Assembly: GCA_011389655.1 (NCBI GenBank)
Contig: JAABTX010000006.1
Location: forward strand, 1-43,694
DNA: 43,694 nt
Origin: Thioalkalivibrio sp.
GTDB taxonomy: Bacteria; Pseudomonadota; Gammaproteobacteria; Ectothiorhodospirales; Ectothiorhodospiraceae
Direction of reading: 5' to 3'
Shown: piece by piece, positions 1-43,694 of the stretch
How positions within the stretch are numbered: position 1 is the first letter of the stretch
How the letters are laid out: each line of letters opens with the position of its first letter
Notes under the pieces: generated by a model
Told to the model about the DNA's origin: nothing
Database searches by the model: none
The model's input: the letters and a program-made list of their open reading frames with translations, nothing else
Program-made: the position numbers and the translations under genes

Positions 1-122
1 CATAGGAGGCCAAAGATAGCCCACACGCGGGGCAGGGGCAAGACGTGGGGGTCGCCTTGGGCATGCGGGCTGACCGAGCCGCTGCTCGACCCACGGGTGC
101 CCCGGCAAGGGACCACCGACCA

Positions 123-155
123 CCCCCGGGGACAGACTTGTAAATCTGTCCCCGG
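123..155. repeat. REP-like palindrome, copy 1
   Basis: This is a perfect 11-bp inverted repeat: CCGGGGACAGA at 126-136 and TCTGTCCCCGG at 145-155, separated by 8 nt. A near-identical palindrome lies at 21241-21270. Both are intergenic and both are followed by a similar CTTGC...TCTTC tail. The form resembles the REP palindromes mobilised by TnpA-REP (RAYT) transposases; no such transposase is in the window. The first ~120 bases of the window hold nothing else I can assign. Confidence 0.7.
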
Positions 156-228
156 CTTGCGTTCCCGTCTTCGGTGCTGGACCGTTTGGCTGTGCGCGTG
201 CGCAGGATTTTCACGTTAAGATTCGCCC

Positions 229-1128
229 ATGAAAGATACGATGTTCGAGAGCGACATCCCGGGCCTGCCGCTGATCCACCGCGGGAAGGTGCGGGATCTC
301 TACGCGCTGGGAGAGGATCATCTGCTGATGGTCACCACCGACCGGCTGTCGGCCTTCGACGTGGTGTTGCCGACACCGATCCCCGACAAGGGCCGGATCC
401 TCACCGCCATCACGGTCTTCTGGATGCGCAGGGTCGAACAGGTACTGGGCATTCCGAACCAGCTGACCGACATCCCGCTGTCCGAGGTGGTGCCGGATCC
501 CGGCATCCGCCAACCGCTGGAGGGGCGCAGCCTCGTGGTGAGGCGGCTGCGGGCGTTGCCGGTCGAGGCGGTGGTCAGGGGCTACCTGATCGGTTCGGGC
601 TGGAAGGACTACCAGGCGACCGGAACACTTTGCGGCATCGAACTCCCCGAAGGCCTCACCCTCGCCACCCGGCTGCCCGAGGCCCTGTTCACGCCGAGCA
701 CCAAGGCCGGCAAGGGGGAACACGATGCGAACATGGATTTCGCGGCCGTGGTCTCCCTGCTCGGTGGCAGGATGGCGGAGGCGGTGCGCGACACGGCATT
801 GAGCATTTACGCGATGGCCCGAGAGCACGCCCGGCGCCGCGGCATCCTGATCGCGGACACCAAGTTCGAGTTCGGACTCGACGCGACCGGCCGGCTGCAC
901 CTGATCGACGAGGTCCTGACGCCGGATTCCTCGCGCTTCTGGCCCGAAGAGCGCTACCGGCCGGGCATCAGCCCGGAATCCTTCGACAAGCAGTTCGTCC
1001 GGGACTACCTGGAGGGCCTCGACTGGGACAAGCAGGCGCCCGGCCCGGAGATTCCGGCGGAGATAGTGGCCCGCACCGCGGAGCGCTACCAGGAGGCACT
1101 CCGGCGCCTGACCGCGGACCCGGCATGA
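229..1128 (+). CDS. purC: Phosphoribosylaminoimidazole-succinocarboxamide synthase (SAICAR synthetase)
   Basis: PurC condenses CAIR with aspartate using ATP to give SAICAR in cytoplasmic purine synthesis. The 299-aa protein is the long form of the family (E. coli PurC is about 237 aa). It has the N-terminal HRGKVRDLY block, the VRGYLIGSGWKDY signature near residue 115 and the LIADTKFEFG signature near residue 208. The start at 229 has no strong ribosome-binding site; an in-frame ATG at 241 is the alternative, and no convincing promoter is visible just upstream. The stop overlaps the start of bioD in an ATGA junction, so the two are probably co-translated, an unusual pairing of purine and biotin genes. 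Identity is certain from the motifs; only the exact start is open. Confidence 0.95.
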   Translation: MKDTMFESDIPGLPLIHRGKVRDLYALGEDHLLMVTTDRLSAFDVVLPTPIPDKGRILTAITVFWMRRVEQVLGIPNQLTDIPLSEVVPDPGIRQPLEGRSLVVRRLRALPVEAVVRGYLIGSGWKDYQATGTLCGIELPEGLTLATRLPEALFTPSTKAGKGEHDANMDFAAVVSLLGGRMAEAVRDTALSIYAMAREHARRRGILIADTKFEFGLDATGRLHLIDEVLTPDSSRFWPEERYRPGISPESFDKQFVRDYLEGLDWDKQAPGPEIPAEIVARTAERYQEALRRLTADPA

Positions 1129-1850
1129 ACACCAGCGATGCCCCCCTGCCGCGCGCCGGCGGCCTGTTCGTGACCGCAACGGACACCGGCGTCGGCAAGA
1201 CCTTCATTGCGTGCTCGGTCGCCCGGATCTGGCGCGCCCGTGGCCTGAACGTCGCGCCACGAAAGCCGGTGGAATCCGGCTGCTCGCTGCGGGACGGACA
1301 GCGCTTCCCGGAGGATGCCGCGCTCCTAGCCGCCGCCGCCGGACTGGCTCCGGAGCGGCTGTCCGAGATCAACCGCTACCGGCTGGCCGAGCCGCTGGCA
1401 CCAGACCTCGCGGCCCGCCTGGAGGGGTCACCGCTGCACCTGGCCGATCTGGTGGCCGCGAGCGCGCGGCCGGCGGACGCGTGGCGCATCACCGAGGGTG
1501 CCGGAGGGCTGTACTCGCCGCTGTGCGAGGACGGCCTGAACGCCGATCTCGCCGAGGCGCTGGGTGACCCGGTGCTGCTGGTGGCCGAGGACCGGCTGGG
1601 CACGCTGAGCGGATGCCTGCTGGCGCTCGAGGCCCTGGACCGCCGCGGCCTGCGGGTCGTGGCCGTGGTCCTGAACCGCCGCCGCCCGGACGCGCATCCG
1701 GCGATGGACAACCGCGCGGAGCTGGCCCGCCGCAGCGGCCTGCCGATCCTCGGTCTGTCGGAGGACGCAGCTGCGGCGGCAGTGGATCAGATACTCTCGG
1801 CCTCCATCTCATCGATGGTCAGACCGCCGGAACCGGGTTCGATCGGCTGA
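1125..1850 (+). CDS. bioD: Dethiobiotin synthetase
   Basis: BioD closes the ureido ring of dethiobiotin from diaminopelargonic acid, CO2 and ATP, the penultimate step of biotin synthesis. The 241-aa product has the P-loop TDTGVGKT (residues 19-26), the KPVESG motif with the substrate lysine (K47) and the EGAGG motif. The ATG start overlaps the purC stop by four bases. No other bio genes are nearby, so bioD is detached from any bioBFHC cluster in this window. Its last 64 bases overlap, tail to tail, the end of the SYLF gene on the other strand. The C-terminal ~15 residues (SSMVRPPEPGSIG) are therefore constrained by a second gene and look unlike typical BioD. Confidence 0.93.
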   Translation: MNTSDAPLPRAGGLFVTATDTGVGKTFIACSVARIWRARGLNVAPRKPVESGCSLRDGQRFPEDAALLAAAAGLAPERLSEINRYRLAEPLAPDLAARLEGSPLHLADLVAASARPADAWRITEGAGGLYSPLCEDGLNADLAEALGDPVLLVAEDRLGTLSGCLLALEALDRRGLRVVAVVLNRRRPDAHPAMDNRAELARRSGLPILGLSEDAAAAAVDQILSASISSMVRPPEPGSIG

Positions 1851-2602
1851 ACTTCCTGCAAGGATTGGCCCTGCGCTTCCCCCTTCTGCTCCTCCGGTTC
1901 GGCTCCCTCCGGCTCGCCCGCGGACGGCAGACGGTAGGACGCAAGTTCCTCGCGCAGTGCATGGGTGCCGGGATTGTCGACCCGCCGCGCCTCGATGATT
2001 TGAACAGGGCGCAGCTCCTCGCCGTAGTAGGCCTCATTGAAGTCATCGCGGACGCGCAGTCGCGAGCCTTCGAGACTCATTCCGAGGAAGGCCCCCTGGG
2101 AGCGTGCGTAGGACACGAAGTCGGCCGTGACGGTCGCGCTGCGGCCAGCGCCCACGGGCCCCGCGGCCACCGACGCATCGCCACCGAGCCGGAAGACGTC
2201 GGCGAACATCGAGTCCACCGCGTTCCGGCTCCGCGCGATGATGATCACCTCCGCGACCTCGCCCCCGAACTGGATCCCGAGGCTCACGGAGCCGAGTGAG
2301 TAGAAGGCCACCGGGCTGTAATCCCCGCGTTCGTCGTCCCAGGCCATGAAGACCCCCAGGCCGCCGGAGCCGCCGACGAAAAAGCCGCCCCGGACCACCC
2401 GGGGAAAGATCAGCACACCGCGCGCCGACTCGAGGTCGCTCTGCAGGGCCTCGTAATCCGGGTGCCGCGCCATGTCGCGCAGGGTCTCGCGCGCATCATC
2501 GATCAGCTCCTGCGGGTCCACGTCCCGCGTGAATAACTGCGCCTGGGCCATCGCCGGGAGGACCCAGACGAACAGCAGGGACAGCAGGGCGAACTTCTTC
2601 AT
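1787..2602 (-). CDS. Secreted SYLF-domain (Ysc84-like) lipid-binding family protein
   Basis: This 271-aa protein starts at an ATG preceded by AGGAGGT with good spacing, which favours it over an upstream in-frame start. It opens with MKKFALLSLLFVWVLPAMAQAQ, a clear Sec signal peptide without a lipobox, so it should be periplasmic. The central part (about residues 60-205) carries SYLF/Ysc84 family features: ARGVLIFP, a Gly-rich FFVGGSGGLGVF stretch, PVAFYSLGSVSLGIQFGG and a TADFVSYARSQGAFLGMSLEG block. Eukaryotic SYLF proteins bind phosphoinositides; the bacterial role is not settled. The C-terminal ~50 residues are Glu/Gln/Pro-rich and probably disordered. The gene is monocistronic and convergent with bioD, overlapping it by 64 bp. 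Confidence 0.85.
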   Translation of the reverse strand: MKKFALLSLLFVWVLPAMAQAQLFTRDVDPQELIDDARETLRDMARHPDYEALQSDLESARGVLIFPRVVRGGFFVGGSGGLGVFMAWDDERGDYSPVAFYSLGSVSLGIQFGGEVAEVIIIARSRNAVDSMFADVFRLGGDASVAAGPVGAGRSATVTADFVSYARSQGAFLGMSLEGSRLRVRDDFNEAYYGEELRPVQIIEARRVDNPGTHALREELASYRLPSAGEPEGAEPEEQKGEAQGQSLQEVQPIEPGSGGLTIDEMEAESI

Positions 2603-2734
2603 CAGGAACCTCCTGGGGACTGCAAGACGGCCTCGCGGCAGGACTCCGCGGGTCATGGATCCGGGGCCCGCCGCGCGCTGAAGGCCATTCCGACGGCGCC
2701 GGGGGTATCCGGTAGGGGCATTCTGTCACAACAA

Positions 2735-2754
2735 GGGGGGGCCAATGCCCCCCC
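2735..2754 (-). terminator. G7/C7 hairpin downstream of fba, possible terminator
   Basis: Seven G and seven C residues flank CCAATG and form a 7-8 bp stem with a 4-nt loop, about 75 bases after the fba stop on the minus strand. The bases that follow on that strand are TTGTTGTG, a weak T-rich tract. The hairpin also sits upstream of the SYLF gene. Termination is an inference from structure only. Confidence 0.4.
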
Positions 2755-2828
2755 TGCGATCATCCGGTGCCCGGGCCGGGTCCTCCCTGTCCCGGCATCC
2801 GCGGCGCAAGGGCTGGTGTCACCGGCCC

Positions 2829-3893
2829 TCAGTTGACCTTCGGATCCAGCTCGCCGGCCTTGTAGCGGCTGACCATGGTCGCAAGGTCGACCGGCTTGAT
2901 CTTGGAGGCCATGCCGGCGCAGCCAAAGGCCTCGTACCGGGCCTGGCAGATGTCCTTCATCGCCTTGGTCGAGGGGATCAGGAACTTGCGCGGGTCGAAC
3001 TCCTTCGGGTTTTCCGCGAGGAACTTGCGGACCGCGCCCGTGGAGGCCATGCGCAGGTCGGTGTCGATGTTGACCTTGCGCACGCCGTGCTTGATGCCTT
3101 CCTGGATCTCCTCGACCGGCACGCCATAGGTCTCGCCCATATCGCCGCCGTAGTTGTTGATGATCTCCAGCCACTCCTGTGGCACCGAGGAGGAGCCGTG
3201 CATCACCAGGTGGGTCTCCGGGATGCGTGCATGGATCTCCTTGATGCGCTGGATCGCCAGGATGTCCCCGGTCGGCGGACGGGTGAACTTGTACGCCCCG
3301 TGCGAGGTGCCGATTGCGATCGCGAGCGCATCCACGCTGGTCTTCTTCACGAAATCGGCGGCCTCGTTCGGGTCGGTCAGCAGCTGGTCGTGCGACAGCT
3401 GGCCCTCGGCGCCGGAGCCGTCTTCCTCACCGGCCATGCCGGTCTCGAGCGAACCCAGGCAGCCCAGTTCACCCTCGACGGACACACCCACCGCGTGGGC
3501 CATTTCCGACACCTTGGCGGTCACGTCGACGTTGTAGTCGTAGGTAGCCGGGGTCTTCATGTCCGGCATCAGGGAGCCGTCCATCATCACCGAGGTGAAC
3601 CCGGACTGGATCGAGCGGAGACACACCGCGGGCTCGGAGCCATGGTCCTGGTGCAGGACCACCGGAATGTCCGGATACTGCTCCACCGCCGCGAGGATGA
3701 TGTGACGCAGGAAGGGCTCGCCGGCGTACTTGCGCGCACCCGCCGAGGCCTGGATGATCACCGGGGAATCGACCGCGGCGGCCGCCTCCATGATCGCGTG
3801 GACCTGTTCCATGTTGTTGGCGTTGTAGGCCGGCATGCCATAGCCGTGCTCGGCGGCATGGTCCAGCAGCTGGCGAAGGGAAATCAGAGCCAT
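2829..3893 (-). CDS. fba: Class II fructose-bisphosphate aldolase, Calvin-cycle subtype
   Basis: This enzyme makes or cleaves fructose-1,6-bisphosphate, and in autotrophs also sedoheptulose-1,7-bisphosphate, using zinc. The 354-aa protein matches the Calvin-cycle subtype (CbbA-like): [19 protein letters not shown] at the N-terminus, zinc ligands in LHQDHG (H81, H84), [12 protein letters not shown], and the [10 protein letters not shown] and [11 protein letters not shown] motifs. The start at 3893 is set by AGGAGGAAGAC just upstream; the open frame continues further 5' but that part is antisense to conserved pyk coding sequence. It is the last gene of the minus-strand tkt-gap-pgk-pyk-fba run, 56 bases after pyk. 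The subtype and neighbours support a role in CO2 fixation as well as gluconeogenesis. Confidence 0.95.
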
Positions 3894-3949
3894 GTCTTCC
3901 TCCTTACAGGATTCGGGTGGGGTGCATCGTTGCTCTCGCGCAGATGGTA

Positions 3950-5389
3950 TCAGGGAACGGTGACGGTCTCGCCGACACGAAGAATCTTGAGGGCATTGGT
4001 GCCTCCCGGCACCCCGTCGAGATCGCCCTTGGTGATGATCACCAGTTCGCCGTCCTTCACGACCCCCTCCTCCAGGAGCAGGCGGATCGCCTCCCGGTTC
4101 GTTTCCGCGTGGGTGTCGGGAATCGTCGGCAGGACAACGGGATAAACGCCGCGGTACAGGGTCATGCGCCGACTGGTCTTTGCCTGCCGGGTCAACGCGA
4201 AGATCGGGATGCCGGAACTGATCCGGGACATCCACAGAGCGGTCGATCCGGACTCGGTCAGCGCCGCGATCGCCGCGACGTCCAGGTGGTTGGCAGTGTA
4301 CATCGTGGCCATCGCGATGGCCTCGTCGACCCGGCCGAAATAGCTGTCCATGCGGTGGGTGGACTGTCGTGCCGCGCGCTGGCGTTCCGCCGCCGCACAG
4401 ATCCGACCCATGCTGTCCACGGCCCTGTGCGGATAGCGCCCCGTGGCCGTCTCGCCAGAAAGCATCACCGCGTCAGTGCCGTCGAGTACCGCGTTCGCGA
4501 CGTCGAAGACCTCGGCCCGGGTCGGGATCGGGCTTTGTATCATCGATTCCATCATCTGGGTCGCGGTGATCACCACGCGGTTCAGCTTGCGGGCGCGGGA
4601 GATCAGGTTCTTCTGCACGGCCGGGAGCTCCGCGTCGCCAATCTCCACGCCCAGGTCACCGCGTGCGATCATGATCACGTCCGAGGCCGCCAGGATCTCG
4701 TCGGCCATTTCCAGCGCCTCTGCACGTTCCATCTTCGCGCAGATCGCGGCATCCCCGCCGGCCTCGTGCAGGAGGGAGCGCGCCAGCTGGATGTCCTCCG
4801 CGCAACGGGGAAAGGACACGGCCAGAAAGTCGACCTCGAGTTCGGCCGCCAGCCGGACATCCTCCCGATCCTTTTCGGTGATCGCCGGCGCCGACAGGCC
4901 GCCGCCCATTCGGTTGATGCCCTTGTTGTTCGACAGCATGCCCCCGACCAGCACCGTCGTCTCGATGCGCTGATCCCGGACCGCCTCGACCTTCAGCACC
5001 AGCCGGCCGTCGTCGAGCAGCAGCGTGTCCCCGGCATGTACGTCGCTGGGCAGGTCGGGATAGGTCAGGCCAACCTGGCTCCGGTCACCGGCGTCGTTCG
5101 CGAGGGTGGCGTCCAGCGCGAATGCGTCGCCCTCGTTCAGTTCGATCGGGCCTTCACGGAAGCGGGCGATGCGGATCTTCGGACCCTGGAGATCCCCGAG
5201 CACCCCGACACAGCGCCCGGACCGAACGGCGATCTCCCGTATCCGGGCGACCCGCTGGCGATGGCTCGCGGCATCCCCGTGGGAGAAGTTGATGCGGACC
5301 ACGTCCACTCCGGCCTCCACCAACCGCTCCAGGGCCCGCTCGCTGTCGGTCGCAGGCCCCAGCGTGGCCACGATCTTGGTACGTCTCAT
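3950..5389 (-). CDS. pyk: Pyruvate kinase
   Basis: Pyruvate kinase transfers phosphate from PEP to ADP. The 479-aa product has the N-terminal [12 protein letters not shown] block, the RINFSHG motif, the GDLQGPKIR loop, the active-site lysine in [12 protein letters not shown] (K219), [10 protein letters not shown] and the TATQMMESM and [10 protein letters not shown] motifs, followed by the C-terminal regulatory domain. Length is normal for bacterial PykA-type enzymes. The start at 5389 follows pgk by 32 bases and has no strong ribosome-binding site, so coupling to pgk is likely. The cluster places the PEP-to-pyruvate step beside Calvin-cycle enzymes; the reverse step, ppsA, lies at 38730-41084. 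Confidence 0.96.
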
Positions 5390-5421
5390 GAATGCAGCGA
5401 TTCCAGGGTTGCCGTGGCCGT

Positions 5422-6600
5422 TCAGTCCCGGGCGCGCTCTTCGAGCATCGCCACCGCGGGCAGGGTCTTGCCCTCCAGAAACTCGAGGAAGGCGCCGCCT
5501 CCGGTGGAGATGTAGCTGATCCGGTCACTCAGGCCGTACTTGTCGATGGCGGCAAGGGTATCCCCTCCGCCGGCGATGGAGAAGGCGTCACTCTCGGCGA
5601 TCGCCTTGCCCAGCGCCTTCGTGCCCGCGGCGAACTGATCGAACTCGAAGACGCCGACCGGGCCGTTCCAGACGATGGTGCCCGCCTTGCGCAGCAGCTC
5701 GGCATAGGAGGAGGCGGTGTCGGGACCGACATCGAAGATCATGTCGCCCTCGGCCACTCCGGTCACCGGCTTGACCTCGGCCGGAGTGGATTCCGAGAAT
5801 TCCTGACCCACGGTCACGTCGGTCGGCACCGGGATCTCGCTCCCCTCGGCGCGAGCCGTTTCCATCAGGCGCTTCGCCTCGTCGATCAGGTCGTGCTCGC
5901 ACAGCGACTTGCCGACAGGGTGCCCCTGGGCGGCAATGAAGGTGTTGGCGATACCGCCGCCGACGATCAGCTGATCGACGACCCCGGACAGGGACTCGAG
6001 CACGGTCAGCTTGGTCGAGACCTTGGAACCGCCGACGATCGCGACCAGCGGGCGCTTCGGGTGGTCGAGCGCCTTGCCCAGCGCCTCGAGCTCGGCCGCC
6101 AGCAGAGGTCCGGCGCAGACGGTGGGCGCGAAGCGGCCGACGCCGTGGGTCGATGCCTGCGCGCGGTGCGCGGTACCGAAGGCGTCCATCACGAAGACAT
6201 CGCACAGTGCGGCGTACTTCCTTGCCAGCTCCTCGTCGTCCTTCTTCTCCCCCGGGTTGAACCGCACGTTCTCCAGCAGCACCACCTCGCCTTCGGCCAG
6301 ATCCACACCGTCGAGGTAGTCGCGTACCAGACGCACCTCGCGTCCCAGCAACTGCCCCATGTGGGCGGCAACGGGGGCCAGCGAGTCCGCCTCGGAGAAC
6401 TCGCCCTCCTGCGGGCGTCCCAGGTGCGACATCAGCATTACCTGGGCGCCCCCTTCGAGGGCCTTCTCCACGGTCGGCAGGCTGGCCCGGATGCGGGCGT
6501 CCGAGGTGACTTTGCCGTCCTTGACGGGAACGTTCAGATCCTGGCGGACCAACACGCGCTTACCGCTCAGATCGAGGTCGGTCATCTTGATCACGGACAT
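5422..6600 (-). CDS. pgk: Phosphoglycerate kinase
   Basis: Pgk interconverts 1,3-bisphosphoglycerate and 3-phosphoglycerate with ADP/ATP in glycolysis and the Calvin cycle. The 392-aa protein carries the [11 protein letters not shown] signature near residue 19, [14 protein letters not shown], the GGGIANTF motif, NGPVGVFE and the C-terminal GGGDT and [13 protein letters not shown] nucleotide-binding motifs. I chose the ATG at 6600 because AGGAGT lies 7 bases upstream and the frame above it has no gap-like or pgk-like homology; an internal ATG six codons in is the alternative. A long hairpin sits in the 155-base gap from gap, so pgk may be expressed at a level different from gap. Confidence 0.96.
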
Positions 6601-6701
6601 CAGACCACTCCTATGGGGACACGGGACATGAAACGGGAAAGAGGTTGGGCAAGAAGCAATGTTCCTTGCCGAGCCTCTCCTCGCACGAGGCGCGGATGCG
6701 C

Positions 6702-6736
6702 GGCGGCAGCGGCGCCACAGGGACTCCGCTGCCGCC
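6702..6736 (-). other. Strong intercistronic hairpin between gap and pgk
   Basis: GGCGGCAGCGG (6702-6712) and CCGCTGCCGCC (6726-6736) form a perfect 11-bp stem with a 13-nt loop, starting 20 bases after the gap stop on the minus strand. No T-run follows on that strand, so it is not a standard terminator. It could stabilise or mark the 3' end of a tkt-gap message. A smaller palindrome CCTCGCACGAGG lies at 6679-6690. Confidence 0.55.
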
Positions 6737-6755
6737 GGGCAGGCGGGATCGGCGC

Positions 6756-9822
<3,067 letters not shown>

Positions 9823-10142
9823 GCGGATCTCCTAGCTGAATGATCGTGTGAACGGGTCAGGACTGCGTGCCAACGATGCACGGGCGCCGGCCGCCTTCTT
9901 ATTATTGGTGTCGGCGGCATTGAAGACCGGTTTGGCCGGCCGGCGACTTTCAGCCGAATTCACCCCATTTAAAGGCGGTGCATTTTGTACAGTTTCGAGT
10001 GCCGGGGCAAGTCTGCGGCCGGGCACCCGCCGCCGCGGGTCACGGATTCCGCCGGGGCCTACTTAGAAATGTTTGTGCTCAGCGGTTACACTACCGGGCT
10101 TTCCGCCCCGGTCCACCGCCCTGAGGTTCGAGGAACAAACGC
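9823..10142. promoter_or_regulatory. Divergent tkt / metK regulatory region
   Basis: This 320-base gap between divergent tkt and metK holds no gene I can support. An AT-rich pocket at about 9953-9992, with a run ATTTAAAG and TTTTGTACAG, stands out from the GC-rich surroundings and is a good place for promoters. TTCAGCCGAA at 9949-9958 is a short inverted repeat that could be half of a LysR-type (CbbR-like) site, but this is weak. For metK, TTAGAA (10063-10068) and TACACT (10087-10092) with an 18-base spacer form a poor -35/-10 candidate. I looked for a known SAM riboswitch before metK and did not recognise one. Confidence 0.4.
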
Positions 10143-11318
10143 ATGTCCACGAGTTACCTGTTCACTTCCGAGTCCGTTTCGGAGGGACATCCCGACAAGA
10201 TGGCGGATCAGATCTCCGATGCGGTAGTGGACGCGATCGTCGCGGAGGATCCGCACGCCCGAATCGCCTGCGAGACCCTCACCAAGACCGGCATGGTGCT
10301 GCTCGCCGGAGAGATCACCACGACCGCGATCATCGATTACGAGAAGATCGTGCGCGAAACGGTCTGCGGGATCGGCTACGTCGATTCCGACGTCGGCTTC
10401 GATGGCCACACCTGTGCGGTGCTGAACGCGCTGGGAGAGCAGTCTCCGGATATCGCGATGGGGGTGGACCGCGACGTGTCGGACCGCGCGAACCAGGGCG
10501 CGGGTGACCAGGGCCTGATGTTCGGCTACGCCTCCCGCGAGACCGAGGCGCTGATGCCCGCACCGATCCACTACGCCCACCGGCTGGTGCGGCGGCAGGC
10601 CGAGGCGCGCAAGAACGGCTCGCTGGCCTGGCTGCGTCCGGACGCCAAGAGCCAGGTGACGCTGCGTTACGAAGACGGGATCCCGGCGGGCATCGACGCG
10701 GTGGTGCTGTCCACCCAGCACGATCCGGCGATCACGCAGGAGAGCCTCCGGGAGGCGGTGATGGAGGAGATCCTGAGGCCCGTGCTCCCGGCAGAGTGGC
10801 TTGCGCGGTGTGCGAAAGACCAGGTGCACATCAATCCCACCGGACAGTTCGTAATCGGCGGCCCGGTGGGTGACTGCGGCCTGACCGGCCGCAAGATCAT
10901 CGTGGATACCTACGGTGGCATGGCGCGGCACGGCGGCGGCGCCTTCTCCGGGAAGGACCCGTCGAAGGTCGACCGTTCCGCTGCCTACGCGGGCCGCTAT
11001 GTGGCGAAGAACGTCGTGGCCGCGGGACTGGCCGACAAGTGCGAGATCCAGGTCTCCTACGCGATCGGCGTCGCGCAGCCGACGTCGATCAGCGTGGACA
11101 CCTTCGGAACCGGCCGGATCGCCGACGACCGCATTGCCGCGCTGATCCGGGAACACTTCGATCTGCGCCCTTGGGGCCTGATCCAGGCACTGGACCTGCT
11201 GCGTCCGATCTACCGCCGGACGGCCGCCTACGGGCACTTCGGCCGCGAAGATATCGACCTGCCCTGGGAGCGAGCCGACCGGGCGGCGGAACTCCGCGAC
11301 GCGGCCGGACTCGGTTAG
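10143..11318 (+). CDS. metK: S-adenosylmethionine synthetase
   Basis: MetK makes S-adenosylmethionine from methionine and ATP in the cytoplasm. The 391-aa product has the N-terminal [13 protein letters not shown] motif with its catalytic His, the signature GAGDQG (residues 119-124), the Gly-rich [16 protein letters not shown] loop, and [12 protein letters not shown]. Length is normal. The ATG follows a weak GAGG. The product feeds methylation reactions whose by-product, S-adenosylhomocysteine, is handled by the next gene ahcY. The 241-base gap between metK and ahcY carries the SAH riboswitch, so ahcY can be controlled separately from metK. Confidence 0.97.
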
Positions 11319-11388
11319 GGTGGTGCCTGGACTTCGGGGGGTTCTGCCTGTGGGCGGACCGCCGTGAATACCTCCCTGCAGGCTTGAC

Positions 11389-11406
11389 GGCGGCATCCAT
11401 GCCGCC
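11389..11406. other. Hairpin after metK
   Basis: GGCGGCA and TGCCGCC form a perfect 7-bp stem with a TCCA loop, about 70 bases after the metK stop. No T-run follows, so a role as a terminator is doubtful. Confidence 0.3.
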
Positions 11407-11464
11407 CGCCACACGCAAACGGCAGCACGGATCCAGACCCTTGATATGGGTTACAAAATTACAC

Positions 11465-11537
11465 CAGCTGAGGAGCGCTGCAGCGGCATCCCCGTCAGGC
11501 TCAGTTCGGTGTCTTCCTGATGGAACGGCGCTCGTCC
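11465..11537 (+). promoter_or_regulatory. S-adenosylhomocysteine (SAH) riboswitch
   Basis: The sequence upstream of ahcY contains the conserved core GAGGAGCGCTGC (11471-ish) and CAGGCTCAG of the SAH riboswitch family. Helix P1 is visible as GAGCGC (11473-11478) pairing with GCGCTC (11528-11533). CTGAG (11469-11473) can pair with CTCAG (11500-11504), which gives the pseudoknot expected for this class. Known family members turn expression on when SAH is bound. The element ends about 25 bases before the ahcY ATG, so it could act on transcription or on ribosome access. Class and position agree with its usual target gene, ahcY. Confidence 0.88.
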
Positions 11538-11559
11538 AGACTCACGGAGCTCTAAAACC

Positions 11560-12978
11560 ATGAATGCTGTGATGAACCCGAGCAGTAAGCAGGATTACGT
11601 CGTCAAGGACATTGGCGAGGCCGACTTCGGTCGCAAGGAGATCGCGATCGCCGAGACCGAGATGCCCGGCCTGATGCAGATCCGCAAGGAATTTGCGCAG
11701 GAAAAGCCCCTGAAGGGCGCCCGCATCGCCGGATCGCTGCACATGACGATCCAGACCGCGGTGCTGATCGAGACCCTCGAGGCTCTGGGCGCCGAGGTGC
11801 GCTGGGCCTCCTGCAACATCTACTCCACCCAGGATCACGCGGCCGCCGCGATCGCCGCCGGCGGCACGCCGGTCTTCGCGTACAAGGGCGAGACCCTGGA
11901 GGAATACTGGGACTTCACCCACCGGCTGTTCGAGTGGCACGACGGCGGCACGCCGAACATGATCCTGGATGACGGCGGCGATGCCACGCTGCTGGTGATG
12001 CTGGGCACCCGTGCCGAGCAGGACCCGTCCATCCTCGACAACCCGGGCAACGACGAGGAACGGGCGCTGTTCGCGGCCATCCGCAAGCGTCTCGAGACCT
12101 CCCCGAACTGGTACTCGAACATCAAGAAGAACATCCGCGGCGTGACCGAGGAGACCACCACCGGGGTGCACCGTCTCTACCAGATGGAGCAGAAGGGCGA
12201 GCTGGCGTTCCCGGCGATCAACGTGAACGACTCGGTGACCAAGTCGAAGTTCGACAACCTCTACGGCTGCCGCGAGTCGCTGGTGGACGCGATCAAGCGT
12301 GCCACCGACGTGATGGTCGCCGGCAAGATCGCGGTGGTCTGCGGCTACGGCGATGTTGGCAAGGGCAGTGCTCAGTCGCTGCGCGGACTCGGCGCGACCG
12401 TCTGGATCACGGAGATCGACCCCATCTGTGCGCTGCAGGCGTCGATGGAGGGCTACCGCGTGGTGACGATGGATGAGGCCGCCGAGCAGGCCGACATCTT
12501 CGTGACTGCCACCGGCAACATGGACGTGATCACCAGCGACCACATGGCGCGCATGAAGGACCAGGCCATCGTCTGCAACATCGGGCACTTCGACTCCGAA
12601 ATCGATGTCGCCGGCCTGCGCCAGTACGAGTGGGAGAACATCAAGCCGCAGGTCGACCACGTGATCTTCCCGGACGGCAAGCGCATCATCCTGCTGGCTG
12701 AAGGCCGGCTGGTGAACCTCGGCTGCGGCACGGGGCATCCGAGCTTCGTGATGTCGAACTCCTTCACCAACCAGACGATGGCGCAGATCGAGCTGTTCGC
12801 GCATGGCGAACGCTACGAGAACCGGGTCTACGTGCTGCCGAAGCACCTGGACGAGAAGGTCGCGGCGCTGCACCTGACGAAGCTCGGCGCGAAGCTCACC
12901 CACCTCACCGAGGAGCAGGCCGCCTACCTCGGCCTGCCGGCCGACGGTCCGTTCAAGCCGGAACACTACCGCTACTGA
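11560..12978 (+). CDS. ahcY: Adenosylhomocysteinase (S-adenosylhomocysteine hydrolase)
   Basis: AhcY splits S-adenosylhomocysteine into homocysteine and adenosine, removing an inhibitor of methyltransferases. The 472-aa protein is the longer bacterial form, with the ~40-residue insertion around residues 148-190 ([19 protein letters not shown] onward). Visible motifs are the substrate-binding [32 protein letters not shown] (NAD-binding) and the C-terminal KPEHYRY, where Lys and Tyr reach the NAD of a neighbouring subunit. The first ATG is used; a second in-frame ATG four codons later is possible. It sits directly behind the SAH riboswitch and ahead of metF. Confidence 0.97.
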
Positions 12979-13021
12979 ACACCGGCCCCCTCACCCGGCC
13001 CTCTCGTCCGGTCCGCCCCGG

Positions 13022-13062
13022 CCCCGCTTCCGCACGCGGAAGCGGGGAGCAGTGCGCTGCTC
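13022..13062 (+). other. Two adjacent hairpins between ahcY and metF
   Basis: CCCCGCTTCCG and CGGAAGCGGGG (13022-13047) make an 11-bp stem with a 4-nt loop. The last G and the next bases make a second stem, GAGCAG/CTGCTC with a TGCG tetraloop (13047-13062). Neither is followed by a T-run. They may be a 3' stabiliser of the ahcY message or a partial terminator that lowers metF expression; I cannot tell which. Confidence 0.45.
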
Positions 13063-13117
13063 GAACCGGGGGCGGGCCGGACAGGGGTGTTCCGGATCAT
13101 CCAAGGAGGAACCTGTG

Positions 13118-13990
13118 ATGAACCAGGCAACACGTTACAAGCCGGTGTTCAGCTTCGAATTCTTTCCGCCGAAGAACGCGGAGGGTATCGAGCGGCTGCG
13201 CCGCACCCGCCAGAGGCTGACCGCGCTTCAGCCGGCCTATTTCTCCGTGACCTTCGGGGCGGGCGGATCCACCCGCGACCGCACGCTGGACACGGTGCTG
13301 GAGATCCAGCGCGAGGGCAGGGTCGAAGCCGCCCCGCACATCTCCTGCATATCTTCCTCGCGAGAGGACCTGCTCGAACTGCTTCAGACTTACCGGAATC
13401 ACGGCATGCGCCGGCTGGTGGCCCTGCGCGGCGACTTGCCCTCCGGAACCGGCGGCAGGCTGGGCGAATTCCGGTATGCGGCCGAACTGGTCGCATTCAT
13501 ACGCGAGAACTTCGGCGACCAGTTCAAGATCGAGGTCGCGGCCTATCCGGAGTTTCACCCGCAGGCCGCGAATGCGGAAAAGGACCTCGAGCACTTCCGC
13601 CAGAAGGTCGCCGCGGGTGCCGACTCCGCAATTACCCAGTATTTCTACAACGCGGATGCCTACATGGCCTTCCTCGAGCGGGTGCGCGCGATGGGGGTCG
13701 GGATCCCGATCGTGCCCGGCGTCATGCCGATCACGAACTACACGCAGCTGGCCCGCTTCTCCGATGCCTGCGGTGCCGAAATTCCCCGCTTCATCCGCAA
13801 GCGGCTCGAGGCCTACGGCGATGACACCGCGTCGATCCGTGCCTTCGGCATCGAGGTGGTGACAAGGCTCTGCGCGCGTCTCCTCGAGGAGGGTGCCCCC
13901 GGCATCCACTTCTACTCGATGAACCAGGCCGCAGCCGCCGAAGCGATCTGGAAGAACCTCGGGCTCGGCGAACTCCGGGCCAGCGCCTGA
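13118..13990 (+). CDS. metF: Methylenetetrahydrofolate reductase
   Basis: MetF is a flavoprotein that reduces 5,10-methylene-THF to 5-methyl-THF, the methyl donor for methionine synthesis. The 290-aa product has the FSFEFFPPKN N-terminus, FSVTFGAGGSTRD, PHISCI, RRLVALRGD, the AYPEFHPQA motif and ITQYFYN near the folate site. Length is normal. The ATG at 13118 lies 7 bases after AAGGAGGA; a GTG one codon earlier is less well spaced. With metK and ahcY it completes a methyl-cycle group: SAM synthesis, SAH removal and methyl-group supply. Confidence 0.96.
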   Translation: MNQATRYKPVFSFEFFPPKNAEGIERLRRTRQRLTALQPAYFSVTFGAGGSTRDRTLDTVLEIQREGRVEAAPHISCISSSREDLLELLQTYRNHGMRRLVALRGDLPSGTGGRLGEFRYAAELVAFIRENFGDQFKIEVAAYPEFHPQAANAEKDLEHFRQKVAAGADSAITQYFYNADAYMAFLERVRAMGVGIPIVPGVMPITNYTQLARFSDACGAEIPRFIRKRLEAYGDDTASIRAFGIEVVTRLCARLLEEGAPGIHFYSMNQAAAAEAIWKNLGLGELRASA

Positions 13991-14035
13991 GCCGGGTTCG
14001 TCCCCGGCGGTTCCTGGGCGTCCGGTAACCACCGC

Positions 14036-14782
14036 GTGCGCATCCCCCGGTTGCTGGTCGAGTCGGAGCTGGCGACGGGGCGCGTGGTGGATCTACCCGC
14101 CGGCACGCTGCGGCATGCGGTCTCGGTGCTGCGTCTGCGCGACGGCGCCGCCTGCCGGGTCTTCGACGGCGCGGGTCGTGAGCACGCTGCGGTGCTCACC
14201 GTATCCGGTCGGCGCGCGGGCAGCGTGCGGATCGGCCAGGTCGCGGCCGCGCCAACCACGCCCGCCCGGCCTATCCGCCTGCTTCAGGGCATTGCGCGTG
14301 GTGACCACATGGACCTGGCCATCCAGAAGGCGGTGGAACTTGGCGTCGCCGAGATCTGGCCGGTGCTCAGTGCCCGGAGCCGCTCGGGTGGCGGTCACCG
14401 GCGCGTGGAGAACCGCTACCGGCACTGGCTGGGCGTGCTGCGCGCCGCCACGGAGCAATGCGGCCGCAACGAGCTTGCCCGGCTGGATCCCCCGCGCCAA
14501 CTGCCGGAGGCCCTCGAGGCACTTCCGACGCGCGGGCTGCGGGCCCTGGCGGATCCAGCGGGCGACCCGCCGGAGGTCTGGCGCGGCGTGCAGACGGACT
14601 CGGGGAACGACCCCGTCGCGTTCCTGGTGGGGCCCGAGGGCGGCCTCGGGCCCGAGGAGATCGCGCTGGCGCGCGGCGCCGGGTTCCGCGGTCTGCGCCT
14701 CGGCCCCCGGACCCTGAGGACCGAGACCGCGAGCGTCGCCGGTCTGGCGGTGCTGCAGACGCTGTTCGGCGATCTGCGCTGA
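14036..14782 (+). CDS. rsmE: 16S rRNA (uracil1498-N3)-methyltransferase
   Basis: RsmE is a SPOUT-fold enzyme that methylates U1498 of 16S rRNA with SAM. The 248-aa protein begins at GTG with MRIPRLL and has the N-terminal PUA-like part (HAVSVLRLRDG), then RGDHMDLAIQKAVELGV and the knotted C-terminal motifs FLVGPEGGL (near residue 197) and LGPRTLRTETA. No clear ribosome-binding site precedes the GTG, but the next upstream codons are non-coding and the frame is otherwise well conserved. It follows metF by 45 bases on the same strand, so it may share its transcript, and in several gammaproteobacteria rsmE lies just before gshB, as it nearly does here. Confidence 0.93.
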   Translation: MRIPRLLVESELATGRVVDLPAGTLRHAVSVLRLRDGAACRVFDGAGREHAAVLTVSGRRAGSVRIGQVAAAPTTPARPIRLLQGIARGDHMDLAIQKAVELGVAEIWPVLSARSRSGGGHRRVENRYRHWLGVLRAATEQCGRNELARLDPPRQLPEALEALPTRGLRALADPAGDPPEVWRGVQTDSGNDPVAFLVGPEGGLGPEEIALARGAGFRGLRLGPRTLRTETASVAGLAVLQTLFGDLR

Positions 14783-14866
14783 AGATCATCGTGGCACGCG
14801 CCGCCACGAACGCTCAGAATCGCCCCCTTGCTGGGAAGGGCTGGCGTGGGGCGCGGCGCCGCTCCG

Positions 14867-16444
14867 TCAATCTCCGGGGGTCTCGTGTCGAACGCACCCC
14901 TCGAGCGAGTCCCGCAGCATGCGGGTCAGCCGCTGCTGCCGCAGCACGGCCGCCGAGGCATCGCCCACGGCCTCGCCCAGGGCGTGCCGCAGCTGCTGCA
15001 GTTCATCCAGTGCTGCGCCCGCGCCGGATCCAGCCCCGGAATTGGAGCCACCGGCTGCGGCCGCAGGGGCGGGCAGCCGTCCGGCCAGCGCCTCCAGGGC
15101 CTGTGCTTGGTCGGCGATCCGGGTCAGCGCATCGACCACCCGGTGCTGCCAATCGGCGAGTTCGGTGGCCTGCGTGAGCGCGGCGCGCAGCCCCTCCGGG
15201 GTCTGTTCCGGGGCCGGGGCGCGCGGACCCTCCTCCCCGCGGTCTGCGGAGCCGGCGCCCCCCTCCAGCGCCTCGAAGGCCGCAGCCAGACGCGCCATCT
15301 CGGCCCGGCCGCGGCTGCGGATCGCGTCCAGGCCCGGCAGGTCACTGGACAGTGAAGGGGGCAGCTCCTCCTCGGCGGCCTGTGGCTCTTCCGACACCAC
15401 GGCCTCGGCGCGCAGCACGATGTCGACGAGCGGCGTGTCCGCGGGACCGCCCGCGCGCACCTCGTCGAGCAGCAGGGGCATCACCTCGATCGCGTCCGCG
15501 ATGACCTGCAGCGCCTCGTGGCCGGCGGGATGACCGCGATCGGCCAGCTCGACCGCCAGGGCCTCCATGACTCCGGCGAATTCGCCAAACCTCAGGGCGA
15601 CCGGGCGTGCCATGTTCCGCAGGATGCGCAGCCGGTCACCGAGGGCACGGGCCCCCTCCGCGGAAGCGCCCTCCTCCCGCCAGCGTTCGAAGGCCTTTCC
15701 GAGCCCCCGGATCGCGGTGGCCAGGACCTCGGGAAGGCGCGCCGGGGCCCGATCGAGATGCGGTGCGAGGACCGCGCGTTCCAGCAGGTCGCGGTCGTGG
15801 GCAAGCCGCGATGGCACGGGTCGGTCGCTCCCCCCGGCGCCCGGCGCCGCCGAAGCGGTTCCGACCGGTGGCTCCGGTTCCGCCACCGGGGGCGGTGTGT
15901 GCGGTCCGGTTTCCCTTCGGGGACTACCGCGCCCTCCGGATTCTTCGTCCGCCCGCGGCTCCGGCGCCACCGGGTGATCGGCCCCGGGCGCGCGTCCCCC
16001 GGCCTCGACAGTCTTGCCCGGTGACGACGCGGGGCCTTGGGCCGTCACGATCGCCGGCATCATCAGGGGCCCGGCGCCGCGCAGCGAACGCAGCTCGTTG
16101 ACCAGAGGCAGCAGCGGTTCGTCGGCCGGGGCCGATCCTGCGGGCTGCGCGGCCCCGGGAAGCCGTCGTGCCGCCCGCGCCAGCAGCCCCGAGGCCTCGG
16201 GGCTCCACGCCAGCTGACCCTCGTCCAGGGCCGTGGTCACGCGGAACAGCTCCTCGCACAACGGAATCGCGTCGTGCTGCCCGGCGGCCTCGAGCCCGGG
16301 GCGGAGACGACCGAGTCCCTCGCGAGCAAGGCCGAGACACTCCTCGCAGGCGTGATGCTCGACGTACCGCTGCAGTGCTCGCTCGACCCAGAAGAGCAGG
16401 TCCTCGGGCTCGGCCTCGTCCCAGGCTACGCTATCGCTTTCCAT
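14867..16444 (-). CDS. FimL/ChpA-N-terminal-like protein, candidate twitching-motility regulator
   Basis: This 525-aa protein is not recognised with certainty. It is all-helical in character: an N-terminal part (to ~residue 100) like the degenerate Hpt-type repeats of ChpA/FimL, with LEWVERALQRYVE-like spacing (here LLFWVERALQRYVEHH), a Pro/Ala/Gly/Glu-rich linker at roughly 110-200, then helical repeats with leucine periodicity to the end. No kinase ATP-binding motif, receiver or CheW domain is present, as in FimL. FimL in Pseudomonas supports cAMP signalling and type IV pilus function, and pilT/pilU lie 9 kb away. The start at 16444 is chosen because the upstream frame is Arg-rich shadow sequence. 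It converges on rsmE and diverges from gshB. The alternative is an unrelated scaffold protein. Confidence 0.45.
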   Translation of the reverse strand: MESDSVAWDEAEPEDLLFWVERALQRYVEHHACEECLGLAREGLGRLRPGLEAAGQHDAIPLCEELFRVTTALDEGQLAWSPEASGLLARAARRLPGAAQPAGSAPADEPLLPLVNELRSLRGAGPLMMPAIVTAQGPASSPGKTVEAGGRAPGADHPVAPEPRADEESGGRGSPRRETGPHTPPPVAEPEPPVGTASAAPGAGGSDRPVPSRLAHDRDLLERAVLAPHLDRAPARLPEVLATAIRGLGKAFERWREEGASAEGARALGDRLRILRNMARPVALRFGEFAGVMEALAVELADRGHPAGHEALQVIADAIEVMPLLLDEVRAGGPADTPLVDIVLRAEAVVSEEPQAAEEELPPSLSSDLPGLDAIRSRGRAEMARLAAAFEALEGGAGSADRGEEGPRAPAPEQTPEGLRAALTQATELADWQHRVVDALTRIADQAQALEALAGRLPAPAAAAGGSNSGAGSGAGAALDELQQLRHALGEAVGDASAAVLRQQRLTRMLRDSLEGCVRHETPGD

Positions 16445-16737
16445 TCGAATCCCTTGATGCTGCGTGCGGCCGCGCAGTCTGCGGACCGGGGAAGGACGCG
16501 GTCCAGCGCGGGGCCGAACGGGGCCGCGCCGGCAACGGTGGCCGAGCACCGGCGATCAGGCTGACCCGCGGCATCCCCGCGGCAACAGATCGACGGCAGA
16601 CGGCCACATCCCGCGCGTTCCGCCAGTCACGCTACTGTGCCACAGGGCTGCCCCCGGACCCAGGGGCGGCGGGCCGATGCCCTGCGGAAGGGGCCGATCG
16701 TGGCATACTGGAGGCCCCCGAAGCAGAGCCGCAGCAC

Positions 16738-17694
16738 ATGCCCGGAACGCTTGATATCGGCGTGGTGATGGACCCGATCCAGAGCATCAGGCCGACAAAG
16801 GATTCAACCTTCGCGATGCTGCTGGCGATGGGCCGGCGCGGGCATCGCGCGCACTGCATGGAACTCTCCGACCTCTGGGTCACGGATGGCATCGCCCACG
16901 CCCGCAGCCGGGAGGTGACGGTCCGCGACCAGGCAACGGACTTCCACGACCTGGCAGACGCGGTTGAGGGCACGATGGCGCGATTCGACATCGTGCTGAT
17001 GCGCAAGGATCCCCCGTTCGACCTCGAATACATCTACGCCACCTACATCCTGGAACTCGCCGAACAGGCCGGCGTGCACGTGGTCAATCGTCCGGCTTCG
17101 CTCCGCGATGCGAACGAAAAGGCCTTCACCGCCCATTTCCCGCAGTGCTGTCCCCCCACGCTGATCAGCCGGGACCGCGCGCGCATCCGCGCCTTCCTGA
17201 GACAGGAAGGCAGCATCGTGGTGAAGCCAATGGACGGCATGGGCGGCGCGTCGGTATTCCGCGTGGACCAGCACGATCCGAACGTCTCGGTGATCCTGGA
17301 GCTGATGACCGACTTCGACAGCCGGACCGTGATCGCCCAGCGCTTCCTGCCCGAGTACCGCGAGGGCGACAAGCGCATTCTGCTGATCCACGGCGAACCC
17401 GTCGATCATTCGCTGGCGCGCATCCCGGCCGAGGGAGAGTCGAGGGCCAATCTGGCGGCGGGCGGGCGCGGCGTCGCGGTTCCGCTGACCGAACGCGAAC
17501 ACTGGATCTGCAGGGAGCTGGCACCGGAGCTTCAGGCAAGGGGCCTCGACTTCGTGGGGCTCGATGTGATCGGCGGCTATCTCACCGAGATCAACGTGAC
17601 CAGCCCGACGGGGATCCGGGAACTCGATGCCGCCTGCGGCATCGACATCGCGGGACGACTGGTCGAACATCTGGAGAACGCCACCGCCCCATGA
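16738..17694 (+). CDS. gshB: Glutathione synthetase
   Basis: GshB joins gamma-glutamylcysteine and glycine with ATP to make glutathione. The 318-aa ATP-grasp protein shows IGVVMDPIQSIRPTKDST at the N-terminus, LMRKDPPFD, NRPASLRDANEK, the ATP-binding VVKPMDGMGG loop, RFLPEYREGDKRI and the C-terminal EINVTSPTGIREL. The ATG at 16738 fits the family N-terminus exactly; no strong ribosome-binding site is visible. The 293-base gap upstream, shared with the divergent FimL-like gene, holds no other gene. The stop overlaps the apbE start in an ATGA junction, linking gshB to the flavin-related genes. Confidence 0.96.
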   Translation: MPGTLDIGVVMDPIQSIRPTKDSTFAMLLAMGRRGHRAHCMELSDLWVTDGIAHARSREVTVRDQATDFHDLADAVEGTMARFDIVLMRKDPPFDLEYIYATYILELAEQAGVHVVNRPASLRDANEKAFTAHFPQCCPPTLISRDRARIRAFLRQEGSIVVKPMDGMGGASVFRVDQHDPNVSVILELMTDFDSRTVIAQRFLPEYREGDKRILLIHGEPVDHSLARIPAEGESRANLAAGGRGVAVPLTEREHWICRELAPELQARGLDFVGLDVIGGYLTEINVTSPTGIRELDAACGIDIAGRLVEHLENATAP

Positions 17695-18779
17695 ATCCGC
17701 GCCCGCTGTCACCGGACCTGCCCGCGATCCTGCGTCTGCTGTTACCGGTGTTCCTGTCCCTGCTCCTGAGCGCCTGCGGGCGGGACGGTCCCGACACCGA
17801 TCGGCTCACCTTCCAGGCCCTCGGCACCCTCGTGGACGTCACGCTCTACCCAGCGGATACCCACGATCTGACGGGAATCGAGTCCGCCCTGAGAGACGAA
17901 CTCGATGCCATGCACGCTGCCTGGCATGCCTGGGAACCGGGTCCTCTCGGCCGCACCAATCGGCTGCTCGAACAGGGCGTCGAGTTCGATGCCCCGGCGT
18001 CGGTGCTGCCGCTGATCGAACGGGCCCGGGAGCTCGAGCGCCTCACTGACGGACTGTTCAACCCGGCACTGGGCCGGCTCGTCTCCGCCTGGGGCTTTCA
18101 TCAGGACGAGCCTTCCGGACCGCCACCGAGCGAAGAGACCCTGGCGACCATGCTGGCCGACCCGCCGAGGGTCGCGGACATCGAACGCGACGGCATGCGC
18201 CTGCGCGGCGGCCACCCGGAACTGCAGCTCGACTTCGGGGGGCTTGCGAAGGGCCTTGCGGTCGCGCGCAGTCTGGAGCTGCTGACCGAACTCGGTGTGG
18301 AACACGCGATCGTGAACGCCGGCGGCGATCTGATGACCCTCGGGGAGCCCGCCGGCCGGCCCTGGCGCATCGGCCTGCGGGATCCCCGGGGCACCGGGGT
18401 GCTGGCGGCCATCTCGCTTGGCCCCGGCGAGGCCCTGTTCAGTTCCGGGGACTACGAACGCGGCTATGAATGGGAGAGTCGGCGGATCCATCACGTGATC
18501 GATCCCCGTACCGGAAGGCCCAGCCAGGGCATCGCATCCGCCACGGTGCTCCATGGCGATCCGGCCCTGGCCGATGCCGCGGCGACGACCCTGATGATCG
18601 CCGGCCCGCAGCAGTGGCCTGCGTACGCAAGGCGGCTCGGCGTCGACCACGCCCTGCTGGTGCTCGCCGATGGTTCGGTCGAGCTGACGCCGGCGATGGC
18701 GGGCCGCGTGGATTTCCGGCAGGACCTCGATTACCGTCTCCGGGAGTCCGGTCCCGGCACCGGCCCGGAGCCCCGCTGA
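17691..18779 (+). CDS. apbE: FAD:protein FMN transferase, lipoprotein
   Basis: ApbE takes FMN from FAD and attaches it to a Thr/Ser of periplasmic or membrane redox proteins. The 362-aa product has an N-terminal hydrophobic segment ending in the lipobox LLSAC (Cys29), so it is predicted to be membrane-anchored on the outer face. Family motifs are the early LGTLVDVTLY, DFGGLAKGLAVARS, VNAGGDLMTLG and the HHVIDPRTGRPS motif. Its start overlaps the gshB stop and its stop overlaps the next start (TGATG), so gshB, apbE and the NusG-domain-II gene form one coupled unit. No substrate protein with an FMN-binding domain is encoded in the window; Rnf or Nqr subunits elsewhere are the usual targets. Confidence 0.93.
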   Translation: MNPRPLSPDLPAILRLLLPVFLSLLLSACGRDGPDTDRLTFQALGTLVDVTLYPADTHDLTGIESALRDELDAMHAAWHAWEPGPLGRTNRLLEQGVEFDAPASVLPLIERARELERLTDGLFNPALGRLVSAWGFHQDEPSGPPPSEETLATMLADPPRVADIERDGMRLRGGHPELQLDFGGLAKGLAVARSLELLTELGVEHAIVNAGGDLMTLGEPAGRPWRIGLRDPRGTGVLAAISLGPGEALFSSGDYERGYEWESRRIHHVIDPRTGRPSQGIASATVLHGDPALADAAATTLMIAGPQQWPAYARRLGVDHALLVLADGSVELTPAMAGRVDFRQDLDYRLRESGPGTGPEPR

Positions 18780-19147
18780 TGCATGGCCTGCGGTGGGGTG
18801 ACGCACTGGTGGTGACGCTGGCCGTCGCCCTGGTGGGCACCGCCTTCGGGCTGGCCTATGCGCCGGGTGGCGGGGCCACGGAGCTGGTCGTGACCCAGGC
18901 CGGTGCGGCACCCCGGCACTATCCCCTGGACGCCGTCCGCACATTTGGCGTCCAGGGGGTTGCAGGCGTGACCACGATCCGGATCGAGCCGGGGCGGGCC
19001 CGCTGCGTCGACTCCCCGGGCACCCGGGACATCTGCGAGCGCGCGGGCTGGCTGGCACGCCCGGGGGACATGGCGGTGAGCCTGCCGAACCGTCTCGTGC
19101 TCCGGGTGCAGGGTCCGGGAGCAGAATTCGACAGCATGCACTTCTGA
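18779..19147 (+). CDS. NusG domain II-containing protein
   Basis: This 122-aa protein has one N-terminal membrane segment (about residues 8-27, ALVVTLAVALVGTAFGLAYA) and a small extracytoplasmic beta domain. The RIEPGRARCVDSPGTRDICERAGWLARPGD...LPNRLVLRV pattern, with two cysteines and a PNR motif near the end, matches the NusG domain II (DUF1312) family. The family name reflects a fold similarity; it is not a transcription factor. Genes of this family recur beside apbE and Gx-transporter genes, which suggests a role in flavinylation or in membrane electron transfer. It overlaps apbE by one base and precedes the Gx gene by 5 bases. Confidence 0.75.
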   Translation: MHGLRWGDALVVTLAVALVGTAFGLAYAPGGGATELVVTQAGAAPRHYPLDAVRTFGVQGVAGVTTIRIEPGRARCVDSPGTRDICERAGWLARPGDMAVSLPNRLVLRVQGPGAEFDSMHF

Positions 19148-19152
19148 CGATC

Positions 19153-19707
19153 ATGGCGATACGCGTCGCCACGGATTCCACCGCCTCGGATCACCGGATC
19201 GCCGCACTTGCGGCCCTGGCGATCGGCCTGCAGGTGATCGAGGCCGCAATCCCGAGCCCGGTACCCGGAATCAAGCCGGGTCTCGCCAACGTGATCACCC
19301 TGGTGGCGCTGGTCACGCTGGGCTGGCGGGCGGCGGTCGCGGTGACGCTGCTGCGCGTGGTGGGTTCCAGCCTGCTGCTGGGCACCCTGCTGAGCCCGGG
19401 GTTCTGGCTGTCGCTCGCCGGCGCACTGGCCGCGCTGCTGCTGCTCGCGCCGCTGTGTCGGCTGTATCCGGGTCACCTGAGCGCGGTGGGCCTCGCGGTT
19501 GCCGCAGCGCTGGCCCACACCGGGGGGCAGTTCCTGCTGGCCTGGACCCTGATCATCCCGCACCCGCAGTTGCCAGTGCTGCTGCCGCCATTGCTGCTCG
19601 CGGCGCTGATCGCCGGCGTGGTCACCGGTATACTGTCCAACTCCGTGCTCTCCGACCCGCGCATGCAACGCCATGTCCGCAACACTCCCACAACCGGAAC
19701 CCGATGA
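19153..19707 (+). CDS. Gx transporter family membrane protein (annotated elsewhere as heptaprenyl diphosphate synthase component I)
   Basis: The 184-aa protein is almost all membrane: about five hydrophobic segments after residue 15. The hallmark is IPSPVPGIKPGLANVITL near residues 33-50, typical of the Hpre_diP_synt_I / Gx family, which is related to ECF-transporter S components rather than to prenyltransferases. Its substrate is unknown. It follows the NusG-domain-II gene by 5 bases and its last 35 bases overlap the tonB start. Together with apbE this makes a compact module that I infer serves extracytoplasmic flavin attachment or redox chemistry; the family assignment is firmer than the function. 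Confidence 0.75.
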   Translation: MAIRVATDSTASDHRIAALAALAIGLQVIEAAIPSPVPGIKPGLANVITLVALVTLGWRAAVAVTLLRVVGSSLLLGTLLSPGFWLSLAGALAALLLLAPLCRLYPGHLSAVGLAVAAALAHTGGQFLLAWTLIIPHPQLPVLLPPLLLAALIAGVVTGILSNSVLSDPRMQRHVRNTPTTGTR

Positions 19708-20548
19708 CGGCGGCGGCCTTGGCCTGACGCTGTTCGTGGCGCTCGTCCTGCACGCGCTGGTGATCCTGGGCGTCGGGTTCGAGATCTTCCCGGGAGAACG
19801 ACCCGAGCAGGTCACGCTGGACGTGACCTGGGTGGAGGTCCCGTCGTCGGAACCGGAGAATGCCGACCACATTGCCGTGCAGGCCCAGGCCGGGAGCGGT
19901 GAGGCCGAAGACAGCCAGGTGGCCCGCAGCCCGGAGCCGCCGATGGAGGAGACGGCCCCGTCCGAGCCACCGAAGGCCGCGCCATCCGCGGTCGATGCGG
20001 TCCCGGCGGCGGACCCGGAACCGGTCACCGCGTCCGAGCCGGCGCCCGATACCGCGCCGCGCGACCCCGCGCCCGCAGAGACTGCCGACGCTCCGGAGAC
20101 CCCGTCCGCGGCCACCATCCTGGCCCGCGGGCGGGAAATGGCCCGCTCGATGCCCCACGAGACCGGGCAGGAATTGCGTTCGCAGGCCTCCAGGACCCTG
20201 TATATCGACACCCTCGCCGCCCGCACCGCGCCGGAGGCGGCCTACCTGGAGGCCTGGATACGCAAGGTCGAGCGCGTCGGCAACCTGAATTACCCGGACG
20301 AGGCCCGCCGGCGCGAACTGTCCGGCTCCCTGGTGCTGTCGGTGCGTCTGGACGCGGAAGGTCGGGTGCAGGACATCGCCATCGCCCAGAGTTCCGGGGA
20401 ACCGGTGCTGGACCAGTCCGCCATCCGCATCGTGGAACTGGCCGCCCCCTTCGCCCCGTTCACCGACAGCATGCGCGAGCAATATGATCACCTGGTGATC
20501 ACCCGCACCTGGGCCTTCCGCCGCGATCGCGTGGAACGTGCCCGCTGA
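19673..20548 (+). CDS. tonB: TonB-family energy-transducing protein
   Basis: TonB proteins couple the inner-membrane proton gradient to outer-membrane receptors. The 291-aa protein has an N-terminal membrane anchor (LTLFVALVLHALVILGVGF), a long Pro/Glu/Ala-rich spacer (about 60-150) and a C-terminal TonB domain with YLEAWIRKVERVGNLNYP and GSLVLSVRLDAEGRV. No exbB or exbD lies nearby. The position before yqgE-ruvX-pyrR matches the Pseudomonas gene called tonB3, which is linked to twitching motility; this is synteny, not proof. It overlaps the Gx gene by 35 bases, which suggests either coupling or a later start. Confidence 0.88.
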   Translation: MSATLPQPEPDDGGGLGLTLFVALVLHALVILGVGFEIFPGERPEQVTLDVTWVEVPSSEPENADHIAVQAQAGSGEAEDSQVARSPEPPMEETAPSEPPKAAPSAVDAVPAADPEPVTASEPAPDTAPRDPAPAETADAPETPSAATILARGREMARSMPHETGQELRSQASRTLYIDTLAARTAPEAAYLEAWIRKVERVGNLNYPDEARRRELSGSLVLSVRLDAEGRVQDIAIAQSSGEPVLDQSAIRIVELAAPFAPFTDSMREQYDHLVITRTWAFRRDRVERAR

Positions 20549-20588
20549 CGGCTTGCGGGCCGGGGTCCTGCAGGCCGATACTCTAGGC

Positions 20589-21167
20589 ATGGCACTACGC
20601 ACTCCGGACTCGACCACCGATGGGCTGCGCAATCAGTTCCTGATCGCGATGCCCAGCCTGCAGGACGGTTATTTCGCACAGACCGTCACCTACATCTGCG
20701 AACACACGGAAGAGGGCGCGATGGGCCTGGTGATCAACCAGACGCTCGAGCTGACCCTGAAACAGATGCTGCGGCAGCTGGAACTGCAGCCAACCGCGGA
20801 GACCGCCAGCCGGCCGATCTTCCGCGGCGGACCGGTGCAGCCGGAACATGGCTTCGTGCTGCACCCGGCTGGCGACGAATGGAGCGGCACCCGGAAACTG
20901 GGCGGTGATCTCGCGCTGACCACCTCCCGCGACATCCTCGATTCCATTGCCCGCGGAGAAGGGCCGGAGCATGCGCTGATCGCGCTCGGCTATGCCGGCT
21001 GGGGCCCCGGACAGCTCGAGAGCGAGATCGCGGAGAATTCCTGGCTGGTGGCGCCGCCCGGGCATGCCATTCTGTTCACGCTGCCCCCCGAGCAGCGCTG
21101 GAACGCCGCGGCCCGGCTGATCGGCATCGACATGAACCTGATCAGCCAGGTCGCCGGACACGCGTAG
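20589..21167 (+). CDS. yqgE: YqgE/AlgH family protein
   Basis: The 192-aa product belongs to the YqgE/AlgH family, whose biochemical role is not settled. Conserved parts are LRNQFLIAMPSLQDGYFAQTV, YICEHTEEGAMGLVINQ, the RPIFRGGPVQPEHGFVLH block and the GYAGWGPGQLESEI motif. I chose the ATG at 20589 because it gives the usual N-terminal length; a GTG 17 codons upstream would overlap the end of tonB. The gene lies between tonB and ruvX as in many gammaproteobacteria. The 162 bases between it and ruvX contain a REP-like palindrome, so ruvX may sit on a separate transcript or be coupled less tightly. Confidence 0.92.
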   Translation: MALRTPDSTTDGLRNQFLIAMPSLQDGYFAQTVTYICEHTEEGAMGLVINQTLELTLKQMLRQLELQPTAETASRPIFRGGPVQPEHGFVLHPAGDEWSGTRKLGGDLALTTSRDILDSIARGEGPEHALIALGYAGWGPGQLESEIAENSWLVAPPGHAILFTLPPEQRWNAAARLIGIDMNLISQVAGHA

Positions 21168-21240
21168 CGGCTACGGCCGGCCACCAGCCCTGACCATGCA
21201 AAGACCCGCCACGGAAACGCACGGAAACGAATCGGCGCCC

Positions 21241-21270
21241 CCCGGGGACAGATTTGCAGATCTGTCCCCG
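21241..21270. repeat. REP-like palindrome, copy 2
   Basis: CGGGGACAGAT (21243-21253) and ATCTGTCCCCG (21260-21270) form a perfect 11-bp inverted repeat with a 6-nt loop. It shares the GGGGACAGA/TCTGTCCCC core with the copy at 123-155 and is also followed by CTTGC and a CTTCC tail. It lies between yqgE and ruvX. Confidence 0.7.
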
Positions 21271-21329
21271 ACCCTTGCCTCATCTTCCGGGCTGTCCGGG
21301 TTTTCCGATGGCCGCATGTTCACGCCGAC

Positions 21330-21731
21330 GTGCGGCTGATGGCCTTCGACTACGGCAAGCGCCGCATCGGCGTCGCCATCGGTGACGAGCTCACCGGCAG
21401 TGCACGCGGTCTGGTCACCGTGCGGCCGGGCCGGCCGGACAGCGACCGCACCATCGATGCGCTGATCGCCCGGTGGCAGCCGGACGCCTTCGTGGTCGGC
21501 TGGCCAACCCGCGACGACGGCCAGCCCACCGCCCTTGGACCGGCCATCCGCGCCTTTGGCGAAGGGCTCGGCCTGCGTCACGGCCGGGCGGTATACTGGG
21601 CGGACGAGCGCCTGAGCTCCCACCTGGGACAGGAGCGCGTGCGGCGCCGCGGCAAGGATCCGGGCCTCGATGCCCATGCCGCCGCGATCATCCTGGAAGG
21701 CTGGCTAATGGAGAACACCCGCAATGCCTGA
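21330..21731 (+). CDS. ruvX: Holliday junction resolvase-like protein YqgF/RuvX
   Basis: RuvX is an RNase H-fold nuclease linked to pre-16S rRNA 5'-end maturation and possibly to recombination. The 133-aa product has the strand-one FDYGKRRIGVAIGD motif with its catalytic Asp, VVGWPTRDDG, the acidic WADERLSS motif and the C-terminal DAHAAAIILEGWL with its Asp. Start is a GTG at 21330; an ATG three codons later (21339) is equally possible since neither has a strong ribosome-binding site and the frame above has no start. The stop overlaps the pyrR start by eight bases. Confidence 0.92.
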   Translation: MRLMAFDYGKRRIGVAIGDELTGSARGLVTVRPGRPDSDRTIDALIARWQPDAFVVGWPTRDDGQPTALGPAIRAFGEGLGLRHGRAVYWADERLSSHLGQERVRRRGKDPGLDAHAAAIILEGWLMENTRNA

Positions 21732-22230
21732 GATCGCACCCCTCCTCGACAGCATGGCCGAGCAGGCCCGGCGCCACTTCCGGCAGCAGGGAATCGCCGA
21801 GCCGATCGTGGTCGGCATCCACTCCGGGGGCGTCTGGATCGCGGACGCCCTGCGCCAACGCCTGGGCTACACCCGGCCGATGGGGAAACTGGACATCAGC
21901 TTCTACCGGGACGACTTCTCGCGGATCGGCATGCATCCGCAGGTACGGCCCTCGGAGCTGCCCGAGGAACTGGACGACGAACACATCCTGCTGGTGGATG
22001 ACGTGCTCTTCACCGGCCGCACCATCCGCGCCGCACTGAACGAGCTCTTCGATTACGGCCGCCCCGCCTCGGTGACGCTGGCGGTACTGGTCGAGCGCGA
22101 CGGGCGTGAGCTGCCGGTGGAGGCGGCCATTGTCGGGGCCCATCTCGAGCTCGGCGCCGGCGAGCAGGTGAAGCTGCGCGGCCCCGACCCACTGCGCCTG
22201 GAGCGGATACACCTGGAGGGTGGCACTTGA
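21724..22230 (+). CDS. pyrR: PyrR bifunctional regulator / uracil phosphoribosyltransferase
   Basis: PyrR is a type I phosphoribosyltransferase that in Gram-positives binds pyr mRNA and also makes UMP from uracil. The 168-aa protein shows the PRPP loop [13 protein letters not shown] (residues 88-100), [10 protein letters not shown], and [11 protein letters not shown] near residue 28. Its place directly before pyrB matches the Pseudomonas order, in which regulation of the downstream gene is by translation or attenuation. I did not see a clear PyrR-binding hairpin or attenuator here. The gene overlaps ruvX by 8 and pyrB by 4 bases, so it is read as part of a coupled run. Confidence 0.93.
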
Positions 22231-23234
22231 TCGCAGTGGCCCATCCGGCCAGCCAATTGCCCCGGGCCGGTCCCCTGCCCAACAGCCTGCAGCTGACCAG
22301 CGACGGTCGGCTGCAGCACCTGCTCACCGTCGAGGGGCTGAGCCGGGATCTTCTGAGCGAGATCCTGGACACCGCGGAATCCTTCGCGAACATGAACGAG
22401 AAGGCGGTGAAGAAGGTCCCGCTGCTGCGCGGCAAGACCATCGTGAATCTCTTCTTCGAGGCCAGCACCCGCACCCGGACCACCTTCGAACTCGCGGCAA
22501 AGCGGCTGTCGGCCGACGTGCTCAACATCAACGTCAGCACCTCCTCGGCGGTGAAGGGCGAGAGTCTGCTCGACACCCTGCGCAACCTCGAGGCCATGAA
22601 CGTGGACATGTTCGTGGTGCGGCATCAGCAGAGCGGGGCTGCCCATTTCATGGCCCGGCACGTGGAGCCCGGAATCAGCGTGCTGAACGCTGGAGACGGT
22701 CGACACGGCCACCCCACCCAGGCCCTGCTCGACATGTTCACCATCCGCCGCCACAAGGGCGACTTCACGCGGCTGAAGATCGCGATCGTCGGGGACATCC
22801 TGCACTCGCGCGTCGCGCGCTCGCAGATCCACGCGTTGAACATCCTGCAGGCGGGCGAGGTGCGCGTGGTGGCGCCGTATTCGCTGCTGCCCGCCCATGT
22901 GGAGGATCTCGGCGTTCACGTCTATCACAATCTGGAACAGGGCCTGCGCGACGTGGACGTGGTGATCATGCTGCGCCTGCAGCGTGAGCGCATGGAACAC
23001 GCCCACCTGCCCTCGGAGCACGAGTACTTCCAGCTCTTCGGACTGACCCAGCGGCGGCTGCACCTGGCGAAACCCGACTGCCTGGTGATGCATCCCGGTC
23101 CGGCGAACCGCGGCGTGGAGATCGACTCGGCGGTGGCGGACGGCGCGCAGTCGGTGATCCTGCAGCAGGTCACCTACGGGATCGCGGTGCGCATGGCGGT
23201 GATGTCCATGGTGATGGGTGTGCGCGGCGCATGA
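22227..23234 (+). CDS. pyrB: Aspartate carbamoyltransferase catalytic chain
   Basis: PyrB joins carbamoyl phosphate and aspartate, the first committed step of pyrimidine synthesis. The 335-aa protein has the carbamoyl-phosphate motif [12 protein letters not shown] (S80-T83), SAVKGES with its lysine, the HPTQALLDM motif, MLRLQRERM and [12 protein letters not shown] chose TTG at 22227 as start since GGAGGG lies 6 bases upstream and the codon overlaps the pyrR stop; a GTG three codons on is possible. The N-terminal ~25-residue extension before the core is like that of pseudomonad enzymes that assemble with an inactive dihydroorotase. The next gene overlaps by four bases and encodes just such a protein. 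Confidence 0.96.
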
Positions 23235-24523
23235 GCATCCTGATCGAGAACGCGCGCGTGATCGATCCCGCCAGCGGGCTCGATGCGATCGCGCCCCTGT
23301 GCATCCAGGGCAGCGAGATCCTCGCAGTCGGCGCGATTCCGGACGGCTTCGAGCCGCGCCGTCGGATCGACGCCGCAGGCCGCTGGCTGTTCCCGGGCGT
23401 CATCGACCTGTCCGCGCACCTGCGCGAGCCCGGGGAGGAGCACAAGGCGACGATCGCGAGCGAGACGCAGGCCGCTGCGCGCGGTGGCATCACCACGGTG
23501 GTGGTGTCCCCGGACACGATGCCACCGATCGATTCTCCGGCCGAGGTGGAACTGATCTCGCGGCGTGCCGAACAGGGCTGCGGGGTCCGTGTGCTCACGA
23601 TCGGCGCGCTGACGCGCGGGCTGAACGGCGAGCAGCTGGCCGAGATGGCGGCGCTGAAGCGCGCCGGCGTCGTCGGGGTCGGCAATGCCCGCCACCCGCT
23701 CGCGAGTCCGCTGGTGCTGCGTCGGGCGATGGAATACGCGGCCACCTTCGAACTGATGGTGTCGCTGTCGGCACAGGACGCCTCGCTGGCCGGTTCGGGC
23801 TGCGTGCACGAGGGTGCCGTCTCCACGCGTCTCGGTCTCGCGGGGATCCCCGAGGCGGCCGAGACCGCGGCGCTGGGCAGCATCCTGGCACTGGTCGAAC
23901 AGACCGGCGCGCGGGTGCACGTGAATCGTCTGTCCACCCGCCGCGGCGCCGAGATGATCGCAAAGGCCCGCGCGGATGGCCTGCCGGTATCGGCAGACGT
24001 TGCCGCACATCAGCTCTTCCTCACCGAGATGGACGTGGCCGATTTCAACCCGCTCTGCCACGTGATGCCGCCGCTGCGTACCCAGCGTGATCGCGAGGGC
24101 CTGCGCGCGGCGGTGGCGCGCGGCGACATCAGCGCGATCTGCTCGGATCACCAGCCGCACGAGAGCGACAGCAAGCTCGGCCCCTTTGCCGAGACCCGGC
24201 CCGGCATCAGCGGGCTGGAGACCCTGCTGCCGCTGACCCTGCGCCTGGTCGAGGAAGACCTGCTGCCGCTGTCCGCGGCACTGGAACGGCTCACGGCCGG
24301 TCCGGCCGGTATCCTCGGACACAATGGCGGATGTCTGAAGCCCGGGGCACCGGCAGACTTCGTGGTCTTCGATCCGGAGGCCGTGCACGAGATCACCCCG
24401 GAGAGCTGGCTGAGTGCCGGCGCCAACAGCCCCTTCATCGGGTGGACGTTTTCCGGCCAGGTCAGAGAGACCTGGGTCGCTGGGCGGCCCGCCTGGAACC
24501 TGCCCGCCGAGGACAGCGCATGA
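23231..24523 (+). CDS. pyrC': Dihydroorotase-like protein with a degraded metal site (PyrC' / PyrX type)
   Basis: The 430-aa product is a full-length amidohydrolase-fold dihydroorotase homologue, but the metal ligands are changed. In the canonical D-x-H-x-H motif it reads [10 protein letters not shown], so the first His is Ser61. The position of the His in HAED-like motifs is Ser180 (LSAQD), the His of the H-V-S-T motif is Arg233 (RLST), and the DDG motif around residue 152 reads GNARHP. The late SDHQPH motif is kept. This fits the inactive PyrC' of pseudomonads, which is needed for assembly of the PyrB dodecamer. A second, active dihydroorotase should be elsewhere. It overlaps pyrB and pyrK by four bases each. 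Confidence 0.9.
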
Positions 24524-25416
24524 ACACCGACGTCGCCCGCAGCCACCGTGGGACCATCTTTCTCGAGGATGGCGCAGAGGTCATCGAGCATTCCGCACAC
24601 GCCGCGGATCAGTGGGTGCTGAAGCTCCGCGCACCCGAGTGTGCCGCCCGGGCGCAGCCCGGCCAGTTCGTGCACCTGCAGTGCGACCCGCGCCTGCCGA
24701 TGCGCCGGCCGCTGTCCATCCAGCGGGTGGACCCGGCGGCGGGATGGGTCGAGTTCCTGTACAAGGTGGTGGGCGACGGCACCGAGGCGCTGGCAAGGCA
24801 GCCGGTGGGCATGCGCCTGAGCGTGCTCGGCCCGATCGGAAACCCGTTCACGCTGAACCCGGAGCGGCCGCTGCGCCTCCTGCTGGGCGGCGGCGTCGGC
24901 ATCCCGCCGATGATCTTCCTCGCCGATCACCTGCGCCGGCAGGGCCAGGGGGCCCAGACCCGGGCGATCCTCGGGTCGGAGGTGCCGTTCCCGTTTCGGC
25001 CCAGGCCCTCGGAGATCCTCTGGCCGGGTCTGCCCGACGGGGCGATCGCGACCATGCCGCTGCTGGAGGACTGGGGCGTTGCCTGCCGGCTGACCTCGCT
25101 TGCGGACATCCCGGGCGCCTACCCCGGCTTCGTCACCGATCTCGCGCGGCCCTGGCTGGCGGGCCTGAGTGCGGAACTGCGCGACCAGGTCGAGCTCTAC
25201 GCCTGCGGCCCACACGCCATGCTCGCGGCCTGTGCGGCACTGGCCGCCGAGTTCGACCTGCCGTGCCAGGTCTCGCTGGAGGAATACATGGCCTGCGCGG
25301 TCGGCGGCTGCGCCGGATGCACGGTCGAGGTGCACACGCCGCAGGGGGGCGCGATGAAGCGGGTCTGTGTGGACGGCCCGGTGTTTGCCGCCTCGACGGT
25401 CTTCCCGCCCGTTTGA
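24520..25416 (+). CDS. pyrK: Dihydroorotate dehydrogenase electron-transfer subunit (PyrK-type)
   Basis: PyrK-type proteins carry FAD and a [2Fe-2S] cluster and pass electrons from dihydroorotate dehydrogenase to NAD. The 298-aa protein has a ferredoxin-reductase-like FAD domain with RRPLSIQR, a nucleotide-binding LLGGGVGIPPM motif and CGPHAML, and a C-terminal cluster site C-x4-C-x2-C (ACAVGGCAGC) plus a later Cys in RVCVDGPVF. It follows pyrC' with an ATGA overlap and ends the pyrimidine run. No pyrD partner is in the window; most gammaproteobacteria use a quinone-linked PyrD that needs no PyrK, so a class 1B enzyme, or another use of this reductase, is implied. Confidence 0.85.
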   Translation: MNTDVARSHRGTIFLEDGAEVIEHSAHAADQWVLKLRAPECAARAQPGQFVHLQCDPRLPMRRPLSIQRVDPAAGWVEFLYKVVGDGTEALARQPVGMRLSVLGPIGNPFTLNPERPLRLLLGGGVGIPPMIFLADHLRRQGQGAQTRAILGSEVPFPFRPRPSEILWPGLPDGAIATMPLLEDWGVACRLTSLADIPGAYPGFVTDLARPWLAGLSAELRDQVELYACGPHAMLAACAALAAEFDLPCQVSLEEYMACAVGGCAGCTVEVHTPQGGAMKRVCVDGPVFAASTVFPPV

Positions 25417-25443
25417 AGATAGCCGCAGCGGCCCGGTTGGCGT

Positions 25444-26586
25444 TCAGCGGCCGGCAGCCTCTCCGGGGAGGCGGAAGTCCTCCTCCTCCTGGCTCTCGAG
25501 GGTGCCCACGCCGCCCCCGAAGCTCAGGCGCCACTCGAGATCCGCGCGCGAATCCGCCTTGGAAAGGGCCTCCTCGAGATCGACCCTGCCCTCCTTGTAG
25601 AGCCGGTACAGGGCCTGGTCGAAGGTCTGCATGCCGTCCTTGGAGCCCTTCTGCATCGCCTCCTTGATCTCGCCGATCTTGTCCTCGCGGATCAGCTCGG
25701 ACACGAACGGGGTGTTCACCAGCACCTCGACCGCGGCGACCCGCTTGCCGTCGGGCGTCTGCAGCAGCCGCTGGGCGACGATCGCGCGCAGGTTCAGCGA
25801 CAGATCGGTGAGGATCTGGCCGCGGAAGTCCTCCGGGAACATGTGGATCAGGCGATCCAGTGCCTGGTTGGAGCTGGTCGCGTGCAGGGTGGTCAGTACC
25901 AGGTGGCCGGTGTCCGCGTAGTTCAGCGCCTGACGCATGGTCTCCCGGCTGCGCACCTCGCCGACCATGATCACGTCGGGCGCCTCGCGCATGCCGTCCT
26001 GCAGTGCGAGTTCGTAACTGGGCGTGTCGATACCCACCTCGCGCTGGCCGACGATCGAGAGCCGGTGCGGAAGCAGGAACTCGATCGGGTCCTCGACGGT
26101 AAGGATGTGTCCGGTCTCGTGGCGGGCCCGGTGATCGACCATCGCCGCGAGCGTGGTCGACTTGCCGGAACCGGTGGACCCGACGATCAGCACCAGGCCG
26201 TTGCGCTGCGTGACGAAGTCCTTCAGCACCAGCGGCAGACCGAGCTCCTCGATGGTGGGAATCCGGAGCTGGATGTGGCGGATCACCATCGCGACCTGGC
26301 CGCGCTGGTGGTAGACGTTGACCCGGTACCGACCCACCTCGGGCCGCGAGACCCCGAAATTCGCCGACAGGTCCCGATCCATCGTGGCCTTCTGTTCCGG
26401 CGACATGATCTCGGTGGCGATGTCCGCGACCTCGCCCGGCTTCAGGGACGTGCCGGACAGCGGCTGGACGCGGCCATCGACCTTGATACTGATGGGGGCG
26501 CCGGTGATGAAGAAGAGATCCGATGCCCCCTTCTGGGCCATCAGTTTCAGATAGGGATCGATCTTTGCAGTCGCCATCGCAGTCAC
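25444..26586 (-). CDS. PilT/PilU-family retraction ATPase, third paralogue
   Basis: This hexameric pilus ATPase paralogue is 380 aa from a GTG that overlaps the stop of pilU (GTGA), or 377 aa from an ATG at 26577; no strong ribosome-binding site decides. It has Walker A GSTGSGKST (136-144), LTVEDPIEF, the Walker B region APDVIMVGEVRSRETM and HLVLTTLHATSS. It lacks the AIRNLIRE motif of PilT and instead has the PilU-like GMQTFDQALYRLYKEG followed by an acidic C-terminal tail. It is closest in style to PilU but differs from the PilU next to it. It is the last of three tandem ATPase genes and ends 27 bases from convergent pyrK. Confidence 0.9.
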   Translation of the reverse strand: MTAMATAKIDPYLKLMAQKGASDLFFITGAPISIKVDGRVQPLSGTSLKPGEVADIATEIMSPEQKATMDRDLSANFGVSRPEVGRYRVNVYHQRGQVAMVIRHIQLRIPTIEELGLPLVLKDFVTQRNGLVLIVGSTGSGKSTTLAAMVDHRARHETGHILTVEDPIEFLLPHRLSIVGQREVGIDTPSYELALQDGMREAPDVIMVGEVRSRETMRQALNYADTGHLVLTTLHATSSNQALDRLIHMFPEDFRGQILTDLSLNLRAIVAQRLLQTPDGKRVAAVEVLVNTPFVSELIREDKIGEIKEAMQKGSKDGMQTFDQALYRLYKEGRVDLEEALSKADSRADLEWRLSFGGGVGTLESQEEEDFRLPGEAAGR

Positions 26587-27755
26587 CGTGAGACGAAGTC
26601 GTCGGCCGTTTCTGATACCGAGAGCCCGGACATATCGTCCATCACGTCGGGCTCCTCCTCGCGACGGGCGCGCTTGCTGTCGAGCTTGATCCGCAGTCGC
26701 AGGTCGTTCATCGAGTCCGCATTGCGGATCGCCTCCGGATAGCTGATCTTGCCGGACTCGTAGAGATCGAACAGGGCCTGGTCGAAGGTCTGCATGCCCT
26801 GCTCGCGGGAGCGCTTGATCAGATCCTTCATCTCATGCACCTGCCCCTTGAGGATCAGGTCCGACATCAGCGGCGTGTTGATCATGATCTCGACCGCCGG
26901 AACCCTGCCCTCACCGTCCTGCGTGCGGATCAGGCGCTGCGAGATCACCGCCTTCAGGTTCAGCGACAGGTCCATCAGCAGCTGGGGACGACGGTCCTCC
27001 GGGAAGAAGTTGATGATGCGGTCGAGGGCCTGGTTGGTGTTGTTCGCGTGCAGGGTGGTCAGGCAGAGGTGACCGGTCTCCGCGAAGGCCACGCCGTAGT
27101 CCATCGTCTCGCGGTCGCGGATCTCGCCCATCAGGATCACGTCCGGCGCCTGGCGCAGGGTGTTCTTCAGCGCCACCTCGTAGCTCTCGGTGTCCACGCC
27201 CACCTCGCGCTGTGTGACCAGGCTCTTGTCATGCGGATGAACGAACTCGATCGGATCCTCGATGGTGATGATGTGGTCCGCCGAGTGGTGGTTGCGGTAA
27301 CCGATCATGGCCGCCAGTGAGGTCGACTTGCCCGAGGAGGTGGCGCCGACGAAGATCACGAGTCCGCGGCGGGTCATCGCGATCTCCTTCAGCTGCGGCG
27401 GCATGTTGATCTCTTCGAAGTTCGGGATCTTGCTCTGGATCGTGCGCAGCACCATCCCGGCATTGCCGCGCTGGATGAAGGCGCTGACGCGGAACCGGGA
27501 CACACCCTCCAGCCCGACCGCGAAGTTGCACTCGTGGCTGCGGTCGAATTCCGCGGACTGCTTGTCGTTCATCATCGAACGCACCAGCACCTGGGTGTGT
27601 GCCGGGGTCAGGGCCTGGTCGGTCATCGGCTGCACCAGCCCGTTGATCTTCGCCGCCGGGGCCATGCCCACCGTGATGAACAGATCGGATCCGCCGCGCT
27701 CGACCATGGTGCGCAGCAGGTCGTGCATGAAACGTATGGCCTTGTCACGATCCAT
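26583..27755 (-). CDS. pilU: Type IV pilus retraction accessory ATPase PilU
   Basis: PilU works with PilT at the inner membrane to disassemble pili. The 390-aa protein follows Pseudomonas PilU closely: GGSDLFITVG at the N-terminus, ECNFAV, Walker A GATSSGKST (137-145), SLAAMIGYRN, the VALKNTLRQAPDVILMGEIRDRETMD Walker B block, ETGHLCLTTLHANN and EQGMQTFDQALFDLYESG, then a ~40-residue charged tail that ends SETADDFVSR. The AIRNLIRE motif of PilT is absent, as expected. It lies 66 bases after pilT and overlaps the third ATPase gene by four bases. Confidence 0.94.
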   Translation of the reverse strand: MDRDKAIRFMHDLLRTMVERGGSDLFITVGMAPAAKINGLVQPMTDQALTPAHTQVLVRSMMNDKQSAEFDRSHECNFAVGLEGVSRFRVSAFIQRGNAGMVLRTIQSKIPNFEEINMPPQLKEIAMTRRGLVIFVGATSSGKSTSLAAMIGYRNHHSADHIITIEDPIEFVHPHDKSLVTQREVGVDTESYEVALKNTLRQAPDVILMGEIRDRETMDYGVAFAETGHLCLTTLHANNTNQALDRIINFFPEDRRPQLLMDLSLNLKAVISQRLIRTQDGEGRVPAVEIMINTPLMSDLILKGQVHEMKDLIKRSREQGMQTFDQALFDLYESGKISYPEAIRNADSMNDLRLRIKLDSKRARREEEPDVMDDMSGLSVSETADDFVSR

Positions 27756-27821
27756 GGCTCGGAACCCCTCGTTGTCGGTGACGCCTGAACACGTCGTTAC
27801 CCATCAAGAACAGTGCAGCCA

Positions 27822-28856
27822 TCAGAGGCTATCCGGATTCACCGCCCGGCGCTTCGCGTCATCGCGCGTGATCAGGCCCTCGGCGATCATGTCCCGGAGA
27901 CACTGGTCGAGTGTCTGCATGCCCATGCCCGCGCTGGTCTGAATGGCGGAATACATCTGCGCGACCTTGTTCTCGCGGATCAGGTTGCGGATCGCCGGCG
28001 TGCCCAGCATGATCTCGTGGGCTGCGACGCGTCCGCCGCCGACCCGCTTCAGCAGGGTCTGCGAAATGACCGCGCGCAGCGATTCCGAGAGCATCGCACG
28101 CACCATGTCCTTTTCCGCAGCCGGGAAGACATCGACGACGCGGTCGATGGTCTTGGCCGCAGAGCTGGTGTGCAGCGTCCCGAACACGAGATGACCGGTC
28201 TCCGCGGCGGTCAGCGCCAGGCGGATGGTCTCGAGGTCGCGCAGCTCGCCGACCAGGATGGTGTCCGGATCCTCGCGCAGCGCCGAGCGCAGCGCCTCGC
28301 TGAACCCGTGGGTGTCACGGTGCACCTCGCGCTGGTTCACCAGGCACTTCTTGGACTCGTGCACGAACTCGATCGGGTCCTCGATGGTGAGGATGTGCCC
28401 GTAGTCGTTCTTGTTCTTGTGGTCGACCATCGCGGCCAGCGTGGTCGACTTGCCCGAGCCGGTGGGGCCGGTGACCAGCACGATGCCGCGGGGGTAGTCG
28501 GAGATCTTCTCGAACACGCGCGGGCAACCCAGATCCTCCAGGGTCAGGACCTTGGACGGGATCGTGCGGAAGACTGCCGCCGCACCCCGATCCTGCACGA
28601 AGACATTCACCCGGAACCGGGCCAGACCCTTGAGCTCGAAGGAAAAGTCGGTCTCCAGAAACTCCTCGTAGTCCTTGCGCTGACGATCGTTCATGATGTC
28701 GTAGATCAGCGCCTGAACCTCCTTGTGCTCCATCACCGGCACATTCACCCGGCGCATGTCACCGTCGATGCGTACCATCGGCGGCATGCCGCCCGAGACG
28801 TGCAGGTCCGACGCGCCGTTCTTCACGGCAAAAGAGAGCAACTGGGTGATATCCAT
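27822..28856 (-). CDS. pilT: Type IV pilus retraction ATPase PilT
   Basis: PilT powers pilus retraction and twitching. The 344-aa protein is of standard length and shows GASDLHVSGGMPP at the N-terminus, Walker A GPTGSGKST (130-138), the HILTIEDPIEFVH Asp box, TILVGELRDLETIRLALTAAETGHLV (Walker B and His box), and the AIRNLIRENK motif near residue 290 that marks true PilT. The start at 28856 is preceded by GGGGGACTCA. It is first in the three-ATPase run and is divergent from yggS across 261 bases that hold no gene I can support; this arrangement is the same as in Pseudomonas. Confidence 0.96.
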   Translation of the reverse strand: MDITQLLSFAVKNGASDLHVSGGMPPMVRIDGDMRRVNVPVMEHKEVQALIYDIMNDRQRKDYEEFLETDFSFELKGLARFRVNVFVQDRGAAAVFRTIPSKVLTLEDLGCPRVFEKISDYPRGIVLVTGPTGSGKSTTLAAMVDHKNKNDYGHILTIEDPIEFVHESKKCLVNQREVHRDTHGFSEALRSALREDPDTILVGELRDLETIRLALTAAETGHLVFGTLHTSSAAKTIDRVVDVFPAAEKDMVRAMLSESLRAVISQTLLKRVGGGRVAAHEIMLGTPAIRNLIRENKVAQMYSAIQTSAGMGMQTLDQCLRDMIAEGLITRDDAKRRAVNPDSL

Positions 28857-29117
28857 TGAGTCCCCCGAACTCGAGCTACGCAGACGGCCGATTCACAGAC
28901 CCTGTCGGCAGCACAGGCGTTTGCTTTAGGGAAGCGCTGGCCTGCCCGGCCCGCCATGCTGAACCAAGTGCGGCGATCCGGACCGCAAAAGGACGATCAT
29001 CGTCCCCTGGATCGCCGCCTTCCATCGTTCCACACTCGCGATGACGACCACTCGTCAGCGCACTCCCGCAGCCGGACTGCCACGGCACGCCCGCCTCTGG
29101 GACTATATCATAGCGAC

Positions 29118-29822
29118 ATGACGCAACTGGAAGACGATCAGGCACGGGTCGAAGAGCGCATCGCCACCGCCTGCAGACAGGCGGGCCGCGCCCGGGAGGA
29201 GGTCCGGCTGCTGGCCGTCAGCAAGACCCGCAGCGACGCGGAGATCCAGGCTCTGCACCGGCTCGGCCAGCGCCTGTTCGGCGAGAACTACGTCCAGGAA
29301 TTCATCGCGAAGCACGATGCGCTGACCGGCCTGGAGCCGCCGCTCGAGTGGCACTTCATCGGGGCCCTGCAGACCAACAAGACCCGTGCCGTTGCGGAGC
29401 GCGCCGCATGGGTGCACGGCATCGACCGGCTGAAGATCGCCGAACGGCTGTCCCGGCAGCGGCCCGCGGGCATGGCGCCGCTGCAGGTCTGCCTGCAGAT
29501 CGATCTCAGCGGAGAACCGGGCAAGGCCGGGGTGCCGCCGCGGGAGGCCGGCGGGCTGGCCGCAGCCGTCGCCCCTCTGCCCAATCTGGTGCTGCGCGGC
29601 CTGATGGCGATCCCGGCCCCCGCGGAGGACCCGACCGCACAGCGGCGCCCGTTCGCGCGGCTGCGCGAACTCCGCGACGCCCTGAACACACGGGAGCTGG
29701 AGCTCGATACCCTGTCGATGGGCATGTCCGACGACCTCGAGGCGGCGATCCTCGAGGGCTCAACCCTGGTCCGTGTCGGGACCGCACTCTTCGGGCCGCG
29801 CAGGCCGAAAGCGAGGCAGTGA
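29118..29822 (+). CDS. yggS: Pyridoxal-phosphate homeostasis protein YggS (PROSC family)
   Basis: YggS is a PLP-binding protein that keeps free pyridoxal phosphate in balance. The 234-aa product has the PLP lysine in LLAVSKTRS (K36), FGENYVQEF, WHFIGALQTNK, and the C-terminal LSMGMSDDLEAAILEGSTLVRVG block. The start at 29118 gives the standard N-terminus; TATATCAT ends 7 bases upstream and may be a -10 element, which would give a very short leader. The stop overlaps the proC start by one base (TGATG), so the two are coupled. Confidence 0.94.
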   Translation: MTQLEDDQARVEERIATACRQAGRAREEVRLLAVSKTRSDAEIQALHRLGQRLFGENYVQEFIAKHDALTGLEPPLEWHFIGALQTNKTRAVAERAAWVHGIDRLKIAERLSRQRPAGMAPLQVCLQIDLSGEPGKAGVPPREAGGLAAAVAPLPNLVLRGLMAIPAPAEDPTAQRRPFARLRELRDALNTRELELDTLSMGMSDDLEAAILEGSTLVRVGTALFGPRRPKARQ

Positions 29823-30640
29823 TGAACGAACAGCAACTCGAGGCCGGCTTCGTGGGCGCCGGCAACATGGGACAGGCGCTGATCGCCGGTCTCGTCCGCA
29901 GCGGGGTGCACCCGGAGTCCATCGGCTTCGCGGAGCCGGACACCGACCGCGCGGCGACTCTGCGCACGCTGTTTCCCGGCCTGGTCCTGCTCGGCCCGGC
30001 CCAGCTGGCGGGCAGGGTCCGGACCCTGGTCCTCGCCGTCAAGCCGCAGATGCTGCCGGAGCTCGCGGTGGATCTGGCCGCGCAGGTCGCCGCCGCAGAC
30101 CCGCTGGTGGTCTCGGTTGCCGCCGGGATCAGCACCCGACGCCTCGGTGGCTGGCTCGGACCGGAGACCAGGATCGTACGCGCGATGCCGAACACGCCGG
30201 CGCTTATAGGCGCCGGCATCACCGGACTGTATGCCAGTCCACTCGCGACCGATGCCGACCGGAAGACCGCGGATCGGCTGCTCCGCGCAGTGGGCGCGAC
30301 CGTGTGGCTGCAGGACGAGGAGCAGATGCATGCAGTCACCGCGACCTCGGGCAGCGGCCCCGCTTACGTCTTCCTGCTGATCGAGGCGATGACGCAGGCG
30401 GCTCGGCGGCTGGGGCTGGATCAGGCCACCGCCCGGCAGCTGACGCTGGCCACGGTCGGCGGCGCCGCGCGGCTGGCGCAGGAAAGCGGCACCGATCCGG
30501 CCGAACTGCGTGCCCGCGTCACCTCGCCCGGTGGCACCACGGAGCGGGCGCTCACCGTGTTCGAGGAGTCCGGACTCGCGGAGGTGGTTGCCCAGGCCAT
30601 GGCGGCGGCGGCTGCACGCAGCCGCGAGCTTGGTGGATAA
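29822..30640 (+). CDS. proC: Pyrroline-5-carboxylate reductase
   Basis: ProC reduces pyrroline-5-carboxylate to proline with NAD(P)H. The 272-aa product has the N-terminal Rossmann motif GFVGAGNMGQALI, VLAVKPQ, VSVAAGIS, the RAMPNTPALIGAG segment and the C-terminal TATSGSGPAYVFLLIEAM and VTSPGGTTERAL signatures. Length is normal. The ATG overlaps the yggS stop. The pair yggS-proC followed by yggT is a conserved gammaproteobacterial order. Confidence 0.95.
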   Translation: MNEQQLEAGFVGAGNMGQALIAGLVRSGVHPESIGFAEPDTDRAATLRTLFPGLVLLGPAQLAGRVRTLVLAVKPQMLPELAVDLAAQVAAADPLVVSVAAGISTRRLGGWLGPETRIVRAMPNTPALIGAGITGLYASPLATDADRKTADRLLRAVGATVWLQDEEQMHAVTATSGSGPAYVFLLIEAMTQAARRLGLDQATARQLTLATVGGAARLAQESGTDPAELRARVTSPGGTTERALTVFEESGLAEVVAQAMAAAAARSRELGG

Positions 30641-30735
30641 TGCCCACCCGGCCACCGGCGCCACACCTGCGGACGGCCGCCGTGAAGACTTCCTGTTCCG
30701 GGCGCTGCCCGGCCTAACGTAGAGCGGAGCAAGCG

Positions 30736-31290
30736 ATGCCAGGCCCCTTCGACCAGATCCTCGATTTCCTGATCAGCACCCTGTTCGGAATCTACATCAT
30801 CCTGCTGCTGCTTCGCGTGATCTTCGGGCTGGTCCGTGCGGATTTCTTCAACCCGATCTCCCAGGCCGTGGTGCAGCTCACGAATCCCCCGCTGAAGCTG
30901 TTGCGGCGCGTGATCCCGCCGGTCGGCCGCCTGGATCTCGCGGCGGTGGTGCTGATCATCCTGCTCAAGTTCATCGAGTTCTGGCTGCGCTTGAGCCTCA
31001 CGGGTATCGACATCGCCCCCGGAGCGGTGTTGATCGCATCCATCCGCGAGGTGCTCGTCACGACGATCTGGATCTTCATCATCAGCCTGGTGATCGAGGT
31101 GGTGATGAGCTGGCTTCAGGCCGGCGGGGCCCGCACCGGCAATCCGATCGGCCGGCTGGTCGCCGACGTGAACCAGCCGATCCTCGGGCCGCTGCGTCGG
31201 ACCCTGCCGAACACCGGCGCGATCGATTTCTCGCCGATGCTCGCGCTTATCGGTCTCTACGTACTGCTCATTGTGGTGCGCTCGATCTAG
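30736..31290 (+). CDS. yggT: YggT family inner-membrane protein
   Basis: The 184-aa membrane protein has two YggT repeats: each has a hydrophobic span (LISTLFGIYIILLLLRVIF and TTIWIFIISLVIEVVMSWL) followed by an NP(I/L)xx...P(I/L)...LRR...P motif (NPPLKLLRRVIPPVG; NQPILGPLRRTLPNTG). Members have been linked to osmotic tolerance and to cell-division or SepF-type functions, but the role in gammaproteobacteria is open. AGCGGAGC precedes the ATG. It is 95 bases after proC and likely shares its transcript. Confidence 0.92.
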   Translation: MPGPFDQILDFLISTLFGIYIILLLLRVIFGLVRADFFNPISQAVVQLTNPPLKLLRRVIPPVGRLDLAAVVLIILLKFIEFWLRLSLTGIDIAPGAVLIASIREVLVTTIWIFIISLVIEVVMSWLQAGGARTGNPIGRLVADVNQPILGPLRRTLPNTGAIDFSPMLALIGLYVLLIVVRSI

Positions 31291-31323
31291 AATCAGCAGA
31301 GAGGCAATCCAGGTACCGGGCGC

Positions 31324-31332
31324 TGTTACACT
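31324..31332 (+). promoter_or_regulatory. Possible extended -10 promoter for the DUF4426 gene
   Basis: TGTTACACT is an extended -10 (TG-n-TACACT), about 90 bases before the DUF4426 ATG and 34 bases after yggT. No good -35 is present. Low confidence. Confidence 0.3.
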
Positions 31333-31424
31333 GCTGCGAACCCTGTCGACGCAGCAAGGCGCATCCGCCCCGGCCTACTGACATCCGGCACCGGCCACCG
31401 GTGCACCAGCAAGGAGACTTCAGG

Positions 31425-31877
31425 ATGGAACGCATGCGCAATCTGTTGGTGATCACCTGGTTCGGCGCTCTTGCACTGCTCGTGGCGGCGGCCCCGGTGC
31501 AGGCGAACGAGGTGGAGTTCGACCGCTACGTCGTGCATTACACCGTACTCAGCACCCATTTGCTGTCACCCGATGTCGCGAGGGCCTATGACCTGCACCG
31601 AAGCAGGAGCCGTGCCCTGGTCAATGTCGTCATCATGAAACGTGATGGCGAGGAGATGCAGCCGGTGCCGGGGACGGTCAGCGGACAGGCCGTGAATCTG
31701 AACCGGCAGGTCCGCCACCTCCGCTTCCGGGAGGTTCGGGACGGCGATTCCGTCTATCACCTGGCGGAGGTCCGGGTACGCCCGGGCGAGGTACTTGATT
31801 TCAACCTGCAGGTGACGGCCGCCAACGACGACGAGGTGATGCCGGTCAATTTCCAGAAGGTCATCTACCGCTACTGA
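31425..31877 (+). CDS. DUF4426 domain-containing secreted protein
   Basis: This 150-aa protein starts at an ATG 7 bases after AAGGAGA. It has a Sec signal peptide (RNLLVITWFGALALLVAAAPVQA, cut near residue 26) and so is periplasmic. The mature part fits the DUF4426 family: an early DRYVVHYTVLSTHLLSPDVARAY block, SRALVNVVIMKRDG, and a repeated beta-strand pattern ending VMPVNFQKVIYRY. Function is unknown. DUF4426 genes recur next to yggT in pseudomonads and relatives, which supports the call. Confidence 0.8.
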   Translation: MERMRNLLVITWFGALALLVAAAPVQANEVEFDRYVVHYTVLSTHLLSPDVARAYDLHRSRSRALVNVVIMKRDGEEMQPVPGTVSGQAVNLNRQVRHLRFREVRDGDSVYHLAEVRVRPGEVLDFNLQVTAANDDEVMPVNFQKVIYRY

Positions 31878-31916
31878 GCGGGTTCCCGGGGCTGGCCAGC
31901 GCCGGGAGGACGCGGG

Positions 31917-32579
31917 TCACGCGAGGATACTGAAGATCCGCCACACGCCATAGGCGATCAACAGCCCGCCAGCAACCTGCCGGAACCGATCATTACGCAC
32001 GAAGCGCGCCAGCTGTGCCGCGAACAGGCCCATCAGCATCAGATTCGGCAGCGTCCCCAGTGCAAAGGCGGCCATCAGCAGCGCGCCATCCGCCGCGCTT
32101 CCTGCCGCGAGCGTCCACACCAGCACGCTGTAGACCAGTCCGCAGGGCAGCCACCCCCAGACACCGCCGACGACGAAGGCCTGTCCGACGTGCCGGACCG
32201 GGATGAAACGCCTCCCGAGAGGCTCGATCCGGCGCCAGACCCGCCCTCCGACGCGCTCCAGGCGCGCAAGCACCGGCCACCAGCCCCCGAGATACAGGCC
32301 CAGCAGAATCAGGAAGACCGCGGCCAGCAGTTCCAGAAGGCGCTGGCCCTGGGGCAAGGCGCCGAGCAATGCGCCACCGAGCAGCCCGGCGAGGGCGCCG
32401 GCGACCACGTAACTGCTCATCCGGCCGAGGTTGTAGGCGAGCAGACGCGGCCAGGTCGCGGATGCCGATCCGGCATGACTCACGGAGATCGCCCCCACGA
32501 TACCGCCGCACATGCCCAGACAGTGCACGCCACCGAGCACACCGACCGCGAAGGCGGCAAGGAGGGTCCCGGTATCCAT
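31917..32579 (-). CDS. Sulfite exporter TauE/SafE (UreH-like) family membrane protein
   Basis: The 220-aa protein has about six membrane segments. The N-terminal GGVHCLGMCGGIVGAIS motif with its HCxGMC metal-binding-like pattern, and a second conserved GGVWGWLPCGLVYSVLV segment near residue 140, mark the UreH-like branch of the TauE/SafE family. In many proteobacteria such genes sit beside cbb3 oxidase assembly genes, hence a suspected role in metal or thiol handling at the membrane; here no such neighbours are present. It is convergent with the DUF4426 gene. A link to sulfite export, although tempting in a sulfur oxidiser, is not supported by the sequence. Confidence 0.75.
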   Translation of the reverse strand: MDTGTLLAAFAVGVLGGVHCLGMCGGIVGAISVSHAGSASATWPRLLAYNLGRMSSYVVAGALAGLLGGALLGALPQGQRLLELLAAVFLILLGLYLGGWWPVLARLERVGGRVWRRIEPLGRRFIPVRHVGQAFVVGGVWGWLPCGLVYSVLVWTLAAGSAADGALLMAAFALGTLPNLMLMGLFAAQLARFVRNDRFRQVAGGLLIAYGVWRIFSILA

Positions 32580-32788
32580 CAGGACGTGGCGCTGCCCCTC
32601 CCGCGCACGCGGGGACGGGGCTCAGCGCGGCGGGTCGGAAGGCGGGATGCGGACATGCCCCGATTGTGCATCATCGAAACGGTGTGCACACGGATACCGC
32701 GCCGCGCGCCCGTGTGCGATGCCGGTCCTCTCGGCGATTCGGTTCCGGGGCATCCCGGGCGGGGGCTGGCCTCGTGGCTGGCGCCGTC

Positions 32789-33100
32789 TCAGTTCAGCCG
32801 ATACTGCGGCTCATAGCGGCCGTCGTCGAAGTTGCGGAAGAACTGGTCAATGCCCGGGTGATCCACCGGCGTATCGTCGGCATCGGGCTGCACGCTCTCC
32901 TCCGCCACGTAGATGCGGTCCTCGGAACCATCGACCAGCACGTAGTACCAGGGCTGTTCCGGATTGGGCAGCGACGAACGGACACTTTCCGAGAGATCCG
33001 CCGGCGCCTCGAAATGCCCGTCGACGTCGACGACGACGCCGCGCATGTCCACGTCGCGCACATGAATGATCTGTCCAATAGCAAATGCCGCGTTGCGCAT
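32789..33100 (-). CDS. hspQ: Heat-shock protein HspQ (hemimethylated-DNA-binding YccV family)
   Basis: HspQ is a small protein that in E. coli binds hemimethylated DNA and acts as a specificity-enhancing factor for Lon. The 103-aa product has FAIGQIIHVRDVDMRGVVVDVDGHF, PWYYVLVDG and YVAEESVQPD, all family features, and is the usual size. I chose the ATG at 33100 because GAGG lies 5 bases upstream; a GTG ten codons earlier would add a non-conserved tail. The 209 bases between it and the TauE/SafE gene hold nothing I can assign. Confidence 0.85.
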   Translation of the reverse strand: MRNAAFAIGQIIHVRDVDMRGVVVDVDGHFEAPADLSESVRSSLPNPEQPWYYVLVDGSEDRIYVAEESVQPDADDTPVDHPGIDQFFRNFDDGRYEPQYRLN

Positions 33101-33221
33101 GAGTACCTCGTGCTTGTCTCCGATGCTCACATGGTTTGGGCAATCGCCGTGACTTCCAGTTCAACCCCATCCTGGATGGCGATTCACGACCTGGCCGGAC
33201 GTGCGGTGACCTCTTCCGGGC

Positions 33222-33941
33222 TCATCGGTGCAGGAGCCGGTCCGGCAGCAGTTCCGCAAGGCTCTCCAGGAGGTGGAATTCCACCGACTCCAGCGCCGGG
33301 CCGCGCGTATCCGGGTAGCGCATGCCCCGAAGGTGCCGGACGCCCGCCTCGCGCGCCGTGCCGAGCGCGACCAGGTTGTCGTCCACCAGCAGCGTCCGTC
33401 CGGTGTGATGCCGTTCTACGCGCTGCAGCCGTTCCCAGAAACAGGGCTCTTCCTTCGCACAGTCGAGCGTGTGGGCCGAAACCACCTGATCCAGGTGATC
33501 GCCGATCTGCGTGTGCGCGTGCTTGAACGCGAACACCTCGGGGTGCGCGTTGGTCACGAGCACCAGGCGCTTGCCCTGCAGGCGCAGGGTGTCGAGCACG
33601 TGCGTGGCGTACGGCTGGAACGCGATGTGACCGGCGAGCCGCTGCTTCAGCGCCAGCAGGTCAAGCCCGGTGAAGCGCACCCAGTGATCCAGGCAGTACC
33701 ACTGCAGGCGACCGCGAATCCGTTCCATCTCCGCGAACAGCCGCTGCCGTGCCGCCTCGGGTTCGTGCGCGTGCATCAGCGCGTACTCGTCGGGAATGAG
33801 CTCGCGCCAGAAGCGGTTGTCGAAGTGGAGGTCGAGCAGGGTGCCGTCCATGTCGAACAGTACCGTGTCAATCTGCGCCCACGGAAGGGCAGCAGAAAAG
33901 GCGGGATCCATCGGATTTTTTGACGCGCTCGCAATGTCCAT
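33222..33941 (-). CDS. yrfG: GMP/IMP nucleotidase (HAD family, YrfG-like)
   Basis: YrfG is a haloacid-dehalogenase-fold phosphatase that dephosphorylates GMP and IMP. The 239-aa product has the nucleophile motif VLFDMDGTLLDLHFDNRFW, LVLVTNAHPEVFAFK (motif II, Thr), CAKEEPCFW (motif III, Lys) and LLVDDNLVALGTA (motif IV, Asp pair), plus RLQWYCLDHW typical of the family. Two in-frame starts exist, 33941 and 33911; neither has a strong ribosome-binding site, and I use the first. It is divergent from the next gene with only 33 bases between them, so the promoters must overlap the coding starts. In many relatives yrfG lies beside nudE, as it nearly does here. Confidence 0.88.
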   Translation of the reverse strand: MDIASASKNPMDPAFSAALPWAQIDTVLFDMDGTLLDLHFDNRFWRELIPDEYALMHAHEPEAARQRLFAEMERIRGRLQWYCLDHWVRFTGLDLLALKQRLAGHIAFQPYATHVLDTLRLQGKRLVLVTNAHPEVFAFKHAHTQIGDHLDQVVSAHTLDCAKEEPCFWERLQRVERHHTGRTLLVDDNLVALGTAREAGVRHLRGMRYPDTRGPALESVEFHLLESLAELLPDRLLHR

Positions 33942-33974
33942 GCGTAATACTCGGAAAACAGTGAGGGTGTGATC

Positions 33975-34664
33975 ATGGCCACGATACCGGCACGCGGTCT
34001 GCATCGAATGGCGCTCGCTTCAGTTACGGCTCTTTCCCTGTCGCTGGCAACGGCTGCGGAGACCGACCCGTTCGATGACGACAGCCTCTGGGATCCGCCC
34101 CGCTCCGAGAGCAACCAGGGCACCCTGAACTTCCTGGCGGATCCGCCCGAAAACCGGGTGCACCACCACCACAACCAGATCACCCTTGCCGCCAGCAGCC
34201 TCGACAACGGCTGGGTAATGCTGCGCCAGTGCCACAGCGACATCGACAGCGTGCGTCGAGCCCAGATTCTCTACAATGGTGACACGACGCGCGATATCGA
34301 GATCGAATCGCAGAGCAATATCGAGGAAACCTGGGTCGAGGGGGCCAGCGTCCAGCTGCGCGAGGTCCGGCCGGACGCGGAACTCTGCGTGAACGCGCGC
34401 TCCCGGATCCTCCAGGTCCTGGGCGAGGGCGAATACCTGCTGGAAAACGGGCCCTTCATGCGCCGCTTCCTGGACGGATATTTTCCGATGCGCGTAACCG
34501 TCGCGGTCAGCTGGGGGGATCTGGACCTGTCGCTGGCGGCAATCGAGCCGGAGGCACAACCGGGATTCGAGGTCATGGAATCCCCACACGGCGTGATCGT
34601 CGAGACCACCTTCGAGGGGCGGCTGCAGACCGAGTTGCGGCTGGTGAACGGCGAAGGGCCCTGA
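33975..34664 (+). CDS. Secreted protein of unknown function
   Basis: I do not recognise this 229-aa protein. It has a Sec signal peptide (LHRMALASVTALSLSLATAAE, cut near residue 29). The mature protein starts acidic (TDPFDDDSLWDPP), has a histidine run HHHH near residue 64, two cysteines (in RQCHSDIDSV and AELCVNA) that could form a disulfide in the periplasm, and a beta-rich C-terminal half. The ATG at 33975 has AGGG 7 bases upstream; a GTG two codons earlier is possible. It lies 6 bases before nudE and is divergent from yrfG. That fixed position suggests a shared transcript with nudE but gives no function. Confidence 0.65.
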   Translation: MATIPARGLHRMALASVTALSLSLATAAETDPFDDDSLWDPPRSESNQGTLNFLADPPENRVHHHHNQITLAASSLDNGWVMLRQCHSDIDSVRRAQILYNGDTTRDIEIESQSNIEETWVEGASVQLREVRPDAELCVNARSRILQVLGEGEYLLENGPFMRRFLDGYFPMRVTVAVSWGDLDLSLAAIEPEAQPGFEVMESPHGVIVETTFEGRLQTELRLVNGEGP

Positions 34665-34670
34665 TCGCCA

Positions 34671-35225
34671 ATGCGCCGGCCACCGCCCGCAGTGCACGCC
34701 CGCCGGACAGTCGCATGCAGCCGGCTGTTCGAGGTCGAGGAGATGCATCTCGAATTCAGCAACGGCGTCCACACGCGTTTCGAACGGCTGGTCGGAAGCA
34801 GCCACGGCGCGGTGGCCATCGCGGCCATGCCCGATCCCGACACGGTGCTGCTGATCCGGGAATACGCCGCGGGAACCGATCGCTACGAACTCGGACTGCC
34901 GAAGGGCAGAATGCAGCCGGATGAGGACATCCTGGCGGCCGCAAACCGCGAAATCATGGAAGAAGTGGGCTTTGGTGCGCGTCGCCTGACGCGCCTGCGT
35001 ACCCTTTCGCTCGCCCCCGCCTACATGTCCCACGCCACCCATCTGGTACTGGCCGAGGGACTCTACGAGAAACGCCTGCCGGGGGACGAGCCCGAGGAGA
35101 TCGAGGTCGTTCCCTGGCCGATTCGCGACCTGGGCCCCCTGCTCCTGCGCGAGGACTGCTCCGAGGCGCGCTCCATCGCCGGCCTGTTCATCGTGCGCGA
35201 GCACCTGCTCGGCCGGGGCCGCTGA
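34671..35225 (+). CDS. nudE: ADP compounds hydrolase NudE (Nudix)
   Basis: NudE cleaves ADP-ribose, NADH and diadenosine polyphosphates into nucleoside monophosphates. The 184-aa product has a perfect Nudix box at residues 79-101: G-x5-E-x7-REIMEEVGF. Also visible are the N-terminal HLEFSNG block and, after the box, SLAPAYMSHATHLVLAEGL, typical of NudE-type enzymes. It is coupled to the preceding unknown gene with 6 bases between them. ATG start; no alternative is needed. Confidence 0.92.
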   Translation: MRRPPPAVHARRTVACSRLFEVEEMHLEFSNGVHTRFERLVGSSHGAVAIAAMPDPDTVLLIREYAAGTDRYELGLPKGRMQPDEDILAAANREIMEEVGFGARRLTRLRTLSLAPAYMSHATHLVLAEGLYEKRLPGDEPEEIEVVPWPIRDLGPLLLREDCSEARSIAGLFIVREHLLGRGR

Positions 35226-35567
35226 CCGGTCCGACGCACCAGGCCGGTGCGCTGATCCCGCCCGTCCCGCATGGCTGAGCGGCGCGCTGAAGGTCAACCC
35301 GGTGCTGCCGGACTTCATGGTCTTTTTGAGCTAGGAGGAACTGCCGTGGTTTCGGCAGGGTTTCGGCATGTTCTGTTCGCTCCCCTGCCCCTGTTTTGGG
35401 GGCGTATTTATCCGCACTGGTATTACCACCCCTTTTTGCTCGGAGGGAGTTCTCCTAAGGTTTCAGGGGATCGCCGGTTCATTTCTGCGCGCGCCCCTGG
35501 ACGAAGCAACGGTCGCCGGAAGCAGCCTGCAGGGTTGGCATGCGCTTCACGAAGAAAAGGAGTTACC
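35226..35567. other. Gap before the esterase gene, base composition unlike its surroundings
   Basis: This 342-base gap is visibly richer in T than its neighbours. A strong AGGAGG (35333-35338), preceded by a TAG, is followed by an in-frame GTG at 35346 that would give the esterase 74 more residues, but the extension has no recognisable domain. The sequence up to the TAG reads ...LPDFMVFLS in one frame, like the end of a lost gene. A direct repeat GTTTCGGCA-GG-GTTTCGGCA lies at about 35348-35367. I see no full gene here. Confidence 0.45.
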
Positions 35568-36902
35568 ATGCCTCGCGTTCATCGAGTCGATTCAGACGAA
35601 CTTCGTCGGCAAGTCACACACCTGCGTGAGGGGCCCTCGTCCCTGGACGCGGTCCTCGAGACGATCGGCGACGCGCCCCTGGTTCTTCTGGGGGAGGCAA
35701 CACACGGCTCGCATGAGTTTTATGACCTGCGCGCGCGCATTACCCGCCGCCTGTTCGAAGAGAAGGGCTTTGATGCCGTGGCCGTGGAGGCCGACTGGCC
35801 GGACGCCTATCGTGTCAATCGCTACGTCCGCGGACAGGGAAACGACCCTTCGGCCACCGCGGCCCTGGCCGACTTCGAGCGTTTTCCGCAGTGGATGTGG
35901 CGCAATACCGCCGTAGTGGACTTTGTCGAATGGCTGGCGGCCTTCAACGCCTCCCATGACGCGGCGGATCGCGCGGGTTTCTACGGCCTGGACCTTTACA
36001 GCCTGTACCGCTCGGCGGACGCGGTCATCCACTATCTCGACGAGGTCGACCCCGAGGCCGGCCGTCGTGCCCGAGCACGATACGGCTGCTTTGATCATTC
36101 GCTGGGAAACCCGCAGGACTATGGCTACCAGGCAGGGCTCGGCCTGCGCGAGGACTGCAGTGAACAGGCCGTCCGGCAGTTGATGGAACTCGAGCAGGGA
36201 GCGACGGAATACCTGCGGCGCGATGGGCTGCTGGCAAGCGATGAGCAGTTCTTCGCTGAACAGAATGCCCAGGTCGTTGCCAACGCGGAAGAATACTACC
36301 GCGCGATGTTCACCGGTCGCAGGAACACCTGGAACCTGCGCGACCGCCACATGAGCAAGACACTGACCGAGCTGCGTCGGCACCTGCGCGAACAGGGCCG
36401 GGCCGGCCGGATCGTTGTCTGGGAACACAACTCGCACATCGGCGATGCCCGAGCGACCAGCATGGGCACCCGTGGCGAGCTGAATGTGGGGCAGATGATC
36501 CGCGAGACGGTTGGGAGCGACGCCGTGCTGATCGGCTTCACCACGTTTGAAGGCACGGTGGCCGCGGCATCGGACTGGGATGCCCCGGTCGAATTGAAGT
36601 CGGTTCGGCCGGCGATCGAAGGCAGCGTGGAGCAGCTCTTCCATCAGGTGGGCGGTGACTTCTTTCTGCCAACGCGCGGCATCGAGACCGATGGACCGCT
36701 GAGCCGGCCGCTGTACGAGCGCGCAATCGGCGTGATCTACCGACCCCGGACCGAGATGGCGAGCCATTACTTCCAGGCCCGCGTCGCCGAGCAGTTCGAT
36801 GGCGTGGTGCACATCGATCGCACCCAGGCGCTGCAGCCGCTGGACCTGACCCCAGCCTGGGAACCCGATCGTGTTCCGGAGACCTACCCCTTCGGTACGT
36901 GA
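35568..36902 (+). CDS. Erythromycin esterase family protein
   Basis: The 444-aa protein belongs to the EreA/EreB-like family, which includes macrolide esterases but also many proteins of unknown substrate. The catalytic signature GEATHGSHEF (residues 42-51) with its His, AVEADWPDAYRVNRYV, GLDLYSLYRSADAVI, and WEHNSHIGDARATSMG with a second conserved His region are all present. AAAAGGAGTTACC precedes the ATG, which favours this start. The gene stands alone, faces the DUF2934 gene and is flanked by regions of different base composition, so it may have been gained by transfer. I would not infer antibiotic resistance from the family name. Confidence 0.88.
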   Translation: MPRVHRVDSDELRRQVTHLREGPSSLDAVLETIGDAPLVLLGEATHGSHEFYDLRARITRRLFEEKGFDAVAVEADWPDAYRVNRYVRGQGNDPSATAALADFERFPQWMWRNTAVVDFVEWLAAFNASHDAADRAGFYGLDLYSLYRSADAVIHYLDEVDPEAGRRARARYGCFDHSLGNPQDYGYQAGLGLREDCSEQAVRQLMELEQGATEYLRRDGLLASDEQFFAEQNAQVVANAEEYYRAMFTGRRNTWNLRDRHMSKTLTELRRHLREQGRAGRIVVWEHNSHIGDARATSMGTRGELNVGQMIRETVGSDAVLIGFTTFEGTVAAASDWDAPVELKSVRPAIEGSVEQLFHQVGGDFFLPTRGIETDGPLSRPLYERAIGVIYRPRTEMASHYFQARVAEQFDGVVHIDRTQALQPLDLTPAWEPDRVPETYPFGT

Positions 36903-37078
36903 TGAGTCCCGAGCCGATAGCCGGTCTGCAATCTCTCAGCACCCGGGCAACCGGAACGACGTGAAACCCGGTGGCCAGGTCTCGCGTTTCTGTCCCGCAC
37001 GCGGCTCCGTTAGAGCCCTGACTCCGGGTTGGGCCTCTTTGCGGGCCGCGTTCCACAGATGATTGGCACTTTGCTTGA

Positions 37079-37104
37079 GAATCAACCCCTGCGGGGTTCG
37101 ATTC
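37079..37104. other. Hairpin with tRNA-T-arm-like half
   Basis: GAATC-AACCCC (37079-37089), TGC loop, GGGGTT-C-GATTC (37093-37104) form an 11-bp stem with one bulged base, in the 260-base gap between the convergent esterase and DUF2934 genes. The right half, GGGGTTCGATTCC, resembles a tRNA T-arm, but no complete tRNA can be folded around it. It could be a bidirectional terminator or a relic of a tRNA-linked insertion site. The rest of the gap is AT-richer and otherwise unassigned. Confidence 0.35.
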
Positions 37105-37162
37105 CGGCGGCACTTCCCTGTACCGCAGCGAAATATCGACAAATCAGCATCTTCCTTTACCT

Positions 37163-37534
37163 TTACTTTGCTGCGAGTCTGGAGTCGATCTCCTGCTCGG
37201 CCTGCAGCCAGAACGCGTGGTTGTCACCGGTGAAGCCGTGCTTCTCGGCGATGTAGTAGGCCGCGTCCTGGATCATACGGTAGCGCTGCTCCGGGCTGAC
37301 CGCGGATTTCGATGCGGCCTTGCGGGTACTCGGCCTTGCCGGGGCCTTCGTGGTCGCGGCCGGCTTTCTCGGAGTCGCGGGTTTCGCCGCTGGCTTCTTC
37401 GCGGACGCGCTCGCCGGCTTTGCGGCCTTGGGCGCTGGCGCCTTTTTGGCCGCCGGGGCTGGCTTTTTCGTGGACGCTGGCGCGGACGGCGTCGCCGCGG
37501 GTTTCGTTACGGTCTTCTTCGGTTCTCTGGCCAT
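37163..37534 (-). CDS. DUF2934 protein with a long Lys/Pro/Ala-rich tail
   Basis: The 123-aa product has two parts. Residues 1-80 are a low-complexity stretch of Lys, Pro, Ala, Ser and Thr in histone-H1-like repeats ([27 protein letters not shown]). Residues 82-120 are the DUF2934 domain, [17 protein letters not shown]...[16 protein letters not shown]2934 is a small helical domain of unknown role. The basic tail suggests binding to DNA, RNA or another polyanion; that is inference. GAGGGGGAAAG precedes the ATG, and a good promoter lies 65 bases upstream, so the gene is probably expressed on its own. Confidence 0.82.
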
Positions 37535-37598
37535 CGGCTTTCCCCCTCGGTTAGCCTGCTGCAGTCGACAGGATACGGCTTCGCGTGTCACTGATTCG

Positions 37599-37627
37599 AT
37601 CATAGGTTGCCCGCACAACCCCGGCAA
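37599..37627 (-). promoter_or_regulatory. Sigma70-type promoter for the DUF2934 gene, with an inverted repeat
   Basis: On the minus strand TTGCCG (37627-37622) and TATGAT (37604-37599) are spaced by 17 bases, a -35 and a near-consensus -10. A perfect inverted repeat, GGTTGCC (37605-37611) and GGCAACC (37623-37629), spans the spacer and the -35, as an operator would. The expected start is about 58 bases before the ATG. Confidence 0.55.
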
Positions 37628-37719
37628 CCATTTTGCGCCGCCGGGCGCGTGACGGCCTGTGCCATGTCCCCGGGCACCGTGGACGTCCTGTGTCGGCAAG
37701 CGAGGAAGTCGCTGCACGT

Positions 37720-37933
37720 TCACCTGAACAGGCCCTCGCGCTCCACGAAGGCGACCACTCCCTCTCCGGGCCCGGTAGCGCTGCTCGCGGTCATCCACGG
37801 CGGCGAGGTTCGTCGAGGCGTCCTCATGGATCCCAGTGTGGGGACAGTCACCGGTATCGACCCCGATGATGCGCTCGGGATCCAGCGCCTCCCGTCAGGT
37901 CCGGAATTCGGCATCCTCGCGGGTGCAGATATG
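37720..37933 (-). pseudogene. ureG: Relic of ureG (urease accessory GTPase), internally deleted
   Basis: Directly after the ppsR stop, and in the same frame, the minus strand reads ICTREDAEF, then an in-frame TGA, then [25 protein letters not shown] and TNLAAVDD. This is the UreG motif set (TKEDAEFL ... [27 protein letters not shown]). After AAVDDREQR the match stops, and in another frame the C-terminus [18 protein letters not shown] and a stop at 37720 appear, like the end of UreG. The N-terminal P-loop part and roughly 100 middle residues are missing. So this is a decayed gene with a nonsense codon, a frameshift and an internal deletion. No urease genes are otherwise in the window. The rest of the gap to the DUF2934 start is unassigned apart from its promoter. 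Confidence 0.82.
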
Positions 37934-38737
37934 TCACCCCAGCTGTGCACGTACCCGGCTGGCGATCTCCTCCACGGAGAGATGGGTGACCTCGAGCCGC
38001 GGGATGCGTTCGCGGTACAGGAATTCGTCGATCGCAAGACACTCCTGGCGGCACTGGGCGAGGCTCGCATAGCGGCTGCCGGGGCGCCGCGACTCCCGGA
38101 TGTGTGCGAGGCGCTTCGGCGAGATCACCATGCCCAGCAGGCGCCCGCGCAGGCCACGCAGGGCGCTGGGCAGCCGGGTCTCGCCGGCCAGGTCCTCGGG
38201 TATCAGGGGGTAGTTGGCGGCGAACATGCCATAGTTCATCGCCAGGTAGAGGCAGGTCGGCGTCTTGCCGGAGCGCGACACGCCCATCAGCACCACCTCC
38301 GCGTGACCGATATCACCGGTCGCCAGCCCATCGTCGTGCGCAAGGGTGAAGTTCAGGGCCTCGATGCGACGGTCGTAACGGGCCACGTCACCGATGCCAT
38401 GGGCCCGTCCCGACACGGATTCCGCCTTGTAACCGAAGACCTGTTCCAGCTGATCGAGGTGGTCGGAGAAGATGTCCAGCACCGGGACCGGACAGTCCCT
38501 CAGCTGCGCGCGCAGGGTGGCGTCGGCGAAGGTGGCGACGACCAGTGCCGGATGCGGGCCGCTGCGTATCCGTTCGAAGATGTCTTCCAGGTGCTCCTCA
38601 CTGCGCACGAACGGACGCAGGTGCCAGCCCGGCTGCAGCCCGTCGAACTGGGTGAGCAGGGTCCGGGCCAGGGTCTCTGCGGTGATCCCGGTACCGTCCG
38701 AGAGCAGATAGACCTGGGGCCGTGCCGGTTCAGCCAC
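37934..38737 (-). CDS. ppsR: Phosphoenolpyruvate synthase regulatory protein (PSRP)
   Basis: PpsR is a bifunctional kinase/phosphorylase that switches PEP synthase off by ADP-dependent phosphorylation of a Thr and on by Pi-dependent removal. The 267-aa product has [16 protein letters not shown] at the N-terminus, the P-loop [10 protein letters not shown] near residue 152, and the [10 protein letters not shown] and [17 protein letters not shown] blocks of the DUF299 family. The start overlaps the ppsA stop by eight bases, so it is coupled to its own target. In E. coli the pair is divergent. A ureG relic follows its stop. Confidence 0.94.
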
Positions 38738-41084
38738 GCTCGAGCTTCTCCGCGATCCGCTCCCAGGTGGGGATCAGGGAGTCCGGATTCAGCGACATAC
38801 TCTCGATGCCCTCGGCCACCAGCCACTCGGCGAGATCCATGTGATCGGAGGGACCCTGCCCGCAGATGCCGACGTAGCGACCCTTCCGCCTGGCGGCACG
38901 AATCGCCATGGACAGCAGCGCCTTCACCGCTTCGTCGCGTTCGTCGAAGGCGTCCGCGACCAGTCCCGAGTCCCGGTCGAGGCCGAGTGTCAGCTGGGTC
39001 AGGTCGTTCGAGCCGATCGAGAAGCCGTCGAACAGATCGAGGAACTGGTCGGCAAGCAGGGCATTGGACGGAATCTCGCACATCATCACCACCTTGAGCC
39101 CGTTCTCGCCCCGTTTCAGGCCCTCCTCCTCGAGCACCGCCAGCACCCCTCTGGCCTCGTCCAGGGTGCGCACGAACGGCACCATCACCTGGACGTTGTC
39201 GAGCCCCATGTCCTCGCGCACGCGCTTCAGGGCACGGCACTCCAGCGAGAAGGCGGGACGGAATGAATCCGCCAGGTAGCGCGAGGCACCCCGGAAGCCG
39301 AGCATCGGGTTTTCCTCTTCCGGCTCGTAGGCCCGCCCCCCGATCAGGTGCGCGTATTCGTTGCTCTTGAAGTCGGACAACCGGACGATCACCGGTTCCG
39401 GCGCGAAGGCGGCCGCCAGGGTGCCGATACCCTCGCTCAGTCTGCGCACGAAGAATTCCACCGGGCTGTCGAACCCGGCGATCCGGCTGGCGATCTCGCT
39501 CTTCACCTCGTACGGCACGTTCGGGTAGTCGAGCAGGGCCAGCGGGTGGATCCCGATGTGGCTGTTGATGATGAACTCCAGGCGCGCCAGCCCGATACCG
39601 GCATGCGGCAGCCGCGAGAAGGTGTAGGCACGCCCCGGATTGGCCACGTTCAGCATCAGCTTGACCGGCAACGGCGGCAGGTCAGCGGCGCCGGTCCGCT
39701 GCACCTCGAACGGGATCCTGCCCTCATAGACATGACCGTCGTCACCCTCGGCGCAGGAAACGGTCGCGTCGATGCCGTCGGTCAGCACCTCGGTGGCATT
39801 GCCGCAGCCGACCACCGCCGGAATGCCCATCTCGCGGGCGATGATGGCCGCATGGCAGGTCCGGCCACCGCGGTCGGTAACGATGGCCGAGGCCCGCTTC
39901 ATGATCGGCTCCCAGTCCGGGTCGGTCATGTCGGCGACGAGGATGTCGCCCTGCTGCACGGTGTGCATCGCGTTCGGCGAATCCACCACCCGGATCACCC
40001 CGGAACCGATGCGTCCGCCGATCGCGCGGCCGGTGGCCAGCGGCGTCCGATCATGGGGCGCGAGGCGATAGGTCTCGCTGACCCCGACCTCGACCCGGCT
40101 CTCGACGGTCTCCGGCCGGGCCTGGACGATCATCAGTTCGCCGGTCTCGCCGTCCTCGGCCCACTCGATGTCCATCGGGCGCCCGTAGTGTTCCTCGATC
40201 GCGATCGCATAGCGGCCAAGCGTGTGAACCTGCTCGTCACTCAGGCAGAAGCGGGACTGCAGCTCGTCCGGCGTGTCCTCGATGCGCGTCCCGCCGCCCT
40301 CGGTCAGCACCATCCGGATCGCCTTGCTCCCGAGGGTCCGCCCGATGATCGCGTGCTTGCCCGCGCGCAGCCCGGGCTTGTAGACCTGGTACTCGTCCGG
40401 GTTTACGGCCCCCTGCACGACGGTCTCCCCCAACCCCCATGCGCCGGTGATGAAGACGGCGTCGCGGAATCCGGTCTCGGTGTCCAGGGTGAAGATCACG
40501 CCGCTGCAGCCCACGTCCGAGCGCACCATGCGCTGCACGCCCGCTGACAGCGCCACCTCGTCGTGCGCGAATCCGTTGTGCTCGCGGTAGGCGATCGCCC
40601 GGTCGTTGTAGAGGCTGGCAAAGACCTTGCGCAGCGCGGACAACACCTCGTCGATACCGCGCACGTTCAGGAAGGTCTCCTGCTGGCCGGCAAAGGAGGC
40701 CTCCGGGAGATCCTCCGCCGTCGCCGAGGACCGCACGGCCACCGGAGCGTCCGGACCCAGCGTCGCATAGTGCTCGCGCACCATCATCTCGAGCTCTTCG
40801 GGCAGAGCGGCCTCCTCGATCCAGGCCCGCACCTCCCGGCCGGCGGTCTGCAGGGCCTGGATGTCATCGATGTCCAGCCCGGCCAGCCGGGCCTTGATGC
40901 GCTGATCCAGGCCGTTCTGTGCGAGATGGGCGCGGAAGGCGTCGGCGGTGGTCGCAAAACCGCCGGGCACCTGGACGCCCGCCTCGGCGAGGTTGCCCAG
41001 GAGCTCGCCCAGCGACGCGTTCTTGCCGCCCACCTGGGCCACGTCGTTCATTGTCAGTGCGGCCAGATCGATTACCCAACTCAT
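38730..41084 (-). CDS. ppsA: Phosphoenolpyruvate synthase
   Basis: PpsA makes PEP, AMP and Pi from pyruvate, ATP and water, the gluconeogenic bypass of pyruvate kinase. The 784-aa product has the N-terminal ATP-grasp part ([32 protein letters not shown]), the phospho-histidine motif [14 protein letters not shown] (catalytic H411; the Thr before Cys is the PpsR target), and the C-terminal PEP/pyruvate barrel with [16 protein letters not shown] and [16 protein letters not shown] lies before the ATG and includes the mltF stop codon, so mltF, ppsA and ppsR are likely one transcript. With pyk also present, flux can go both ways and ppsR should prevent a futile cycle. Confidence 0.96.
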
Positions 41085-41094
41085 TGCCTTCTCC

Positions 41095-43224
41095 TCAGCG
41101 GACGGTTTCTGCGAATTCTTCCCCGGGGGACGGTCTTCCGTTCCCGTCGGTGAACGTAGCCTGATCCTCGGTCAGTTGCACGTAGGCCATGAACCTCGAG
41201 CTGATGCTGTTGAGGTACGCGACGGGCTCGCTGCCCCGCACGTAGCCGTGACGTGCCTGCGAATAATACGGATGTTGCGACAGCAGGAGCATCGCATTCT
41301 CGACATTGTCGAACCAGCGGTCCTGGTCCCAGCCCTTCTGTCCGGCCAGCCGGCGTGCGTCCATCACGTGTCCGAGACCGGCATTGTATGCGGCCAGCGT
41401 GAACCAGATCCGGTCCGCGACCGGCAGATCCTCGGGCAGCTGCTGCCGGACCCAGTCGAGATAGAGGATCCCTCCGCGAATGCTCTCGGCCGGATCGTCG
41501 AGGTCCTCCACTCCGACCTGCTGCGCAGTACGCGGCATCAGCTGCATCAGGCCCGCCGCCCCCATTGGGGAACGCGCCGCCGGATCGAAACGGCTCTCCT
41601 GGTAAATCTGCGCGACGATCAACCGCCAGTCGAAACCATGTGCCGCAGCATAGCGTCGGACCAGGTCATCCCAGGGGGAAAGCTGACCGGCCGAATGGAT
41701 CCGTTCGTCAAGCTGGCGGCGGATCCGGCGCTCGTCCTCGAAATAGCGGCGGTAGAGGATATTGTAGAAGGCGCTTCGGTGTTCCTTGCGGACGAATTCG
41801 TTCAGCGCCTCCAGCAGCTCGCCATCCGTCGAACGTACGGCCCAGCCATGCGCCACCGGCGAGCCCGCCTCGAACTGCCTCTGTATGTCGTCGCGGCGCG
41901 CCATCTCCATGGACAGCAGGTGGCTTTCGGCCACCGCGTGGTCGAACTCGCCGGCGACCAGCCGGTTGACCAGGTCCTCGATGTCGCCTCCGACGCTCGG
42001 CAGTGCCACCAGCTCGAAGTCGTGCTCGCCCGCACGCGCCTCCAGCTCGGCCCACAGGGTGCCGCCCGCAAGCGCCGCGACCGTACTGCCCGCGACGCCG
42101 TCCCAATCGGTGATCGCCGGTGCGTCGTCCCGGCTGATCAGATACGGCCGGGCGTGGTGCCAGGGGTTGGTGAAGCGGATCCCCGCGTCTTCGGGGCCGC
42201 TCGGCTCCAGAAACCCGCCGGCCACGTCGGCGCGACCCTCCTCCAGCCACTCGACCAGCCCGTCCGTGTCGGGCGGGACCACCACCTCGAGCCGCATGCC
42301 GTGCTCCTCGGCGAAACGGCGTGCGAGTTCATATTCGAAGCCGGCCAGTTCCCCACGCCAGAGATAATAGGAGGCCGCCGTATTGGGCAGCACGATACGC
42401 AGCCGGCGCCGCTCCTGCAGCTCGGGCAGATCGCCGACGTAGCGGGCCTCGCGCGGCCGGGTCAGCTTCTCGATGGTCAGAAACCGGTCCAGGGCCGCGC
42501 GCAGTTCCGGCGCGCCGGACCGTACCGCCCATGCGATCGATCGCCGCTCCCCGAGGGCAAAGGCCATTCGAATGTCGTCCCGGTAGCCCAGGTACATCGC
42601 GGCGATGTTGCTGTCGCGCACGGTCGCGTCGATCTGCCCGCTGGCAATCATGTCGAGGGTGGACTCGTCGTCGAAGTGATCGGGGGGCGGGAGCACGTGA
42701 ATATCCGGGTGCTGCTCCCTCAGCACGTTCAGCGTGTGCCAGAACGAACTCGCCCGGTCCACCATCACGGTCCGTCCAGCCAGGTCCTCGAGCGACTGGA
42801 TGTCATCGTTCCCCGCGCTCACCAGCACCACTTCGCGCACATGATCGACCGGCAGGGAGAAGTCCACCAGTTCCTGCCGTGCGGGCGTGACCGTGAGATT
42901 GGCGGCAGCGATGTCGGCCCGCCCATCCTCTAGCAGCGGGAGCATCTCACCCAGGCGGAAGACCGGAACCGGCTCCATGCGCAGCCCCAGGGAACGCGCA
43001 AAGGCCTCCGCGAGATCTCGCTGCTGTGCCATCGGCGAGCCCTGCCGGGGGAGCGATGGTTCCCCGAGGGCGGTCCCGGGCACGATGACGCGCAGGCTCC
43101 CCCGCTCCCTTATCACGTCCAGATCGCCGGTCTCGACCGGACCGAACCCTGCCAGGGCGCTGGCCTGCTCAGCGCAACCCGGGGTTGTCATCAACAGCAG
43201 AAGAATCGTCAGGAACCAGCGCAT
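41095..43224 (-). CDS. MltF-like membrane-bound lytic transglycosylase with two solute-binding domains
   Basis: MltF-type enzymes cut peptidoglycan glycan strands in the periplasm. This 709-aa protein is much longer than MltF (about 500 aa). After a signal segment ending in PGC (Cys17, possible lipoprotein) it has a first SBP_bac_3-like domain (about 34-255, with [10 protein letters not shown] and [17 protein letters not shown]), a second one (about 270-485, with [10 protein letters not shown] and [15 protein letters not shown]), and a C-terminal SLT domain (about 520-660) with catalytic E543 in YQESRFDP and [17 protein letters not shown]. The start at 43224 is chosen for the signal peptide; a GTG 11 codons upstream is possible. 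It lies 10 bases before ppsA. Confidence 0.9.
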
Positions 43225-43694
43225 CGAGATGAACCAGACGGGAACGGACAGCGACACAACCGTTCTTTATAGCCGATGGGAAGGCACTTCTCCTGTAGAG
43301 GTCACGGAAAGGATCCCCGCCAGGCACGGGCCTGCTCCGCCTGCCGGACACGGCTGCCGGCAGGAGCCCGGGACCGCCGCGGCCGGGGACAGGCGATCTG
43401 ACCGGCTCACGATCGCGCACGCGGCGGTGCGCGGAAATGCGCCGCTCACCGGAGCTTTGCGGGACGCGCGAAGCGGCAGGCACCAGGGGGACGGAACCGG
43501 GCGCCGGGTCGATCGCCGGGCCCCAGGCCCGGGTTCCCCGGCGCGACGGCCGCATCCGCGCGCACGATGACGAAACGGGCGTGGCGATGAAGAGAGGATT
43601 AGTGACGGACGCCGGACGCCGCCAGGATCTCCGGAGCGATTCCGAAGAACGCTGATCTGCAGGTGCCTGCTAGAAAAACACCAGAACGCTGACC
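43225..43694. other. Upstream region of the MltF-like gene, to the end of the window
   Basis: These 470 bases hold no gene I can support. On the minus strand TATAAA at 43271-43266 could be a -10 for the MltF-like gene, without a clear -35. Near the end AGAACGCTGATC (43646-43657) and AGAACGCTGACC (43683-43694) are an imperfect 12-base direct repeat 37 bases apart, cut off by the end of the window. The short open frames here have no recognisable product. Confidence 0.4.

What the first reader, a model, noticed from the sequence alone, without database searches (positions are those of the whole stretch)
17691..19707. apbE / NusG-domain-II / Gx-transporter trio inserted between gshB and tonB
In pseudomonads gshB is next to tonB. 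Here three overlapping or nearly touching genes lie between them: a lipoprotein flavin transferase, a membrane-anchored NusG-II protein and a Gx family membrane protein. Recurrent pairing of these families suggests a module for attaching flavin to exported redox proteins, with the Gx protein perhaps moving a flavin or quinone-related compound. No substrate protein is encoded nearby, so the target is open.
Basis: inference. Interest (0 to 1): 0.55.

Follow-up and report, generated by a model that had tools for sequence, protein, structure and literature searches.

The report
Flavin-supply genes with a remote partner
Three adjacent genes look like a kit that carries a vitamin-B2 cofactor out of the cell and bolts it onto an electron-transfer complex, and a fourth membrane gene elsewhere in the genome comes and goes with them, suggesting an unusual exporter that may work without the usual ATP-burning engine.

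Summary
The trio is real and at the stated coordinates: apbE (17691-18779), a NusG-domain-II protein = EetA (18779-19147) and a 'Gx' protein = EetB, PF07456 (19153-19707). The core reading is known: in Listeria EetB is an ECF-S-like, FAD-binding protein needed to export FAD to the ApbE-like FmnB (PMC9973259). It is not peculiar to this genome: 73 of 274 sampled Gammaproteobacteria have PF07456, mostly as gshB-apbE-eetA-eetB-tonB. The target is not open: the genome's only FMN_bind and NqrB/RnfD proteins are RnfG and RnfD. New here: a divergent EcfT-fold protein encoded elsewhere, after fimV, tracks eetB: in 69 of 73 eetB genomes and 8 of 201 others, 5 of these weak. On a tree it changes with eetB in 8 of 10 independent pairs, never against. 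The family mostly lacks the Ala-Arg-Gly signatures by which T units dock ATPases, though this genome's copy has VRG triplets, while EetB keeps an S-unit T-docking motif. I propose a split, possibly ATPase-free, ECF-type FAD exporter feeding ApbE. Partnership, direction and energy source are inferred.

The parts
17691..18779 (+). apbE: FAD:protein FMN transferase, lipoprotein (Cys29 of a lipobox-like stretch)
   Evidence: PF02424 226 bits; only ApbE of the genome; Cys29 in 84 of 92 aligned rows
18779..19147 (+). eetA: membrane-anchored NusG-domain-II protein
   Evidence: PF07009 64.9 bits; occurs in 72 of the 73 PF07456 genomes and in no other of 274
19153..19707 (+). eetB: 'Gx'/PF07456 membrane protein, ECF-S-type, proposed FAD exporter subunit
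   Evidence: PF07456 130.1 bits; AXXXA at Ala17/Ala21, kept in 32 of 34 rows; function from Listeria EetB (PMC9973259)
16738..17694 (+). gshB (context, upstream flank of the slot)
   Evidence: PF02955 240.6 bits
19673..20548 (+). tonB-family gene (context, downstream flank of the slot)
   Evidence: PF03544 60 bits
20538..24523 (+). yqgE/algH, yqgF/ruvX, pyrR-like, pyrB, pyrC-like genes (context: conserved downstream neighbours)
   Evidence: Pfam AlgH-like, RuvX, Pribosyltran, OTCace, Amidohydro_1; same order in other genomes

Best explanation
The trio is an FAD-supply and flavinylation module. EetB, an ECF-S-type membrane subunit, carries FAD from the cytosol to the periplasm; the lipoprotein ApbE splits it and attaches FMN to RnfG and RnfD (in Rnf-less relatives to an FMN_bind protein beside a PepSY_TM protein); EetA is a constant, probably accessory partner. 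EetB works with a dedicated EcfT-fold scaffold encoded far away, directly after fimV and often before truA (here contig C348, locus L168 about 144-860, before truA). This T-like family has largely lost the signatures that dock ECF ATPases, so the pair may run without them: FAD is an anion, so its export runs down the membrane potential, and ApbE consumes it on the far side. Shown by computation: gene identities, synteny, the candidate targets, co-occurrence of T-like and EetB, EcfT fold, weakened signatures. Inferred: physical S-T partnership, substrate and direction in this organism, energy source.
For: Family matches. Conserved gene order in 56 of 74 loci. One ApbE, one FMN_bind, one RnfD in the genome, the latter two in an rnf operon. 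Listeria EetB binds FAD and is needed for PplA flavinylation unless FAD is added (PMC9973259). T-like in 69 of 73 eetB genomes versus 8 of 201 others; among 172 genomes with ApbE and RnfD/NqrB 64 have both, 4 eetB only, 0 T-like only, 104 neither. Independent pairs on a 107-genome tree: 8 same way, 0 opposite, 2 no difference, p about 0.008; controls ApbE 1.2 same/0 opposite/8.8 none, RnfD 1.9/1.0/7.1. T-like profile hits only EcfT in the PDB; its model matches EcfT/CbiQ at Z 12.3-14.7, next row 4.5. AXXXA kept in EetB, 32 of 34.
Against: No experiment in any gammaproteobacterium. T-like is unlinked to eetB in most genomes; proximity to eetA, rnfG or rnfD seen in three only (G076, G032, G217). 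In Listeria the exporter needs EcfA/A' ATPases. The genome's own T-like protein is divergent (E 1.8e-20, no Pfam hit), its fimV side is cut by the contig start, and it carries two VRG triplets that could be a signature. Ordinary ABC ATPases are plentiful and one could be recruited. G197 (99% complete) has eetB and no T-like match.
Confidence: 0.68

Rival explanations
1. Same EetB/T-like partnership, but an ordinary ABC ATPase encoded elsewhere is recruited, so it is a normal, only dispersed, ATP-driven ECF-type exporter.
For: Listeria precedent with shared EcfA/A' (PMC9973259). Every one of 73 eetB genomes has ABC ATPases matching TIGR04520 below cut-off. VRG triplets in the genome's own T-like protein; a conserved (R/Q)-A-(E/D) can be aligned to the second signature.
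Against: TIGR04520 over cut-off in 0 of 73. Only 5 of 38 T-like proteins have any xRG triplet after residue 130, 1 of 38 has [AGS]RG, against 9 of 11 canonical CbiQ.
Confidence: 0.33
2. EetB acts alone, like solitary BioY or BtuM, and the T-like protein is co-inherited for another reason.
For: Some S components transport without an ECF module (PMC11109136, passages). T-like is unlinked in most genomes.
Against: Tight co-occurrence, repeated on the tree; EcfT fold; AXXXA kept.
Confidence: 0.12
3. The system imports flavin (salvage) rather than exporting it.
For: Most characterised ECF transporters import; direction cannot be read from sequence.
Against: Linked to a periplasmic FAD consumer; Listeria EetB did not replace RibU in flavin uptake.
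Confidence: 0.07
4. The Pfam name is right and PF07456 works in prenyl diphosphate or quinone metabolism, with chance company.
For: Only the Pfam description.
Against: Constant company of eetA and apbE; Listeria genetics (PMC9973259).
Confidence: 0.03

Closest known systems
Listeria monocytogenes FAD exporter EetB-FmnA-EcfA-EcfA' with FmnB (ApbE) and EetA (PMC9973259)
   Same: Same three families together (ApbE, NusG_II, PF07456); PF07456 as ECF-S; an ECF-T-type partner; a periplasmic-side flavin transferase as consumer.
   Different: Here the T-type partner is a divergent family encoded apart after fimV, mostly without ATPase-docking signatures, and no EcfA passes its cut-off; the target is Rnf, not PplA.
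eetB clusters with Rnf in Clostridia (PMC9973259, 572 genomes)
   Same: eetB serving Rnf flavinylation.
   Different: There eetB lies with rnf genes; here the trio sits between gshB and tonB and rnf is on another contig.
Canonical ECF T components (EcfT, CbiQ, BioN)
   Same: Fold over nearly the whole length (Z up to 14.7) and weak profile similarity.
   Different: Ala-Arg-Gly signatures mostly missing; no ATPase gene seen beside it in the loci read.
Solitary S components (BioY, BtuM)
   Same: S-fold transporters said to work without an ECF module (PMC11109136, passages).
   Different: Those take up vitamins; here a T-like protein accompanies the S component.

Membership tests
ApbE FAD:protein FMN transferase | ApbE domain over the family cut-off | tested here: met
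   PF02424 226 bits, cut-off 25.6
ApbE FAD:protein FMN transferase | FMN transfer to a target protein | not testable with these tools
   Candidate targets RnfG and RnfD found
EetB / PF07456 FAD-export S subunit | PF07456 domain | tested here: met
   130.1 bits, cut-off 30
EetB / PF07456 FAD-export S subunit | ECF-S fold | tested here: inconclusive
   Single-sequence model too poor, pLDDT 60; profile finds nothing in the PDB
EetB / PF07456 FAD-export S subunit | AXXXA T-docking motif in helix 1 | tested here: met
   Ala17 and Ala21; 32 of 34 rows; that this stretch is helix 1 is inferred
EetB / PF07456 FAD-export S subunit | FAD binding and export | not testable with these tools
   Only from Listeria (PMC9973259)
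ECF T component (the fimV-linked protein) | EcfT fold | tested here: met
   Model of relative L225 (pLDDT 87.9), Z 12.3-14.7 to 12 EcfT/CbiQ chains, next 4.5; the genome's own copy was not modelled
ECF T component (the fimV-linked protein) | Two Ala-Arg-Gly-type signatures that dock the ATPases | tested here: not met
   [AGS]RG after residue 130 in 1 of 38, any xRG in 5 of 38, against [AGS]RG in 9 of 11 canonical CbiQ. Looser [AGS][RK][GAS] in 15 of 38 and 11 of 11. G000's own copy has VRG twice
Complete ECF transporter | Dedicated EcfA-type ATPase | tested here: inconclusive
   TIGR04520 over cut-off in 0 of 73 eetB genomes, in 3 of 14 controls; generic ABC ATPases present; TIGR04521 not tested

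The most novel reading that the evidence does not exclude
A two-subunit, ATPase-free ECF-derived exporter: an S component (EetB) and a T scaffold that has shed its ATPase-docking signatures move FAD outward, driven by the membrane potential and by ApbE trapping the flavin. It would be a passive or secondary offshoot of a primary ABC transporter that supplies cofactor to periplasmic flavoproteins in about a quarter of the sampled Gammaproteobacteria.
Probability: 0.38. Interest if true: 0.78.

Novelty: new variant of a known kind. Interest (0 to 1): 0.6.

Why it matters
As far as I know (recalled), how FAD reaches periplasmic ApbE is unexplained in most Gram-negative bacteria. This turns the trio into a testable four-gene system, names the likely flavinylated target, gives a role to an unannotated membrane gene after fimV, and points to an ECF-type transporter that may have lost its ATPase.

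Tried and rejected
Canonical ECF-T as partner: PF02361 has no match at E <= 0.001 in G000, G223 or G106, and only 11 of 73 eetB genomes have a strong CbiQ (over 90 bits). The weaker PF02361 matches whose loci I read proved to be the fimV-linked family.

Genes between eetA and eetB in five loci: by my reading of the frames (no family search) an IS110-like transposase, a rhodanese-like and a CheW/response-regulator-like protein and others; nothing recurrent.

EetB model from one sequence: too poor to use. EetB profile against the PDB: no match. EetA profile: five PDB sequences, hypothetical or uncharacterised proteins and a NusG; no mechanism from it.

Exceptions to the co-occurrence. T-like without eetB: G005, G164, G259 strong; in these the best GSH-S_ATP match is weak (E 6.7e-17, 1.0e-15, 1.5e-23) and no ApbE was found, so the gshB locus is probably missing from the assemblies, which is not proven. 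Five more (G060, G157, G190, G224, G268) are weak, E 6e-5 to 3e-7; four of the five loci were read and none has fimV or truA beside it. eetB without T-like: G099 (73% complete), G215 (77%), G227 (weak eetB, no eetA), G197 (99%, unexplained).

Limits. The T-like profile was built from eetB genomes, so very divergent relatives elsewhere could be missed, and at most 10 candidates per genome were scored. The 40 eetB-less loci were my choice out of 201 (8 because gshB and apbE looked adjacent), so 21/14 is no class frequency. The tree used the quick method on four proteins. Of 41 loci I used 37 and dropped 4 partial ones.

In print? Searches; for eetB together with an ECF-T only the Listeria paper came up. 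Its supplementary list of eetB genomes was not read and subscription journals are not held, so earlier notice of the gammaproteobacterial trio is possible; I treat the trio as covered by that survey. Two other papers were only searched for terms with none or few hits (PMC8238504, PMC10979944).

Full report
What is there. The window (G000:C310; genome scored 99.63% complete) holds on the + strand gshB 16738-17694, apbE 17691-18779, a 122-residue NusG-domain-II protein 18779-19147, a 184-residue PF07456 protein 19153-19707 and a tonB-family gene 19673-20548. Pfam: PF02955 240.6 bits, PF02424 226, PF07009 64.9, PF07456 130.1, PF03544 60. NCBIfam has no model over cut-off for apbE (88 of 498 bits) and none at all for the next two.

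How common it is. In 274 genomes drawn evenly from the class (this one included), PF07456 is found in 73 and NusG_II in 72, all among the 73; the odd one, G227, has a weak PF07456 match. ApbE is found in 196 and RnfD/NqrB (PF03116) in 180. Of 74 eetB loci from the other 72 genomes, 56 have gshB-apbE-eetA-eetB-tonB in order, four of these (L048, L060, L104, L108) with 1.2-6.9 kb of other genes between eetA and eetB; 6 show only eetB-tonB, 4 lack tonB, 2 lack gshB, 2 show eetA-eetB-tonB, 2 lack eetA, 1 has eetB alone and 1 has tonB before eetB. Of 40 eetB-less gshB loci that I chose, 21 read gshB-apbE-tonB, 14 gshB-tonB, 2 gshB-apbE and 3 gshB alone. The slot thus has three main states; the data do not tell gain from loss.

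The target. G000 has one ApbE, one FMN_bind protein and one NQR2/RnfD protein. The latter two are RnfG and RnfD in an operon whose other genes match Rnf-Nqr, FeS/Fer4, RnfC_N and Rnf-Nqr, followed by a HhH-GPD (nth-like) gene. Other kinds of ApbE target were not searched for. Of the 73 eetB genomes 71 have an FMN_bind protein and 68 have RnfD/NqrB. In four of the five without RnfD/NqrB (G028, G057, G174, G194) the FMN_bind gene is followed by a PepSY_TM gene; the fifth, G076, has neither family. The module seems to supply whatever flavinylated protein is present, most often Rnf.

What the Gx protein does. In Listeria, EetB (PF07456) pulled down FAD, resembles ECF-S subunits, and with the ECF-T subunit FmnA and ATPases EcfA/A' is required for PplA flavinylation unless FAD is added; eetB co-localises with eetA in 3,328 and with apbE in 2,169 of 4,214 eetB genomes; a delta-eetA strain had normal EET (PMC9973259; parts 1-3 of 6 and passages read). 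The trio is thus a known association.

The missing partner. G000 has no PF02361 (ECF-T) match. Weak PF02361 matches in other eetB genomes proved to be one family of about 225-residue membrane proteins. In 42 genomes where a strong member was read, fimV comes directly before it in 40 (not in G000, where the contig starts, nor in G101) and truA directly after it in 26 (fimV and truA by Pfam). A profile of it finds 77 of 274 genomes: 69 of the 73 with eetB and 8 of the 201 without (Fisher p 2e-50; 3 of 201 without five weak matches). G000 has it at C348:174-809, E 1.8e-20, before truA and a PRAI (trpF) gene. Among the 172 genomes with both ApbE and RnfD/NqrB, 64 have eetB and T-like, 4 eetB only, 0 T-like only, 104 neither. 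On a tree of 107 genomes (67 with eetB) eetB changes at least 26 times and T-like 27 times; over ten independent, well-supported pairs that differ in eetB, T-like differs the same way in 8, the opposite way in 0, not at all in 2 (median p 0.008). Controls: ApbE 1.2 same, 0 opposite, 8.8 no difference; RnfD 1.9, 1.0, 7.1. Physical hints in three genomes: in G076 T-like is 2.4 kb from eetA-apbE-gshB, in G032 it is followed by a redoxin-like gene and then an FMN_bind gene, in G217 it is about 7 kb from rnfD-rnfG.

What the T-like protein is. Its profile matches three distinct PDB sequences up to E 1, all EcfT (best 6.2e-7). A model of relative L225 (pLDDT 87.9, pTM 0.77) matches EcfT/CbiQ chains in the first 12 rows (Z 12.3-14.7), then falls to 4.5 (Foldseek best E 9.3e-7). 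[quoted passage not shown] Eleven canonical CbiQ from the same genomes carry them (first site ARG 8, VRG 1, SRG 1, VRC 1; second SKG 10, CRG 1). Of 38 T-like proteins, 1 has [AGS]RG after residue 130 (9 of 11 canonical), 5 have any xRG, and 37 have a gap at the second site. Against a clean loss: the looser pattern [AGS][RK][GAS] occurs in 15 of 38 (11 of 11 canonical); another alignment sets a conserved (R/Q)-A-(E/D) opposite the second site; and the copy of this genome has two VRG triplets. ECF_ATPase_1 is over its cut-off in 0 of 73 eetB genomes against 3 of 14 controls; ordinary ABC ATPases are plentiful, and TIGR04521 was not tested. EetB keeps AXXXA in 32 of 34 rows; its role in S-T contact is from PMC11109136 (passages).

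Mechanism. Shown by computation: identities, synteny, candidate targets, co-occurrence, fold, weakened signatures. Inferred: EetB and T-like form an FAD exporter; ApbE uses the FAD to modify RnfG and RnfD; the pair may run without ATPase because FAD is anionic and is consumed outside. A recruited ATPase is the main rival.

EetA. Three cysteines (SPC-x4-C-x14-CLPN) are Cys in 62, 70 and 68 of 72 rows; the window's protein keeps only the middle one. An intact triad is therefore no strict requirement for keeping the trio; EetA's role stays open.

Verdict.

Noticed in passing
window 18779-19147: This EetA has lost two of the three cysteines conserved in the family (Gly81, Ser101) and has Cys76 where 61 of 72 rows have Phe; locus L047 (G079) shows the same pattern.
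   Followed up: partly
L134 8695-10148, L135 8674-10016, L136 4764-6042, L137 8541-9858: eetB genomes without Rnf/Nqr have an FMN_bind gene followed by a PepSY_TM gene, with a porin-like gene (by reading) upstream: a different flavinylated system.
   Followed up: partly
L048 2274-3317: An IS110-like transposase frame (by reading) lies between eetA and eetB in G036, so the pair tolerates separation.
   Followed up: no
window 14867-16549 (- strand): A 560-residue open frame upstream of gshB with no Pfam match at E <= 0.001; gshB lies next to a pilus-chemotaxis cluster in Pseudomonas (recalled).
   Followed up: no
L175 6960-8924: In G032 the T-like gene is followed by a redoxin-like gene and an FMN_bind gene on one strand, a possible operon.
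   Followed up: partly
L263, L264, L265: Distant partial T-like matches occur in records titled Gallionellaceae and Methylotenera; whether these genomes hold eetB was not tested.
   Followed up: no
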